Below, in pieces: positions 1 to 64,000 of a DNA stretch of 64,000 nucleotides. The notes below the pieces were generated by a model. The model saw only the letters and a program-made list of their open reading frames with translations, was not told the origin of the DNA and made no database searches. How positions within the stretch are numbered: position 1 is the stretch's first letter; each line of letters starts with the position of its first letter. The DNA lies in NCBI RefSeq assembly GCF_000801335.2, contig NZ_JSEH01000001.1, positions 248,001 through 312,000 on the forward strand. Reading direction: 5' to 3'. This DNA is from Desulfovibrio sp. TomC (lineage in GTDB: Bacteria > Desulfobacterota > Desulfovibrionia > Desulfovibrionales > Desulfovibrionaceae). The translations under genes and the position numbers were made by a program.

Positions 1-2
1 TG

Positions 3-344
3 CAGCGCGTCCATGGCCGCAGCGACGATATGCTGATCATCCGGGGAGTGAACGTCTTCCCGTCCCAGATCGAGAGCATATTGCTGGAAACCGAAGGGCT
101 CACCCCCCACTACCAGCTTGTGGTGCGCCGCGACGGCAACCTCGATACGCTGACCGTCCAGGTGGAAGTGGATGAAAAGATCTTCTCCGACGAGGTGAAA
201 AACCTCCAGCGCCTGGAAGGCAAGATCCAGAAGAACATCAAGGAATTCCTGGGCGTCACCGCCCAGGTCAAGCTTGTGGAACCCCGGGGCATCCAGCGCT
301 CCGAGGGCAAGGCCAAACGTATCCTGGACCTGCGTAACGACTAA
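3..344 (+). CDS. paaK: Phenylacetate-CoA ligase family protein, C-terminal part (5' truncated by window)
   Basis: Only the C-terminal domain is present; the frame is open to the window's first bases and ends in TAA. Adenylate-forming CoA ligases of the PaaK family activate aryl acids such as phenylacetate or indoleacetate with ATP and CoA. The fragment shows the hinge/lid signature [20 protein letters not shown], followed by the C-terminal subdomain, and it ends in [12 protein letters not shown], where the family's lysine near the C terminus is found. It is followed after 34 bases by an ACT-domain gene, a pairing common in deltaproteobacteria and archaea. The exact acid substrate cannot be told from this part. 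Confidence 0.9.
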
Positions 345-378
345 CGGCTCAGCAGCCGACATCCCGGAGGAAGACGCC

Positions 379-810
379 ATGAAAGCCGAACAGATTTCCA
401 TTTTTCTGGAAAACCGGACCGGTCGCCTGGAAGAAGTGACCCGCGTCCTGGCCGAAGCCGGCATCAGCATCCGCGCCCTGTCCCTGGCCGACACCTCGGA
501 CTTCGGCATCCTGCGCCTTATTGTCAGCGACCACGAAAAAGCCAAGGCGGCGCTGAAGGAAAACGGCTTCACCGTGGGCCGAAATGCCGTGGTGGCTGTC
601 GAAGTTTCAGACAAGCCCGGCGGACTGCACGCCATTTTGAGCCTGCTCAACGCCGGCGGCGTCAATGTGGAATATATGTACGCCTTCGTGCACCAGTGCG
701 AGCGTTCGGCAGTCATCATCTTCCGCTTCGACCGCACCGATCAGGCCATTGAGCTGTTGCAGAAAAACAATATCGCCATCATTCCCGGGGACAAGCTCTA
801 CACCATCTAG
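379..810 (+). CDS. Tandem ACT-domain protein
   Basis: A 143-residue protein made of two ACT domains (about residues 3-68 and 70-140). ACT domains bind amino acids or similar small ligands and usually act as allosteric regulators. The ATG at 379 is preceded by a GGAGG, whereas the frame open further upstream overlaps the ligase gene and is not needed. There is no attached enzyme domain. It follows the phenylacetate-CoA ligase closely, so it probably senses an aromatic amino acid or its degradation product to control that enzyme; this role is inferred from position only. Confidence 0.85.
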   Translation: MKAEQISIFLENRTGRLEEVTRVLAEAGISIRALSLADTSDFGILRLIVSDHEKAKAALKENGFTVGRNAVVAVEVSDKPGGLHAILSLLNAGGVNVEYMYAFVHQCERSAVIIFRFDRTDQAIELLQKNNIAIIPGDKLYTI

Positions 811-1335
811 TCCCGGCCCCGACACCCGCGCGCGCCGTCAGCCGTCAGCCGTCCCCCGGCCCTGCGGCGCGCGCCAAAGCCCATATCCCCTGGCCCAAAC
901 CGGGGACAAGCGTCATCCCCCTCTGCCCCAGACCGCTCCCCCGCCGCCGCCCTGTCCCTGATCACATCCAACCCCGTCCAACGATGCGTCAGACGAGTTC
1001 TTGCCGCGCGTTGTCCTGGGGCCGGGTTGTCTGGTCACAGCCGCTGCCGCCGAGTCCCGTCTCCTGGCTACGTGTCCGACCAGCCCCAGCCTGCCCCGGC
1101 TGGACGCAACCTGCTTCTGGCCTGGGAGCGCACCGACCGCACCGTCTGGCCTGGCCTGAAACAGGATTTCGGCGCAGCCGTCGCCGCGCAGGCTCCGGTC
1201 TCACTGACGCAGCCAACCAAATCACAGAGCCCTGGTCAACAACGCCTTGACAAAAGTCACTCCCCATGGGCTACCATCGCCTTATTCTTCTGAATTTGGC
1301 CAAGTCTAATCCTTCTGGCCCAAAGGACCGCTGTC
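811..1335 (+). other. Non-coding interval between ACT gene and rtcB
   Basis: About 525 bases with no convincing gene: short open frames here lack ribosome sites and have proline/arginine-rich compositions typical of GC-rich non-coding DNA. The first half is very C-rich and repeats a GCCGTCA unit near 836-850. A TTGACA hexamer at 1247-1252 followed by TACCAT at 1272-1277 could be a promoter for rtcB, but the 19-base spacer is long. I see no tRNA or clear terminator. Confidence 0.5.
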
Positions 1336-2763
1336 ATGGGACCTGTGCTCCGCCAAATCGAGGCTCTGGCCTGGGAATTGCCGCAGACCGGGGCCATGCG
1401 CACGCGGGCCGTTTTTTACGGCAGTCAGGCCGCGGCCAAGGCCCTGGAGGACGGTGTCCTGACACAGCTCGCCAATGTGACCGGATTGCCCGGCGTCGTT
1501 GGCCCGGTCCTGGCCATGCCCGACGCCCATCCAGGCTATGGATTTCCCATCGGCGCGGTGGCGGCTTTCGACCCGGAGGCTGGCGGCGTGGTATCGGCCG
1601 GAGGCGTGGGTTTCGACATTGCCTGCGGCGTACGCACCCTTGTCGGCAACCTTTCCCGGCAGGACGTCGAACCGGTGCGGGAACAGCTGGCCGACCGCCT
1701 TTTCGCCCGCATCCCCTGCGGCCTCGGCCAGGGCGGGGCGCTTCGCCTGTCGGACGCCGCCATGGACAGGATGCTTCGCGGCGGCGCGGCCTGGGCCGTG
1801 GGCCAGGGCTACGGCGAAGCCGGCGACCTGACCCGATGCGAGGAGGGCGGCGTCATGGCCGGAGCCGATCCAGCGGCTGTGTCCGGGCTCGCCCGCAAGC
1901 GCCAGCGCGACGCTCTGGGAACGCTCGGTTCCGGCAACCACTATCTTGAAGTGCAATACATCGACGAGATATACGATCACCCTGCCGCCGCCGCCTACGG
2001 CCTTCGCCGCGATCAGGTGGCCGTATCGATCCACTGCGGTTCCCGGGGCCTGGGCCATCAGACGGCAACCGACCACATGGCCGCCATGCGCCAAGCCGCT
2101 CCCGGCCACGGCATAACGCTCCCCGACCCGGATCTGGCCTGCGCGCCCATTGCATCGGCCCTTGGACAGTCCTATCTCGGCGCCATGCGGGCCGCCATCA
2201 ACTGCGCCCTGGCCGGCCGACAGGTGTTAAGTCACCTCGTGCGCGAGGTCTTTGCCGAATTGTTCCCCGGCTGCCGGCTCCCTCTTCTTTTCGACGTCTC
2301 CCACAACACCTGCAAGGTGGAGCGGCATCAAACGGAACGCGGCGTCAAAACCCTCTACGTCCACCGCAAAGGAGCCACCCGGGCCTACGGGCCGGGCCAT
2401 CCGGAACTGCCGGACTTCTGCCGGGCCGTCGGACAACCGGTCATTATCGGCGGCAGTATGGGGACGGCCTCCTTTATTCTCTGCGGCGCGGCCTCCGCTG
2501 CCGGCCGCTCGTTTGCCTCGGCCTGCCACGGAGCCGGACGCGCCCTGGGACGCCGTCAGGCGGCCAAACAGTTCCCAGCCCGCAGCGTGCTGGCCGATCT
2601 GGCCGAGCGCGGCATTTCCCTGCGCGCCAAAAGCCTCAAAGGGGTTGGCGAAGAGGCTCCGGCAGCCTACAAGGACATAGAAGACGTGGCCCACACGACC
2701 CAGGAGCTGGGTCTGGCCCGTAAAATCGCCAGGCTTCGTCCCCTGGCCTGCATCAAGGGGTAA
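1336..2763 (+). CDS. rtcB: RtcB family RNA ligase
   Basis: A 475-residue RtcB-type ligase, which joins RNA 2',3'-cyclic phosphate (or 3'-phosphate) and 5'-OH ends using GTP and Mn2+. The key residues of the family are visible: Asp94 and Cys97 in GVGFDIACGVR, His202 in GSGNHYLEV, His233 in SIHCGSRGLGHQ, His323 in DVSHN, and the guanylate-accepting His398 in CHGAGR. Length is normal. No archease or RtcA lies nearby. The stop is 7 bases before a hybrid histidine kinase, so the two may be co-transcribed. Bacterial RtcB usually works in RNA repair; the target RNA here is unknown. Confidence 0.92.
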   Translation: MGPVLRQIEALAWELPQTGAMRTRAVFYGSQAAAKALEDGVLTQLANVTGLPGVVGPVLAMPDAHPGYGFPIGAVAAFDPEAGGVVSAGGVGFDIACGVRTLVGNLSRQDVEPVREQLADRLFARIPCGLGQGGALRLSDAAMDRMLRGGAAWAVGQGYGEAGDLTRCEEGGVMAGADPAAVSGLARKRQRDALGTLGSGNHYLEVQYIDEIYDHPAAAAYGLRRDQVAVSIHCGSRGLGHQTATDHMAAMRQAAPGHGITLPDPDLACAPIASALGQSYLGAMRAAINCALAGRQVLSHLVREVFAELFPGCRLPLLFDVSHNTCKVERHQTERGVKTLYVHRKGATRAYGPGHPELPDFCRAVGQPVIIGGSMGTASFILCGAASAAGRSFASACHGAGRALGRRQAAKQFPARSVLADLAERGISLRAKSLKGVGEEAPAAYKDIEDVAHTTQELGLARKIARLRPLACIKG

Positions 2764-2770
2764 TACTGTC

Positions 2771-4633
2771 ATGCTTGAAGGTCTCATCCGCGAAACCGAC
2801 GCCTTGGAAAAACTGACCGGTGATGCGTTGCTGCTCGTGGACAAAGACGACATCATTTTGCACGCAACGCCCGGGGCCGCAGCATTTTTGGGCGTTCCGG
2901 CCAACCAGCTGACCGGTATGCCCCTTGGTCTGCCCCTGGATGGGGAGAGTGTTCGGGAGGTGCGTCTGCCGGCTACCGGCCGTCTGGCGGTTATGCGCCG
3001 GGAAATCCTGCGCCGCACCGATCTGCCCCTGACCCGGGTGCTGCTGCGCGATCTGGCCCCCCTGCGTGCGGCCGAGGACCAGCTCGTCGCCGCCCGGGAG
3101 GCGGCCAAGGCCGGCGAACGGGCCAAAAGCCATTTCCTGGCCAACATCACCCACGAAATCCGCACCCCCATGATCGGCATCCTCGGCATGACCGAGTTGA
3201 CCCTGGCCACGGAGCTTACAGCCAAGCAGCGGGAATATCTGGAGATGGCCCGCCACTCGGCCCAATCTCTACTGACCGTGCTCAACGATATTGTGGACTA
3301 TGCCCGCATTGAAGTGGGCGCGTTGGAACTGGCCCGGCTACCTTTTGATCTGCGGGCCACGGCCGAGGAGATTATCAGCGTCTTCCGGCCCCTGGCAGCC
3401 AAGAAGGGTTTGTCGCTCACCTATCGTTTTGTCGGCGCCGTCCCCCATACCCTGGTCGGCGACGCCAGCCGGTTGCGTCAGGTGCTGATCAATCTGGTCG
3501 GGAATGCCGTCAAATTCACTGATGCCGGCAGCGTGGTTCTGGTCATTGCCCGAACCGATTCAGGTCCAACGTCCAGCCGGGCAAGACTGCACTTCGAGGT
3601 GCGCGATACCGGCATCGGCATCCCCGGCGATAAAATTCAGACAATTTTCGACAGTTTCACCCAGGCCGACGTGTCCCCGGCCCGGCGCTACCAGGGAGCG
3701 GGCCTCGGCTTGGCCATCGTGCGCCATCTCGTGGAAATGATGGGAGGAACCTACCATGTCGAAAGCGAGGAAGGCAAAGGCAGCATCTTCACCTTCGAGA
3801 TGGACTTTGCCCTGCCCGGAAGCCTCACGACCGTTGCGCCTGCCGCAGTTGCGCCACAACCAGCCAAGGCCCGCTCCCTGACCATTCTTTTGGCCGAGGA
3901 CAATCCCATCAATCAGATTTACGCCCAGGAATTGCTGGAGATGGACGGCCACGAGGTGGTGGTGGCCCACACCGGCAGACGCGCCCTGGAGGCGCTTCGC
4001 AAGAAACGCTTCGACGCTATCCTCATGGACATCCAGATGCCTGAAATGGATGGACTGGAGGCCACCCGGGCCATCAGAAACGATACCAGCGGCGACTTTG
4101 ATCCGGGCATTCCCATTGTGGCCCTGACGGCCCATGCCCTCAAAGGCGACCGGGAAACATTCCTGCAAGCCGGCATGAACGAATACCTGAGCAAGCCCGT
4201 CAGTCCCAGCGAGCTTGAAATGGCCCTTAGCCGGGTGATGGGCCTCTCGCCGACTCAGGCCCAAGACCAGCCCCTGCCTCGTGACGACGGTCGGCTGGTA
4301 CTCGACTGGACCGAACTGCTGTCCAAGGCCCGGGGCAACACCGGATTTCTCATGAAACTGTTCGGGGCCTTCGTGGCCGAGCAGCCGGGAAATCTGGTTT
4401 CCATGCGCGACGCACTGACCGGGCCTGACTTGCAGCATCTGGCCTTTCTGGCCCATTCCCTGAAGGGCGCCTCGGCCACCATGTGCGCCCCGGTGTTGCG
4501 CGAGGCCTGCCACGATCTGGAACGTGCTTCCCGGGAGAACAACCAGCCCCAGGCCCAGGCGGCCTTTGAGCGCATGGAAGCGGCCATGGATGATGTCTTG
4601 GCGGCCATGCGCATCAAGCTCACCGCCGCCTGA
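2771..4633 (+). CDS. Hybrid sensor histidine kinase/response regulator with Hpt domain
   Basis: A 620-residue multi-step phosphorelay protein. In order: a short PAS-like region (about 10-100), a HisKA dimerisation helix with phospho-acceptor His128 in NITHEIRTPMIG, a HATPase domain with N, G1 (DTGIGIP) and G2 (GAGLGLAI) boxes, a receiver domain with Asp420 in LMDIQMPEMDG, and a C-terminal Hpt domain with His562 in LAHSLKGA. There is no membrane segment, so it senses a cytoplasmic signal. The whole His-Asp-His chain is in one protein, and its final receiver is not encoded beside it. It begins just after rtcB, which hints at a link with RNA damage, but that is only positional. Confidence 0.93.
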   Translation: MLEGLIRETDALEKLTGDALLLVDKDDIILHATPGAAAFLGVPANQLTGMPLGLPLDGESVREVRLPATGRLAVMRREILRRTDLPLTRVLLRDLAPLRAAEDQLVAAREAAKAGERAKSHFLANITHEIRTPMIGILGMTELTLATELTAKQREYLEMARHSAQSLLTVLNDIVDYARIEVGALELARLPFDLRATAEEIISVFRPLAAKKGLSLTYRFVGAVPHTLVGDASRLRQVLINLVGNAVKFTDAGSVVLVIARTDSGPTSSRARLHFEVRDTGIGIPGDKIQTIFDSFTQADVSPARRYQGAGLGLAIVRHLVEMMGGTYHVESEEGKGSIFTFEMDFALPGSLTTVAPAAVAPQPAKARSLTILLAEDNPINQIYAQELLEMDGHEVVVAHTGRRALEALRKKRFDAILMDIQMPEMDGLEATRAIRNDTSGDFDPGIPIVALTAHALKGDRETFLQAGMNEYLSKPVSPSELEMALSRVMGLSPTQAQDQPLPRDDGRLVLDWTELLSKARGNTGFLMKLFGAFVAEQPGNLVSMRDALTGPDLQHLAFLAHSLKGASATMCAPVLREACHDLERASRENNQPQAQAAFERMEAAMDDVLAAMRIKLTAA

Positions 4634-4654
4634 GGGTTTGGCCGGCGCGCCCGA

Positions 4655-5245
4655 TTACTTGCTGGACCAGAGTTTGACCAGCCGGGCCATCTCCAGGGGT
4701 TCCAGGCTCGGGGTGTCGTACCGGCCGGCTGCGTCGAGCTGGCGAAACCCTTCGTACAGAATCACTGCGGCGGCTACCGACACATTAAGGCTTTGCACCA
4801 TGCCCATCATGGGGATATACAGCGCCCCGTCGACATGCGGGGCCAAGTCGTCGTCCACGCCCCGGTGCTCGTTGCCGAGGATGATGGCGGTCTTGCCGGT
4901 GAGATTCCAATGCGGCAGCGGTTTGGCCGTTTCAGAGAAGCTCGTGGCCAACAGGGCATAGCCCTGGCTTTTGAGCGTTTGCGCCAGGGAGGCCGCGTCG
5001 CGGTGGCGCACGGTTTCCACCCATTTCTTGGCCGAACCGGATGATTTTTTCCCCAGAGCCGGAAAGGCTGTGTCGGTGTAAAGCAGATGGACGCGGTGAA
5101 TGCCGAAGGCGTCACAGCTTCGCAATATGGCCGACACGTTGTGGGGATCGTGGATGTTGTTTACAACCAGGGTCAGGTCGGTCTGACGCCTGGCCAGGAC
5201 TTCCTCAATGCGCTTTGCCCGGCGCTCGGTGATGCAGACATGCAT
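4655..5245 (-). CDS. trmH: TrmH/SpoU family tRNA (guanosine-2'-O-)-methyltransferase
   Basis: A 196-residue SPOUT methyltransferase resembling TrmH, which methylates the 2'-OH of G18 in tRNA using S-adenosylmethionine. The N-terminal RRQTDLTLVVNNIHDPHNVSAILR segment carries the conserved Asn-Val-Ser-Ala and Arg motif 1; GNEHRGV is motif 2; and IPMMGMVQSLNVSVAAAVILYE is motif 3 of the trefoil knot. It is somewhat shorter than E. coli TrmH, lacking much of the C-terminal extension. The start at 5245 is chosen because longer versions would overlap the divergent panB gene. The site specificity is inferred from family resemblance. Confidence 0.88.
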   Translation of the reverse strand: MHVCITERRAKRIEEVLARRQTDLTLVVNNIHDPHNVSAILRSCDAFGIHRVHLLYTDTAFPALGKKSSGSAKKWVETVRHRDAASLAQTLKSQGYALLATSFSETAKPLPHWNLTGKTAIILGNEHRGVDDDLAPHVDGALYIPMMGMVQSLNVSVAAAVILYEGFRQLDAAGRYDTPSLEPLEMARLVKLWSSK

Positions 5246-5300
5246 GGCCGTGGCACATAGGCCAATATGCCGTCCGGCGCAAGAACAAGGAGTTGGGATC

Positions 5301-6179
5301 ATGCCGAGAATTTCCGCCCCAGACGTGACTGCCGCCAAAGGGGCGCGTAAAATCGCCATGCTGGCTGCCTATGACTATACATCTGCCCGCCTGGCCGAGG
5401 CGGCCGGGGTGGATGTCCTGCTCGTCGGCGATTCCCTGGCCATGGTGGTTTTGGGGCACGACGACACGTTGTCGGTGACCATGGATGAAATGCTCCACCA
5501 TGTCCGAGCCGTGGCCAAGGGCTCGGAAACGGCCCTGGTGGTGGCGGACATGCCCTTTTTGTCCTATCAGGTTTCGGTCGAGACGGCCGTGGCCAATGCC
5601 GGCCGCTTCCTCAAGGAAGGCCGGGCCGGAGCCGTCAAACTCGAAGGCGGACGCGAGGTGGTCCCCCAAGTGCGGGCCATGGCGGCTGCCGGCATTCCCG
5701 TCCTTGGCCATGTGGGGCTCACCCCGCAGCATCTGGCAGCGCTCGGCGGATTTAAAGTCCAGTCCAAAACGGCCGAGGCGGCAGCCAAGCTGCTGGACGA
5801 CGCCCTGGCCCTGGCTGAGGCCGGTTGTTTCGCCATCGTGCTCGAATGCATCCCGGCCCCGGTGGCGGCGGCCGTAACCAAAGCCCTGCCCGTGCCCACG
5901 ATCGGCATCGGGGCCGGACCGGATTGCGACGGCCAGGTCCTGGTCTTCCACGACGTCTTAGGACTCTACGACCGCTTGCGCCCACGATTCGTGAAACAGT
6001 TCGGGACACTCGGGGAGCAGGCCGTGGCCGCATTGACGCGGTACGTCGAGGCGGTTAGGAGTTCGGATTTTCCGGGACCGGAGCAGAGTTTTTCCATGGC
6101 CCCGGACGCGCTGGCCGCGTTCTCGGCCCTGATCGGGAAAAACGATGACATTCCCGATAGCTTGAAGACCAAGCCCTGA
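5301..6179 (+). CDS. panB: 3-methyl-2-oxobutanoate hydroxymethyltransferase
   Basis: PanB transfers a hydroxymethyl group from 5,10-methylenetetrahydrofolate to 2-oxoisovalerate, the first committed step of pantothenate (hence CoA) synthesis, in the cytoplasm. The 292-residue sequence has the family blocks AAYDYTSARLAEAAGVD, LLVGDSLAMVVLGHDDT (metal-binding Asp), VKLEGG, GHVGLTPQ and the catalytic-Glu block VLECIP with TIGIGAGPDCDGQVLV. The ATG at 5301 follows an AAGGAG. Divergent from trmH with a 55-base gap. panC is not in the window. Confidence 0.96.
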   Translation: MPRISAPDVTAAKGARKIAMLAAYDYTSARLAEAAGVDVLLVGDSLAMVVLGHDDTLSVTMDEMLHHVRAVAKGSETALVVADMPFLSYQVSVETAVANAGRFLKEGRAGAVKLEGGREVVPQVRAMAAAGIPVLGHVGLTPQHLAALGGFKVQSKTAEAAAKLLDDALALAEAGCFAIVLECIPAPVAAAVTKALPVPTIGIGAGPDCDGQVLVFHDVLGLYDRLRPRFVKQFGTLGEQAVAALTRYVEAVRSSDFPGPEQSFSMAPDALAAFSALIGKNDDIPDSLKTKP

Positions 6180-6222
6180 CCAGCAGCCGTGGCGCATCGG
6201 CGTCCATTTTTATGAGCGGTAC

Positions 6223-7566
6223 ATGAAAAACAAGCAGTATGACGACGACGTCCGGGAATTCATTGCCCTGCAAAACGGGGTGTTCCTGGTCGTCAGCACC
6301 GATGCCCTTTTTAACAAAAACCTGCGCAGCACCCTGCTTCGCCACCTGACCATCAAGGATGAATGCGTTCACAACATTGCCACAACTGAGCAACTCCCCA
6401 AAAACATCAAGCAATTGCGCGCAAAGAGCCACAAGATCCTTGTCTTCATCGAACGGGAACTAAACGGTCGCAACACCTCCGATATTATCCGCTATCTTAA
6501 AAACGATTTTGCCAATGACCTTTTTGTGGTGGTCCTGACGACGGAAGTCGAGCGCGACAAGCTTGTCCTGCTCCACGAACTCGGTGCGGACAACATCATC
6601 ACCAAGCCCATCTCTGCGGATACGATGATCGAAAAGATCGCCTTCACGGTCAAACCCCGGGGACAGCTTGGCGAGTTTATGGACAAGGGCCGCCAGTGCC
6701 TGGAGATGGGCGATGCCCTGGAGGCGGCCAAAATCGCCAGACAGGTCCTGGACATGAAGTCCAACAGCCCGTCGGGACTCCTGCTTATGGGCGACGCCCT
6801 GCGGGCCATGGGCAAAAAGGATGAGGCGCTTCGGGCCTATACCCAGGCGGAAAAAGGAGCTCGGCTCTTTCTCGATCCCCTTAAAAAGATTGCCGAACTC
6901 CACCACGAGGAAGGCAATACCACCGAAGAAATCAAGTTCTTGGAGCGTCTGGACAAACTCTCGCCGCTCAACGTCGACCGCAAGGTGGACATCGGCACGG
7001 GCTACATCAAGCTTGGCGATACGGACAAAGCCAAGGCCGCCTTTGATATGGCGGTGCGCATCGCCACCAAGGAAGCCCTGGACGCTGTCAGCCGCGTCAC
7101 CCAGACCATTGCCATGCGCTGCATGGAGTCCGCCCCGGAATTGTCCGAGCAGTATCTGCGCCAGTCGCTCAATACCCGAAAAAACATGCTCGACCGCTCC
7201 GATATCGAGACCTTCAACCGTTTGGGGCTCATGCTGCGCCGCCAGGGCAAGTGGCAGGAAGCCATTGCCGAATATCGCAAGGCCCTTAAAATATCCCCTG
7301 ACGATCCCGGGCTCTACTACAATATTTCCATGGCTTACACCGAAGGCCGCCAGTACATTGAAGCCTACCAATACCTGGATCGGTCCTTGTCGCTCAATCC
7401 CGATCTTTGGAAAAACGGCGAGGCGGTGTGCTACAATATCGCCACGGTCTATCGTCGCTACGGCAAGAAAGATCCGGCCGTGGACTATCTCAAAAAAGCC
7501 CTGGAAATAAATCCCGGCTATGAAAAGGCCAAATCCCTGCTTCAGGAGATGGGCGCGGGCCGCTAG
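6223..7566 (+). CDS. Pseudo-receiver domain plus TPR repeat protein
   Basis: A 447-residue soluble protein. Residues 18-140 fold by pattern as a response-regulator receiver, including the conserved Lys of TKPIS near residue 129, but Glu77 (FIERELNG) stands where the phospho-accepting Asp should be and the N-terminal acidic pair is replaced by STD. It therefore probably cannot be phosphorylated in the usual way. From about residue 155 to the end there are at least six TPR-like helix pairs (for example AIAEYRKALKISPDDPGLYY and AVDYLKKALEINPGYEKA), which usually bind other proteins. It lies alone between panB and lgt. A scaffold or adaptor role is inferred; the partner is unknown. Confidence 0.82.
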   Translation: MKNKQYDDDVREFIALQNGVFLVVSTDALFNKNLRSTLLRHLTIKDECVHNIATTEQLPKNIKQLRAKSHKILVFIERELNGRNTSDIIRYLKNDFANDLFVVVLTTEVERDKLVLLHELGADNIITKPISADTMIEKIAFTVKPRGQLGEFMDKGRQCLEMGDALEAAKIARQVLDMKSNSPSGLLLMGDALRAMGKKDEALRAYTQAEKGARLFLDPLKKIAELHHEEGNTTEEIKFLERLDKLSPLNVDRKVDIGTGYIKLGDTDKAKAAFDMAVRIATKEALDAVSRVTQTIAMRCMESAPELSEQYLRQSLNTRKNMLDRSDIETFNRLGLMLRRQGKWQEAIAEYRKALKISPDDPGLYYNISMAYTEGRQYIEAYQYLDRSLSLNPDLWKNGEAVCYNIATVYRRYGKKDPAVDYLKKALEINPGYEKAKSLLQEMGAGR

Positions 7567-7659
7567 TCCGCAACGCGTTGCCCGACCAGCTCTTCCACTG
7601 CACCCGGCAGCCGCCCCCGGCTTGCCACCAACTGCCCAGTCCAACCGGAGTTTTTCCTC

Positions 7660-8454
7660 ATGATCGTCCATCCCGACTTTGATCCCGTGGCTGTGAGCCT
7701 CGGCCCTGTCAGCGTCCGTTGGTACGGCCTTATGTACCTGATCGGTTTTGCCGCGGCCTGGATACTCGGACGCTGCCGGGCCTCGCGTCCGGGTTCAGGC
7801 TGGACCGCCCTTGAAGTCGACGATCTGGTGACCTACATGGTACTTGGCGTGGTGGTCGGCGGACGGGTGGGCTACATGCTCTTTTACGATCTGCCGGCCC
7901 TGGCCGCCAATCCGCTGTCTCTTTTTATGGTCTGGCAGGGGGGAATGTCGTTTCACGGCGGCTTTTTGGGCGTACTCACGGTGGTATGGCTGTGGGGCCG
8001 CAAAACCGGCAAGGGCTTCTGGGGTGTGGCCGATTTCACCGCCCCTCTGGCCCCGTTCGGCATTTTCGCCGGCCGCATCGGCAACTTCATAAACGGCGAA
8101 CTCTGGGGCAAGGCGACCAATCTGCCCTGGGGCGTCCTCTTTTCCGACCCCCGGGCCGGGGGTGTTCCCCGCCATCCGTCGCAGCTCTACGAGGCCCTGC
8201 TCGAGGGTGCAGCCCTTTTCACCATTGTCTGGCTCTACTCGGCCAAGAAGCACAAGCCGGGAGCGGTCAGCGGCGTCTTTTCCCTGTACTACGGCATCTT
8301 TCGCTTTGCCGTGGAATTCGTGCGCCTGCCTGACCCCCAGCTCGGCTATCTGGCCTTTGGCTGGCTGACCATGGGCCAGCTCTTAAGCCTTCCGGTCATC
8401 GCCCTTGGCCTCTGGCTCATCCTGCGCCCGGCACACGAACCGGCGGCAGCGTAA
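7660..8454 (+). CDS. lgt: Prolipoprotein diacylglyceryl transferase
   Basis: Lgt moves a diacylglyceryl group from phosphatidylglycerol to the lipobox cysteine of prolipoproteins, the first step of lipoprotein maturation in the inner membrane. The 264-residue protein is hydrophobic with about seven membrane segments and carries the family signature GRIGNFINGELWG (Arg139, Asn142), GGRVGYMLFYD, the HGGFLG loop and the HPSQLYEA block. Length is typical. Its start follows a 93-base gap after the TPR gene, so it may share that transcript. Confidence 0.96.
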   Translation: MIVHPDFDPVAVSLGPVSVRWYGLMYLIGFAAAWILGRCRASRPGSGWTALEVDDLVTYMVLGVVVGGRVGYMLFYDLPALAANPLSLFMVWQGGMSFHGGFLGVLTVVWLWGRKTGKGFWGVADFTAPLAPFGIFAGRIGNFINGELWGKATNLPWGVLFSDPRAGGVPRHPSQLYEALLEGAALFTIVWLYSAKKHKPGAVSGVFSLYYGIFRFAVEFVRLPDPQLGYLAFGWLTMGQLLSLPVIALGLWLILRPAHEPAAA

Positions 8455-8461
8455 AGCGCCG

Positions 8462-8734
8462 CTATTCGCGGTGCAGGGGAATGAGCACGAACTCTCCGCA
8501 CAAGTCCTCGGCCTGGGTTTCCGGCCACACGGCCACGTAGGTCTTGCCCCGGGCCTGTTCCACCGGCACGGCGGCCGGGAACGGCGCGTGGCGCTTGCAA
8601 TAGCCCCACTCCCCGCCCTGCATCTCCTCTGGAGGGCAGTAGCGGTGCTCGGGTGGGATCGGTCCCTTCCAATACCGACACATCCGGCATTTCTGCTTCA
8701 TGCTGCCTGCCTGGGGTCGTAGTTGTTCGCGCAT
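8462..8734 (-). CDS. Small cysteine-rich protein, unknown function
   Basis: A 90-residue protein I do not recognise. It has CRMCRYWKG near residues 16-24, then a YCPP, a WGYC and a late Cys (EDLCGEF). The CxxCxxW start and paired later cysteines suggest a small zinc- or iron-binding fold. The ATG at 8734 has a very good ribosome site (GGGGAGGG, 7 bases upstream), which supports a real gene; an internal Met12 is a less likely start. It lies tail to tail with lgt (7-base gap) and is followed by the glutaminyl cyclase gene on the same strand. Confidence 0.65.
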   Translation of the reverse strand: MREQLRPQAGSMKQKCRMCRYWKGPIPPEHRYCPPEEMQGGEWGYCKRHAPFPAAVPVEQARGKTYVAVWPETQAEDLCGEFVLIPLHRE

Positions 8735-8784
8735 GGACGTCCCTCCCCAGTCTGCTTGTCTGTCCGTCTCTGCCCTGATCCAGC

Positions 8785-9582
8785 CTAGTGGGCGCCGCCT
8801 GTGGGCAATCCCGGCACGGTGATCTCAAACAGTTCGGGCCAGTGTTTGCCGGTCACCCAGACCCGCCCGGTGGCCGGATCGTGGGCGATGCCATTTAACA
8901 CCTTGTTGAGGTCGGTGGCCGTGACGCCCGGGCGCAGCCCAGAACAGTCCACCCAGGCCGTCACCCGGCCGCTGGCCGGATCAATGACGGCAATGCGGTC
9001 ATCCCCCCAGACATTGGCCCAGATCTGCCCGGCAATCAGCTCCAGCTCATTGAGGCGTGTCACAGGCGCACCGTCGTCGGTTACGGATACCGCCCCGATG
9101 GCAGCCATGGTGGCGGGATCATAAAAAAACAGTTTATCCGAGCCGTCGCTGACCACAAGCATGCCATTGAGGACGCAGGCCCCCCATCCCTCGGTCGGCA
9201 GCGGGAACTCCCCAGCCGGGGACAGGTCCGCCGGCTTGGAAACCAGCACCCGGCCTTCCCGCCAGGAGAGCTGGTACAACAGCCCGCGAACCAGGGCCAG
9301 GCCCTCGCCGAAAATTGTGGCCGGGAGCACCCGTCGGGCCAGCACCTGCCCGGTGGCCGGATCCACCCGGCGAAGGGTCGATTGGCCGTAGAGTCCCGTG
9401 CTCTCGTACAAAAAACCGTCGTGGTAGAGCAGGCCCTGGGTAAAGGCCTTGGGATCATGGGGCAGCCGGGTCTTTATGACTGCGGGCAACAGCGGCGCAG
9501 CCAGGCCGACGCCGGCCAGACAGGAGCAAACCAGCAACACGGGCAGCGCAATGGCCGCAAGTCGTCTAATAGTCGAGGACAT
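8785..9582 (-). CDS. Glutaminyl-peptide cyclotransferase, exported
   Basis: A 265-residue member of the glutamine cyclotransferase family, which turns N-terminal Gln of peptides into pyroglutamate. It has a signal peptide (about residues 1-28, with Cys19-Cys21 in the hydrophobic core region) and the family beta-propeller motifs [50 protein letters not shown] and LNGIAHDP. It acts in the periplasm or as a membrane-anchored protein. The start codon lies inside the last 17 bases of the sigma-54 regulator gene, so the two are translationally coupled and probably form one operon. Confidence 0.9.
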
Positions 9583-10957
9583 GTCGTGAATCCACGCCGT
9601 AGCGGCGCATGCGGTTGAGGATCGTGCCACGGCTGACGCCAAGTATTCTGGCCGCTTTCGAACGGTTGCCCCCGGCCTGACGCAGGGCGGTTACGAGTTC
9701 GCTGCGCTGGGCTTCGAGCACGACGCCCGGGCGGCAGACTGCGGCAGGAATGTCCTGGCTGGCTGGCATGAGCAGCGACGGCGGCAGATGCCGGGGTTCC
9801 ACCGGACCTGCGTCGGTGACCACAAAGGCGTATTCCAGGGCGCTTTTGAGCTCGCGCACATTGCCGGGCCAGGGATGGGCCAGAAGGATGCGCATGGCTT
9901 CCGGGGAAATGGAGGGCACGGGCCGGGCAGCCTGGGAGGCCAGACGACGCAGGAAATGCTCGGCCAGGGGAGCCAGATCCTCAAGCCGGGTGCGCAGTGG
10001 CGGCAACTCAATGGGAATGACGTTTATCCGGAAAAAAAGGTCTTCCCGAAAACGCCCTGCCGCCACCAGCCGGGACAAATCGCGATTGGTGGCGGAAATA
10101 ACCCGTACATCGGCCCGCACAGACCTGTTTTCGCCCACCCGCTCAAAGCGCTTGGTCTCAAGGACACGCAGCAGCTTGACCTGGATGGAGGCTGGGGCGT
10201 CGCCGATTTCATCCAAAAAGATGTCGCCCCCGTCCGCGGCCTCAAACCGGCCCTGGCGATGGCGGTGGGCTCCGGTAAACGCACCCTTGGCATGGCCAAA
10301 CAGTTCGCTCTCTAGCAATGCTTCGGACAGGGCGGCGCAATTGAAGGGAATAAACGGTCCCTGCCGCCGCCGGCCAAGCTCATGAATAGCCCAGGCCGCC
10401 AGTTCCTTGCCCGTGCCGGATTCACCCACAAGCAGCACCGGCGCATCGCTCCCGGCCGCCCGCTCGAGCAAATCAAACACCCGGCGCATGGCCGGCGAGG
10501 CCCCGATCATGCCGTGAAAGCCCTCATCGGCGGAAAGGAGGCGGGTCAGTTCCTCCACCTTGCGATCCAGCCCGGCCAGTTCGGACAGATCCGTCAGGGT
10601 TTCCACGGCAAAAAGCGGCTGACCGGCGGTATCGCGCAGAAGCGACTGGTTTTTGAGCACCGGCAGATAAGTCCCGTCCTTGCGCCGGATCATGCAGCGC
10701 TTGGCCCGGGTGGTTTTTTCGGCAAACAGTCGGCACCACGCGCCGCCGCCGCCTCCCCGTTCCCGTTCGCACAGGTCGCAGTCAAACACCCGGCAGGACT
10801 GGCCAACGAGCTCCTCCCGGCCATAGCCGGTCAGGCGTGTAAGCGCCTCGTTGACCATGGCAATAGCCCCGTTGGCTCCCACCAGCAGGAGGCCTTCGCT
10901 CATGGTGTTGACGATTTCCCTGAGGTGCTTTTCAAATTCCACAACAACCCGCCACAC
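9566..10957 (-). CDS. Sigma-54-dependent transcriptional activator with PAS sensor
   Basis: A 463-residue enhancer-binding protein. Residues 10-130 form a PAS domain with an unusual cysteine group (Cys55, 60, 63, 75, 88) split by five consecutive glycines. The AAA+ domain has Walker A GESGTGKE at 178-185, the sigma-54 contact loop GAFTGA at 225-230, Walker [10 protein letters not shown] and the R-finger region. A Fis-type helix-turn-helix ends the protein (about 425-455, [20 protein letters not shown]). It activates RNA polymerase carrying RpoN, which is encoded in this window at 46.7 kb. The cysteines suggest a redox or metal signal; the target genes are unknown. Confidence 0.93.
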
Positions 10958-11085
10958 CTGCGAAAGCAGGGCGCCGCGCAGGCGGCGAAGTGCCCGCGCC
11001 TGCCCCGGCAGTCAGCTGTTTACTCGTAATCCCAAACCGTTAGCATGATGCTTAGGGCCTTGCAAGGCGAGGCCTAACTCCAAAA

Positions 11086-11122
11086 TGAAAGCGCGACAGA
11101 CCGGTTGCCGTCGCGCTTTTCA
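11086..11122. terminator. Hairpin terminator
   Basis: GAAAGCGCGAC and GTCGCGCTTTTC form an 11-12 bp stem (one bulged T) around a loop of about 12 bases. T-rich tracts flank it on both sides, so it could stop the minus-strand transcript of the barrel protein gene or act in either direction. Confidence 0.7.
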
Positions 11123-11138
11123 TGCTTACACTGGGTGG

Positions 11139-11228
11139 ATGAATGATTTCCTTATTTTCAGCGGCGTCCTGGTGGCCTGGTTCCTGGTGGTACGCTTTAT
11201 CTTCCCAAAACTCGGCATCCAAGGCTGA
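11139..11228 (+). CDS. Possible 29-residue single-span membrane protein
   Basis: A short open frame starting MNDFLIFSGVLVAWFLVVRF and ending FPKLGIQG. It would be one membrane helix with a short basic tail, a layout seen in many genuine small bacterial proteins. The upstream GGGTGG is a weak and too-close ribosome site. It starts 17 bases after the terminator hairpin. Coding status is uncertain and no function is suggested. Confidence 0.35.
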   Translation: MNDFLIFSGVLVAWFLVVRFIFPKLGIQG

Positions 11229-11310
11229 GGCGTCAAGACGGGGTGCGGTCCGCACTCCCCAAAAACACCGCTGTCTCCTGACACGCCGAACAAGGGCGAC
11301 GACGTCCAGC

Positions 11311-11874
11311 CTAAAAGCTGATCTTAAAGCCGACGTTCCCGCCCAGGCTGTCCATCCCGTTGTCGGAAAACGATCCCAGGTGCTGGTAACGTCCGGCAGC
11401 CTTGAGACTGACGTTTTTCGCCAGGGCGACCGAAGCGCCGACATCGGCCTGTCCGGCCCCGCTTTGCTTGGAGCCGTTATAGGGCAGGTCCTTGTCGGCA
11501 AACACGCCGCCGCCGCCGGCGCCGACAAAGAGCGTTCCCTTGGGCGTTCGCACAAAATTCCAGCGGGCCATGGCGGCAATACCCGTGGCGTTGTTGGTTT
11601 CCTGCTTGCTGCTGACGCCAAGGGGCGTTGCTGTCTTGGTTGTCTGATCCACGGCGTAGCCTAGACCTTCGGCTTCGATGGCGACGCCGTCGGCAATATA
11701 GTGCCCGGCCGCACCGCCGTAGGTGCCAACCACGCCGACGTTCTTGTTGGTTGTTCCATACACGCCGCCCCGGGGTTCGACGTAGCTCGTCCCCTGGGTG
11801 TATTCCTGGGCCAAGGCCAACCCGGTCTGCGCAAGCACGGCGCAGGCGGCGATGAGGGTGATGGCGAGCTTCAT
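11311..11874 (-). CDS. Small outer-membrane beta-barrel protein
   Basis: A 187-residue exported protein with a clear signal peptide (MKLAITLIAACAVLAQTGLALAQ) and alternating hydrophobic/polar strands ending in the aromatic NVGFKISF, typical of outer-membrane barrels inserted by the BAM complex. It resembles OmpA/OmpW-like or PagL-like eight-stranded barrels, but no enzyme motif can be seen. An AAGGAG precedes the ATG. It lies between a terminator and the YbjQ-like gene. Its function is unknown; a structural or lipid-related role is possible. Confidence 0.75.
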   Translation of the reverse strand: MKLAITLIAACAVLAQTGLALAQEYTQGTSYVEPRGGVYGTTNKNVGVVGTYGGAAGHYIADGVAIEAEGLGYAVDQTTKTATPLGVSSKQETNNATGIAAMARWNFVRTPKGTLFVGAGGGGVFADKDLPYNGSKQSGAGQADVGASVALAKNVSLKAAGRYQHLGSFSDNGMDSLGGNVGFKISF

Positions 11875-11912
11875 GGGTACGCTCCTTCTGGGAGTCCGGC
11901 CGTCCGGCAGAC

Positions 11913-12302
11913 TCAGTGCATCAGGGACTTGGCGGCCAGGGTTTTGGGGTCGGGCCGAAGGGACGGCAGTTTTTCCAGGATGACCGCCGTGCCATAGCAG
12001 GAAAAATAGCGGGAGCCATCGGGATGGAAAGCCACGTTCTCCTGGTAGCCGATGATGGCGTCAGCCCCGATGTCCAGGGCACTGGCGGTGAGCCCGTAGA
12101 ACGCGCATTCGGAATCAAACCCACGTCCGCTGACCAGCCCGAGAACCCGGCGGATCTTGCGGCCATCGAGATGGGGGGTGGTCACCACGGGGAACTTGCC
12201 GCTAAAAAACAGCTCCTTGGCATTTTTCAGCCGGGCGCCCTTCTTGAGTTCCTCATGGCGATCCCGAATCTTCTTGTCAGCGCCGGCGAAAATGGAAAGC
12301 AT
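11913..12302 (-). CDS. YbjQ/UPF0145-like protein
   Basis: A 129-residue soluble protein related to the YbjQ (UPF0145, heavy-metal-binding domain) family: VVTTPHLDGRKIRRVLGLVSG corresponds to the family's N-terminal strand-turn block and LDIGADAIIGYQ to its GADAV block. The second half also carries FSCYGTAVILE, which matches the family's terminal GTAV strand. The start at 12302 has a strong AAGGAG. These proteins form pentamers; their true function is unsettled. It stands 38 bases upstream of the barrel gene on the same strand and may be co-transcribed. Confidence 0.7.
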   Translation of the reverse strand: MLSIFAGADKKIRDRHEELKKGARLKNAKELFFSGKFPVVTTPHLDGRKIRRVLGLVSGRGFDSECAFYGLTASALDIGADAIIGYQENVAFHPDGSRYFSCYGTAVILEKLPSLRPDPKTLAAKSLMH

Positions 12303-12481
12303 GGCGTTCTCCTTGGTATCACGTTGTGACGGCGCAGCAGCCAACCGCCTTCACCGCAGGGTCGCCCTTCCCCTAGCAAAGAGCTTGCCAAGATTATTAA
12401 CCAATAATTTCAGGGATATAATTTTTCATCCCAGCCGTATGTCAAAAGGCCGACTGCCTGGAACAGGACGCCAACGGGCCC

Positions 12482-12514
12482 AAAAAAAGCCGGACCGCGA
12501 CGGTCCGGCTTTTG
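12482..12514 (-). terminator. Rho-independent terminator of the 12.5-15.1 kb minus-strand operon
   Basis: AGCCGGACCG and CGGTCCGGCT pair perfectly around a CGA loop. On the minus strand the stem is followed by seven T. It lies 20 bases after the stop of the coiled-coil gene and closes that operon. Confidence 0.9.
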
Positions 12515-12534
12515 ACTGCGCCAGAGGGAAGGTC

Positions 12535-12885
12535 TCAGCCAGCTTTGTCCAGATAGCGGCGCACGGCGGGATTAGGTCGCACCGTGGTGCGGTAGCCGGA
12601 AAGCCGCTGATTTTCCTGCTTGGCCCGCTGCAGATCATTTTTAAGGTCGGCATGAAGGCGTCTGGCCTCCACGGTGAGCTGGCCTTGCAGATTCTTAAGC
12701 TTGTGGAGCTTGTCCCGAAGCAGGCCGATGCTGTCTGGATCGGCACACTGCCAAGCCATTTCCAGCAGTCGTCCACGATCCTTGGCCAGCTTTTCAGCTT
12801 CTTCGATTTCGCCGGCGAGAAGATAGTGCAGTTCGCGTTCACCGGTGGCCAGGGCCGCTTCAAGGAATTCAAGCTTGTCGGACAT
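12535..12885 (-). CDS. Coiled-coil protein resembling flagellar export chaperones (FlgN/FliT-like)
   Basis: A 116-residue, almost wholly helical protein with heptad-like segments (LEFLEAALATGERELHYLLAG; LLRDKLHKLKNLQGQLTVEA) and a basic C terminus ending PNPAVRRYLDKAG. Size and pattern resemble FlgN or FliT chaperones, but no diagnostic motif confirms this. An AAAGGA lies before the ATG at 12885, 4 bases after the upstream gene's stop, so the two are coupled. The upstream gene also looks like a Desulfovibrio motility-associated protein. Function is inferred weakly. Confidence 0.6.
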   Translation of the reverse strand: MSDKLEFLEAALATGERELHYLLAGEIEEAEKLAKDRGRLLEMAWQCADPDSIGLLRDKLHKLKNLQGQLTVEARRLHADLKNDLQRAKQENQRLSGYRTTVRPNPAVRRYLDKAG

Positions 12886-12889
12886 GACG

Positions 12890-13495
12890 TTATTCCTTTC
12901 CGGTGCTCTCGAAGCTTTTCTGCAGTTCACCGATGACCGCTTTGAAGCGACCCATGGACGGAATAAATTCGTATTCCAGCAGGTCGGCGAGCAGAATCCA
13001 GTCCTCGTTTTCAAGCACTTCCAACATTTCCGAGAAGAGGTTGGAAATTTCATCGGCCGCCGCATCAAAGGCAGAGTCGGTGCGCTTGACGGCCTCACCG
13101 CGCAACACGCCGATCATGTTGAGGAAGTCCCGGGTCACATCCATGAGATCCTGGTAGACTTCCAAGGCCTCGGCATCGTCGGCCTGGCGGAACAGCTCAG
13201 CCACCCGGCGGGCGCCGTGGTCCATAAGCTGTACAACCTTGCCAAGCTCCATGGTCATGTCGAGCGCCATGTCCGCAACGGGCACGCTTTTGACTTCCAC
13301 GGACTCGATCTCATCGACCTCGATGTCCTCAGCCTGATGGGGATAGATCTCGGAAAATGTTTCGTTGTTGACGAACACATCCGTGACGATTCGACCGTCC
13401 AGTTCATTCGTCTCCATGATGCGGAGCAGAATTTCCTCAAGATTTTGGAACTGCTTGATTTCCATGCCGGTTGCCCGGCCATCCACACTTATCAT
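12890..13495 (-). CDS. Acidic alpha-helical protein, unknown function
   Basis: A 201-residue acidic protein that I cannot assign. The start at 13495 follows GGGAGG and gives MISVDGRATGMEIKQF; the longer frame upstream has no ribosome site and odd composition. The N-terminal third looks like a small alpha/beta domain (ILLRIMETNELDGRIVTDVFVN), the rest is helical and rich in Glu/Asp (LFSEMLEVLENEDWILLADLLEYE). It sits in an operon between a family 9 glycosyltransferase (upstream) and the coiled-coil gene. A link to flagellin modification or motility is possible from this context but unproven. Confidence 0.6.
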   Translation of the reverse strand: MISVDGRATGMEIKQFQNLEEILLRIMETNELDGRIVTDVFVNNETFSEIYPHQAEDIEVDEIESVEVKSVPVADMALDMTMELGKVVQLMDHGARRVAELFRQADDAEALEVYQDLMDVTRDFLNMIGVLRGEAVKRTDSAFDAAADEISNLFSEMLEVLENEDWILLADLLEYEFIPSMGRFKAVIGELQKSFESTGKE

Positions 13496-13578
13496 GTCGC
13501 GCCTCCCTCTGGAGTTGTTATCGAAGGGAAAGGATTTCCTGTCCCGCCCCTTCTTATACAACAACCGTGCCAGGGAGT

Positions 13579-15123
13579 TCAGGCCTCGACGAGATGGGTG
13601 AAAGCGGTCACGCAGGCGGCAAAGCGGCGGATGTTGGCGACAAGACGGTCCAGATTCGGGACCTGCTCCTGGGCCTGACGCTGCCACAACTGGCCAAGCA
13701 CGGCCAGATGCGGCGAAGCGGCCCACAGGCTGTTTATGCGCTCGTAGCTGGCCAGAAATCGGCTTTTCATGGCCTGATTGCGGGCAGCCAGGACAGCCTG
13801 CCCTTCGACCAGACGGAGCATGTCGGCCGATTGGGCCAGGCTGCGGACCAGGGCCTGACGGTCGGCATCGGGCAGGGCCGCCGGCAGTACTATCGGCGGG
13901 ACAAAGGGGGTGTCGTCAAGGAATTGACGAAGAACGTGGCGCTGGTGACGCAGCCAGATGGCCCGCGGTTCACTGTCGTGCCCAGTCAAGGAAACGAGAT
14001 CCATAAAACCGGCGGCATCAAAGGCCGACACCCAGGCCCTGGCTCCGGGGTAGCGCCCCGGGGCAAAGGCCCCGGTGTGGCAAAAGGCCACGACGGCCTG
14101 GGCCACGGCATCGGGCGAAATGGCCTCCAGACAGGCGTGATCGTGCGAACAGGGTATGCCAAAGGGGCAGGGATGGCAGGGCATATCCGGCTCCAGGCAC
14201 AGGCAGCCTTCCAGATAGGGGCCGGTGTCAAAGGGCTGGGCCGTGGCCAGAAAGACGGCCACGCTGGGGACGCCCAGACCGGCCGCCAGATGCAGGGTGC
14301 CGGTGTCGTTGGTGACAAGCAAGGCCAGTCTGGCTGTCACGGCCGCAAGCAGCGGCAGACCGGTGGCCCCGACCAGATCCAGGCACGGTCCGGTGTACAG
14401 TTCGCGAAACCGGGCGGCCAACGATTTTTCCGCGCCCGTCCCGACCAGGACGGCCACGGTGCCCAGCCGCTCCCACAGGAGGCTGGCCACCCGGGCAAAC
14501 CGCGCCACCGGCCACTGCCGCGCCGCGGCGCTGGCTCCGAGTTGGAAACCGACGGCCAAGGCCCCTGCCGCCACGTCGGCAAAAAGCGCCGCAGCTTGGC
14601 CAGACTCGGCCCCGCCAGGACGTTTGAGGGCAAACCGGCCCCGCCCCTGGCCGACTCCGGCGGATTTGCGAAACAGGTCCACAACATTGAAGGGACTCAG
14701 CCCCCGTCTGGCCGAAGAGGCTTCCAAAAAAGCAGCCCAGGGCGTCGATTCATGGCGAAATCCGAAGGCATCCAGAGAAAAGCCGCGCACGGCGTCGCCG
14801 CAAAGCCGCCGGGCCAGGAGACGCGCAGACAGGGCCGCCGTCAGGTTGACCACGGTCTGCGGAGCAGCCTGGCTAGCCACTGCATCGGTAAATTCCGTGA
14901 CCGCGACCAGGGCCTGCCGCCAATCCCCGGCCAGTCCGGCCAGGAAACGCGCCCCGGGCAGCGGGAAAATGGCCGAAGCTTCGGGCAACAAGGCGGCAGC
15001 GCCGGCAAAATTTTCCAAGCAGGCCACGGACACGGCATGCCCTTCCCCGGCCAGTTCGGCCAGGGCCGGCTGGGACTGGAGCAAATCGCCAAAGCGCGTG
15101 AGATTTTGCAACACAATATTCAT
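13579..15123 (-). CDS. Family 9 glycosyltransferase (heptosyltransferase-like)
   Basis: A 514-residue GT9-type enzyme. The N terminus NIVLQNLTRFGDLLQSQP matches the family's first strand and RxGD loop; VGFQLGASAAARQWP and LLVTNDTGTLHLAAGLGVPSVAVF match the C-terminal nucleotide-sugar-binding blocks of ADP-heptose:LPS heptosyltransferases. A cysteine cluster (PCHPCPFGIPCSHDHAC) lies where several GT9 proteins carry one. About 150 extra C-terminal residues are helical and unassigned. It is the first gene of the three-gene minus-strand operon. The acceptor may be LPS or a protein such as flagellin; this is open. Confidence 0.85.
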   Translation of the reverse strand: MNIVLQNLTRFGDLLQSQPALAELAGEGHAVSVACLENFAGAAALLPEASAIFPLPGARFLAGLAGDWRQALVAVTEFTDAVASQAAPQTVVNLTAALSARLLARRLCGDAVRGFSLDAFGFRHESTPWAAFLEASSARRGLSPFNVVDLFRKSAGVGQGRGRFALKRPGGAESGQAAALFADVAAGALAVGFQLGASAAARQWPVARFARVASLLWERLGTVAVLVGTGAEKSLAARFRELYTGPCLDLVGATGLPLLAAVTARLALLVTNDTGTLHLAAGLGVPSVAVFLATAQPFDTGPYLEGCLCLEPDMPCHPCPFGIPCSHDHACLEAISPDAVAQAVVAFCHTGAFAPGRYPGARAWVSAFDAAGFMDLVSLTGHDSEPRAIWLRHQRHVLRQFLDDTPFVPPIVLPAALPDADRQALVRSLAQSADMLRLVEGQAVLAARNQAMKSRFLASYERINSLWAASPHLAVLGQLWQRQAQEQVPNLDRLVANIRRFAACVTAFTHLVEA

Positions 15124-15254
15124 GCAGGCTCCATGACAGGCGTCAAAGTCCTTGCCAAGCACCCGGAACGCCCCAGGCCGGCTTGTTGCCCTGACCGTAA
15201 GATGCTACCAGGGACACGGAGCATCGCAGCCGGCCCGGCCGCCTCGACACCCAC

Positions 15255-16466
15255 ATGAGTAATTCCTTCGAAGACACCGAACTCACCGCCAAGGCGCTGG
15301 AATTGGAACGGTTCCTCCCGGAGGGCCGCCAATCGGAATTCCGGACGCTGGTGGCCGCCATGGCCGACGAGGCCGCCCGCAACAGCGCCCAGGCCGAAGA
15401 GACGGTCAGGTTGCGCGAACACGCCCGCCGACTCGGCGGCCAGCTCAAGCGACTGCAGGAGATCTTCCGTGGCAACGACCAGGCCTTTGCCACCTTCCGT
15501 TCGGCCCTGACCCTGTCCCGACGCCTGCGGCGCATGGATGAGCTGCCCGACATGTTGGCCGAACTGTCCCGGGCCATGGGCGTAACCACGCTGACCTGCC
15601 TGCTCTCCCGGGAACTCTTTGCCGCATTCGTGCCGCCGGGATTTCCTTGCCCGGCCGCCAAGGCGCTGACAACGGCCATAAACGCTCTGCCCCGCGCTGA
15701 CCCGGGACGCCGGGTCTATGTCGGCCCAGTGGCCGCCCTGCCGCGCCCCGACTTTTTTTTCAATCCGGCCGTGTTGACCGCCCAACCGCAACTGCGTGAG
15801 GGATCGTGCTTTATCGCCCCTCTGGCCGACAAATACCAGCCCAAACGGCGCATCGGCGTTCTGGCCATGGCCGACAGCAATGCGGGCCGTTACTGTGCCG
15901 AGAAAGGCACGGATTTTCTGGAACATTTCTGTGACGTTTTGGCCGGCGATCTGCTCCACGTCAAGATTCACGAAGAACTGACCCGACAACGCGAAGCCGA
16001 CGAGCTGACCGGCATCCCCAACCGGGCCTACCTTCGCCGCCACGGGCCGGCCGTATTGAGTCTGGCTGAACGCCGGGGATCTTCCGTGGCCCTGCTGTTT
16101 TGTGATCTCAACCGCTTCAAAGCCGTCAATGACACGTTTGGCCACGAGACCGGCGATGCGGTGTTGCGCGACGTGGCCCGGGCCATGGCCGGACGTGTGC
16201 GCACCTACGATCTGCTGGCTCGGCTTGGCGGCGACGAGTTTGTCGTGCTGATGCCCGATGCCGGGCCGGCCGAGGGAGAGGTCATGGCCGACCGCATCCG
16301 GCACTGCGTGGCCGAAGTGGCTGGTGACCGCAATCTTTCCGGAGTGCCCGGACTTTCCGTCTCCATTGGCGTTGCCGTGTACGCGCCGGGACAGGATATT
16401 GACGATCTGGTCCGCGCGGCCGACGCGGCCATGTATGTGGACAAACGAAACACTCCCCCCCTCTAA
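15255..16466 (+). CDS. Diguanylate cyclase (GGDEF) with N-terminal sensory region
   Basis: A 403-residue cytoplasmic protein. Residues 1-75 are helical, 80-235 resemble a GAF/DUF484-like sensory domain (SCFIAPLADKYQPKRRIGVLAMAD), and 245-400 form a GGDEF domain that makes c-di-GMP from two GTP. The active site GGDEF is intact at 325-329 and the inhibitory I-site RTYD is exactly in place at 316-319, so it should be active and product-inhibited. It is divergent from the glycosyltransferase gene and precedes the NagZ-like gene by about 80 bases. Confidence 0.93.
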   Translation: MSNSFEDTELTAKALELERFLPEGRQSEFRTLVAAMADEAARNSAQAEETVRLREHARRLGGQLKRLQEIFRGNDQAFATFRSALTLSRRLRRMDELPDMLAELSRAMGVTTLTCLLSRELFAAFVPPGFPCPAAKALTTAINALPRADPGRRVYVGPVAALPRPDFFFNPAVLTAQPQLREGSCFIAPLADKYQPKRRIGVLAMADSNAGRYCAEKGTDFLEHFCDVLAGDLLHVKIHEELTRQREADELTGIPNRAYLRRHGPAVLSLAERRGSSVALLFCDLNRFKAVNDTFGHETGDAVLRDVARAMAGRVRTYDLLARLGGDEFVVLMPDAGPAEGEVMADRIRHCVAEVAGDRNLSGVPGLSVSIGVAVYAPGQDIDDLVRAADAAMYVDKRNTPPL

Positions 16467-16548
16467 AGACGCCTGCACCGGCCTGCACCCCGAAAACGAC
16501 GAACCGGGGATGCATCCGTTTAAGCCCGCGTACCCGACAGGAGCCGTC

Positions 16549-18249
16549 ATGCCCCGTCCCCATTGCCGCCTGGTCCTTCTGGTTGCCGCCGTGCTGTTGA
16601 GCCTTTACGCCGACACGGCCGAGGCGGCTTCCCGGGTCTCGAAACTGTTGGCAGCCATGAGCGTCGAAGAAAAGGTCGGCCAGGTGTTCATGTTGTGGTT
16701 TCAAGGTCCGACCGTCTCCGACGACATTGCCGGACTTATCCGGGACCGCCACCTTGGCGGCGTCATCCTCTATAGCGCCCCGGGCAACATCGAAACGCCG
16801 GAACAGGTGGCCGAACTGACCGCCGGCCTGCAGGCCCAGGCCGCAGCTTCCGGCCAGGGGGTCGGTCTGCTGGTTGGCGTGGACCAGGAAGGTGCGCCGG
16901 TCGCCCGCTTGCGCCGGGGATTCACCCTGTTTCCAAGCCAGATGGCCCAGGCGGCCACCGACCGGTCCGACTTTGTGCGCCAGGCTGCCGCCGCCACGGC
17001 CCGGGAATTGCGCGCTGTCGGCATCAACACCGATTTTGCCCCGGTGGCCGACGTCAATATCAACCCCGACAACCCGATCATTGGCATCCGATCCTTTGGT
17101 TCCTCCCCATCCGACGCGGCCCGCTATACGGCCGCGGCCACGGCCGGCTATGCCAATGCCGGCGTCATCTGCACGCCCAAGCATTTTCCCGGCCACGGCG
17201 ACACGTCAGTGGATTCCCACGTGGGGCTGCCCCGGGTGGACCATGACGCCAGAACCCTTGACCGGGTGGATTTTCCGCCGTTTCGGGCCGCCTTTGCCGC
17301 CAATGCGCCAGCCGTCATGACCGCCCATGTGGTGGCCCCGGCCCTTGCCCACGGCGAACCGGCCCTGCCGGCCACCTTGTCGCGCCACGTGCTGGAAGGC
17401 GTGCTGCGGGGACGCATGGGCTTTGACGGCGTCATTTTCACCGATTCCCTGGGCATGGGGGCCGTGGCCAATACCTACGGCACAGCCGAGGCTTCCGTCA
17501 TGGCTCTTATTGCCGGAGCCGACGTGCTGCTTATAGGAGCCGACGCCGGCCGGCCGGCCGAGCAACGTCAGGTGGCCATGGACGCCGTGCTTGCCGCTGT
17601 CCGTTCCGGCCGTGTCCCGGCCGCCCGGCTCAACGCCGCCGTGTCTCGGGTGCTGCGCCTCAAGGAACACTACGGTCTGCTCGACGCAGTCGTTCTGGCC
17701 CGGCCCGCAGCCGATGTTGCCGCCCGGGTGGGCCGAAACGAGGACGCCCTTCTGGCCCGGCGTATTGCCGCCCGAAGCCTGACCGCGTTTGGTCCGGCAC
17801 ATTCCACCCTGCCCTTGCCTGCCGTCGCCTCGACCCTGGTCATCCGTCCCCGCCTTGGCCGCGAGGTCATTGACGCCGAGGCCGAAGCCGCCCTAGCCCT
17901 TTGGCCCGGCCCACAGACGCTCTTTTTGCCGCCCGACCCGGACGCGCAAACGATCAGCGACGTACTGGAAAAAGCCCGTCAATCCAAGAATGTGGTCCTG
18001 CTTGTCACGGATGCCCGCCGCCAGAGCGGCCAGGTCCGGCTGGCTACGGCTCTGTCCGCTCTGGCCGATCCGCCAGTCGTGCTGGTTGCCGCCCAGTCGC
18101 CCTATGACTTGGCGCTTGTGCCCCAAACGACGGTGTGTATTGCCACCTACGGCGAAGCTCCGGCCAGCCTGGAGGCCTTGGGGCAAAGTCTTTTTGCGCC
18201 TTTCCGCTTTACCGGTCGGGCGCCGGCTGTACTCCCTTCGCATCCATAA
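16549..18249 (+). CDS. Glycoside hydrolase family 3 beta-N-acetylhexosaminidase, exported
   Basis: A 566-residue family 3 hydrolase that probably removes N-acetylglucosamine from peptidoglycan fragments. An N-terminal signal peptide (about residues 1-29, ending ADTAEA) places it in the periplasm, unlike cytoplasmic E. coli NagZ. The NagZ-type acid/base loop is present as KHFPGHGDTSVDSH (His212, His216), and the nucleophile is Asp299 in GVIFTDSLGM. About 200 C-terminal residues form the second alpha/beta domain found in longer Gram-positive-type enzymes. The start uses the ATG at 16549 with an AGGAG. Confidence 0.9.
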   Translation: MPRPHCRLVLLVAAVLLSLYADTAEAASRVSKLLAAMSVEEKVGQVFMLWFQGPTVSDDIAGLIRDRHLGGVILYSAPGNIETPEQVAELTAGLQAQAAASGQGVGLLVGVDQEGAPVARLRRGFTLFPSQMAQAATDRSDFVRQAAAATARELRAVGINTDFAPVADVNINPDNPIIGIRSFGSSPSDAARYTAAATAGYANAGVICTPKHFPGHGDTSVDSHVGLPRVDHDARTLDRVDFPPFRAAFAANAPAVMTAHVVAPALAHGEPALPATLSRHVLEGVLRGRMGFDGVIFTDSLGMGAVANTYGTAEASVMALIAGADVLLIGADAGRPAEQRQVAMDAVLAAVRSGRVPAARLNAAVSRVLRLKEHYGLLDAVVLARPAADVAARVGRNEDALLARRIAARSLTAFGPAHSTLPLPAVASTLVIRPRLGREVIDAEAEAALALWPGPQTLFLPPDPDAQTISDVLEKARQSKNVVLLVTDARRQSGQVRLATALSALADPPVVLVAAQSPYDLALVPQTTVCIATYGEAPASLEALGQSLFAPFRFTGRAPAVLPSHP

Positions 18250-18355
18250 TGACACCCGGTGGGATCAATCCTTTTTTACGTAAGACCCAATGTCATGGAT
18301 TGACCTTTCACATGGAATAGTTTTGGATGGAAAAAATTATCGGTCAGGAGTTCCC

Positions 18356-20485
18356 ATGCGTGACCGCAGCATCGCCCCTTCCCCCGGCATTGCAATGCTC
18401 TGGCTGGGAATCATCTTAAGTCTTTGTATCGTCGTTACGACTTTTTTTGCAAATATGTATATAGCCGTATCCATTGCCGTCCTCGGATGCGTTGCGAGCT
18501 GGATTGTCGCTCAGCGCATCAACTCGCCGCTTCAAAGGCTTTTCCAGGGATTTCAAAAAGTCAACAGTGATCATAAAACCTTTTTCCTGGATGAAGTTAT
18601 CTCCTGGCAAGCACTTGGCCCTCTGGGCCAGGAAGCTTCAGAAGCGTTTGAATTCAGCCTGCTCCGACGCGAGTACTACCGGGCCGCTGTCCTCGCTGTG
18701 GGTACCCCGTTTTTGATTACCAACAAAGACGGTATCATCACCCATTGCAGCCAGACCATGGCCGAATTGCTCCGCAAACCCCAACGGGATCTAATCGGCA
18801 AGACCGTCAGCCAGGCGGCGTATAATAAGACCGGTATTGCCATCACGGAAAAAGCTCTTCAGGACGGCAGTTCCATCCAAGCCGAACGAGATCTCGCTTT
18901 GTGGGATGGACGAACGATTGCCTGCTATTTTACAGCCAGTTGCTTTCGAGGGTTCCGCAACGACCTGCTCGGTGCGGTCTGCACCATCACCGACCAGTCT
19001 CAATTGCGCGCCCAGCAGCAGGATCTGGAAAAGACGCAAAGCGAACTGCGCAACCTCGGCGGCGACATCAACGAGTTGTCCCAGCGCGTGGCTTCGGCCT
19101 CGGAAGAACTTTCCGCCTCCTCCGACGAGCAGGCCCGAGGGGCCCAGCAGCAGAAAGGGCAGGCCGACGCCGTGGCTACGGCTATGGAAGAAATGACGGC
19201 CACGGTCATGGAAGTCGCCAAAAACGCTGCCCAGACCTCCGACGCCGCCGTCGGCGCCAACACGGCGGCCGAAACAGGCGCTGTCCAAGTCCGCGAGGCT
19301 GTGGTCGGCATCAAGGCCGTGGCTGAATCCGCCGGCAAACTCGGTCAGGTGCTCACGTCTCTCGACAGCCAAGCCGCCGAGATCGGCCGCATCATCGGCG
19401 TCATCAACGACATCGCCGACCAGACCAATCTGCTGGCCTTAAACGCTGCCATTGAGGCCGCCCGGGCCGGCGAGGCCGGTCGCGGCTTTGCCGTGGTGGC
19501 CGACGAAGTGCGAAAGCTCGCTGAAAAAACCATGACCGCCACCAAGGAAGTGGAAAAGTCCATACACGAAATCCAGGACGGTTCCCGTCACGCCGTGGCC
19601 TCCATGCAGGAAACCGAGGCCCGGGTGGCCACCAGCACCGAGGCCACCCACAAGGCCGGTGAATCCTTGGAACACATCATGGCCAGCATCCGCGAGGTCA
19701 ACAGCCAAGTCAGTCAGATTGCCACAGCCGCTGAACAACAATCTGCCGCGGCTGAAGAGATCAACCACAACATCGAAGTCATCGCCCATGTGGCTGCTGA
19801 GGCCGACGAAGGCGCGGGCCAGACCGCTCAGGCGACCCGCGAACTGGCCGAATTGGCCAACTCCCTGCTCACCCTCGCGACTTCTTTTGCCCAGCGCCAG
19901 GGCGATTCCCTCAAGCTGCGCGAATCTGCCGGCAACATGAAAGGCATTCTCCCCAAACTCATGCTGGATTTCATCCAAGACCAGTATGGCGACGGGGTCT
20001 CCAACGCCCTGCAGGAAGATATGGGATACCCCACCTTCCTGCCCACTCAGAACTATCCCGATCAGGTCCTGCGCCAGATGGCGGACTTCGTGTCGGCCAA
20101 GACCGGCAAAAGCGTCAAAGAGGTGTTCCTGGCCCTGGGACGCTACACCATCAAGGGCTTCCACCGCCATTATCCGCGCTATTTCAAGGGCGAGACACTC
20201 AAAGAATTCTACCTGACCATGAACGACACCCATGCCCGGCTGACCAAGGATATGCCCGGCCTGTTGCCCCCGCGCTTCAGCTACGAGGACAAGGGCGATC
20301 GTTTGATCATGACCTACCATTCCAAGCGCGCCTATCCTGAATACTACGAGGGCATCCTGCGGGGCGCGGCCGAATTCTTCAAGGAACCAGCGGACATCAC
20401 GGTCTCCTACAGTGACCCGCACACGGCCCGGGCCGAGATCATTTTCCGCGGGACTGCCCGTCGCCCCAAGGCCCTCGGGGCGTAA
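18356..20485 (+). CDS. Methyl-accepting chemotaxis protein with PAS and C-terminal H-NOX domain
   Basis: A 709-residue chemoreceptor. Two membrane helices lie near residues 12-55, with almost no periplasmic loop, then a PAS domain (about 100-215), a signalling domain with the hairpin tip [20 protein letters not shown], and finally an H-NOX heme domain (about 528-700). The H-NOX heme-ligand histidine is His626 (NDTHARLT), and the heme-propionate YxSxR motif is Tyr654-Ser656-Arg658 (YHSKR), so heme binding is expected. H-NOX domains bind NO and sometimes O2. The ATG at 18356 has an AGGAG. The C-terminal position of the H-NOX is notable; see findings. Confidence 0.93.
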
Positions 20486-20537
20486 TCGGCCTATGCGGCG
20501 CGTGCCCGACAGCATCCGGTACGCGCCTTAGCCGCTC

Positions 20538-21578
20538 ATGTCCGCCACACCACTGACCATCGCCTACTACGGCTTCGACGACCCGGCCGCAGCCTGCCCC
20601 CGGCTGCGGGTTTTTGAACCGGTCCACGCCCTCGGCCGGGTCGTGCGTCTCCTGCCCGGGGCCATCCCAGACGGCCCTGGCCATCGTCTCGTCACGGATG
20701 TCCTGGAACCAGCCGATCTTATCCTGATCCAGCGGTTTTTCCCCAGCCCACAGACCGCCCCCGTCCTTGAGGCCATCTTCACCAGCGGCAAGCCCGTGGT
20801 TTACGACACGGACGACGACTTTACCGCCGTGCCGCCTGACCATCCCTTCTTCCATCACATGGCGGCCGTTGCCCCCTGCGTCGTCGATACCGCCAGACGG
20901 GCCAGCCTTGTGACTGTCAGCACGCCGATCCTGGCTGCAAGCTTCGGTCGCTTCGCCAACCGGGTGCGCATGGTGCCCAATTTCCTGCCCGACAGGCTGT
21001 GGCGTCCGGTCCCGCCGCCGGACCGGGGCGTGGCCGCCGTCGGCTTTGCCGCCACGCCATCCCATGCCCCGGATCTGGCCCGGCTGGAACCCGCCTTGTC
21101 CCGACTCAATGCCAATCCTGATTTCTCCGGCCGCTTTGTATTTTACGGCTGCCTGCCAAGCACCGGCAGCTTCCCCACGGCGACGCGCCTGCCCTTTGCC
21201 CCGAACTATGCCGCCTATGCCGCGAAGTTACCGCGCCTGGGCTTGGCCATCGGATTGGCGCCCCTGGCCGATACCCCTTTTAACCGGGGCAAAAGTGCGG
21301 TCAAATGGCAGGAATATGCGGCCATCGGGGCTGCCGGCATTTATGCCGACCTCCCCCCGTATCGGGAGGTGGTGGAGGACGGGCAGACCGGATTGCTCGT
21401 CGGTCCTGATCCCGAAGCCTGGGCCGAGGCCGTGGCCCGGCTGACCCGCGACGCTGCCCTGCGACGCCGTCTGGCCCAAAACGCCCGGGAAGCCCTGGAC
21501 CATTCCCATCGCCTCAGCGATCAGGCGGCCCGCTATCTCGATGCCTGGCAGTATGCCGCCCAAGGAGAGACGCCGTGA
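20538..21578 (+). CDS. Glycosyltransferase, group 1 (GT4-like)
   Basis: A 346-residue glycosyltransferase of the GT-B fold. It shows VYDTDDDFTAVPPDHP in the N-terminal domain and, in the C-terminal domain, KWQEYAAIGAAGIYADLPPYREVVEDGQTGLLV, the group 1 sugar-nucleotide-binding region with its conserved Glu. Sugar donor and acceptor cannot be told. It overlaps the next glycosyltransferase gene by 4 bases, so both are made together, probably for a surface glycan or a protein glycan. Confidence 0.88.
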   Translation: MSATPLTIAYYGFDDPAAACPRLRVFEPVHALGRVVRLLPGAIPDGPGHRLVTDVLEPADLILIQRFFPSPQTAPVLEAIFTSGKPVVYDTDDDFTAVPPDHPFFHHMAAVAPCVVDTARRASLVTVSTPILAASFGRFANRVRMVPNFLPDRLWRPVPPPDRGVAAVGFAATPSHAPDLARLEPALSRLNANPDFSGRFVFYGCLPSTGSFPTATRLPFAPNYAAYAAKLPRLGLAIGLAPLADTPFNRGKSAVKWQEYAAIGAAGIYADLPPYREVVEDGQTGLLVGPDPEAWAEAVARLTRDAALRRRLAQNAREALDHSHRLSDQAARYLDAWQYAAQGETP

Positions 21579-23236
21579 CTGCACCCTGGTTCGACGATCC
21601 GCGTTTCCCGATGCCGCTCTTGGATCTGCTGCTGGCCGGCACGGTTGGCCGCGACCACCTTCTTCGTGCCGCCGCCCTGGCCGGGGAAACCGCTGTCGGC
21701 GCTGACGCGCCCGGCCTGTGGCGCAGACGTCAGGCCCATCTCCTCGTTGCCGCCCTGGAGGAAGACTCCCTCTATGGCCCAACGGCCGCAGTCCTGGCCG
21801 GGTTGTTCCCGATCCTTCCGGCAGGCTGCGTCGCTCCGGCTTTCGCCGCCCTCGTCACCGCCCTGGCCGCCCGCTTCACTGTGCCGGACAATACGGCCTA
21901 CTACCAACGCCTGCTCCTTGGCGACAATGCCGGCCGCCTTGACCGCTATCTGGAAAACGAAATCCAAACCGACCGCCACGCCCTCTTCTGGCTCCATGTT
22001 GCCCTTCGCCGGGCTGTGCTGCAGCGGGATTTCGACCGGGCCGCAACCCTTGCCGGCAGCGCGCTGACCGGCACACTGGCCCCCCTGCGCCACAAAATCG
22101 ACGGCGATCTGGCCCTGCTTGGCGGTCGCCCGGCCCAGGCCATGGGACACTATGCCGCACTCCAGGCGAAAGCTCCCTGGCCTGGCGGACTTTTCCGCCA
22201 GGGACTGGCCGCCCTGGCTGCTGGTGATGCGCCGGCCGCCCAGGACCATCTCGCCGGGCTGGCGCGGGCTGTGCCTGAACATGTTTCGGCCATGCTGGCC
22301 CTGGCCGATCTGGTCTCCGGCCGGGGCGAGGCCCGCTCGCTCCTTCCCGGGAGCCTTAGTGTGGCACTTTATACCTATAACAAGGCCGACGACCTGAACC
22401 GCACCCTGGAAAGCCTTCTTGTCTCCGATCTGGCCACCAGTTCCGGGCCCGGCCGCGTGTATGTCCTGGACAACGCCTCCGTCGACGCCACCCCGGATGT
22501 GGTCGCAGCCTGGACCGGACGCATTGATCCTGGCCGGCTGACGGGCATCCGGCTGCCCGTCAATATTGGCGCGCCGGCCGCCCGGAACTGGCTGGCGGCC
22601 GATGCCCGCGTCCGGGAAGCCGACTATGTGGCCTATCTGGATGATGATGTGGATCTGCCGCGCGATTGGCTGGCCCGATTGGCCGCAGCAGCCAAGGCCT
22701 ACCCCGAGGCCGGCGTCTGGGGCTGCCATGTGGCCGATGCCCACAATCCGGCGATTGCCCAGGGCATCGACGGCATGCTGCTGCCCCTGCCAAGCGGCTC
22801 AAACGAACCGCTCATCCTTTCCGACCTGCACGCCCAGGGTTTTGATTACGGCGGATTTGCCCATTTGCGGCCGTGCCTGACGGTCATGGGCTGTTGCCAT
22901 CTTTTTCGACGCGACCGGCTGCTCGGGGTCGGAGGCTTTGACATCCGCTACAGCCCATCCCAGTATGACGACGTAGACCACGACCTGCGCCTGCTCCTGG
23001 CCGGCCTCCCGCCCGTCTACCAGGGCCATCTCACTATCGGCCACCGTCGCCCGTCACCGGCCCTGGCTCCGGTGCGGCCGGAGCAGCTGGCCGGAGGGCA
23101 GGCCAACTGGCAAAAACTCGTCGCCAAGCATGACAGCCGATATGCCGCCATGGCCACGCTCCAACGCGACGCTGCGACCCGGGACCTGCGCCGTAAAGTC
23201 CAGGAATTGGCCGAAGCCGGAATTGTGGGGAAATAA
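21575..23236 (+). CDS. Glycosyltransferase family 2 with N-terminal extension
   Basis: A 553-residue protein starting at a GTG that overlaps the upstream stop. Residues 1-255 are an alanine-rich helical region that looks like TPR-type repeats. From about 262 a GT-A domain begins (SVALYTYNKADDLNRTLESL, VYVLDNASVDATPDVV) with the metal-binding DDD in AYLDDDVDLPRDW. After it comes a C-terminal region with YDDVDHDLRLLLAG, matching the acceptor-side ED/DD motif of GT2 enzymes. It probably elongates a glycan together with the group 1 enzyme before it. Confidence 0.88.
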   Translation: MTAPWFDDPRFPMPLLDLLLAGTVGRDHLLRAAALAGETAVGADAPGLWRRRQAHLLVAALEEDSLYGPTAAVLAGLFPILPAGCVAPAFAALVTALAARFTVPDNTAYYQRLLLGDNAGRLDRYLENEIQTDRHALFWLHVALRRAVLQRDFDRAATLAGSALTGTLAPLRHKIDGDLALLGGRPAQAMGHYAALQAKAPWPGGLFRQGLAALAAGDAPAAQDHLAGLARAVPEHVSAMLALADLVSGRGEARSLLPGSLSVALYTYNKADDLNRTLESLLVSDLATSSGPGRVYVLDNASVDATPDVVAAWTGRIDPGRLTGIRLPVNIGAPAARNWLAADARVREADYVAYLDDDVDLPRDWLARLAAAAKAYPEAGVWGCHVADAHNPAIAQGIDGMLLPLPSGSNEPLILSDLHAQGFDYGGFAHLRPCLTVMGCCHLFRRDRLLGVGGFDIRYSPSQYDDVDHDLRLLLAGLPPVYQGHLTIGHRRPSPALAPVRPEQLAGGQANWQKLVAKHDSRYAAMATLQRDAATRDLRRKVQELAEAGIVGK

Positions 23237-23240
23237 CGCG

Positions 23241-25277
23241 TCAACCGGCCTTGTCATCTGCGGGGAAACTCAGGCGGAAAAAAGACCCCTGCGGGCTGCT
23301 GCCGAAGGTGAGTGAGCCGCGGAGTTGCCGGGTCAGTTGCACCACCAGCTGCATCCCAAGCGTTTTGACCGCGTCAGGATGAAACCCTTCGGGCAATCCC
23401 GATCCATCGTCCTCCACCACAGCCTGGATCATGGCGTCTTCAAAAGCCATGTTCACCCGAATGTTGCCGGCGTCGCGTCCGGCCAGTCCATGTTTGACGG
23501 CGTTGGTCAACAGTTCGTTGACGATCAGGCCAAACGGGATGGCCTTGTCCACGCTCACCCGGCACTGGGCCAGATGGAGGCTAAAGCCGATACTCTTGTA
23601 GCCGCGCAACGACTGCACCACTTTGGGAGCCAGGCGTTCCAGATATTCCTTGAGGTCCACCCGGGCCAGATCGCCGGAGCGATAGAGTTCCTCGTGAATA
23701 AGCGCCATGGAGGCGATCCGGTTGCGGCTTTCTTCAAAAATATCCTGGATGTGGGGATCGGCGATAGCGTCTTTTTGCAGGAAAAGGAGGCTGGAGATGA
23801 TCTGTAAATTGTTTTTCACCCGGTGATGGACTTCTTTGAGCAACACTTCCTTTTCCAACAGTGAGTCGCGCAATTGCAATTCCTTGACCTTGTCGTCTGA
23901 AATATCGCGGATGACGCCGACAATAAAACGGTTGCCTCTGGGATCAATAAAAAGTCCCTTGCGCGTCACCAGGGTACGAACCCGGCCCTGAGCGTCTGTC
24001 AGGCATTCCTCAAACAAATCAGCTTGTCCGGTTTCCAAAACGATGTTGTCGCGTTCGACGAAAACAGCCGCCTCCTCACGGGGCACGAGGTCTGCATCGC
24101 ACTTGCCAATAATGGCATTGGCCGGCAGTCCGAGCATGGCGCACAAGGCATCGTTGACAAGGACGAAGCGGTGGGAACTGTCCTTGACGAAAACCGGATC
24201 GGGGATAGCCTCAAGGATCAGCAGGTTGAACTGACGGGAGAGCAGCAACTCCTGTTCAGCCTTTCGCCGTTCGCTGATATCACGGGAAACACTTATATAG
24301 CCCCGAAACTGACCGACGGTATCGAATAGGCCGCGCGTCATGGACTCAACCCAAACCGTGGAACCATCCTTACAGTACATCTCCAGTTCGGTTGTATGCA
24401 GAAAATTCCGGTCAATGGGCCCGGATTCGTTGATGCGGTGCAAGTCCTGCCGTACCCTGGCGGCTGATTCTGGAGTCAAGGACACGTCAATGGACCGGGA
24501 CAGGGCTTCCTCAACGGAAAACCCAAGCAGCCGTCGCACGGACGGACTTACATACGTCAAATGCAGTTCCGCGTTAAAAACAGAGATAAGATCGTGGGCA
24601 TTGTCAGCAAGCAGACGGTATTTCGTCTCACTTTCGCGCAGCTTGCGTTCAGCGGCCTTGCGTGGCCCGACGTCGCGCAAAAAGACCAAGGCGCCAGGAG
24701 AACCGTCGAACAGAAACGGCACCGCAGCCACTTCCACCTCGATAATCCCCCCATCCAGTCGGAGATATCGCTGTTCCCGCAATTGGGCTGGGAGGTTGTG
24801 AACGATGTTTTGCCGGATACGCTCGGTCACGGAAGCACGGGAATCCTCAGGGACAAAATCCAGAACATTGTGCCCGATAATCGATTCCAAGGAATCTGCC
24901 CCAAACAGTTTCACCGCTTCGGTATTGGCGTACGTGAACTGGACTCCGTCATGAATAGCAATGGCATCAGGAGCGTGCTCAACCACCAATCGGTAGCGCT
25001 CCTCACTCTGCCGTAGCTTCTGTTCCTTGGCATCAACCACGGCGACATGTCGCCGCAGCAACACAAAGAGCAACAACGACGTAATAGCAACAAACAAGAT
25101 TCCTTTAGCAGAGGAAACCTGCAAGAGCAGGTCTGGATCACGACGAAAAAGAACATCCGCAATTCTGTCAGAAAAAATAATCCACAACAGTCCGAAGGCT
25201 GCATACCATACGGTTATTTTGACCGGCAAGCGGCTAACAAAACTCTTTCGCAGCTGGCCAGACTCCTGACTTGACAT
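23241..25277 (-). CDS. Membrane sensor histidine kinase with several PAS domains (HisKA_2 type)
   Basis: A 678-residue kinase. Two membrane helices (about residues 20-42 and 55-78) are followed by three PAS domains, each with the usual linker (RKAAERKLRESETKYRLL, ERRKAEQELLLSR), and a HisKA_2/HATPase module with the acceptor His in LLKEVHHRVKNNLQIISSLL, the pattern of the light/osmosensor-type family that phosphorylates stand-alone receivers. The start at 25277 is chosen over an upstream ATG at 25337 because neither has a strong ribosome site and this one is shorter; this choice is uncertain. It is convergent with the glycosyltransferase pair. Confidence 0.88.
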   Translation of the reverse strand: MSSQESGQLRKSFVSRLPVKITVWYAAFGLLWIIFSDRIADVLFRRDPDLLLQVSSAKGILFVAITSLLLFVLLRRHVAVVDAKEQKLRQSEERYRLVVEHAPDAIAIHDGVQFTYANTEAVKLFGADSLESIIGHNVLDFVPEDSRASVTERIRQNIVHNLPAQLREQRYLRLDGGIIEVEVAAVPFLFDGSPGALVFLRDVGPRKAAERKLRESETKYRLLADNAHDLISVFNAELHLTYVSPSVRRLLGFSVEEALSRSIDVSLTPESAARVRQDLHRINESGPIDRNFLHTTELEMYCKDGSTVWVESMTRGLFDTVGQFRGYISVSRDISERRKAEQELLLSRQFNLLILEAIPDPVFVKDSSHRFVLVNDALCAMLGLPANAIIGKCDADLVPREEAAVFVERDNIVLETGQADLFEECLTDAQGRVRTLVTRKGLFIDPRGNRFIVGVIRDISDDKVKELQLRDSLLEKEVLLKEVHHRVKNNLQIISSLLFLQKDAIADPHIQDIFEESRNRIASMALIHEELYRSGDLARVDLKEYLERLAPKVVQSLRGYKSIGFSLHLAQCRVSVDKAIPFGLIVNELLTNAVKHGLAGRDAGNIRVNMAFEDAMIQAVVEDDGSGLPEGFHPDAVKTLGMQLVVQLTRQLRGSLTFGSSPQGSFFRLSFPADDKAG

Positions 25278-25376
25278 AATTCGCCGTCCGTTTTCGGAAA
25301 AGCCGGCCTGCAACGAGCGCCCGCTCCTCCTCGGCATACGACAGTATCTTTGCAGTCAATGGGAAAGACAGGTCCG

Positions 25377-26489
25377 CTACTGCTTTTCTGTCGCCTTGGT
25401 CAGCCGCGTCACGTTGCTTTTAGTGAAAAACCCATCAAACCCATCATAGCGTTCTATATACTCGTTGACCAGCATCGTTTTTGGTGACATCGCGGAAAAA
25501 ATCTGTTTGAGCCCCTCTCGCCGCGATCCAATCAGTTCCGACAGAAACTCCATCCCGTCCAAGCGCAACCCGGAAACGACCTCTTCAATACCGTCAGCGC
25601 AAAAAGCCATGTGATGGGGACGCAGGCCGTAGTTGGCGATAAACCCCTCGGTGGGACCTGCCCCGGATCCTTCGCGTGGGGAGCCGATGCCTGAAGTGAA
25701 GACCTGGGCGTAATCGCCGGCCCCAAGCCGGGCTACATTGGTGATGGAATTGAGCGATTCCACATACACGGCAAAATCAAAGCGGTAGTTGGTCAGGGAC
25801 AGGAATTCCACAATGGCGGCATTCCGGTGTTTGGCCCGCACCCGGGTGGCCACATGGTCGAGACCCCCGATCCGGGCCAGCCAGGGATGTTGTGCCTTGG
25901 CGGCAGTCAGCGGCAAAAGCCGGCTTTGGCCGTGCCGGTAAGTCCCGGGGCGACCCTTCCACTGGATAAAGCCCAGGGAATTGCCCGTATGGGCCGAGGG
26001 AGCGGTCTGCACAAACGAAAAGGCATCCGTGACCCGGGGAGCCGCTGCGGCAAAGGCCACCCCCCGCTCCCGCTGGAGAGCAGCATAGCGCTCGAGGTCC
26101 CGGCACTCAAACACAAAGGTCTCCAGACGGGCCGGGACAAAGGCTGCCGTTTTGATCCCGCAGTTGTAGGGCGAAAACGGGTTGGCAGCAGCGGGATCGC
26201 GGCTTTTGAGGATGAGATCCGGTCCTCCGGGATCACGCAACACGAGCGACGGGCTGCCGTCGCCGGTCAGCGGATCATCCAGGGCCGCTTCAAAGGCCAA
26301 GCCTGTGGAATTGAGCAACGCTTCGGCCGCGGGCACGAGGTCTTGCGGCGCAACATTGATCACCACCGCCGCCAAATTCCCGACCAAACCGTCCAGCCCG
26401 GCCAGACGGCGCGAGGCCAACACCGATTCGACGTCTCGCAAAAGCTCGGCGTCGTCATTCACGAACGCTTCGTTCAACAGCTCCCCCAC
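25377..26489 (-). CDS. 4-hydroxyphenylpyruvate dioxygenase-like VOC protein
   Basis: A 370-residue, two-domain vicinal-oxygen-chelate protein related to 4-hydroxyphenylpyruvate dioxygenase. The iron-binding triad is visible by alignment: His212 (GLDHVATRV), His293 (LRPHHMAFCAD) and Glu343 (VNEYIER). The C terminus YDGFDGFFTKSNVTRLTKA matches the HPPD gate helix region only loosely. HPPD uses O2 to make homogentisate, which is odd for an apparently anaerobic host, so the true substrate may differ. It ends 100 bases before the PAS kinase start and lies 10 bases downstream of priA. Confidence 0.75.
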   Translation of the reverse strand: MGELLNEAFVNDDAELLRDVESVLASRRLAGLDGLVGNLAAVVINVAPQDLVPAAEALLNSTGLAFEAALDDPLTGDGSPSLVLRDPGGPDLILKSRDPAAANPFSPYNCGIKTAAFVPARLETFVFECRDLERYAALQRERGVAFAAAAPRVTDAFSFVQTAPSAHTGNSLGFIQWKGRPGTYRHGQSRLLPLTAAKAQHPWLARIGGLDHVATRVRAKHRNAAIVEFLSLTNYRFDFAVYVESLNSITNVARLGAGDYAQVFTSGIGSPREGSGAGPTEGFIANYGLRPHHMAFCADGIEEVVSGLRLDGMEFLSELIGSRREGLKQIFSAMSPKTMLVNEYIERYDGFDGFFTKSNVTRLTKATEKQ

Positions 26490-26499
26490 CCGTTACAAT

Positions 26500-28878
26500 T
26501 TACAACATATCCACCGGATCGAGATCCAGGGTGAAGCGGACCTTGGTCGATCCGGACAGGGCCTCCCGGCCGGCCGAGTAAACCTGCCGAATGCTCGGCC
26601 AGTCCGGTGCTTTGATCAGGCAATGCAGCCGTCTGCGCCCGGCCATGAGGGCCAGCGGCGCCGGAGCCGGACCAAGCACCCGGACCCCAAGCGGTCCGGC
26701 CGCCAGTCGCATGGCTTCGCCCACAGCTGTGGCCAGGGCATAGCCGTTTTCCAACTCCCGGGGAAAGCTCAGCCGGGCCAGCCCCAGACGAATAAAGGGC
26801 GGATAACATAACCGCCGCCGCCGGGAAAGCTCCAGCTCATAAAAGCCCTCAAAATCACCCCGAGTGACATGTGAAAAAAACGGATCGTCCGGCATCCGGG
26901 TCTGAATCAGCACCCGGCCGGGCCGTTCGCCGCGCCCGGCCCGGCCCGCCACCTGGGTCAAGAGCTGAAACGTCCGCTCCGAGGCCCGGTAATCCGGCAG
27001 ATTCCGACCGAGATCGGCGTCGGCGGCAATGACCAGGGTCACAGCCGGGAAATGGTGGCCTTTGGACAGCATCTGGGTGCCGACCAGCACCTGGGCTTGA
27101 CCCGAAGCAAATTCAGTCAGGATGGCCTCGGCCCGTTCAGGACGCCGGGCCACGTCGCGGTCCAACCGGGCCACGACCGTGCCGGCCGGCAGCACTCCGG
27201 CCAACTGCTCCTCAAGCATCTCGGACCCGACGCCCATGGGCAGAAAACTGGCTCCGCCGCAGCCCGGACAGGGCGAGGGATGGGGCCGGGCAAAGCCGCA
27301 ATAGTGGCACACCAGCCGTTCCCGGTCCTTATGGAAGGTCAGGGACAGCTCACAGCGGGGACAGCGAACCGGGGTCTCGCAGTCCAAACAAAAAAGGAGC
27401 GGCGCATAGCCCCGGCGGTTGAGCAGGATCATGGCCTGATCGCCGGCCGCAACCGTCTCGGCCAGGGCAGCGGCGGCCAGATCGGTCAGGACGCCGGTGC
27501 GGTCGCCGGTTTCATGTTTGCCGGCAACGGCCGTCAGTTTGCCTGCCCCGCGCATATCCACCAGCTCAATGGCCGGCATCCCGCCGCCGCCCACCCGGTT
27601 GGCCAGGCGCACCATGGGAACGTGGCCGGCTTTGGCGGCATAAAAGGTTTTGACGTCCGGGGTGGCCGACCCCAGGACGAAAAGCGCCCCGGACTGTTTG
27701 GCCCGAAAAAAGCCGACTTCCTTGGCCTGATACGGCAGACGGTCCTCCTGCTTGAAGGCCCCGTCGTGCTCTTCGTCCAAAACGATCAGGCCGATATTAC
27801 GCAGGGGCAGCAGGAGCGCCGACCTGGTGCCGGCGACGACCATCGGGGCCGCGTCGCCGGCAGCCCGCCAAAACGACTCCTCGCGCAGCGAAGGCGGCTG
27901 ATAGCCGTGGTAGAGCAGCGGCCGCAACTGGGGAAAGGCGCGTACAGCGGCCCGGTGGAGCTTGGCAGCCAGGGCCACTTCAGGGGCCAGGAGCAGGACC
28001 TGCCTCCCCTTGCCTAGAACCAGCCTGGCCAGTTCCATATACAGGCGGGTCTTGCCGCTGCCGGTGACGCCGTAGACCAGCCGGGCCGCGCCGTCAGGAC
28101 GCTCCAAGGCCAAGGCCAGTTCGGCCAGGGCGGTGGTCTGCTCGGCCGTCAACGGCGGCAGGGTCGCCGCTGTCGTCTCGATGGCCGCAGGCAGACCCGC
28201 TGCCGGGTCAACCTCACTCAAACGGACAAGTCCCAGGTCCGACAGCCGTCGCAGGAGGGGGAGCGTCCCTGGGCCAAGGCGTTTTTTGAGATCGGAAAGC
28301 GGCATGGGCCCCTGGTCGCACAAGAGATCAAGCACGGCCATCTGCCGGGCTGCGCCTGGGCGCACAGGCCAGGGCGGATCGGCCGCCAGGGCGCACAGGG
28401 GATCGCGTTCGGCGGCGTCGAGCCGGCACAGCATGGTTCCGTCGCGCCAAGCCATGGCCAGCCGGGCCAACTCGTCCGGGGGCTTGCGCGACAGGGCCAG
28501 AGCCGTCAGCGACCGGGGGACGCCGGCCTCGCTGCATTCAAAAATCACCTTGGAGGAGCGCAGACCGCGCGGCAACAGCGTACCCAAAATGCGGCCGGGC
28601 GTGGACATATGGCGACTGGCCAGGGTGGCGACCAGCTCCATGTAGTCCCCGTCGCACAGCGGCTGGCGCTCAAGCGGCCACATCGCGGCCCGAAGCGTCA
28701 CCCCAGGTGGCGGCGCAGCCTCGGTTGCAACCACTACGCCGGTACGCAGCCAGTTGGCCATAGGCACGAGCAGGCGCAGCCCGACCGGAAAATCGGTTGG
28801 CGTAAAATACGGCGGCAGGGAGTAGGTGAGGACGCTGTAGGGCGGAGCGGTCAGGGCAACGGCAATGGCGGCAGTCAT
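26500..28878 (-). CDS. priA: Primosomal replication restart helicase PriA
   Basis: A 792-residue PriA, the 3'-5' helicase that recognises stalled forks and reloads DnaB. It contains the N-terminal fork-binding region, a helicase domain with Walker A VYGVTGSGKTRLYMEL and DEEH (VLDEEHDGAFKQED), the SATPD motif III, an eight-cysteine zinc region (FCLDCETPVRCPRCELS, CHYCGF, CPGCGG) and helicase motifs QMLSKGHHFPAVT and QVAGRAGR. Length is normal. The ATG at 28878 gives the family N terminus. Confidence 0.95.
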   Translation of the reverse strand: MTAAIAVALTAPPYSVLTYSLPPYFTPTDFPVGLRLLVPMANWLRTGVVVATEAAPPPGVTLRAAMWPLERQPLCDGDYMELVATLASRHMSTPGRILGTLLPRGLRSSKVIFECSEAGVPRSLTALALSRKPPDELARLAMAWRDGTMLCRLDAAERDPLCALAADPPWPVRPGAARQMAVLDLLCDQGPMPLSDLKKRLGPGTLPLLRRLSDLGLVRLSEVDPAAGLPAAIETTAATLPPLTAEQTTALAELALALERPDGAARLVYGVTGSGKTRLYMELARLVLGKGRQVLLLAPEVALAAKLHRAAVRAFPQLRPLLYHGYQPPSLREESFWRAAGDAAPMVVAGTRSALLLPLRNIGLIVLDEEHDGAFKQEDRLPYQAKEVGFFRAKQSGALFVLGSATPDVKTFYAAKAGHVPMVRLANRVGGGGMPAIELVDMRGAGKLTAVAGKHETGDRTGVLTDLAAAALAETVAAGDQAMILLNRRGYAPLLFCLDCETPVRCPRCELSLTFHKDRERLVCHYCGFARPHPSPCPGCGGASFLPMGVGSEMLEEQLAGVLPAGTVVARLDRDVARRPERAEAILTEFASGQAQVLVGTQMLSKGHHFPAVTLVIAADADLGRNLPDYRASERTFQLLTQVAGRAGRGERPGRVLIQTRMPDDPFFSHVTRGDFEGFYELELSRRRRLCYPPFIRLGLARLSFPRELENGYALATAVGEAMRLAAGPLGVRVLGPAPAPLALMAGRRRLHCLIKAPDWPSIRQVYSAGREALSGSTKVRFTLDLDPVDML

Positions 28879-28991
28879 ACTCCGGCGTCCTTCCCAAGCG
28901 TACCCATTAGGAACAAACGACAATACGACATGGTTTCAGTGGTAAACGCAGTATCCGTCGATTGCGGCGACACGGCCCGGCGACCAAAAGG

Positions 28992-29022
28992 AAACGCCCG
29001 GGAGGCGATCCCCCCGGGCGCG
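28992..29022 (-). terminator. Terminator after galU
   Basis: CGCCCGGG and CCCGGGCG pair around a loop of about 10 bases, 38 bases past the galU stop. On the minus strand the stem is followed by TTTCCTTTT, a moderately good termination tract. Confidence 0.7.
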
Positions 29023-29060
29023 ACAAGCCTCTGGATAAAAACCGGGGCAGGACGAAACGC

Positions 29061-29933
29061 CTAGCTCCCAAAGGGCAAAAGCTCACGCAGACGCGGCACC
29101 AGCGACTCTCGCAGGACCTCGTCGTGCAGGGCAAAATAGATATTGGCGGTGAGATAGTCAGCCCAGTCGCCGGCATCGAAACGCTGACCCTGGATCTTAA
29201 CGGCGAGCAACCGGTTGTTGCCGGCCAGTCCCTTGAGGGCGTCGGTCAGCTGGATCTCGCCGCCGTGTCCCGGAGTCACCTTTTCCAGATGGTAGAAAAT
29301 ATCCGGGAAAAGAACATAGCGGCCGACGATGGCCAGTCTGGAGGGAGCCTCATTGACCTTGGGTTTTTCCACAAGATCACGCACCCGGTACATGCCAGGG
29401 GCAAACTCTTCGCCATCGATGATGCCGTAGCGCGAAACCATGTGGGGCGGCACTTCCATGACGCCAACGACGGGCATATGCTCGGACATGGCCACGGTGA
29501 GGAGCTGCTTGATGCCCGGCTCCATGCTGAACATCAGATCGTCGCCGACCATAACGGCAAAGGGATCGTTCTTGCAGACTTCCCGGGCACAAAGCACGGC
29601 GTGCCCCAGGCCCAGCTGTTTTTTTTGGCGCACCGAGATGATGTTGACCATCTCCGCCACTTCCCGCACCATCTTGAGCATATCAGTCTTACCGGTCCGG
29701 GTAAGAAGATCCTCTAAAATGAGGTTGTAGTCGAAGTGGTCTTCAATAATGGTTTTGTTGCGGTTGGTGACGAACACCACATCCTGCAACCCCGAAGCCT
29801 GGGCTTCTTCGACCACATACTGCACCACGGGTTTGTTGTAGACGGGCAGCATTTCCTTGGGGATGTTTTTCGTGGCCGGCAACGACCGCGTACCCCATCC
29901 GGCGACGGGAATGACCACCTTCTTGATTTCCAT
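29061..29933 (-). CDS. galU: UTP--glucose-1-phosphate uridylyltransferase
   Basis: GalU makes UDP-glucose from UTP and glucose-1-phosphate, feeding surface polysaccharide and glycan synthesis. The 290-residue sequence starts KKVVIPVAGWGTRSLPATKNIPKEMLPV, the nucleotide-binding signature of the family, and includes VMVGDDLMF, VEKPKVNEAPS and GEIQLTDAL. An AAGGAG lies 6 bases before the ATG at 29933. It is the last gene of the ftsH-to-galU stretch, separated from glmM by about 195 bases, so it may also have its own promoter. Confidence 0.96.
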   Translation of the reverse strand: MEIKKVVIPVAGWGTRSLPATKNIPKEMLPVYNKPVVQYVVEEAQASGLQDVVFVTNRNKTIIEDHFDYNLILEDLLTRTGKTDMLKMVREVAEMVNIISVRQKKQLGLGHAVLCAREVCKNDPFAVMVGDDLMFSMEPGIKQLLTVAMSEHMPVVGVMEVPPHMVSRYGIIDGEEFAPGMYRVRDLVEKPKVNEAPSRLAIVGRYVLFPDIFYHLEKVTPGHGGEIQLTDALKGLAGNNRLLAVKIQGQRFDAGDWADYLTANIYFALHDEVLRESLVPRLRELLPFGS

Positions 29934-30128
29934 GTTCTTCTCCTTGAATGCGCGCACTGCCCGGTATTTTTCGGAGGCGGCGAACCGCGCCCGCGCGCCG
30001 GCCGTCCGGATATTGACCTGTCCGATTGTGCCGTTAGCCGCCAAGGCGGCGGCTCCCGGCATCACCAACCGACGTTAATTGCTTTGCATAAACAAGTCCA
30101 GCCCCAAAAGGAGTTACGAGACCCCGCC

Positions 30129-31502
30129 TCAGCGCAGGGCCTCGGCCACGGTACCGGCCAGCCGGGCGCACAAGGTATCGACCAGGGTCGCATCTTCGGC
30201 CTCGACCATGACCCGGGCCAGGGATTCGGTGCCGGAATAGCGAAGAAGCACCCTGCCCCGCCCGGCCAACAGCTTTTCGCACTCAATCACGGCCCGTTCG
30301 ATGGCCGGTGCCTGGCTGAAAGGAATCTTGCGCTGCACCGGTACATTGACGAGCTTTTGCGGGAAAGGGGCCAGCAAGGTGGCCAGTTCGGAGAGCGGCT
30401 TGCCCTTGCGCACCATGATCTTCATGAGTTGCAAGGCGGCCAGGGTGCCGTCGCCGGTGGTGCTATGGTCTAAAAAGATCAGATGCCCGGACTGCTCCCC
30501 ACCAAGGACCGCGCCATCGGCCCGCATGGCCTCGACCACGTAACGGTCGCCGACCGGGGTGCGCTTGAGTCTGCCGCCATGCTCGTCCATGAACACTTCC
30601 AGGGCCATGTTGCTCATGACCGTGGCCACCAGCAGGTTGCCCGGCAGGGCCTCGCGTTCGAGAAAATCCAGAGCGCAGATGGCCATGATCTGGTCGCCGT
30701 CGAGAATGCGGCCCTTTTCGTCGGAAACAATGACCCGGTCGGCGTCGCCGTCCAGGGCGATACCGATATCGGCCCCGGTCTCGACCACCATACGGCCCAC
30801 CTGTTCGGGATAAAGCGAACCGACGCCCAGGTTGATGTTGGTGCCGTCCGGGTCCACGCCGATCTTGACCACCGTGGCCCCAAGCTCCTCGAAAACCTGG
30901 GGAGCCACCCGGAAGGCCGCGCCGTTGGCGCAATCAAGGACGATTTTCATTCCATCGAAACTGATGTCAAGCGGAATGGTTTTTTTCAGAAAGACGTTGT
31001 AGCGGCCGGTGCTGTCCTGGAGTTTGAAGGCTCGGCCCACGGCGTCGGGTTCAGGAAGCGCCCAGTCATGGGAACAGCCCTCGACCGAAGCGGCGATTTC
31101 AGCTTCGGCGGCGTCAGGCAGCTTAAACCCCATGTGGTCGAAAAACTTGATGCCGTTGTCGCAAGACGGATTATGCGAGGCCGAGATCACCACGCCGACG
31201 TCGGCGCGCATGTCGCGGGTCAGGAAGGAAATAGCCGGCGTGGGCAACGGCCCGACCAGGAAGACATCCATGCCGGCGGCACAAAACCCAGCCGCCAGGG
31301 CATATTCATAAATATAACCGGAAAGGCGAGTGTCCTTGCCGATAAGGACCTTATGACGGCGTCCGCCGTTGTGAAAATACAACCCGGCTGACAACCCCAG
31401 ACGCATAACCACGTCCGGGGTCATGGGATAGGTGTTGACCCTGCCGCGCAACCCGTCTGTTCCGAAAAGTTTTTTTTCCATTCCTTGGTTCGGCCGGTTC
31501 AC
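30129..31502 (-). CDS. glmM: Phosphoglucosamine mutase
   Basis: GlmM converts glucosamine-6-phosphate to glucosamine-1-phosphate for UDP-GlcNAc, a precursor of peptidoglycan and LPS. The catalytic phosphoserine Ser109 is in [16 protein letters not shown], the metal loop is [14 protein letters not shown], and the sugar-binding GGEQSGH and RYSGTE blocks are intact. I chose the GTG at 31502, preceded by GAGG, giving 457 residues; an ATG at 31481 would give the classical [13 protein letters not shown] start but has AAGGA directly against it. It follows ybbR by 7 bases in the same operon. Confidence 0.96.
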
Positions 31503-31509
31503 GCCGGCC

Positions 31510-32406
31510 TCATTTCACAGTCAGCGACACCTTGTCGGGTTTGGCTTCAATGAGTTCGCACCCTTGCGGCATCTTCACCCGGTACGACGCTTCATATTTA
31601 CCCGGTTCAATGTCAGGCTTCAACTCCAGCGTCGCCTCCACGAGGCCTGGGAAATCCTTGTCCGAGATAATGGCCGCCGGTCCCTTGATGCGCAGGGTGA
31701 CGGCCTGGGGCGCGACATCCGCCTCCCGGCCCTTGGGTTTCTTGATGGCCAGCGGTGCGCGCAAGGTAATTTCGGATTCCTTGGCGGCAAATCCCATAAC
31801 CACCTGGACTGCCGGCGGCGACACGTCCACATCCTCAGGCACGTCCAGGGGCACCCGTTCATCGAACCGGGCCGGCGGCGGCTGGGGCAAAGTGATGGAC
31901 TGGGTCCGAATTTCGGTAATCTTGTCCAGCTTGTCGGCAGGTCCGGTCAGACGCGCCGTATCTGGCACCGCCTTTACCGCCGACATGGAGAAGCCATTGG
32001 GGGGCGAGGACCGCAACATCACCTTGACGGGCACGGTCTTGGCTGCCCGGCGTTCGACGTCCAGCTCCAGTCGGGTGGGCCGGATTTCCACGACTTCGTA
32101 GACCTTTGGCAACGGAATGTTCTTGGTCTCGAACAAAACGATATTCTTGCCCGGCACGATCTTGGACAGATTGAGACTGTAGACGAGCTGGCTCTCGTCG
32201 ATCTTGCGGGCCACGCCTCGCGGCCCCCGGACCAGAACATCCACGGCGCCGATCATGCCGGATTTGATGTAGAGATCCTCGGGCAGCCCCGTCATCTCCA
32301 CCCGCATGGGCATCCAGGTATCAACCTTCTCCCGGCCGGTCACCAGGTACCAGCAGAAAAGGGCCATAGCCAGGGCTAACAGGAGGTATTGCCAGTTCGG
32401 TTTCAT
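31510..32406 (-). CDS. cdaR: YbbR domain protein, CdaR-like regulator of CdaA
   Basis: A 298-residue protein with one N-terminal membrane helix ([20 protein letters not shown]) and three to four YbbR repeats outside the membrane (for example [15 protein letters not shown] and [12 protein letters not shown]). In many bacteria such proteins control the diadenylate cyclase CdaA encoded next to them. The start overlaps the cdaA stop by 4 bases (ATGA). The cdaA-ybbR-glmM order is the classical one, in which GlmM can also inhibit CdaA. Confidence 0.88.
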
Positions 32407-33167
32407 GGGCGTTTGGCCACAAGGTTCCAGAGCATGTTTTTCAGCGTCATCTCATCCACCGGGGAAATCAGCTTGCCCCCGTCAGCCACCGACACCACGC
32501 CCCGCTCCTCGGACACCACCACGGCCAACGCATCGGTCTCCTCGGTGATGCCAAGCGCCGCCCGGTGGCGGGTGCCCAGGCTCGCATCCAGGGGAACACC
32601 GGCGATAAGCGGCAGGATACAGCCGGCCGCAGCCACGCTTTCTCCCTGGATAATGACCGCCCCGTCATGCAGCGGCGTGTCCGGAAAAAAAATGGTCCCC
32701 AGCAGTTCCCGGCTGGGACGCGCGCCAAGCTCCACTCCGCGCTGAATATAATCGCCCAACGGGACACGACGCTCGAAGACGATCAGCGCTCCGGTATGCG
32801 TCCGGGCCATCTGGAACACGGCCAAAATGAATTCGTCCAGGGCCGCCTCGGACACGGCTTCGCGCCGGCGGCGAAAAAAACCACCCGCCCCGACTGAGGA
32901 CAGGGCCTTTCGGATGTCGGCCTGAAACAGGATGATGATGACCAGGAAGATCGAACCAAGGAAATTGGTGAGCAGCCAGTGCAGGGTATTGAGTCCGAAT
33001 TCGCCGGACACGTAGTAGATGATGAGGATAAGCAGAAAACCATGGAGCACCGAGGCGGCCCGGGTGCCGCGAATGAGCAGCAGTCCCCGGTAAAAGATAA
33101 AGGTGACCACGGCGATATCGAGAACTTCACGCCAGGAAATATGCAGATTATCGATGAAACTTCCCAT
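32403..33167 (-). CDS. cdaA: Diadenylate cyclase CdaA
   Basis: CdaA joins two ATP to form c-di-AMP, which controls potassium and osmolyte balance and wall growth. The 254-residue protein has three membrane helices in the first 85 residues, a short helix and the DAC domain with the catalytic DGA (168-170, LHDGAVII) and RHR (200-202, GTRHRAALG) motifs intact. The start at 33167 is the ATG two codons inside a TTG-started frame. It lies between folP and ybbR on the same transcript. Confidence 0.95.
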   Translation of the reverse strand: MGSFIDNLHISWREVLDIAVVTFIFYRGLLLIRGTRAASVLHGFLLILIIYYVSGEFGLNTLHWLLTNFLGSIFLVIIILFQADIRKALSSVGAGGFFRRRREAVSEAALDEFILAVFQMARTHTGALIVFERRVPLGDYIQRGVELGARPSRELLGTIFFPDTPLHDGAVIIQGESVAAAGCILPLIAGVPLDASLGTRHRAALGITEETDALAVVVSEERGVVSVADGGKLISPVDEMTLKNMLWNLVAKRP

Positions 33168-33203
33168 GATCAATAGGTGCGGTGTGCGGCAAGATCGCTG
33201 GGA

Positions 33204-34055
33204 TCAGGCAGCAAGGCTTGCGGCCAGGCCCAAGGCCGTTTTGACCGAGGCGGCGTCGTGGACCCGGTGGATACGCGCGCCCCGGGCCGAGCACAGGGCC
33301 GAGGCAATGGCTGTCGCCAGTTTGCGTTCGCCCACCGGCAGACCGCACAGGACGCCGAAAAACGCTTTATTGGACAGCCCCAGATAGACGGGCCGCCCAA
33401 AACACAGGAACCGGTCGATATGGCGCAGGATGGCCAGATTATGCTCGGGCCGTTTCCCGAACCCGATGCCCGGATCGAGCACAATATGGTCTTCAGGCAG
33501 ACCGGCGGCCACCAGCATGGTCAACTTCGCTTCAAAAAAGGCCAGAATATCGGCCACCACATCGACATAACGGGGGTCATTTTGCATGACGTCCGGCCGC
33601 CCCAGGCTGTGCATAAGCACATAGCCGGGTTTTTCACCGGCGACGACGTCAAGCAGGCCGGGATCAAAGGCACAGGCCGAAACGTCGTTGACGATGGCCG
33701 CCCCGGCCGCCAGGGCGGTGGCGGCACAGCCGGCCCGGTAGGTGTCGACCGACAGCGGCAGGCCTGGGAGTGCGCCGGCCAATCCAGCGATGACCGGCAC
33801 AACGCGGGCGATCTCCTGGTCCTCGGACACCGGGGCGGCTCCCGGCCGGGTGGATTCCCCCCCCACGTCCAGCATGTCCGCCCCGTCCCGGACAAGGCCC
33901 AAGCCATGGGCGACGGCGGCCGCCACGGTGTCGTGGCGGCCGCCGTCGTAAAAGGAGTCCGGAGTGACGTTGACGATGCCGGCGATGCGATCAACTGCGC
34001 AGTCGATCTCCCGGCCCGCTGCCAGACGCCACGGCTTTGACGTCTTATCGGCCAT
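33204..34055 (-). CDS. folP: Dihydropteroate synthase
   Basis: FolP condenses 6-hydroxymethyl-dihydropterin pyrophosphate with p-aminobenzoate, a step of folate synthesis. The 283-residue TIM barrel has the signatures [38 protein letters not shown] and [20 protein letters not shown], covering both phosphate- and pterin-binding loops. The ATG at 34055 overlaps the end of ftsH by 11 bases, so the two genes are translationally coupled; the longer open frame is excluded because it lies inside ftsH. Confidence 0.95.
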
Positions 34056-36039
34056 GGCCCTGGCTGGAGGAACCATCTGTGGAGCCGGATTCGTCCGCCG
34101 GCTTGCCCTCGTCTGGTTCAAGCGTGAACTCATCGCTTGAGGCTGCGGCGCTCGGTGCGGCGGCGGTTCCAGAAGCTGCTTCTGGCCCGGTCCCCGGCGC
34201 GCTGGCGGCAGTTCCCCCGGTCGTCCCGACCGGAGGCTCCGGAGGGGGCAGGGTTTCTCCCCGCAGCAGACGGTCAATTTCGTCGCCGGTAATGGTTTCC
34301 CGTTCGAGCAGGGCCTTGGCGATGGATTCCAGGGCTTCACCTTCGCTTTCGAGAATGCTGCGCGCCCGACGATAGGCCGACTCGACGATCTTGCGCACCT
34401 CGGCGTCGATCTGACGCGAGGTTTCTTCACTGAAGTTACGGTGATGCACGAGATCCTTGCCGAGGAAAATCTCATCCTCGCGTTCGCCGTAAGACAGCGG
34501 TCCCAGCACTTCGCTCATGCCCCAGGAGCAGACCATCTTGCGGGCCATGGCCGTGGCGCGTTCGATATCGTTGCCGGCTCCGGTGGTCAGCTGGTTCAAA
34601 ACCAGTTCTTCGGCCACCCGGCCTCCCATGAGAACAGCCAGATTCTTTTGCAGGAAGTCGCGGGAATAATTATGCCGGTCATCGGTCGGCAGCTGCATGG
34701 TGATGCCAAGGGCCATGCCGCGCGGGATGATGGACACCTTGTGGATGGGGTCGGTGCCGACCAGCTTCTTGGCCACCAGGGTATGTCCGGCCTCATGGTA
34801 GGCGGTGGTGCGCTTTTCCTCATCCGTGAGAATGAGGCTCCTGCGCTCTTTGCCCATGAGCACCTTGTCCTTGGCGTGCTCGAAATCAGCCATATCCACC
34901 CGGTCCTTGTTGGTCTTGGCAGCCTGCAGAGCGGCTTCGTTGACCAGATTTTCCAGGTCCGCTCCGGAAAATCCCGGCGTTCCCCGGGCCAAAATGTCCA
35001 GATTGACATCCGGTGAAAGGGGCGAACGGCGGGTATGGACTTCGAGGATGCGCCGACGACCGCGCACGTCCGGGGTGGGCACCACCACCTGCCGGTCAAA
35101 ACGGCCGGGACGCAGCAAAGCCGGGTCCAACACGTCGGGTCGGTTGGTGGCGGCGATCAGGATGACGCCCTCGTTGGACTCGAAACCATCCATTTCGACC
35201 AGAAGCTGGTTGAGCGTCTGTTCGCGCTCGTCGTGGCCGCCGCCAAGGCCGGCCCCGCGCTGCCGGCCAACAGCATCGATTTCATCAATAAAGATCAGGC
35301 ACGGAGCGTTTTTCTTGCCCTGCAAAAACAGATCGCGGACCCTGGCCGCGCCCACGCCCACGAACATCTCCACAAAGTCGGAGCCGGAGATGGAGAAAAA
35401 CGGCACCCCGGCCTCACCGGCAACAGCCCGGGCCAGCAGGGTTTTACCTGTGCCTGGCGAACCGACCAGCAACACGCCCTTGGGGATGCGTCCCCCCAAC
35501 CGGGTGAATTTCTTGGGATCGGAGAGAAACTGCACCACTTCGTACAGCTCTTCCTTGGCCTCATCCACGCCGGCCACGTCTTCAAAGGTGATCCGGGTCT
35601 GTTCCTGGGTGATCATACGCGCCCGGGAACGGCCGAAATTCATGGCCCGACCGCCGCCGCCCTGCATCTGGCGCATGAAGAAAATCCAGACGCCGACAAG
35701 CAGCAACATGGGGAACCAGGACACGAGCAGGGTCATGTACCAGGGCGATTCCTCGTCCGGTTCGGCCATGACTTCGATCTTTTTGGCCATAAGCGATCCC
35801 ACGAGACTGGGATCCTCCGGGGCGTAGGTGATGAATTTGCCGCCGCCTGTGGCCACACCGGTGATTTTTTTGCCCTGAATTTTGACGGAAACCACGTCTC
35901 CTGCATTCACCTTCTGCATGAATTCAGAATAGGAGAACTTGGTACTCTGGGTTTGGGGCTGGTTAAACAAATTGAACAGGACGACCATGACCAGGGAGAT
36001 GGCCGCCCAGAGCATGAGATTTTTCGCGAAGCTGTTCAA
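34045..36039 (-). CDS. ftsH: ATP-dependent zinc metalloprotease FtsH
   Basis: FtsH is the membrane-anchored AAA+ protease that degrades damaged membrane proteins and short-lived regulators such as LpxC. The 664-residue protein has membrane helices at about 7-25 and 102-122 flanking a periplasmic loop, Walker A GSPGTGKT, Walker B IFIDEID, the SRH, and the zinc-binding HEAGH at 415-419. The C-terminal tail (from about 610) is Pro/Ala/Ser-rich and longer than usual. It heads the ftsH-folP-cdaA-ybbR-glmM operon. Confidence 0.97.
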
Positions 36040-36262
36040 ACTGGAGTCCTCCGGAGGACGGATGGGGCCGAGGCGGCCCGTGGGTTATATAAGGCGTCAG
36101 CGATAACACAGCCATACCCGACCTGTCCACGCGACGATGCCGCTACCGCCGGCCCGTCCTCCGGAGACTGTCCCAATCGACCGGGGAGGCTTGCCAAGGG
36201 TTTCGATGCTTCCTATTGTCTGCTATGATAAGCTTCCAAGGCATGGCCGGCAAGGAGCAGTA

Positions 36263-36628
36263 ATGGCCGATAAACGTATTTTAACCGTTGACGATTCCGA
36301 AAGTGTGCGCGCGCTGGTGGCTTCGGCCCTGCGTCTGGCCGGTTTTGACGTGGTCGAAGCCGTGGACGGAGCGGATGCCCTGGACAAGATTTCCAGCGGA
36401 TTTGACATGGTCATCACGGATATCAATATGCCCAATATCGGCGGCATCGAACTTCTGACTTCCCTGCGTGCCCGCACAGACACCCGGTTTACCCCGGTCC
36501 TGGTGCTGACCACCGAATCCCAACGGCCCCTTCGGGATCAGGCTGTCGCCGCCGGGGCCTCAGGCTGGGTCGTCAAACCGTTTGAACCGGCCAGCCTCGT
36601 GGCTGTCGTGCGCCGCTTCATCGGCTGA
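36263..36628 (+). CDS. Single-domain response regulator (CheY-like)
   Basis: A 121-residue receiver domain without output domain. The acidic pair and Asp (ILTVDDSESV; MVITDINMPNIGG), Thr in VLTTES and Lys in VVKPFEP are all present, so it can be phosphorylated. An AAGGAG lies 5 bases before the ATG. The stop is 2 bases before the HD-GYP gene, so the two form an operon and the regulator may act on that enzyme or on chemotaxis; the cognate kinase is not known. Confidence 0.92.
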   Translation: MADKRILTVDDSESVRALVASALRLAGFDVVEAVDGADALDKISSGFDMVITDINMPNIGGIELLTSLRARTDTRFTPVLVLTTESQRPLRDQAVAAGASGWVVKPFEPASLVAVVRRFIG

Positions 36629-36630
36629 TC

Positions 36631-38055
36631 ATGGCAGCATCCGACACAGGCGACACATCTGCGCTTTCCCCGGCCGAGGCCGACGCCGCCATGGCCGACG
36701 CCGCCATGGCCGACGCCAGCGCCCTGCTCTTTCACGATGTCCCCCTGGCTGTCTATCTGCGGGCGGCCAGCGGCGCCTTTCTTGAAGTCAATGCCGCCAT
36801 GGCCGTCCTTTTCGGCTACGCCGATCCTGCCGCCTTTCTTGCCGCCATGACCGTCACCCCGGAACAATTCTATCTCGATCCGACCATCCGGGACGCCGTG
36901 CTCCATGATCTGGCTGCCTCCGGTTCGGTTACCGGCCGGCGGTATCAGGCCATTTGCCGCGACGGCTTTGTCCTGTGGATCGAAGAATCGGCCCACCGCA
37001 CCGTTTCCCCGGGGGGCGACCTCTTTTATATCGGTTTTTTGCGCGACGTCACCGAAGAAAAAAGCACCAGCTGGGCCTTGACCGAAGCCGAGGAAAAATA
37101 TCGTTCCATCTTCGAACATGCCGTGGAAGGCCTGTTCCAGATGACGCCGGCCGGCCGCTTCGTCACGGTCAATGGAGCCCTGGCCCGGATGCTTGGCTAC
37201 AACGCCCCCCAGGAACTGACCGCCCGGGGCGATGCCGCTGCTGCTGTTTTCGTGCGCCCGGAAGACCGACAATTTCTCCACGCAGCCCTGGTGGAAACAG
37301 GCGTGGTGCGGGCCATGGAGACCGAGCTGGCCCGGGCCGACGGCCAACACCTCTGGGTGTCGATCCAGGCCAGGGCCGTTCGCAGCAGCGACGGCTCAGT
37401 GGTCCTTTACGAGGGGTCCATGGAAGACGTCACCCAACGGCGCCATTCCCAGGAAGCCCTGCGCCGGACCCTCAAACAGACCCGGGCGCTGTTTCATCAG
37501 ACCGTCAAATCCCTGTCCACCACCGTGCGCTTCCGCGACCCCTATACAGCCAGCCACCAGGATTCCGTCTCCCGGTTGGCCGCGGCCATGGCCCGCACCC
37601 TCGCATTGTCCGATGACACCGTGGCCGGCATCCGGGTGGCCGGCCAGCTCCACGACATCGGCAAGATCAGCGTGCCGGTGCGCTACCTGTGTAAACCCGG
37701 CCGCCTTGTGGGGCTGGAATGGGAGTTCATGAAGCAGCATGCCGCCACGGGCTACGAGATTTTAAAAGATATCGACTTTCCCTGGCCGGTAGCCGAAATC
37801 GTGCTGTGCCATCACGAACGCTTGGACGGGACCGGCTACCCCCGGGGCCTGGACGCTTCGGCCCTGGGCATCGAAGCCCGGATCCTGGCCGTGGCCGACG
37901 TACTGGACGCCATGGCCTCCAACCGCCCCTACCGCCCGGCCCTGGGTGTGGACGCCGCTCTGACAGAGCTGGCCCGACACAAAGGCACAGCCTTTGACCC
38001 CGACGCCGTCGACGCCGCCCATGACGTGATCGCTGCGGGCACTGTGCGTTACTGA
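36631..38055 (+). CDS. PAS-PAS-HD-GYP cyclic-di-GMP phosphodiesterase
   Basis: A 474-residue soluble protein: an N-terminal segment with AMADA repeats (about residues 17-32), two PAS domains (about 33-150 and 155-280) and an HD-GYP domain (295-470) with HDIGK and HHERLDGTGYPRGL intact, including the GYP triplet. These enzymes linearise c-di-GMP to pGpG or GMP with a binuclear metal site. It follows the response regulator by 2 bases and is followed 4 bases later by cooA, so all three are probably transcribed together. Confidence 0.93.
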   Translation: MAASDTGDTSALSPAEADAAMADAAMADASALLFHDVPLAVYLRAASGAFLEVNAAMAVLFGYADPAAFLAAMTVTPEQFYLDPTIRDAVLHDLAASGSVTGRRYQAICRDGFVLWIEESAHRTVSPGGDLFYIGFLRDVTEEKSTSWALTEAEEKYRSIFEHAVEGLFQMTPAGRFVTVNGALARMLGYNAPQELTARGDAAAAVFVRPEDRQFLHAALVETGVVRAMETELARADGQHLWVSIQARAVRSSDGSVVLYEGSMEDVTQRRHSQEALRRTLKQTRALFHQTVKSLSTTVRFRDPYTASHQDSVSRLAAAMARTLALSDDTVAGIRVAGQLHDIGKISVPVRYLCKPGRLVGLEWEFMKQHAATGYEILKDIDFPWPVAEIVLCHHERLDGTGYPRGLDASALGIEARILAVADVLDAMASNRPYRPALGVDAALTELARHKGTAFDPDAVDAAHDVIAAGTVRY

Positions 38056-38059
38056 CGCC

Positions 38060-38710
38060 ATGCGCCTGACCGATTCCGATCTGCTGCGCGAACTGGACCA
38101 GCCGGAATTTGCCCCGATCCGCGAGGCCTTTGCCTCCCGCCGCTATTCCAAAGGCGCTCAGGTTTTCGCTCCACGCGAAAAACAAAACAGCCTGTTCATT
38201 GTGGCCAGGGGCCGGGCCAGGGTCTATCTGGCCTACCGGGACAAGGAATTCACCATGGCCATCCTGGATGCCGGTGACGTCTACACCACCCACACCCGGG
38301 CCTTTGTCGAGGCGCTTGACGACCTCACCCTGCTGGTGGCCGACCTGAAAACCGTGGGCCGCTTCCTGACCACCATGCCGGCGCTGACCACGTCCATGGT
38401 CAAGGTGCTTGGGGACCTTCTATCCCATGCCTTTTCGGTCATCGACGGACTGGCCTTTTTCGACGTGCGAATGCGCCTTCTCCAGCTCCTGCTCTACGAA
38501 GCCGAGCGGGCCAATGCCGTTGACGAGCACATCCTGTGCTTCGCCCACGGCCTCAACGTCGAACAGCTGGCCACCATCGTCGGTTCTTCCCGGCAGACCG
38601 TCTCCTCGCTGCTCAATGTCCTGGAGCGGGAAGGGATCATCGAGATGCGCGCCCGAGGCGTCATCTGCGTCCCCGACTTCGCCGCTCTGGCCGCCCTGAT
38701 CGATTCCTAG
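38060..38710 (+). CDS. cooA: CooA-like CO-sensing transcription factor (Crp/Fnr family)
   Basis: A 216-residue CRP-type regulator. CooA proteins hold a heme and activate transcription when CO binds. The heme-ligand histidine is conserved as His78 (DVYTTHTRAFVEA, aligned with His77 of the Rhodospirillum protein); the redox-switched Cys75 of that protein is Thr here, as expected in non-Rhodospirillum CooAs. The C-terminal helix-turn-helix is VEQLATIVGSSRQTVSSLLNVLEREG. It lies just upstream of cooS and of a matching 16-base operator, which strongly supports the CooA call over a general CRP. Confidence 0.9.
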   Translation: MRLTDSDLLRELDQPEFAPIREAFASRRYSKGAQVFAPREKQNSLFIVARGRARVYLAYRDKEFTMAILDAGDVYTTHTRAFVEALDDLTLLVADLKTVGRFLTTMPALTTSMVKVLGDLLSHAFSVIDGLAFFDVRMRLLQLLLYEAERANAVDEHILCFAHGLNVEQLATIVGSSRQTVSSLLNVLEREGIIEMRARGVICVPDFAALAALIDS

Positions 38711-38716
38711 TGCCTT

Positions 38717-38732
38717 TGTCGGCAATCTGACA
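38717..38732 (+). promoter_or_regulatory. CooA-binding site upstream of cooS
   Basis: TGTCGGCAATCTGACA is an imperfect palindrome fitting the CooA pattern TGTCR-N6-YGACA. It starts 6 bases after the cooA stop codon and about 90 bases before cooS. A class II arrangement would place transcription start near 38768, with TAACTC at 38755-38760 as a possible -10. The motif match is seen; the binding is inferred. Confidence 0.8.
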
Positions 38733-38824
38733 GACACCCCCTGCCTCGAAATCGTAACTCAGGCCAAACGTCCGTATGTTCCGCCGGTGCATCCCCGCCC
38801 GGCCGGGCAAACCAGGAGGATGGC

Positions 38825-40735
38825 ATGGCCAAGGATACGAGAACCATCGAGGACCTGTCCCAGTGGGAAGATGCCCGCCGGATGCTTTATAAGGCCCAAA
38901 ACGAAGGCATCGCCACGGTCTGGGACCGGCTGGCCGAGCAGACGCCGCATTGCAATTTCTGCGACCAAGGATTGACCTGCAGCAAGTGCGTCATGGGCCC
39001 CTGCCGCATCAACCCCAAAGGCCCCAAACGCAGGCTCGGCGTCTGCGGAGCCGACGCCGATTTGACTGTCGCCCGCAATTTCGGCCGGTTTATCGCGGCC
39101 GGGGCGGCGTCCCACTCCGACCATGGCCGCGATCTGCTGGACGTCCTGGAAGCCGTGGGCCAGGGTGAGAATATCGACTATGCCGTGCGCGACCCCCAAA
39201 AGCTCGCCCGGTTGTGCACCGAGGTCGGTCTTGATCCGGTTGGCCTGGATGCCACGGCCCAGGCCAAGGCCCTGGCCGAGGTGTTTTCCAAGGATTTCGG
39301 CACGCGCAACCCCGCCCTGTCCCTGCTCTCGCGCGCCCCGCAAAAACGCCGGGACATATGGCAGGACACCCGTACCACGCCGCGCGGCATTGACCGGGAA
39401 TGCGTGGAGATGCTCCACCGCACCCACATGGGCGTGGATTGCGATCCGGTCTCCATCTGTCTCCACGCCGCCCGCACGGCCCTGGCCGATGGCTGGGGCG
39501 GTTCCATGATCGGCACCGAACTCTCCGACGTCCTTTTCGGTACGCCGCGCCCGGCCACGGTCGAGGCCAACCTCGGGGTCCTGGCGGCCGACAAAGCCAA
39601 TATCCTGGTCCACGGCCATAGCCCGGTGGTCTCGGAAATGATCCTGGCTGCGACCCGCGATCCGGCCATGCTGGCCAAGGCCCAGGCCGCCGGCGCAGCC
39701 GGCATCAACGTAGCCGGCCTGTGCTGCACCGGCAATGAGGTGCTCATGCGCCAGGGCGTGCCCCTGGCCGGCAACCACCTCATGACCGAACTGGCGCTGG
39801 TCACCGGGGCCGTGGAAATGATCGTGGCCGACTACCAGTGCATCATGCCAAGCCTTGTGCAGATCGCTTCCTGCTACCACACCCAGTTCGTCACCACGTC
39901 TGAAAAAGCCCACTTCCCCGGGGCGGCCCACCTGGAATTCACCCTCGGCAACGCCCGGGAAATGGCTATTCAGGCGGTCACCCTGGCCATTGAGGCCTTC
40001 CCCCGGCGCGACCCCTCCCGGGTGGAGATCCCGGTTGCTCCGGTGAACCTACGCACCGGTTATTCCAACGAAGCCATTCTCGAAGCCCTGGGTGGTTCGG
40101 CCGAACCGCTCCTGGCTGCGATCAAGATTGGCCTGGTGCGCGGGGTGGTCGGCATTGTCGGCTGCAACAATCCCAAGCTGCCCCACGACGGCCTGCTGGT
40201 GGGGCTGGCCCGGGAACTTATAAAGCAGGACGTCCTGGTGGTGGTTACGGGCTGCGCCACAGTTGCCATGGGCAAGGCCGGGCTTATGACCGAGGACGGA
40301 CTGGAGCAGGCCGGGGTCGGGCTGGCGGAGTTTTGCAGCCGCTTCGACTTGCCGCCGGTGCTCCATGTGGGCAGTTGCGTGGACAACTCCCGGATTCTGG
40401 CCCTGTGCGCCTTGCTGGCCGATGCGCTTGGCGTCGATATCGCCGATCTGCCCGTGGCCGCCAGCGCCCCGGAATGGTATTCGGAAAAGGCGGCCGCTAT
40501 TGGCCTGTATGCTGTGGCCAGCGGCATCATGACCCATCTGGGCCTTCCTCCCAACATCCTGGGCAGCGAGCTGGTGACCAATCTGGCCGTCAGCGGTCTG
40601 GAAGACGTCTTTGGCGCAAGTTTCGTGGTGGAGCCGGACCCGGTCAAGGCGGCCGCCGCCATCAGCCGGCGCATTACCGCCAAGCGACTGGCCCTGGGCC
40701 TTAATGACCGGTTTGACGGCACGGTGTATTCCTAG
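38825..40735 (+). CDS. cooS: Anaerobic Ni-Fe carbon monoxide dehydrogenase catalytic subunit
   Basis: CooS oxidises CO to CO2 at a Ni-Fe C-cluster, passing electrons through B- and D-clusters. The 636-residue protein has N-terminal cysteines 43, 46, 52, 55, 60 and 74. Cys52, 55, 60 and 74 fit the B-cluster; Cys43 and Cys46 form a CX2C pair at the D-cluster position, and Thr51 replaces the second D-cluster Cys of the Carboxydothermus type. C-cluster blocks are present (CLHAARTA, CCTGNEV, GCNNPK, CATVAMGK, GSCVDNSR). GGAGG lies before the ATG. cooF and a CO-linked hydrogenase are not in the window. Confidence 0.96.
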   Translation: MAKDTRTIEDLSQWEDARRMLYKAQNEGIATVWDRLAEQTPHCNFCDQGLTCSKCVMGPCRINPKGPKRRLGVCGADADLTVARNFGRFIAAGAASHSDHGRDLLDVLEAVGQGENIDYAVRDPQKLARLCTEVGLDPVGLDATAQAKALAEVFSKDFGTRNPALSLLSRAPQKRRDIWQDTRTTPRGIDRECVEMLHRTHMGVDCDPVSICLHAARTALADGWGGSMIGTELSDVLFGTPRPATVEANLGVLAADKANILVHGHSPVVSEMILAATRDPAMLAKAQAAGAAGINVAGLCCTGNEVLMRQGVPLAGNHLMTELALVTGAVEMIVADYQCIMPSLVQIASCYHTQFVTTSEKAHFPGAAHLEFTLGNAREMAIQAVTLAIEAFPRRDPSRVEIPVAPVNLRTGYSNEAILEALGGSAEPLLAAIKIGLVRGVVGIVGCNNPKLPHDGLLVGLARELIKQDVLVVVTGCATVAMGKAGLMTEDGLEQAGVGLAEFCSRFDLPPVLHVGSCVDNSRILALCALLADALGVDIADLPVAASAPEWYSEKAAAIGLYAVASGIMTHLGLPPNILGSELVTNLAVSGLEDVFGASFVVEPDPVKAAAAISRRITAKRLALGLNDRFDGTVYS

Positions 40736-40746
40736 GTGGAGCAGAT

Positions 40747-41532
40747 ATGAAGATCGCATTTGCCGGCAAAGGCGGCGTCGGGAAAACCACGCTGACAGCG
40801 CTCCTGGGCGACTATCTGGCCCGTTTGGGTCGGGATGTGGTCTTAATCGACGCCGACACGGCCCTGTCGTTGGGCGCAGCCTGCGGTCTGCCGGAAGAGG
40901 CCCTGCCCGCAGCCCTGTGCCACCGTGAAACCCTGGTGCGCCAACGCATCGGCGATGGGGTCTATCTCAATCTCACGCCCCGGGTGGACGATCTGCCCGG
41001 GGAGGTGAGCGTAGCCGTGCCGGTTGGCGACGGACCGCGCCCGGGCGGGCGGCTGGGGGAAAAGCGCCTGCTCGTCATGGGCGGAGTATCCGGCGGCGGC
41101 GGCGGCTGCGCTTGCGCGGCCGGGCATCTGCTCCAGGCGGTCATTGCCCATGTCCTGACGGCCGACGATGTCTACACGCTGGTCGATTGCGAGGCTGGCG
41201 TGGAGCATCTGGGGCGGGGGACGGTGCGCGACGTGGACGGATTGGTGGTGGTCAGCCAGGCATCGCGCCGGTCCCTGGCCGTGGCCGCCCGGGTGTCGGC
41301 CCTGGCCCGGGAACTGGGACTGACCCGCCAGATCCTGGCCGTGACCGGCTGCGATGGGGCGGCCCTGGACGCTTTGCCAGCCCTGCCCGGTTTGCCGTCC
41401 GTCCAGGTGGCGGTGCCGCCCCTGGCCGGCCTGCTCCAGCGCCAAGCCTTGGACGGCAGTGTCCTGTCCCTGCCTGAAGTGGCGACGGCCGACGCCGCCT
41501 GCGCCGCCCTGCTGGCCGGCCTTGGCGACTGA
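40747..41532 (+). CDS. cooC: CODH nickel-insertion accessory ATPase CooC
   Basis: CooC is a MinD/ParA-like ATPase that helps insert nickel into CooS. The 261-residue protein has the deviant Walker A GKGGVGKTT at the N terminus, DADTA as the switch, and the metal-binding Cys-Ala-Cys at 121-123 (GGGCACAAG), which is the CooC signature. It begins 11 bases after cooS and is the last gene of the CO operon. A glycine run (GGVSGGGGG) just before the CxC is a small oddity. Confidence 0.94.
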   Translation: MKIAFAGKGGVGKTTLTALLGDYLARLGRDVVLIDADTALSLGAACGLPEEALPAALCHRETLVRQRIGDGVYLNLTPRVDDLPGEVSVAVPVGDGPRPGGRLGEKRLLVMGGVSGGGGGCACAAGHLLQAVIAHVLTADDVYTLVDCEAGVEHLGRGTVRDVDGLVVVSQASRRSLAVAARVSALARELGLTRQILAVTGCDGAALDALPALPGLPSVQVAVPPLAGLLQRQALDGSVLSLPEVATADAACAALLAGLGD

Positions 41533-41641
41533 GGTCGTCCTTCCCAATCCGCTGACACTGACCAGGACAACCACCGAGAAAAAAACTTTTCACAAACAAT
41601 CGGCACGAATTCGTTCAGCCAAAGACGCCAACGCAAACCCG

Positions 41642-41676
41642 AAAAAAAAGGGAGCGGTCCGAAAACCGCTCCCTTT
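41642..41676. terminator. Shared terminator of cooC and ppaC
   Basis: GGGAGCGGT and ACCGCTCCC pair around a short loop (CCGAAA). Eight A lie before the stem on the plus strand, giving a strong T tract on the minus strand after ppaC; TTTT follows on the plus strand after cooC. It serves the two convergent genes. Confidence 0.88.
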
Positions 41677-41697
41677 TGCGCGTTTACGCCAAAGGAC

Positions 41698-42618
41698 TTA
41701 GGCGAAAGCCTTTTCAAACGGCGGCACGACCTGCTTTTTGCGGGACAGCACGCCTTCGAGCCACACCGAGTCGCCCTTCACTTCGACGCCGAAGGCCTTG
41801 GCAACGTAGCTCGGATCGTCGGAGACGATCAGCATCTCGGAGCCTTCCTTCATGATGTCGGTGAGGAGCAGGAAGACGCTGTGACGGCCCTCAGCCTTGA
41901 CCTTCTTGCACTCGGCCAAAAGGTCGGCCTTGACCGGCTCAAGGATGGACAGGTCGACCACTTCGAGCTGGCCGATGCCGATCTTCTTGCCGCCCATGTC
42001 GAAGTCCTTGTAGTCGCGGAAGACCAGGTCGCGGGCCGGGGTGCCGCCAACGGCCGACTTCACTTTGAACATCTCGACGCCAAGGCCCATGGTGTCGGAA
42101 ACGCCGGCGATCTTGGCCAGGGCTTCGACAGCGGCTTTGTCAGCCGGGGTGCAGGTGGGCGACTTGAACATGACGGTGTCGGACAGGATGGCGCACAGCA
42201 TGATGCCGGCCATGGGCTTGGAGATCTCCACCTTGGCGCAGTCGTACATCATCTTGACCACGGTGCAGGAGCAGCCGACGGGCTTGACCAGGATGTCCAG
42301 GGGATTGGGGGTGGTCACGTCGCCAAGCTTGTGGTGGTCGTAGATGCCGATCAGTTCGCCCTTGGACAGGTTGTCCAGGCTCTGGGCCAGATCGGAGTGG
42401 TCGACCAGGATGATCTTCTTGTCGGTGGCATCGGTGATGATTTCCGGAGCAGCCACGCCGAACTTCTCAAGGACGAAGGCGCTTTCCGGGTTCAGGGGGC
42501 CCTGAGCGGCGGCGATGGCGCCCATGCTCTGGGACTTGTTCATGAGATCAGCCACGGCAATGGCGGCGGCAACGGAATCGGTATCGGGGTTTTTGTGACC
42601 AACCACGTAAACGGACAT
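41698..42618 (-). CDS. ppaC: Manganese-dependent inorganic pyrophosphatase
   Basis: A family II pyrophosphatase, hydrolysing PPi to phosphate with Mn2+/Co2+. The 306-residue sequence starts MSVYVVGHKNPDTDSVA, carries DHS (73-75), the DHH motif at 94-96 (GIYDHHKLGD) and the C-terminal substrate-binding Arg-Lys region (SRKKQ). In sulfate reducers this enzyme pulls the ATP sulfurylase reaction forward by removing PPi. The ATG at 42618 follows AGGAGG. It is separated from the PTS EIIC gene by about 170 bases. Confidence 0.96.
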   Translation of the reverse strand: MSVYVVGHKNPDTDSVAAAIAVADLMNKSQSMGAIAAAQGPLNPESAFVLEKFGVAAPEIITDATDKKIILVDHSDLAQSLDNLSKGELIGIYDHHKLGDVTTPNPLDILVKPVGCSCTVVKMMYDCAKVEISKPMAGIMLCAILSDTVMFKSPTCTPADKAAVEALAKIAGVSDTMGLGVEMFKVKSAVGGTPARDLVFRDYKDFDMGGKKIGIGQLEVVDLSILEPVKADLLAECKKVKAEGRHSVFLLLTDIMKEGSEMLIVSDDPSYVAKAFGVEVKGDSVWLEGVLSRKKQVVPPFEKAFA

Positions 42619-42786
42619 ACTCTTTTCCTCCTGGTGGTTTTTCGAAGACCCTGTCGGGTCGGCTCCGCATTTAAAACTTGTGAATAATATCCCAAAACCC
42701 GTCCTTTGCCAAGTCAAATCCCCGGCTGACAGTGTCTTTTTTGCGCCCCCGCCCGTCCGGCTGTGGCTCGGGTTTGTGAAAAAGGC

Positions 42787-43478
42787 CTAGAAAAAACGCC
42801 AGAGAACGGCCGCGCCCATACCCCCGGCCAGGGTCACGTAAGCCGGACGGTAGCGCAGGGAAAGAACCGCTCCGAGGCTGCCGAGAATCCACAGCTGGCC
42901 CCAGGTGGCCTTGGATGAGGAAAGATAGGGCCACACCAGCGGCAGGGCCACGGAAAAAATGGCGATCAACCCGGCCAGGGCCGCGCTAAAGGCCACCCCC
43001 TGCAGGACCGCCATATTGACCAGGGCCCGACGTATAAGACGGCCGGGTTCGATGGGAGCATGCTGGCGTTGACGGGCCGCAGTGTACCGGGAAAAGACAA
43101 TGTTCTCCACCACCCGTTGCGCCCCTTCCAGGGTCGAGAACAACCGGGCCAGGACAGAGGTGGCGGCGGCCACACACAGGGCTTCGGCCGGGGTGGTCAG
43201 GGAAAAGACATGCATCAGGGACAGGCCGGCCAGGGTGGCGGCGGCGGCGTTTGGCGGAATGATGGTGCCGGCCGGAATGCCGTCGAGCCAGAACAGCTCG
43301 TAGAAAATACAGAGCCTAAGGGTCGCGTCGAGATCACCCTGGCAGGCGGCCCAGAAGCAGCCGATCAGCAGCGGGCGTTCCAGCAGTGCGACGTTTACGG
43401 CAAAGCGAAACGACGAGAAAAGGACAAAAAAAAAGCGACGCCAAGGACGTGGAGCAGGATATCGGCCTGGTGGGTCAT
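42787..43478 (-). pseudogene. Mannose-family PTS EIIC component, frameshifted at a run of nine A/T
   Basis: Membrane component IIC of a mannose/sorbose-type PTS. From the ATG at 43478 the frame reads MTHQADILLHVLGVAFFLSF and then hits TAA at 43395-43397 (27 codons). The family sequence continues in another frame: AVNVALLERPLLIG, YELFWLDGIPAGTIIPPNAA, then to the stop at 42787. The switch falls at nine A (43426-43434 plus strand); one extra A would fuse both parts into a normal protein of about 230 residues. This may be a sequencing error, a slippage-controlled switch or a true loss. It follows EIIB and EIIA genes; no EIID is present. Confidence 0.82.
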
Positions 43479-43584
43479 GGCATGTCTCTCGCCTGCAAGG
43501 AATCGTTTAAACCTGAAAACGGAAGCGATAGCTGTACCCGTGTTCTGCCGTTCCTGCAAACCCAGATCATCCTGCCCCGCTCCC

Positions 43585-44046
43585 TCAGGCCAAACGCGGT
43601 TGGGCCGGATCTCCCGGCAGGCAGCGGTAATCCAGGCGCACGCCCTGGTCCCGCAAAAATTCCAGGCAGGATTCGTCTTCTTTGGACAGGGCTACATGGG
43701 GGCAGATCTGGCGCTTGCCGGGAGCATAATGAAGATTACCGAGATTGAGGTTTGAAAAATCGAACCCGCGCTCGTAGGCGGCCTGGGCATCCCGACAGTT
43801 GGAAAAAAGGATCAGGGCTTCGCTGATGTCAAGCGGGGCGCGGGAGAAATAGGCGGCCAGATCGGCAACAGGCAGAAACACGATCTCAATCCCCGAGGGA
43901 ATGGCCAGGGACATGATTTCCTGGCGCAGATGATCAGCGGCCAGCTCATCGTTGACCACCACAATCATGCGGGCATGGGTGAACGGCAGCCAGGTTTCGA
44001 TAATCTGGCCGTGCACGAGGCGGTTATCAACGCGCACGAATGCCAC
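43585..44046 (-). CDS. PTS mannose-family EIIB component
   Basis: A 153-residue EIIB domain that takes phosphate from EIIA and would pass it to a sugar. The active histidine is His12 in VRVDNRLVHGQIIETW, the family signature. The start is a GTG at 44046, 2 bases after the EIIA stop, with GAGGG upstream; the longer frame begins inside EIIA. With EIIC interrupted and no EIID visible, transport may be lost and the phosphorelay may be regulatory, as proposed for incomplete PTS in Desulfovibrio. Confidence 0.92.
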   Translation of the reverse strand: MAFVRVDNRLVHGQIIETWLPFTHARMIVVVNDELAADHLRQEIMSLAIPSGIEIVFLPVADLAAYFSRAPLDISEALILFSNCRDAQAAYERGFDFSNLNLGNLHYAPGKRQICPHVALSKEDESCLEFLRDQGVRLDYRCLPGDPAQPRLA

Positions 44047-44048
44047 GG

Positions 44049-44486
44049 CTAGCCCTCGGCCACCTTTTTGCGAAGCACTTCGCCGGCCACGACAATGCCC
44101 TGGCAACCGGCCTGTTTGGCCTCAACCGCCAGCGCTTCCAGGGGCTTGGTCCGCGAGCCGAGGATTTTGATCAGCATGGGCAGGTTGACGCCGGTGAGCA
44201 CTTCCAACCGGCCCGTCCCCAGGAGCGACAGGCTCATATTGGTGGGGGTCCCGCCGAACATGTCGGTGAGGATGAGCACCCCGCCGCCCTGCTCGGTTTC
44301 CTTGATGGCGGCCTTCAGCGCTGTCAGCGTCTCGTCCACGGCTTTGGTCAGATCAACGCTGACGGCTTGGCAGAACTCCTGGGGACCCAGAATAAATTCC
44401 GCAGCGGCAATGAGCCGCGAACCATAGTCGGTGTGGGTGACGACCACCACGCCCACCGGCGCGTCCGTTCGGGACTGGGCATTCAT
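44049..44486 (-). CDS. PTS mannose-family EIIA component
   Basis: A 145-residue EIIA domain. The phosphorylated histidine is His18 in VVVVTHTDYGSRL, and VLILTDMFGGTPTN is the second family block. It receives phosphate from HPr; ptsI and ptsH are not in the window. The ATG at 44486 is preferred over an in-frame TTG at 44516 because of the AGGGA upstream. It lies about 215 bases downstream of rapZ and just before EIIB. Confidence 0.92.
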   Translation of the reverse strand: MNAQSRTDAPVGVVVVTHTDYGSRLIAAAEFILGPQEFCQAVSVDLTKAVDETLTALKAAIKETEQGGGVLILTDMFGGTPTNMSLSLLGTGRLEVLTGVNLPMLIKILGSRTKPLEALAVEAKQAGCQGIVVAGEVLRKKVAEG

Positions 44487-44700
44487 AAGCAAACATCCCT
44501 GAGCATAACGCCCCAACTAGAGGACCCGGTCATCCGGCAACGGCCACGGCGCTGCCTGCGCCCCCTTGGCCGTTCTCCAGACCACGACCAGCCTTCCTGG
44601 TCAGTACCCCGCGACAAAACACGCCGTTTCAGGTGAGAATCCGCCCCGGCCCGGCTGACGGACACCGGGAACGTGACGAAAAACGTCCTGGACCGCCCCG

Positions 44701-45588
44701 CTACCCGCGCTCGATGTGTCGATGTTCCAAAGAAATATTGTAGCCAGCCTTGGACAACGTGTCAAAGACGGACTCGGCCACGGCCACAGAACGATGCCGG
44801 CCGCCGGTGCAGCCAAAGGCCAGGGTCAGACGGTAGCGCCCCTCCTTGCCGTAAAGCGGCAGCAGGTAGTGCAGGAATTCGGTGAGGCGGCGCAAAAACT
44901 CCCGGCCCGGGTCTTCGGCCAGCACATAATCGCGAACGGCAGCCTCCTTGCCGGTATGCTCCCGCAATGCCTTGTCGAAATACGGGTTGGGCAAAAAGCG
45001 CAGATCAAAGACCATATCCGCTTCGGAGGGGGGGCCATATTTGAAGCCGAAGCTCATGACATGGACCTTGAGCGTGCCGGCGGTGGGCCGGATAGAGGCC
45101 CATTTTTCCTGCAATTTGCGACGCAGATCGTGGATGGTGAAATGGGTGGTGTCGAGCACCATGTCGGCGGCGTCACGAAGCGGGCGCATCCGCTCGCGTT
45201 CCTCAAATACCGCCTGTTCAAGTCCCCGTTCGGCGCTTTCCAGGGGATGGGGCCGCCGGGTGGTGGCGTAGCGGCGGATGATTTCGCCGGTATCAGCTTC
45301 AAAAAAGATAATTTGGGGGGCGACGTCCTTGACCTTGATCTGGGCCAGGGTCGCGCCCCAGTCCGTATCGAGATCTGCCTGGCGCACGTCCATGCCAAGG
45401 GCCAGCCCCTTGTAGCGCTGGCCGCCCTTCTCGTCGAACAGGTTCATGAGCTTGGGCACGAGGCTGACGGGCAGGCCGTCCACGCAAAAAAAACCCAGGT
45501 CCTCAAAGACCCGCAGGGCCGTTGACTTGCCGGAACCGGACAAGCCAGTCAAAATGACGATGATGAGGTCCCTGGCTGCATTTTCCAT
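44701..45588 (-). CDS. rapZ: RNase adapter protein RapZ
   Basis: RapZ is a nucleotide-binding protein; in E. coli it brings RNase E to the sRNA GlmZ and so controls GlmS (glucosamine-6-phosphate synthase). The 295-residue protein has Walker A GLSGSGKS at 15-22, the Walker B region and the C-terminal block LTLAFGCTGGRHRSVAVAESV with EHRHIERG at the end. The usual ptsN neighbour is just upstream. Whether an RNA target exists here is unknown. Confidence 0.94.
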   Translation of the reverse strand: MENAARDLIIVILTGLSGSGKSTALRVFEDLGFFCVDGLPVSLVPKLMNLFDEKGGQRYKGLALGMDVRQADLDTDWGATLAQIKVKDVAPQIIFFEADTGEIIRRYATTRRPHPLESAERGLEQAVFEERERMRPLRDAADMVLDTTHFTIHDLRRKLQEKWASIRPTAGTLKVHVMSFGFKYGPPSEADMVFDLRFLPNPYFDKALREHTGKEAAVRDYVLAEDPGREFLRRLTEFLHYLLPLYGKEGRYRLTLAFGCTGGRHRSVAVAESVFDTLSKAGYNISLEHRHIERG

Positions 45589-45623
45589 GGCGTCCTCTCC
45601 CCGGCCCGAGGCTTTAACAGATT

Positions 45624-45657
45624 CCCCGCGCGGCTGTGTGACAACAACCGCGCGGGG
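45624..45657 (-). repeat. Perfect hairpin between ptsN and rapZ
   Basis: CCCCGCGCGG and CCGCGCGGGG form a 10-bp GC-only stem with a 14-base loop in the 87-base gap inside the operon. No T tract follows on the minus strand, so it is more likely an mRNA stability or attenuation element than a terminator. Confidence 0.6.
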
Positions 45658-45675
45658 AGATGATTTCTGGCGGAC

Positions 45676-46125
45676 CTAGGCGGCGGTGAGCACCTGCCAC
45701 AAGGCGGCGTCGTTTTCGGCGTCCAGAAAGGCGCGCCGGAAGGTCTCGTCGGAAAGCAGCCGGGAGATGTGGGCCAGGATGCGCAAATGCAGACCCGCAA
45801 CATGTTCAGGCGCCAGCACCAGGAAAAAGATGCGGCAGGGCTTGAAGTCCAGCGCATCGAAGCTGACGCCGGCAAGGCTTCTTCCAACGACGATGACGAT
45901 GCGTTCGAGGCTCTCCATCTTGCCGTGGGGGATGGCCACCCCGTCGCCGATGCCCGTGGTGCCCAGATTTTCGCGGTCAAGCAGCACCTGATGGGCGCGT
46001 TTGGCGTCAAACTCGGGCCAGTGCGCCTTGATCGGGGCCACCAATTCCGCCAGCACCTCGGACTTGGACTCCGACGCAAGCTCCCCGATCACGAAATCGG
46101 GCTGGAGATAGTCCTCTAACCGCAT
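45676..46125 (-). CDS. ptsN: Nitrogen-type PTS EIIA protein PtsN
   Basis: A 149-residue EIIA-Ntr domain. The phosphorylation-site histidine is His67 in GDGVAIPHGK. These proteins are regulatory, controlling potassium uptake, phosphate starvation responses or sigma-54-related functions rather than sugar transport. The ATG directly follows the hpf stop (TAAATG), so expression is coupled. The order rpoN-hpf-ptsN-rapZ is conserved in many proteobacteria. Confidence 0.94.
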   Translation of the reverse strand: MRLEDYLQPDFVIGELASESKSEVLAELVAPIKAHWPEFDAKRAHQVLLDRENLGTTGIGDGVAIPHGKMESLERIVIVVGRSLAGVSFDALDFKPCRIFFLVLAPEHVAGLHLRILAHISRLLSDETFRRAFLDAENDAALWQVLTAA

Positions 46126-46674
46126 TTAGACGCCCGTTCCAGGATCGATGAGGCCGAAGTCGCCGTTGCGCAGTCGGTAGATGACATTGGGCCGTTCGCT
46201 TTCGGAATTGATAAACACCAGGAACTCGTACTTGAGCGCCTCAAGCTGCATGGCGGCCTCTTCAACGGCCATGGGCTTGGGCTCGTACTTGTCCGTCTCG
46301 ATGATGGTGGGGATGCGGCCGCCCTCGCTGTCCTCACTGATGCTGATGACGTCCATGCGGACCTGCTCGATGGTCTGGCGACGGCGGTCCTTCTGCTTTT
46401 CCCGGAATTTCTTGGCCTGGGCCTCAATTTTGTCGAGAATCAGGTCAATGGTGGAGTACATGTCCTCGGACACTTCGTGGGCCGAGATGTGCATGTTGTC
46501 GGCCTGGAAGATCACGTCGGCCATCTGGCGGGTCTTTTCCACAGCCAGATTGACCTGCAACTCCGAAGAGTCCACGGCCGTGGTGTATTTGGCAAGTTTT
46601 TCAAAACGCTTGCGGGCATAGTCCCGCAAGTGATCGGATGGTTCAAAATTTTTGAAATTAAAGGTGATGTTCAT
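46126..46674 (-). CDS. hpf: Ribosome hibernation promoting factor, long form
   Basis: A 182-residue protein with an N-terminal Hpf/YfiA domain (1-100; MNITFNFKNFEPSDHLRDYA, DNMHISAHEVSEDMYSTID) and a C-terminal dimerisation domain (125-182; KPMAVEEAAMQLEALKYEFLVFINSES). Long Hpf dimerises 70S ribosomes into inactive 100S particles during starvation. It follows rpoN by 52 bases; GGAGG lies before the ATG. Confidence 0.95.
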   Translation of the reverse strand: MNITFNFKNFEPSDHLRDYARKRFEKLAKYTTAVDSSELQVNLAVEKTRQMADVIFQADNMHISAHEVSEDMYSTIDLILDKIEAQAKKFREKQKDRRRQTIEQVRMDVISISEDSEGGRIPTIIETDKYEPKPMAVEEAAMQLEALKYEFLVFINSESERPNVIYRLRNGDFGLIDPGTGV

Positions 46675-46726
46675 GTTATCCTCCGGGATGGCGTGGTGTG
46701 GGGCCGGGAAAACCCGGTCCGAAGCA

Positions 46727-48163
46727 TCAGAAAACCGCCTTGCGTTTCGACGATGACTCGATGCCCATGGCCGTTCGGTATTTGGCCACGGTTCGCCGGG
46801 CGATGTTGATTTGCAGCTCGTCTTTGAGCATATCGGCGATAGCCTCGTCGCTGATGGGCTTTTTGGCGTTCTCGCCGGAAATAATGCGCTTGATCATGGC
46901 CTTGACCGACTCCGAACCAACCGTGGTGCCGTCGTCGAGCTCCAGCGAACTGTTAAAGAAGAACTTGAGCTCAAAAATGCCATGGGGCGTGGCCACGTAC
47001 TTGTTGGAGGTGATGCGGCTGACCGTGGACTCGTGCATGCTGATGTCGTCGGCCACGTCCTTGAGAATGAGCGGCCGAAGCTTGGTCACGCCGTCCTCGA
47101 AAAAGCCGCGCTGAAATTTGACCAGGCTCTCAAGCACCTTATACAGTGTTCGCTGGCGCTGATACAGGCTTTTCATGAGCCACATAGCCGAGCGCATCTT
47201 GTCTTGCAGGTAGTCCTTATCCTTGTCTTTATTCGGGTTCGTGCCGTCGAGATAGGTCGTGTTGAGCCCCAGGCGGGGCATCCCTTCCTCGTTGAGCACG
47301 ATAACGAAATCATCCCCGTATTTATACACGAAGGCGTCAGGACTGACGTAGATCGGGTCCCCGGAACCGTAGCTGGCCCCGGGCATGGGATCAAGGGTCT
47401 GGATCATCTCCAGGTATTCCTTGAGTTTTTCCATGGTCAGATGAAATTTTTTGCAAAGCGGCTTGTAGCGCTTCTTTTCCAGGTCCTCAAGATGCTCGCG
47501 CACCAGTTCAATGAGGATGGTATCTTCGTAGCCGCAGACCTCGATCTGGATCAGCAGACACTCGCTGGGCGTGCGGGCGGCCACGCCCACGGGATCAAGG
47601 CGCTGGAGGCGATGGAGCACCGCTTCCACCATGGCCGGTTCGGCCCCGGCCATCCCGGCCAGCTCTTCCACCGTGGCCTGCAGATAGCCCGAGGAGTCCA
47701 GGCTGCCGATGATGGCTTCCCCGACTTCCACTTCCTTGGGGGTAAAATTGGACAGATGCATCTGCCAGCCCAGATGCCCGTCCAGGGACGGCTTGGAGGC
47801 CAGCCGGGCGTCATAGGCCATGCCCTCTTCGGGAATTTCGGAATCGCGGGACTGAGACTGGCGGCCGGTGCTGGCAAAATCACCAAGGTAGTCATCCCAC
47901 TCGGCGTTTTTGAGCAGCTCCTTCTCCATGGCTGCGTCCGTGGAATTGCCGGTCGGCCCGAGGTTGTCTTCGGCCATGACCCGTTCAGTTGGCCGGTCGT
48001 CCTCGACGGTCTCCTCCAGCATTGGATTTTCCAACAGCTCCTGCTGCACGCTCTCAAGCAGCTCCAACCGGGAAAGTTGAAGGAGTTTGATGGCTTGTTG
48101 CAGCTGGGGGGTCATCACCAGCTGTTGGGAAAGCTTGAGCTGCTGCCGCAGTTCCAGGGCCAT
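46727..48163 (-). CDS. rpoN: RNA polymerase sigma-54 factor
   Basis: RpoN directs RNA polymerase to -24/-12 promoters and needs enhancer-binding activators such as the one at 9.6-11 kb. The 478-residue protein has the N-terminal glutamine-rich region I (LRQQLKLSQQLVMTPQLQQAIKLLQLS), the acidic region II, the core-binding domain, and the C-terminal RpoN box ARRTVAKYR. The ATG at 48163 gives the family start MALELRQQLKLSQ. It heads the rpoN-hpf-ptsN-rapZ set, starting 129 bases after kdsC. Confidence 0.96.
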   Translation of the reverse strand: MALELRQQLKLSQQLVMTPQLQQAIKLLQLSRLELLESVQQELLENPMLEETVEDDRPTERVMAEDNLGPTGNSTDAAMEKELLKNAEWDDYLGDFASTGRQSQSRDSEIPEEGMAYDARLASKPSLDGHLGWQMHLSNFTPKEVEVGEAIIGSLDSSGYLQATVEELAGMAGAEPAMVEAVLHRLQRLDPVGVAARTPSECLLIQIEVCGYEDTILIELVREHLEDLEKKRYKPLCKKFHLTMEKLKEYLEMIQTLDPMPGASYGSGDPIYVSPDAFVYKYGDDFVIVLNEEGMPRLGLNTTYLDGTNPNKDKDKDYLQDKMRSAMWLMKSLYQRQRTLYKVLESLVKFQRGFFEDGVTKLRPLILKDVADDISMHESTVSRITSNKYVATPHGIFELKFFFNSSLELDDGTTVGSESVKAMIKRIISGENAKKPISDEAIADMLKDELQINIARRTVAKYRTAMGIESSSKRKAVF

Positions 48164-48292
48164 GCTTACCGCCGTGCGCGTGAGTCGTTTGCGTCCAAGG
48201 GTTCTACTCGGTTTGGACGGCGGCCCACAGCCAGCCCGCCCAACAAAAACCATGCCACAATTGCGACCTCGTGGCAATCGGCACAAGCGGCC

Positions 48293-48829
48293 CTAGTCGA
48301 GGAACCACTCATAGGCAGCCCCGAGTTGCCCCTTGGCTGCCAGGATAAACCGCACAGCCTCGCGGACCGCCCCGTGCCCCCCACCCCGGCGCGAGACCCA
48401 CAGGGCCAGCTCCAGGATCTCCGGTTGGGCATCGGCCACGGTCATGGGCAACCCGACCAGCCCCATGGGGCCGGCGTCCACCCAATCATCGCCCAGATAG
48501 GCGGTCTGTTCTGGCGAAACACCCTGGCGTTCCAGAATACCCCGCAGCACGCCCATCTTGCGGTGATGGCCCGGGTGGTACTCGGCAATGCCCAGATCGG
48601 CCATGCGCGCGGCCACGGCCGGACTGTCCAGGCCGCTTATGACCGCAACAGCCAGTCCGACAGCCTGGGCCGCCATGAGGCCCAGGCTGTCATGGACATG
48701 AAACCGTTTGGTCACCTCGCCACGAGCATCGACATAGATGCCGCCGTCGGTCATGACGCCGTCGACATCAAGAACCAGCAACGCCACTTCCCTGGCCCGG
48801 CTGGCGGCCAGATTCGCATCCTCAGGCAT
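48293..48829 (-). CDS. kdsC: 3-deoxy-D-manno-octulosonate 8-phosphate phosphatase KdsC
   Basis: A 178-residue HAD-superfamily phosphatase of the KdsC type, which makes KDO for LPS inner core. The nucleophile Asp21 and acid Asp23 are in LLVLDVDGVMTDGG; VISGLDSPAVAARM and LGDDWVDAGPM supply the other HAD motifs, and there is no cap domain, as usual. Its usual partner kdsA and the lptCAB genes found nearby in related genomes are not in this interval. The ATG at 48829 fits the family start. Confidence 0.9.
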   Translation of the reverse strand: MPEDANLAASRAREVALLVLDVDGVMTDGGIYVDARGEVTKRFHVHDSLGLMAAQAVGLAVAVISGLDSPAVAARMADLGIAEYHPGHHRKMGVLRGILERQGVSPEQTAYLGDDWVDAGPMGLVGLPMTVADAQPEILELALWVSRRGGGHGAVREAVRFILAAKGQLGAAYEWFLD

Positions 48830-49173
48830 ACAAAACCTCCAACGGCCGGAGCACACTTCCTCCCCGACCCAAACGCCGCTCCTGACAGACAAGACCCCAA
48901 TGCCCAGACGCAGCCGGCATGTCCCGCCCAACGGGGCGATCATAGCCAAAAAACACCGAAATGACCAGCAGATAGAGGTGTTTTTCCTGCTCTCATGGCA
49001 ACGGGACAAGGAGCACGCCTTGGGCCTTGGCCGCCCTGGTCTCTTCCCTGGCCCCAGGACACCGCGCATAGCCAACGAGCCCGGCAGGCCAGACGGGCCC
49101 CAGTTACAACGAAGCCGTCCGGGAGAAAGTCGCTTCCCCCGGACGGCCGTCAGACGTGCCTCGCGTGAGCAGG
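48830..49173 (-). other. Interval between pyrG and kdsC
   Basis: About 344 bases without a convincing gene. It holds a GC-rich hairpin (49114-49147) after pyrG and presumably the kdsC promoter. I see no remnant of kdsA. Confidence 0.5.
49114..49147 (-). terminator. Hairpin after pyrG
   Basis: GCCGTCCGGG and CCCGGACGGC pair perfectly (10 bp) around a 14-base loop, 27 bases past the pyrG stop. The following TTCGTTG is a poor T tract, so termination may be weak. Confidence 0.6.
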
Positions 49174-50958
<1,785 letters not shown>

Positions 50959-50988
50959 TCAAGGAACCCTTTGGGAGGATTTCCCCAT

Positions 50989-51801
50989 ATGCCCCAGGTG
51001 CGCACCCTCGTGATCACCGGCTTTGGCACCAACTGCGAGGTGGAATCGGCCCATGCCGCCCGCATGGCCGGCTCCGACGTCACGGATATTGTGTTTTTTT
51101 CCGACATCGTGGCCGGGCGGACAAGAATTGACGCCTACAATTTTCTTGTCTTTCCCGGCGGCTTTCTCGATGGGGATGATCTTGGCGCGGCCCAGGCCGC
51201 GGCCGTTCGCTGGAAACATGCCGCAACTGCGGCCGGCGAACCGCTTTTAACCCAGTTGCGGACTTTTTTTGATGCCGGCGGACTGGTGCTTGGCATTTGC
51301 AACGGCTTCCAGCTGCTGGTCAAACTCGGCCTCCTGCCGGCCCTTGGCGGCAACTATTTCTCCCGGCAGGTGAGCCTGGCCAACAATGATTCGGCCCGGT
51401 TTGAAGACCGCTGGGTGACCCTGACCGCCAATCCCGAAAGCCCCTGCGTCTTCACCAAGGGCCTTGGCCGCCTGGACCTTCCGGTGCGCCACGGCGAGGG
51501 CAAGCTCGTGCCCATGGAGCAAAGCGTCCTGGACGAACTGCTGGCCAGCGGGGCCGTCGCCCTGCAATACGCCGACCCGGCCACCGGGCAGATCACCATG
51601 GACTACCCAGCCAATCCCAACGGCTCGCCCCACGCCATCGCGGGCCTCACCGATCCGAGCGGCCGCATTCTCGGACTCATGCCGCACCCCGAGGCCTTCA
51701 ATCATCCGACCAACCACCCCGGCTACACCCGGGGCGAACGTCCGACGCTTGGCACGGTGCTGTTTGAAAACGCCGTGGCCTATCTGCGCGCCCAGGCGTA
51801 G
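50989..51801 (+). CDS. purQ: Phosphoribosylformylglycinamidine synthase, PurQ-type glutaminase subunit
   Basis: A class I glutamine amidotransferase of 270 residues that supplies ammonia to FGAM synthase in purine synthesis. The nucleophile is Cys104 in LGICNGFQLL; His and Glu of the triad lie in MPHPEAF. NNDSARFEDRWV and the C-terminal block match PurQ / the PurL C-terminal domain. The ATG at 50989 has GGGAGG. purL and purS are not adjacent. The length exceeds typical PurQ (about 225), closer to the deltaproteobacterial long form. Confidence 0.88.
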   Translation: MPQVRTLVITGFGTNCEVESAHAARMAGSDVTDIVFFSDIVAGRTRIDAYNFLVFPGGFLDGDDLGAAQAAAVRWKHAATAAGEPLLTQLRTFFDAGGLVLGICNGFQLLVKLGLLPALGGNYFSRQVSLANNDSARFEDRWVTLTANPESPCVFTKGLGRLDLPVRHGEGKLVPMEQSVLDELLASGAVALQYADPATGQITMDYPANPNGSPHAIAGLTDPSGRILGLMPHPEAFNHPTNHPGYTRGERPTLGTVLFENAVAYLRAQA

Positions 51802-52047
51802 CGGCCCATCCGACTTCCCGGCAAGGCAGGGCTGACGCCGCTGCCTTGCCAACCGCAACTGTTTCTCTTCCGCCTCAGGCCCGCGTGTTGCCCAGGCAGG
51901 CCAGACAAATCATGGTAGGCCCCGCAGCCCAAATGCTCCCTGCCGGACGCGGCGGGCGCTGCCTCCTGTGTTGCGCTGCAACAGTGCGGTCCGATAGAAC
52001 AGCGCTCAAACGTAGCCCATCCCATTTTGCCTCCCAAGGATGCCTCT

Positions 52048-52605
52048 ATGGCTTTGAAGCCAGCCAAACGGTTTGACGCCGGAACAGACGCCCTGCCCCC
52101 CCCACCTCCGGGGTGGGCGAGTTACGAAGCGCTCATGGAACTCGCCCTGGAAGATGCCCGGCAGGCTGCGGCGATCGGCGAGTCGCCGGTCGGCGCGGTC
52201 ATCGTGTCGGTCCACGGCGAGGTGTTGGCCCGGGCCGGCAACGCACCCATCTCCAGCACCGACCCGACTGCCCACGCCGAGGTGCTGGCCATTCGCCGGG
52301 CTGCAACCCAAATGAACAACTACCGGCTCCTCAACACCACTCTGGTGGTGACCCTGGAGCCGTGCCTCATGTGCCTGGGGGCCATTGTCCACGCCCGGGT
52401 GGACCGGCTCGTCTACGGCGCGTCAGACCCGCGCACCGGAGCGGTGACGTCCCGACTACCCGGCCCGGACCTGCCCTTTCTCAACCACCGCTTCGACGTC
52501 GTGGCCGGCGTCATGGCCGAAGAGTGCGGGACGCTGTTACGGGACTTTTTCCGCAGCCGTCGCAGCCGGACAGGGGCTGAACCGGCCAGACCGGGACGGG
52601 TCTAA
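52048..52605 (+). CDS. tadA: tRNA-specific adenosine deaminase TadA
   Basis: TadA deaminates adenosine 34 of tRNA-Arg(ACG) to inosine. The 185-residue protein has the zinc-binding HAE (His76, Glu78 in PTAHAEVLAIRRA) and PCLMC (Cys106, Cys109) motifs and the TadA block YGASDPRTGAV. The N-terminal 25 residues (proline-rich) and the basic C-terminal tail (RRSRTGAEPARPGRV) are extra. AAGGA lies before the ATG at 52048; an in-frame TTG at 52027 is less likely. Confidence 0.93.
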   Translation: MALKPAKRFDAGTDALPPPPPGWASYEALMELALEDARQAAAIGESPVGAVIVSVHGEVLARAGNAPISSTDPTAHAEVLAIRRAATQMNNYRLLNTTLVVTLEPCLMCLGAIVHARVDRLVYGASDPRTGAVTSRLPGPDLPFLNHRFDVVAGVMAEECGTLLRDFFRSRRSRTGAEPARPGRV

Positions 52606-52613
52606 AAAAAAGC

Positions 52614-52642
52614 TTGCCAAGCCGTCGATTGCTGGATAGCTT
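52614..52642 (+). promoter_or_regulatory. Probable promoter of tRNA-Ser
   Basis: TTGCCA (52614-52619) and TAGCTT (52637-52642) with a 17-base spacer, preceded by an A-rich tract, 26 bases before the tRNA. The -10 is poor, so confidence is modest. Confidence 0.4.
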
Positions 52643-52668
52643 TCCAAATTCCTTCTGGTTCTCAGAGC

Positions 52669-52762
52669 GGAGAGGTACCGAAGTGGTCGTAACGGGCCCG
52701 ACTCGAAATCGGGTTGCGGGTTAATAGCCTGCACGTGGGTTCGAATCCCACCCTCTCCGCCA
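52669..52762 (+). tRNA. tRNA-Ser (anticodon CGA)
   Basis: A class II tRNA with the acceptor stem GGAGAGG/CCTCTCC, discriminator G, and the CCA end encoded (52760-52762). The anticodon stem CCCGA/TCGGG encloses the loop CTCGAAA with anticodon CGA at 52704-52706, reading UCG. The long variable arm and GTTCGAATC T-loop fit tRNA-Ser. Confidence 0.95.
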
Positions 52763-53128
52763 ATAACTCATCCAGCCAAGTCCAAGAAAGTCCTAAAGAC
52801 CAGCAAAAGAAGCGCTTAATCGGCCAGGGATGGTCCGAGGGCGTCTTGATTGCGTCCGTTGACATCCACTTTCCCCTTGCGTAGCTTTTTACGATACAGG
52901 CTTTGGATTGCGTTGCGAGCGCTCGCGAAACAGAACCTCAACGGCTCAAAGGGTCCCCAATATCCCAAAGAAAGGCACGGGGACACCCAAAGCCCACAGC
53001 CTAGCGCGCGCCCTGCCCGGAGGCAGCTCGATCCGTTTCGCCCGGGACTCTCTCCTTAAATACTGCACCGACCTGGACGCAGCCGCAAAAGTCCTCTTAC
53101 AGAAAACATGAATACGGAGGGACACGTC
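52763..53128 (+). other. Interval between tRNA-Ser and DUF599 gene
   Basis: About 366 bases without a convincing gene. TTGACA (52859-52864) and TAGCTT (52882-52887), 17 bases apart, may be a promoter; its -10 is identical to the one before the tRNA. I see no direct repeat of the tRNA 3' end here that would mark an integration site. Confidence 0.45.
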
Positions 53129-53833
53129 GTGGATATCCTGTCGCCCCATGCTCTCGACCTGGAATCACTCCTGCTCTCTCTTTTTATGTTCACCATGTAC
53201 AATGTTTTCATCTGGTTAAAACTCAAAAACGATCCTATATATACCATCCAAGGGGCTACAAACCTGGCTCGCATTGCCTGGGTTGTCAGTATCATGGAAG
53301 ATAAAAACGAAATTCTTGCGGTACAGACGCTTCGCAATTCCACGATGGCGGCCACATTCCTTGCCTCAACGGCAATACTTCTTTCCGTTGGCGTTTTGTC
53401 ATTGACCGGACAGGCAGAAAATATTGGCAATACGTGGCACGCGTTAAACATCTTCGGATCTACAGAAAAAAGTACTTTGGCACTGAAAATTCTTGTTCTT
53501 TTGATAAATCTCTTCATTGCCTTTTTCAGCTTCTCTTCCTCTATCAGGCTGTACAATCACGTTGGCTTCATGATAAACACACCATGCACAGACGGAAACT
53601 ACAGCTCGTCCATGACATTTGTAGCCATGCAATTAAATCGCGCCGCCAGTCATTTTCATTTTGGCATGCGGGCTTTTTACTTTCTAATTCCTCTGGTTTT
53701 TTGGATTTTTGGCCCATTATTATTAGTCCTATCAACAATTGCCATTATTCTCGTCGTGTATTTTCTAGACAGGACTCCCCGTCTTTACAGTGATTACATG
53801 ACGCCATTCGGCATCAAAGCCTGCAAGCTCTGA
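53129..53833 (+). CDS. DUF599 membrane protein
   Basis: A 234-residue protein with about four membrane helices (LLLSLFMFTMYNVFIWL; ATFLASTAILLSVGVLSL; LKILVLLINLFIAFF; FYFLIPLVFWIFGPLLLV). The block TIQGATNLARIAWVVSIM...ILAVQTLRNSTMAATFLAS is the DUF599 signature. Function is unknown. A GTG at 53129 has a perfect GGAGGG at the right distance and is preferred to the ATG at 53108, which has no ribosome site. The gene is AT-richer than its surroundings and is followed by the radical SAM gene. Confidence 0.8.
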   Translation: MDILSPHALDLESLLLSLFMFTMYNVFIWLKLKNDPIYTIQGATNLARIAWVVSIMEDKNEILAVQTLRNSTMAATFLASTAILLSVGVLSLTGQAENIGNTWHALNIFGSTEKSTLALKILVLLINLFIAFFSFSSSIRLYNHVGFMINTPCTDGNYSSSMTFVAMQLNRAASHFHFGMRAFYFLIPLVFWIFGPLLLVLSTIAIILVVYFLDRTPRLYSDYMTPFGIKACKL

Positions 53834-53929
53834 GTTTATTACAAGCGTTTGTTTTACCAAGGTATATTCTCAGGACATGAAAGACGAGATACTGCCCCGA
53901 ACCCAAATGGTCGCCTGCAAGGACGTATT

Positions 53930-54904
53930 GTGCCCGGTTTTCTCTGCGATTTCTTAAACGAAGTGGTTCTCTTGGCAGACGGTCACGTCACTACATGCTG
54001 CCTTGACCCCTTGGCAATGAATGTTTTCGGAAATATTTACGAAGAGACTTTTTTGGAAATTGAGGAAAAGTACCGACACAAAGTTGCTGCAATTACGCAG
54101 GATGTTCTTTCGATGCCCCGATGCCGCATCTGCTATGACAAGATTTCCAGCGCAGGATTTCCAAACACTGGCACGTACAAAGTCGACTTTACACATGGCG
54201 AGCAAGAATTTTTTTTGGAGAACAAGACCAGAATACGACAACTGGTTATAGAGCCGACATGTATCTGCAACCTTCAATGCAATGGTTGCATGCAAAGTCG
54301 TCATGACATCTCTGAATCCCGGGACAGCAACTTCCTGGACCTTGATTTTGTCGACAAATGGCTAAGCGCAAGCCCCCATTCCGTCGAGGCCATACGACTT
54401 TACAACTATGGCGAGACTTTTTTGCATACTGGTGCAATTGACTTTATACGAAAGACTAAACAAAAAAAACCATCACTAACCATCGACGTCGCCACCAATG
54501 GCCTCAAACTCGACACTCCACAAAAGAGAATAAATCTCGTTCGTTCCGGGGTCGATATTTTGTATTTTTCAATCCATGGAGGGCGAGAGGCGTCTATTCA
54601 AAACTACATGACAAACGCATTTTCATACTCAAAAATTCTTGAAATAATAGCTGACTTGACACGCCTCAAAGCAATATACAAGACAAACAACCCGAAACTC
54701 GTCTGGAAGTATTTGTTGTTCTCTTGGAATGATTCTGCCGACGAGATCAAAGAAGCGATGGATCAGGCGTGGAGGGTCGGGATAAACGACATGGTTTTTG
54801 TCGTCCCGGGCTACCCCTCTCCGTCGCCCATTTTCCAGGGGAAAAAACAGCTTGTCGCGGCGCTTAACAAACAATACCGTCGTATGGCACGAGGCGATTC
54901 ATGA
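53930..54904 (+). CDS. Radical SAM protein with N-terminal SPASM-like cysteines
   Basis: A 324-residue protein. The radical SAM [4Fe-4S] cluster site is CNLQCNGC (Cys113, 117, 120), preceded by IEPTCI. Before it, Cys23-Cys24 in LLADGHVTTCCLD and Cys65/Cys68 in MPRCRIC look like part of a SPASM auxiliary-cluster domain, which in most proteins follows the radical SAM barrel. Later blocks GETFLH and VATNGLKLD fit the barrel. The GTG at 53930 has AAGGA 6 bases upstream; a TTG at 53849 would add 27 residues. AT-rich like the DUF599 gene before it. Substrate unknown; peptide or sugar modification are possible. Confidence 0.72.
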   Translation: MPGFLCDFLNEVVLLADGHVTTCCLDPLAMNVFGNIYEETFLEIEEKYRHKVAAITQDVLSMPRCRICYDKISSAGFPNTGTYKVDFTHGEQEFFLENKTRIRQLVIEPTCICNLQCNGCMQSRHDISESRDSNFLDLDFVDKWLSASPHSVEAIRLYNYGETFLHTGAIDFIRKTKQKKPSLTIDVATNGLKLDTPQKRINLVRSGVDILYFSIHGGREASIQNYMTNAFSYSKILEIIADLTRLKAIYKTNNPKLVWKYLLFSWNDSADEIKEAMDQAWRVGINDMVFVVPGYPSPSPIFQGKKQLVAALNKQYRRMARGDS

Positions 54905-54954
54905 GACAGACGGATGAGTAGGCACTGCAGCGTTCCAGACTTGCAGTCCCACGG

Positions 54955-55230
54955 TCACCCCATTTTCTTGAACCCCAACAGCACGCGATAGGGACCGGGC
55001 ACGCCCCGGGGCGCCAAGGCAACCCTATCTCCGCCCTTCACGATTGCCAGTTCCGGCGTGAAGGCCTTTCCGTTGACAAAAAAGACCTCGACCGCGTCCT
55101 CAGCAAGGTCGAGCATGGCCAGAAATTCCAACCCTGTCATCGCGCCTTGGACAGCAACGTCCTTGGGATTGCTCCAGTTTCTTTCCCGAAACGTATCGGC
55201 CAGTCCCATGAATGCGCGAAGTTCGATCAT
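54955..55230 (-). CDS. MoaD/ThiS-like ubiquitin-fold protein
   Basis: A 91-residue small protein with the beta-grasp pattern of MoaD (MIELRAFMGLAD, VEVFFVNGKAF, VKGGDRVALAPRGVPGPYRV). True MoaD ends in Gly-Gly for thiocarboxylation; this one ends LGFKKMG, so sulfur-carrier activity is doubtful. MoaD-like genes often accompany aldehyde:ferredoxin oxidoreductases, and aor lies upstream on the same strand, about 280 bases away across two hairpins. A role in tungstopterin synthesis or as an AOR partner is inferred. Confidence 0.7.
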   Translation of the reverse strand: MIELRAFMGLADTFRERNWSNPKDVAVQGAMTGLEFLAMLDLAEDAVEVFFVNGKAFTPELAIVKGGDRVALAPRGVPGPYRVLLGFKKMG

Positions 55231-55402
55231 TGACGACACGTCGGGAGCCTCCTCGAATGCACACCGTGACGGCGGGCAGCGTCCGTTTAACCGTTGGGAG
55301 GTGCAGTGGCGCATAGGGTGAAAAGCAGGTTAACGATCTTCTGTCGTCCACACTCATTTGTCAATCATTGCACCTCACTTGCTGCAGAGCTGGCTTGGTT
55401 GT

Positions 55403-55437
55403 GGCCCGGCGTTTCGCGCTAGTCGAAACGCCGGGCC
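55403..55437. repeat. Strong hairpin between aor and the MoaD-like gene
   Basis: GGCCCGGCGTTTCG and CGAAACGCCGGGCC pair perfectly (14 bp) with a 7-base loop. No T tract follows, so its role is unclear: an mRNA-stabilising structure, an attenuator or a protein-binding palindrome. Confidence 0.75.
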
Positions 55438-55456
55438 GCGAACGGAACTCACCGCG

Positions 55457-55493
55457 AACGCCGCGCCCTGGCCAAGCTGTTGGGCGCGGCGTT
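55457..55493. repeat. Second hairpin after aor
   Basis: AACGCCGCGCCC and GGGCGCGGCGTT pair perfectly (12 bp) around a 13-base loop, 15 bases past the aor stop and 20 bases from the first hairpin. It is the likely 3' end structure of the aor message. Confidence 0.75.
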
Positions 55494-55507
55494 ATACATA
55501 CAACCGG

Positions 55508-57235
55508 CTAGAAGTTGAACACCTCGTCGATTTCAGCGTCCGTGAAGTCCCAGGTCACATCGTGCGGGGCGCACTTTTCCTCGAAGAATTCCGGCAAACG
55601 GTCATGGGCGTTGGTAAAGCCGGCCTGCTGGTTGAAGCCACGTTCAGCCTTGAGGATGGTCTTGCCGAGCGCGACGACGTCGTCTCCGGTCAGGGCGAGG
55701 TTGTAACGCGCGTTGATCATTTCAACCAGGGCGTTGAAACCGTCGGCAATGTCCAGAATGGCAAAGGCGATAAACAGGCACATGCCCGTGCTGTCGACCG
55801 CGGCGGTGGCGATTTGCAGGTTGCGGGACAGTTCCACCTGGCCTTCCTTGCCCAGCGGATCAACAAAGCCGCCGACTTTGAGGATGTTGGTGGCGACCGC
55901 ATAACCCGCAGTGTGGTCCGCGCCCATGGGGGTCGTGGCGTAGGTCAGGCCGACGCCCTTGACCGCGCGAGGATCGTAGGCCGGGATGGCCTGGTTTTTG
56001 ACCACAGGCACCCGGGTCAGGCCATACATCTGGCCCAGGGCCCCGGCGCCGCTGCCGACGATACGGCCCAGCGGGGTTCCTTTGCGGATTTCCTGGATCA
56101 GTTCCAGCATCGCCGTGGCGTCGCCCCAGGGTATGATGCCGGCTTCCATGGCCACGCCGACAGTTACGGAGACTTCGATGGAATCCACGCCGACGTCGTC
56201 GAATTCCCGGTCGGCGTAGGCGATGGCGTCCAGGTCGTCAACGCAGGCATTGGCGCCGAGAGCCCAGATGGTCTCGTACTCGAAGCCGCTGGTGAGGTAT
56301 TTGTCGTCCTTGTCGTTATAGTGCTGGGAGCAGCGGATGATGCAGCCGGCATGGCAGCCGTGGGTCGTCTTGCCGTGGCGGGCTTCGATGGTGGCGGCCA
56401 TGGTTTCGCCGCCGATGTTGTTGGCCCATTCGTTGCGGCCGGTGCGGAAGTTCTTGGTGGGCAGGCCGCCGGCCTCGTTGAGGATGTTGACCAGGATGTT
56501 GGTGCCGTACTTGGGCAGTCCCTGGCCGGTGACCGGATGGGTGGTTAGCGCGTTGGTGAAACGCTTGGAAGCAGCCTTAAACGCCTCGGGATTGGCGATG
56601 GCGACCGGGCCGGAGCCGGTTTCGTCGATGACCACCGCCTTGATCTTTTTGGAGCCCATAACGGCGCCCAGGCCGCCGCGTCCGGCGCTGCGGATATTGC
56701 TCTGGGGATCGGCAAAGGAGATATTGGCTGCCGTCAGACGCATTTCACCAGCCGGTCCGACGATGGCCACGCCGACTTTGGGACCGTATTGGGCCTGCAG
56801 GACTTTGATGGCTTCGTAGTTGCCCATGCCGATGATTGCAGCCGGAGCTTCGTCGATGGTCACGCCGTCCATGGCCACTTTAACGACGTAAAACTTGTCT
56901 TCCTCGGGCAAGCCCTCGAAGACAATGGCCTTGATGTCCATCTTGGACATCTTCTGCGCGAAGGTGCCGCCAGTGTTGCTTTCCTTGATGCCGCCGGTCA
57001 GCGGGCTTTTGGCGCCGCAGGACAGCCGGCCGGAGTTGGCCGCACTGGTGCCGGTCAGGAAGCCGGGAGCAAAAACCAGCTTATTGTATTTACCCAACGG
57101 GTGGCAGGTCGGTTTGACTTCATTGGCGACGAAAATGGATGTGAGCGCCCGACCGGCCAAACCGGCGTACTGTTCCGGGCACTCGTCGATCTTCACAGCC
57201 TTGGTTCCCATGTCGATACGGATAAATTTAGGCAT
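55508..57235 (-). CDS. aor: Aldehyde:ferredoxin oxidoreductase family protein
   Basis: A 575-residue tungsten/molybdenum pterin enzyme that oxidises aldehydes to acids with ferredoxin (or the reverse). The [4Fe-4S] cysteines are 294, 298 and 302 (CHAGCIIRC) with the late Cys486 (DSTGMCLF); the CX3CX3C spacing is that of a subfamily rather than the CX2CX3C of Pyrococcus AOR. Pterin-binding GLAGRAL, NSGRLSCGAKSPLTGG, and SAGRGGLGAVMGSKKIKA are present. AGGGGA lies before the ATG. The substrate is unknown; the AT-rich upstream region likely contains its promoter. Confidence 0.9.
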   Translation of the reverse strand: MPKFIRIDMGTKAVKIDECPEQYAGLAGRALTSIFVANEVKPTCHPLGKYNKLVFAPGFLTGTSAANSGRLSCGAKSPLTGGIKESNTGGTFAQKMSKMDIKAIVFEGLPEEDKFYVVKVAMDGVTIDEAPAAIIGMGNYEAIKVLQAQYGPKVGVAIVGPAGEMRLTAANISFADPQSNIRSAGRGGLGAVMGSKKIKAVVIDETGSGPVAIANPEAFKAASKRFTNALTTHPVTGQGLPKYGTNILVNILNEAGGLPTKNFRTGRNEWANNIGGETMAATIEARHGKTTHGCHAGCIIRCSQHYNDKDDKYLTSGFEYETIWALGANACVDDLDAIAYADREFDDVGVDSIEVSVTVGVAMEAGIIPWGDATAMLELIQEIRKGTPLGRIVGSGAGALGQMYGLTRVPVVKNQAIPAYDPRAVKGVGLTYATTPMGADHTAGYAVATNILKVGGFVDPLGKEGQVELSRNLQIATAAVDSTGMCLFIAFAILDIADGFNALVEMINARYNLALTGDDVVALGKTILKAERGFNQQAGFTNAHDRLPEFFEEKCAPHDVTWDFTDAEIDEVFNF

Positions 57236-57842
57236 ATAATCCCCTGTTATTATTTGAACAACCTGGCCACAGCGACCTTACAATCCACCGAGCATTGTCC
57301 CTACGTGTGGACCTCGTCCCGCACTGCCCCGCTCTCGTCGCCCCGGTTCAGGGGCGGCCACCCTGCCAACGTCGGTAGGCGCGGCTTGGGTCGGTTCGGG
57401 TGTCGGACGGAAGTCTCGTGTTAGGTTAAAATAAGCAAGTATTGCTCCAGACGAATAATATCCTATAAAACCAGATAGTTGTTTGTTTTCGTCGAGGCTG
57501 TGCAGTGGAACAAAATGGCGTATCGTGACCGGCAATGGGGCAAAATGGGTGGGAGAGGAGTGCCAGATGTTATGTTATATTAAATATTATAGTTAGTTGA
57601 AGACGGGGAGGCGAAAAGAAACACGCAGCTTTCTTTTTGGGTCAAAATGCGCCACATGTGATTGTATTCACGTCTTTACAGGCAGATTATTGATCAGTTT
57701 GCCCGTACGTTGGGCAGCAAAAAAATCTGCGCCCCAAAACAGGCCCGCATTGAGAGAGGCGCTCACGAAAAAAAACGCCCGGAGCCAAAGGCAAGACCAT
57801 TTCTTGACAGATTGCGCCCTTAAGACCAACAAGCTGGTGATA
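57236..57842 (+). other. AT-rich divergent interval between aor and the LigB-type gene
   Basis: About 607 bases, clearly AT-richer than average between 57420 and 57600. It includes a TATTAAATA palindrome near 57584 and a TTGACA at 57804 without a good -10. I see no gene: the frame open into the dioxygenase has no ribosome site. It must hold the promoters of two divergent genes. Confidence 0.5.
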
Positions 57843-58622
57843 ATGCCGCCAAAGCCAATGCCATCGCTCTTTGTTTCCCATGGAGCGCCGACACTCTACC
57901 TGGAACCGCAACCAACCAGAGCGTTCCTCATGGAGCTTGGCAAGGCCCTGCCCCGGCCCAAAGCGGTGGTCTGCGTCTCTGCCCATTGGACCACGGCCAA
58001 GCCCATGCTGACCACGGCTGCCAGCCCCGGAACCATGCACGATTTTGGTGGGTTCCCGGAGGCGCTCTTTGCGGTGCGCTACCCTGCCTCGGGCCATCCC
58101 GCCCTGGCCGGGCACCTGGGCGAACTGTTGGCCAAGAAAGGAATTACAGCCACGTACGATCCCCAAAGGGGCCTTGACCACGGCGCCTGGGTGCCACTTG
58201 GCCTGATGTATCCCGAGGCGGACATCCCGGTGGTGCAGCTCTCGGTACAACCGGAGAGGAACGCAGCCCACCATCTGGCCATGGGCGAGGCGCTTGCCTC
58301 CTTGCGGCAGGACGGCGTACTGGTCGTGGCGAGCGGGTCAGCCACGCACAACCTGCGCGGCGTCCGCTGGGATGCGCCGGCAACCCCGCCTCCGGACTAT
58401 GTCGTCGCCTTTGACGCCTGGCTCAAGGAAGGGGTTCTGGGCGCCCGGACGGATATCCTCGTCGATTATCCACACCAAGCGCCGTTTGCCTTTGACAATC
58501 ACCCGACACCCGAACATTTACTGCCCTTGTTCGTCCCCCTGGGGATGGGCGGCAAGGCCCGGTTGCTCCATGACCACTTCACGCTGGGCGTGCTGTCCAT
58601 GGCCGCTTTCGCCTGGGAATAA
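57843..58622 (+). CDS. LigB-type extradiol ring-cleavage dioxygenase family protein (YgiD/DODA-like)
   Basis: A 259-residue member of the DODA/YgiD class III dioxygenase family, which opens dihydroxylated aromatic rings (for example DOPA) with Fe2+ or Zn2+. Likely metal or catalytic histidines are His13 (LFVSHGAPTLYL), His48 (VSAHWTT), His113 (GLDHGAWVPLG) and His169 (GSATHNLRG). Length matches the family. The ATG at 57843 lacks a strong ribosome site. Like the HPPD-like protein, it belongs to an O2-using family in an apparent anaerobe, so the true reaction is unsure. Confidence 0.85.
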   Translation: MPPKPMPSLFVSHGAPTLYLEPQPTRAFLMELGKALPRPKAVVCVSAHWTTAKPMLTTAASPGTMHDFGGFPEALFAVRYPASGHPALAGHLGELLAKKGITATYDPQRGLDHGAWVPLGLMYPEADIPVVQLSVQPERNAAHHLAMGEALASLRQDGVLVVASGSATHNLRGVRWDAPATPPPDYVVAFDAWLKEGVLGARTDILVDYPHQAPFAFDNHPTPEHLLPLFVPLGMGGKARLLHDHFTLGVLSMAAFAWE

Positions 58623-58794
58623 AACTGACTGCGAGGCGGGGCCGATTTGCAACGCAACCATAGGACCTTCGCCTTGATCCCCGACCAGCAACCAGGCCCA
58701 GACAGCCCGCTTGGAAGCACTCCTGACCATACCCGATAGCGGATCGTTGCACCTGCTACGCAAAGACACAGCCGCACGCCGAAACACCCGCTGC

Positions 58795-59946
58795 ATGAAA
58801 AGTCCATCTTCGATCAAACACCCGAGGAACAATGTGGCCAAACCACACACAACCAGGCTGCAATCCGTGGATGTCCTGCGTGGACTGGCCATTGCCGGCA
58901 TGATTGTCGTCAACAATCCCGGCGATGCCCTGTACGCCTACCCGCTGCTGCATCATGCCACCTGGAACGGCTGCACCGTGGCGGATTTCGTATTTCCCCT
59001 CTTCCTCTTTCTCGTTGGCGTGTGCGTTGCTTTGGCTGTCAACCGGGAGGCTGTCCTGTCCGGCCAAGCACCCGGCTTCTGGCCAAAGGTTCTCAGACGG
59101 GCCGTCATCCTGTTTCTACTTGGCCTGCTCGAAAACGCCTATCTGCATCTGAGCTTTGACAAGCTGCGCATCCCCGGCGTGTTGCAGCGTATTGCCGTGG
59201 TCTATCTGGCCGTGGTCTGGCTGCATGTCCGTCTGGGCCGCCGGGGTATTGCCTCGGTCATCGTGAGCATCCTGGTCGGCTCCTGGCTGCTTCTGGCCTT
59301 TGTGCCGGTGCCGGGACTGGGGCATCCGAGCCTCGGCATGGACGTCAATTGGCAGGGCTGGCTGGATCAACTGCTGCTTGGCGACCACATCTGGAAATTC
59401 AACACCGCCTGGGACCCTGAAGGCGTCCTCTCCACCTTCCCGGCCATTGCCCTGGGACTGATCGGCCTGCTCGCCGGAAGCTGGCTGCGCTCTGGCGGCC
59501 AGGGAACGGGCCGGGCTATGGCCTGGGGAGTGGCCACGTTGCTGCTGGGCTTTGGCTGGAGCGTCTGGTTCCCCATCAACAAATCGCTTTGCACCAGTTC
59601 GTTTGTGCTTGTGACCGGTGGAGCCGGGGTCTTGCTGCTGGCTGTGTGCCATTGGCTGCTCGATGGCGGCCGGCAGGGGCTCGGAACCAAGCCGCTGTTA
59701 GTCCTGGGGCAAAATCCCCTGACCATCTACGTGACCGCCTCGTTTATTGCATCGACCCTGCGCCAATTCAAACTGCCGGACGCCACTTCCGGGATCATCT
59801 CCCTGCAGGCGTTTCTGTTTCGCTGGCTCTTTTCCGGCTGGACCGACAAACCAGCGGCCTCGCTGGCCTGGGGAGTGCTGTTCCTGCTCCCTCTGCTCCT
59901 GGGGGCCTGGGTGCTCCACGCCAGGCGCATCGTCTTGCGGGTTTGA
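58795..59946 (+). CDS. HGSNAT-like transmembrane acyltransferase (DUF5009/COG4299-like)
   Basis: A 383-residue membrane protein with about ten helices. The N-terminal block SVDVLRGLAIAGMIVVNNPG followed by HHATWNGCTVADFVFPLFLFLVG is the signature of the heparan-alpha-glucosaminide N-acetyltransferase-like family, which moves acyl groups across the membrane onto sugars. Later LGQNPLTIYV is also typical. A cell-wall or glycan acetyltransferase role is inferred. The ATG at 58795 has no clear ribosome site. Confidence 0.82.
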   Translation: MKSPSSIKHPRNNVAKPHTTRLQSVDVLRGLAIAGMIVVNNPGDALYAYPLLHHATWNGCTVADFVFPLFLFLVGVCVALAVNREAVLSGQAPGFWPKVLRRAVILFLLGLLENAYLHLSFDKLRIPGVLQRIAVVYLAVVWLHVRLGRRGIASVIVSILVGSWLLLAFVPVPGLGHPSLGMDVNWQGWLDQLLLGDHIWKFNTAWDPEGVLSTFPAIALGLIGLLAGSWLRSGGQGTGRAMAWGVATLLLGFGWSVWFPINKSLCTSSFVLVTGGAGVLLLAVCHWLLDGGRQGLGTKPLLVLGQNPLTIYVTASFIASTLRQFKLPDATSGIISLQAFLFRWLFSGWTDKPAASLAWGVLFLLPLLLGAWVLHARRIVLRV

Positions 59947-59982
59947 CCGCCACGCAGACCAGCCAGACCACGCATCGCCCCA

Positions 59983-60034
59983 AACACATGAAAAGGCCAT
60001 GCCGACCCAAGCCGGCATGGCCTTTTCATGTGTT
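59983..60034. terminator. Bidirectional terminator with a 21-bp perfect stem
   Basis: Two 21-base arms (59983-60003 and 60014-60034) are perfectly complementary, with AAAAGG/CCTTTT inside and a 10-base loop. The site lies 36 bases after the acyltransferase stop and 30 bases before the autotransporter stop, so it serves both convergent genes. Confidence 0.88.
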
Positions 60035-60064
60035 CTGTCCCAGGGCCGCAGCCCGGAAACTCAA

Positions 60065-61999
60065 TCAGAAAGCGATGTTCATGCCGAGCTCGCCGCCGTA
60101 GGTGACCACCTGGTTATTGCCCAGCATGGCCGAACCGGCGCCGCGAAGCATGACGCGCTCGCTCAGTTTATAGGAGGCCCCGACAGTTCCCGTAGTCCAA
60201 TCCGTGGGCACAGGCGCGGCATCGACCTTGTAGTTGCCGGCGGTAGCCGTGGTCAGCGCCGCCTTGACCATCCGGTCCTGATCGATCAGCTCATGGTTCC
60301 ACTTGGCCTCGGCAAAGGGCTGCCAGCTGCCCACATCGACCATGATGCGCCAGCCGAGCTGGCTTATGGCCGAGTCGCGCACCTGCTCTCCATAAGAAAG
60401 AGCCGTGATGCCATTTGGGCTGCTTGCTCCGGCGGTCGTGCCGGACTCGGTAAAACTCTTAATACGTATCCGTTGCAGAACCAAGCCTGCCACCGGGCCG
60501 GTGGTGAGCGGTCCCAGGCTGATGTCGCCGCCGGCCCGGAGGGCCAGGGCCAGGGACTGGCCGGTGGTGTCGGAACTATTGTTGTCAGTCAAAAGGCCAA
60601 GCTTCACCGGACGCTCGATGGTATCCTGATACAGGCCATAGCTGGCCACCGCATTGCCCCAGACCGGGCCGGCCTTGTAGGCGGCGTAGAGGCTCAGCGC
60701 CTCGTCGGTCTGGTCAAAATGGCCGGTTCCCATGGAAAACTCCTGGGTCTGGCGGCCCAGGGTAAAGGCTGCGCCAAGAATGAGGCCTATGGGCGTCTGG
60801 TAATCCGCTCCCAGCGACCCGACAAACGGCGTCCCGGAATCGTTGGGGAAACCGGATGCATTGTTGATTTGCAATGCGCTGACCCCACCACTGGCCCAGA
60901 CATTGAGGCCATTTGAACCGCGCTGTTTCCCGGACAGGTCGATCTGTCCCTGGATGGTGGCTGCCCGGGCCAGACCGCCCTGCACCGCCCCCTCGGCCAG
61001 AAGCGACATCTGGCTGGGCCCGGAGAGCAGGCTGGCTTCGTAATCGGCCTCGATGGTCTGGCCGGCCGTGGTGAAGTGGACGCCGTTGGCCCCGATAAAC
61101 AGAGAGGTTTGCAACTCGACCGGGGTGACGTCGGCCCAGCTGACATAGAGTGGACTGAGCGAAGAGGACACGGCATTGGCCGAGAGCACGGAGGACGGGG
61201 TAAAGCCGAAGAGTGTGGGATTCTGCGCCACATACCGAAAAATACTGTCAATATCGGCAGGGATATAGCGCACGCCCACCCCGGAAAGGCTCGACCAGCG
61301 CATCATGCCATAGGACAGGGAGCGCACGTACAAATCGGTGTTATCCGAGGAAATGGAGCCGCCGGTTCCGGCAAAGACAGCAGAGTTGTAGGAATTGGGC
61401 ACCATGATGGTGCGGGCTCCGGCTGCCTGCAACAGGGCCACGTTGGCCGCCTGGCTGTAAGCCAGTTCGGCCAGAAAGGTGGGGTTGGCGGCCATCCAGG
61501 AGGCGCTCATGGCCCGGACGAACTGCAGGTCGTTGTCGCCGGTTTTGACCACATACAGGGCATTGGGATTGGCCGCCCCGCCGACGGATATGAGATAGTT
61601 CTGAATCTGCTGGTTGGTGGCCACGTTGGTGAGCGCCGAAACGCCGGACAGATAGGTTCCGGTTGAAGGGACAAGGAGCGGTGCGGAAAAAGCGCCGCCA
61701 TTGGCGAAATTCATTCCGCCACTACCGACCGCACCGCCATACTGGCCAAAGCGCGCTGCGAGCTGCAAGGAATTCATCACCCCGGGACCGACAAAAGCGC
61801 CGCTGGCCCCTTGGGAAACGGCTGCGGCGATACTGGCATCTTGCGACGCTGTGCCAGTCGTATTATAGCGAAAATATCCACTATCAAAGGTGCTATCACC
61901 AAAACCAACAAATTGATTGAAACCAGACGCCCAAGAACTGAATGTCGAGCAAAGAGAAATACAGACACAAACTACCATTCCAACAACACGCTTTTTCAT
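60065..61999 (-). CDS. GDSL esterase-type autotransporter
   Basis: A 644-residue type V secreted protein: signal peptide (about 1-25), an SGNH/GDSL hydrolase passenger (about 28-370) and a 12-stranded autotransporter barrel (about 385-644, ending in NIAF). Block I is GFGDSTFD (Ser36) and block III TGDND (Asn157). Block V reads ANGVHFTTAG: His308 is present but the usual Asp three residues before is Asn305. Such proteins (EstA type) show a lipase/esterase on the cell surface. The 5' end is AT-rich. It may have reduced activity. Confidence 0.88.
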   Translation of the reverse strand: MKKRVVGMVVCVCISLCSTFSSWASGFNQFVGFGDSTFDSGYFRYNTTGTASQDASIAAAVSQGASGAFVGPGVMNSLQLAARFGQYGGAVGSGGMNFANGGAFSAPLLVPSTGTYLSGVSALTNVATNQQIQNYLISVGGAANPNALYVVKTGDNDLQFVRAMSASWMAANPTFLAELAYSQAANVALLQAAGARTIMVPNSYNSAVFAGTGGSISSDNTDLYVRSLSYGMMRWSSLSGVGVRYIPADIDSIFRYVAQNPTLFGFTPSSVLSANAVSSSLSPLYVSWADVTPVELQTSLFIGANGVHFTTAGQTIEADYEASLLSGPSQMSLLAEGAVQGGLARAATIQGQIDLSGKQRGSNGLNVWASGGVSALQINNASGFPNDSGTPFVGSLGADYQTPIGLILGAAFTLGRQTQEFSMGTGHFDQTDEALSLYAAYKAGPVWGNAVASYGLYQDTIERPVKLGLLTDNNSSDTTGQSLALALRAGGDISLGPLTTGPVAGLVLQRIRIKSFTESGTTAGASSPNGITALSYGEQVRDSAISQLGWRIMVDVGSWQPFAEAKWNHELIDQDRMVKAALTTATAGNYKVDAAPVPTDWTTGTVGASYKLSERVMLRGAGSAMLGNNQVVTYGGELGMNIAF

Positions 62000-62353
62000 T
62001 TCAATTATACCTTTCAACAAAACACTGTAGGCCAACTGAATTGATTGACCTTGGAAAAATCTAAAAAGCGACAGTTCTAAGGCCATTACCAGAGTTCAAT
62101 ATTTCCGTAAAGCCTTTTATTCTTGCATGTTAAGGACAAATGAGCAACGCTGAAACAGACATCGCCATCAACAACGCTTCGTTGTTTCGAAAGTGCACGA
62201 CACACGACATGGCCTCATTCCTGGGCAGCCACGCAGTGATGGTGGTGCGCATTGCCTCCTCGGCTGCAAAGCATCCCCTGGAAACGCCAAAACGCCCCGC
62301 CGCCGCCAAAACCAGGCGACGCCGGGGCGCTTTGTAAAGCACCGGCCAAACAA
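62000..62353 (-). other. Interval between autotransporter and caspase-like gene
   Basis: About 354 bases. The part next to the autotransporter is AT-rich and probably its promoter; the other end holds a terminator hairpin (62291-62332). The small open frames here have no ribosome sites. Confidence 0.5.
62291..62332 (-). terminator. Terminator after the caspase-like gene
   Basis: GCCCCGCCGCCGCC and GGCGACGCCGGGGC pair nearly perfectly (one mismatch and one G-T) around a short AAAACCA loop. On the minus strand GTTTTGG follows, a modest T tract, 22 bases past the stop. Confidence 0.6.
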
Positions 62354-64000
62354 TCAGTAGGCCGCTATGGGGAAATCCTCCACCGTGCCGGGAACGCCAG
62401 TGGTCGGCGTTTGCTCGCCGCCGGTAAGCTCCTTGACCCGCTCGGAGATATAGAGGTCGAGCATTTTAAAGGTCACCCGGCCGGTATGGCGGTTGTCCGC
62501 CTTGCCAAGCACCCCTTCCACCAGGGCCTTGGTGAAGGCCCCGTTTTGCCATTCCGGCTTTTCCAGGGAATACTGCCGGCCGGTGGAGGCGGCAAAGACA
62601 ATGGCCCCGTTGCCCGAGCTGGAGAGCTCGTTAATGACGCCGTTCAAGTCGCCCATGCCCCGCCGGCCGGCCCCCATGATGGAACCGCTGTGGCAGGTGT
62701 CGACGAAAAAGAGCGTCTTGCCGGCGATATTACGGATGGTCTTTTGCACTTCCATAAACGGCAGCCCCGAGGCCCGCAGCTTTTCCAGATCAACCGTGGT
62801 CGGCAGGAAGTAGTAGTCGCCGTTTTTATCGTTAACCCCATGCCCTGCCAGGAAAATCATGGCCACGTCATGCTGGGTGGTCTGCCGTTCAATCCAGTCC
62901 AGACCCTCCAGCACGGCATCCTTGGTGGCGGCCTCATCGGTGAGTACGCGGGTCACCACATCGCCGTAGAGCCGGCCCTTTTGCAGGGACATGGCCTGGG
63001 CAAAGTCCTTGGCGTCCTTGGCCGGATAGGCCAGGGACAGAGCCTTGTCGCTATACGCTCCGGCTCCGACAGCCAGCACGTAGAGCTTGGCCGCCGGAGC
63101 GGCCGGAGCCGCCGCCTTGCCGGCCCACTTGAGCCGCACCGTGGCCGGGGCCGAAGGGCCGTTCTTGTTTTCCGCCACCACCGAAAGCACCACGTCGTGC
63201 TCAGGCAGCGTCACCTTGGCCGCCAGCACACTCGGCTCAAAGCCGCGGCCGGCCAGAGCAGGCCGCTCCTCGCCGACGCGCGCCCCGTCCACCAGCACAC
63301 GCACGGTAGTGATGTCCTCGCCGCCAGGACTGCGCACAGCGTATTTGACGGTCATGTCCGGCGCGGTGAAGCCAGCCCCGGCCGCCGGAGTCAGGATTTC
63401 CACCACTGGCGGGCGGGCGGTCAGCACCGAAGGCACGCGGACATCGCCCCCACGGGCCACGTTGGCTGCGGCGAGGGCCTTGTTTTCATCCAGAGTGCGC
63501 AGGGCCAAATCAATGACATCCGGCCGGTGAAAGGCCTCGCGGAACCGCGAGGCCGGGAAAAAGTCGGCGGCATGGTCCGGGCCGTTGTTGACGTTCCAGC
63601 CGATCATGTCCTCGCCGCCGGACGAGGCGTCGTAATAGCCGGTCTGGGTCCACAGCACCCAGCGTTTGCCGTCGGCATGGGGGAAAAACGACAGGATTTC
63701 CCGACCGTCCTCCATGCGATACCAGCGAATGGAACCGTCGCCGATGGCCGCCGCCGCCACCCGGCCGTCGCCGCTGACATTGACGGCCCAGACCGTATCC
63801 GGGGCCGGCGTCTGCCATAAGGCCGCGCCGTCCGCCCCATACGCGCGTACGTTCCAGGAGGTGCCCAGAACAAACCGGCGGTTGTCCGGGGACAGGGCCA
63901 GGGAATACGAGGTTTCAAAATCCTTGAGCTTGAGCGGCTGGCCATTGAGCGTCGGGGTTCGGCTGCCCTCCCAACCGGTGACGGCCAAACCCGACGCCTG
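62354..64000 (-). CDS. Caspase-like (peptidase C14) protein with WD40-like region, 3' part
   Basis: The gene runs off the end of the window, so the N terminus is missing. The visible part begins with WD40/beta-propeller-like repeats (SYSLALSPDNRRFVLGTS, VWAVNVSGDGRVAAAAIGDGSIRWY), then Ig-like segments, then a caspase domain with His in LAGHGVND (codon at 62840-62842) and Cys in FVDTCHSGS (62693-62695). Both catalytic residues are present. Bacterial caspase homologues (orthocaspases) cleave after basic or acidic residues and can act in stress or defence. The target is unknown. Confidence 0.88.
   Translation of the reverse strand, partial: QASGLAVTGWEGSRTPTLNGQPLKLKDFETSYSLALSPDNRRFVLGTSWNVRAYGADGAALWQTPAPDTVWAVNVSGDGRVAAAAIGDGSIRWYRMEDGREILSFFPHADGKRWVLWTQTGYYDASSGGEDMIGWNVNNGPDHAADFFPASRFREAFHRPDVIDLALRTLDENKALAAANVARGGDVRVPSVLTARPPVVEILTPAAGAGFTAPDMTVKYAVRSPGGEDITTVRVLVDGARVGEERPALAGRGFEPSVLAAKVTLPEHDVVLSVVAENKNGPSAPATVRLKWAGKAAAPAAPAAKLYVLAVGAGAYSDKALSLAYPAKDAKDFAQAMSLQKGRLYGDVVTRVLTDEAATKDAVLEGLDWIERQTTQHDVAMIFLAGHGVNDKNGDYYFLPTTVDLEKLRASGLPFMEVQKTIRNIAGKTLFFVDTCHSGSIMGAGRRGMGDLNGVINELSSSGNGAIVFAASTGRQYSLEKPEWQNGAFTKALVEGVLGKADNRHTGRVTFKMLDLYISERVKELTGGEQTPTTGVPGTVEDFPIAAY

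Follow-up and report, generated by a model that had tools for sequence, protein, structure and literature searches.

The window analysed here, a stretch of 64,000 nucleotides from Desulfovibrio sp. TomC, contains a gene whose product is, in our judgement, likely to be a membrane-anchored chemoreceptor devoid of a periplasmic sensor, in which a cytoplasmic PAS domain is combined with a C-terminal H-NOX domain at the base of the signalling bundle, O2 being a likelier ligand than NO.

A chemoreceptor gene ending in an H-NOX domain

A second in-frame ATG exists further upstream, at 18290. We retained the ATG at 18356 as the better start because AGGAG lies 5 nt before it (18346-18350). Pfam coordinates were obtained in the 731-aa numbering that begins at the upstream ATG; subtracting 22 converts them to the 709-aa numbering used everywhere else in the text. 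In the 731-aa numbering, Pfam recognised PAS at 129-235 (4.8e-9, above the cut-off), MCPsignal at 317-501 (1.2e-48, 165.7 bits, above the cut-off) and HNOB (PF07700) at 551-704 (2e-35, 122.6 bits against a curated cut-off of 25.5), which bears out the order membrane-PAS-signalling-H-NOX proposed in the first-pass annotation. The features of the gene are as follows, Tt designating the Caldanaerobacter H-NOX used as a reference:

18346..18350, + strand: AGGAG, which probably serves the ATG at 18356 as ribosome-binding site (sequence; inference)
18356..20485, + strand: MCP-H-NOX chemoreceptor gene, 709 aa plus stop (open frame, Pfam)
18383..18511, + strand: membrane hairpin, two hydrophobic helices at about residues 10-30 and 34-52 (hydropathy; model helices 10-30 and 34-71)
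18674..18994, + strand: cytoplasmic PAS, residues 107-213 (Pfam; strands in the model)
18998..19465, + strand: descending N-helix of the MCP hairpin, residues 215-370 (model secondary structure)
19238..19792, + strand: MCPsignal domain, residues 295-479 (Pfam)
19466..19489, + strand: AGEAGRGF, residues 371-378, tip of the hairpin and its conserved end for kinase coupling (motif position; model break at 371)
19469..19894, + strand: ascending C-helix, residues 372-513, ending beside the start of the PAS/N-helix (model)
19895..19936, + strand: 14-residue linker, residues 514-527 (sequence alignment; pLDDT below 50 at 515-517)
19937..20482, + strand: H-NOX (HNOB) domain, residues 528-709 (Pfam; phmmer to Tt H-NOX, 4e-23; Foldseek)
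20231..20233, + strand: His626, proximal heme ligand, equivalent to Tt His102 (alignment; H in 82/83 fused proteins)
20315..20329, + strand: YHSKR, residues 654-658, YxSxR heme-propionate motif, equivalent to Tt 131-135 (alignment)
20342..20344, + strand: Tyr663, distal-pocket tyrosine, equivalent to Tt Tyr140 (alignment)

The near-zero loop between the two N-terminal hydrophobic helices points to a receptor without a periplasmic sensor. That the central part belongs to the MCP family is indicated by the match to PF00015, by the tip, where six of the eight columns of AGEAGRGF are invariant among 50 aligned sequences, and by the long predicted antiparallel hairpin formed by residues 215-370 and 372-513; methylation-like motifs, identified by pattern only, occur at four places across both helices (residues 246, 254, 274 and 456).

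In the host genome, a profile search returned a single HNOB match, which is this gene, and 45 matches to PF00015 in about 41 separate frames. The nearest of the seven named relatives aligned were Desulfovibrio sp. DV (86%) and Solidesulfovibrio aerotolerans (78%), which marks the host as Solidesulfovibrio-like. Compared with seven relatives of the same genus, the H-NOX part shows a dN/dS of about 0.10-0.26, from which we conclude that the domain is maintained by purifying selection; these values and the Pfam scores rule out a chance or degraded H-NOX domain. A one-off fusion or an assembly artefact is ruled out by the same domain order in many relatives.

Distribution of the two domain orders

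The first-pass annotation had suggested a survey of MCP-H-NOX orders in the Desulfovibrionaceae, the family of the host. An HNOB gene was found in 81/199 genomes of this family, and inspection of all 81 genes placed MCP first and H-NOX last in 80. The family's single standalone H-NOX (L002, genome G198) is a 222-aa frame (E 3.7e-51) that falls in another clade and is without the distal tyrosine. An order-wide draw matched 85/247 genomes and added two families (f99 and f97); the three newly found matches that were inspected (L090-L092) are all MCP-H-NOX. The HNOB frames of the two f97 genomes are short (183 and 147 aa), so to judge from frame length unfused or broken forms may exist in that family. 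Phylum-wide, 10/297 genomes matched, and the six outside the family are frames of 186-246 aa with no MCP match.

A non-exhaustive pattern scan of named genomes yielded 36 loci, comprising 31 MCP-H-NOX, four H-NOX-MCP (in titled Bacillota genera) and one unfused H-NOX (Desulfothermus). Thirty of the 31 MCP-H-NOX loci are titled as Desulfovibrionales members or only as Deltaproteobacteria/Proteobacteria, the last one being labelled Planctomycetaceae. For the Bacillota, the phylum of Pectinatus, 27/249 genomes matched; 25 loci from these 27 genomes gave 19 H-NOX-MCP (in one of which, L159, the H-NOX is split over two frames), six without an MCP match and no MCP-H-NOX. A draw centred on Caldanaerobacter returned almost the same genomes as the one centred on Pectinatus. 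The fused Bacillota receptors inspected thus have H-NOX first, and the earlier statement that the order in the window's receptor is reversed relative to the Tar4 type holds; among the loci inspected, domain order divides cleanly by lineage.

Several individual loci deserve mention. The contig labelled Planctomycetaceae that carries an MCP-H-NOX gene (L116/L135) has an H-NOX nearly identical to that of L066, from the host's family; given this near-identity, misbinning is likely, and we did not retain horizontal transfer to Planctomycetes. In the genome labelled Planctomycetaceae (G594), HNOB is followed by a Ser/Thr kinase-like part, judged by eye, in one 498-aa frame (L136:1486-2979, +). In the draft genome of Desulfothermus okinawensis (L110:1945-3534), the H-NOX frame is immediately preceded by MCP-like fragments spread over several frames, and this seems to be the same fusion broken by mutation or sequencing error. 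One scan of viral contigs, queried with the Tt H-NOX, gave no relative.

Heme pocket and likely ligand

Searched against the PDB, the H-NOX part has its top sequence matches with Caldanaerobacter (Tt) H-NOX (E 4e-23 to 2e-21), with Nostoc coming next (about 5e-9), and Foldseek, queried with the AlphaFold model, likewise lists Tt H-NOX before the other H-NOX structures. In the alignment to Tt H-NOX, Y654, S656 and R658 of YHSKR fall on Y131, S133 and R135, and His626 on the proximal ligand; both were correctly described as intact in the first-pass annotation. We then considered the 83 distinct fused MCP-H-NOX proteins, the window's own among them. YxSxR is kept in 82/83, the remaining row (L081) being cut off by the contig end, and the position of Tt Tyr140 is occupied by Y in 80 and by F in two (L079 and L080), L081 again being cut off. 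In L079 the proximal His is replaced by Tyr and the distal Tyr by Phe, and in L080 the distal Tyr is replaced by Phe; both keep the architecture, and they are possible heme-free or altered variants.

Distal tyrosine is described as required for O2 binding, and the MCP-fused H-NOX domains of anaerobes as likely O2 sensors, in the available portion of PMC8738867. The presence of this tyrosine makes O2 a likelier ligand than NO, and we regard the H-NOX domain of this receptor as more likely an O2 sensor than an NO sensor. This assignment is made with reserve: Trp9, Asn74 and Tyr140 occur together in 20/20 Bacillota receptors, whereas the C-terminal H-NOX receptors (n=88) have Met9 in 62, Thr74 in 78 and Tyr140 in 85, and the window's receptor, with Met and Thr at the first two positions, keeps only Tyr140 of the Tar4-type trio. 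Because the partners of Tyr140 are replaced, the domain may bind O2 only weakly, and its true ligand may be NO.

It is accordingly conceivable, although we would not bet on it, that the receptor is an NO sensor whose H-NOX domain, at the base, reports NO arising from nitrate/nitrite chemistry, the tyrosine merely tuning affinity. Besides the absence of the Trp9/Asn74 network, such a role would agree with the binding of NO by H-NOX domains of facultative anaerobes (PMC8738867, in the part available) and with the description of HNOB as an NO sensor (PMC8846402, likewise in part). It is harder to reconcile with the link between distal tyrosine and O2 binding drawn in the same portion of PMC8738867, and with the distribution of this residue, present in 80/83 fused proteins versus only 1/15 unfused H-NOX, that one being L110, which lies inside the C-terminal clade. 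O2 therefore remains our preferred ligand.

Spacing, co-inheritance and descent

Measured from a fixed point in MCP, the spacing to the start of H-NOX varies little: of the 83 proteins, 60 have 28 residues, 13 have 27, five have 26, three have 29, one has 31 and one has 32 (range 26-32). The linker drifts quickly in sequence and is nearly fixed in length, with a KLRxS-like motif near its end visible in many relatives. Across 77 proteins, MCP and H-NOX distances correlate at 0.82, compared with at most 0.16 in 200 permutations, shared species history being uncontrolled in this comparison; such a correlation is expected if MCP and H-NOX were inherited together as one unit. The N-terminal parts are variable, with PAS in most, HAMP in L041 and neither recognised in several. 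What stays constant is the combination of MCP and H-NOX.

We built a careful tree from 59/123 rows and a quick tree from all 123. In the careful tree, the C-terminal receptors and L110 make up one clade (support 100/99) and the N-terminal receptors, those of the Bacillota, another (100/100), a sister relationship between the two being weakly supported (85/56); in the quick tree, the Bacillota clade groups with four standalone proteins (92), apart from the C-terminal clade. An origin of the distal tyrosine on two occasions was considered and set aside, the trees disagreeing and supporting it neither way. As a more tentative scenario, which we put forward with less than even confidence, H-NOX may have been joined to chemoreceptors twice, at opposite ends, by two groups of anaerobes that have each either retained the O2-type tyrosine or regained it, the receptors of Desulfovibrionales being dual-input devices with PAS and H-NOX at the base and a dedicated che pathway.

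Gene neighbourhood and possible chemotaxis pathway

Flanking genes were compared in 60 loci, i.e., L032-L081 plus ten chosen named loci. A same-strand chemotaxis gene lies downstream of the receptor in 30/60: cheA in 21 (0-135 nt between the receptor stop and the next frame) and a divergent MCP-like gene in nine (10-288 nt), one of the nine also having cheY; L033 and L112 are apparently the same contig, giving 29/59 if counted once. The other 30 loci have no chemotaxis gene downstream (29 with 1.3-2.9 kb of downstream flank, L081 with none), and all members of the window's own genus in the sample are among them. In longer stretches, Pfam identified MCP-H-NOX followed by cheA and cheB (L191; L193 is similar by sequence starts), MCP-H-NOX followed by cheA and cheR (L192), and MCP-H-NOX followed by MCP-like, cheY, cheA, cheR and cheB genes (L197). 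Genes named from their sequence starts as ClpA-like and Aat-like are found nearby in L191, L193 or L202, and ClpS-like ones in L193 and L202. A protein of about 600 aa, in which MCPsignal is matched in two separate stretches, heads a cheA cluster in L197:5454-7277 (-) and L202:9417-11213 (-); it adjoins MCP-H-NOX in nine loci.

In the window, the receptor gene is flanked by a GH3-like gene (judged by eye) and glycosyltransferases, not by che genes, with a GGDEF gene two genes upstream. A frame resembling a multi-PAS-type sensor kinase (window:23241-25337, -) follows downstream of the glycosyltransferases; gene order, by eye, is apparently the same in L194, of the same genus. On the same contig, at a distance of about 121 kb from the receptor gene, the host genome has an operon of MCP-like, cheA, cheW, cheR and cheB genes; genes of the fliR and flhB families lie about 5 kb beyond it, and the receptor may serve the pathway encoded by this distant operon. 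Several CheA-like genes are present in the genome: the operon CheA is 62% similar to the L191 CheA and the CheA-like protein of host contig C16 is 61% similar, and this near-equality weakens a firm assignment of the operon CheA as the receptor's partner.

Taken with the linker data, these neighbourhoods bear on an alternative that we find unlikely, namely that the H-NOX tail is a tethered module acting elsewhere (on receptor clustering, on a partner histidine kinase or diguanylate cyclase, or on CheR/CheB access) with no direct allosteric input. The linker is flexible and of low confidence in the model, the GGDEF gene is at hand in the window, and standalone H-NOX proteins are reported to act in trans on kinases and cyclases (PMC8738867 and PMC8846402, in the parts available). 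A mere tether would nevertheless fit poorly with a spacing that is near-fixed across genera and with chemotaxis genes linked in half of the loci, whereas the flanks contain a relative of the window's GGDEF in only 2/60 and of its sensor kinase in 1/60, these being the only two kinds of query used. We thus favour an H-NOX domain that would act directly on the receptor carrying it.

Predicted position of the H-NOX domain relative to the bundle

In MCP signalling domains, two antiparallel helices form a hairpin, and the tip, which binds CheA/CheW, lies mid-sequence. The structure model of the receptor (mean pLDDT 82.9, pTM 0.44) has this shape, with a helix at 215-370, a break at 371, a helix at 372-513, a low-confidence linker and an H-NOX fold. 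The return of the C-helix from the tip covers 142 residues, i.e., about 213 Å at 1.5 Å per residue, so that its end is level with residue ~229, just below PAS. With the tip at about residue 371 and a C-helix running back over this distance, H-NOX should be located at the membrane-proximal base of the bundle, beside PAS. It is the helix lengths that put H-NOX at the hairpin base; the pose of H-NOX relative to the bundle is not predicted by the model (pTM 0.44, low-confidence linker), and a loosely tethered domain is possible.

The first-pass annotation had H-NOX at the far tip side, near CheA/CheW and CheR, which we consider highly improbable: although the domain is C-terminal and Tar and Tsr have a C-terminal CheR/CheB-binding pentapeptide (PMC7390727, in the part available), the hairpin topology of the model puts the C-terminus at the opposite end, the solved full-length structure of TlpD (PAS-MA-CZB) shows base placement, its C-terminal sensor and the kinase interface being more than 140 Å apart (preprint PMC12871147, in the part available), and an aromatic-x-x-aromatic end resembling the CheR-binding pentapeptide occurs in 0/83 fused proteins, the window's included (L081 is cut by the contig end). 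Tip-side placement was, thus, rejected on the model topology and the TlpD structure, and proximity to CheR through a tail pentapeptide is unsupported. The further idea that the receptor has a different way of feeding its signal in survives in modified form: the sensor is joined to the ascending C-helix, at the base, and not to the N-terminal side, and DcrH and TlpD are precedents.

Proposed mechanism

The mechanism that we propose builds on the domain order, pocket residues, conservation, clade, spacing, predicted hairpin and che linkage in relatives, as observed or computed above. The N-terminal PAS would be joined to the descending helix and the C-terminal heme H-NOX to the ascending helix, the two lying side by side at the base. 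From these features we infer that H-NOX binds heme and gas: a gas molecule, O2 more probably than NO, would bind the H-NOX iron and cause the H-NOX subdomains to reorient. H-NOX would then contact and act on the bundle base, as in DcrH or TlpD, the signal presumably passing from there to a particular CheA partner. The resulting behaviour might be avoidance of, or positioning in, an O2 or NO gradient. Cells probably use the reversed design to guide their movement by oxygen or nitric oxide, which would make this protein a candidate O2 or NO receptor for sulfate reducers.

Comparison with known systems

Iyer et al. 2003, in BMC Genomics, reportedly defined HNOB and may mention C-terminal H-NOX chemoreceptors. 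Our literature search, itself partial, found no published description of such a receptor. Chemoreceptors with a C-terminal LBD are presented in the available part of PMC7390727 as a poorly characterised subfamily of at least 17 types, counted from Pfam; they generally resemble the window's receptor in having the sensor after the signalling domain, and the 17 or more types may or may not include HNOB. H-NOX domains of anaerobes are said, in the accessible text of PMC8196705, to be fused to C-terminal effectors, and an aerotaxis review from 2026 (PMC13401364) does not use the term "H-NOX" in its main text; it is, therefore, easy to overlook a class of receptors that has its sensor last and extends across a lineage. 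C-terminal sensors in chemoreceptors are already precedented (DcrH, TlpD and others), and it is the reversed H-NOX order that was not found described.

DcrH of Desulfovibrio vulgaris (TM-HAMP-MCP-hemerythrin), from a related sulfate reducer, is similar in having a C-terminal cytoplasmic, iron-based O2-binding domain after MCP, and negative aerotaxis has been proposed for it (PMC13401364, PMC9388753, in the parts available). It differs by its diiron hemerythrin in place of a heme H-NOX, and by its periplasmic region and HAMP. Helicobacter TlpD (PAS-MA-CZB) shares the N-terminal PAS, the hairpin and a C-terminal sensor near PAS at the base (PMC12871147, in the part available), but is soluble, with a zinc/CZB sensor, a shorter bundle and no canonical methylation sites.

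The Tar4 type of Caldanaerobacter/Thermoanaerobacter (H-NOX-TM-MCP) is built from the same two families, has the distal Tyr, the His and YxSxR, and provides the closest solved H-NOX. There, however, H-NOX is N-terminal and not C-terminal as in the window's receptor; Trp9 and Asn74, constant in the Bacillota receptors, are absent here, and the two types form separate clades in the sampled tree. With both orders of the same two modules occurring in nature, it can be asked directly whether the direction of the signal depends on the helix to which the sensor is joined; if the dual-input reading is true, the Desulfovibrionales receptor would amount to a natural experiment, showing whether input through the ascending helix drives a chemoreceptor equally well.
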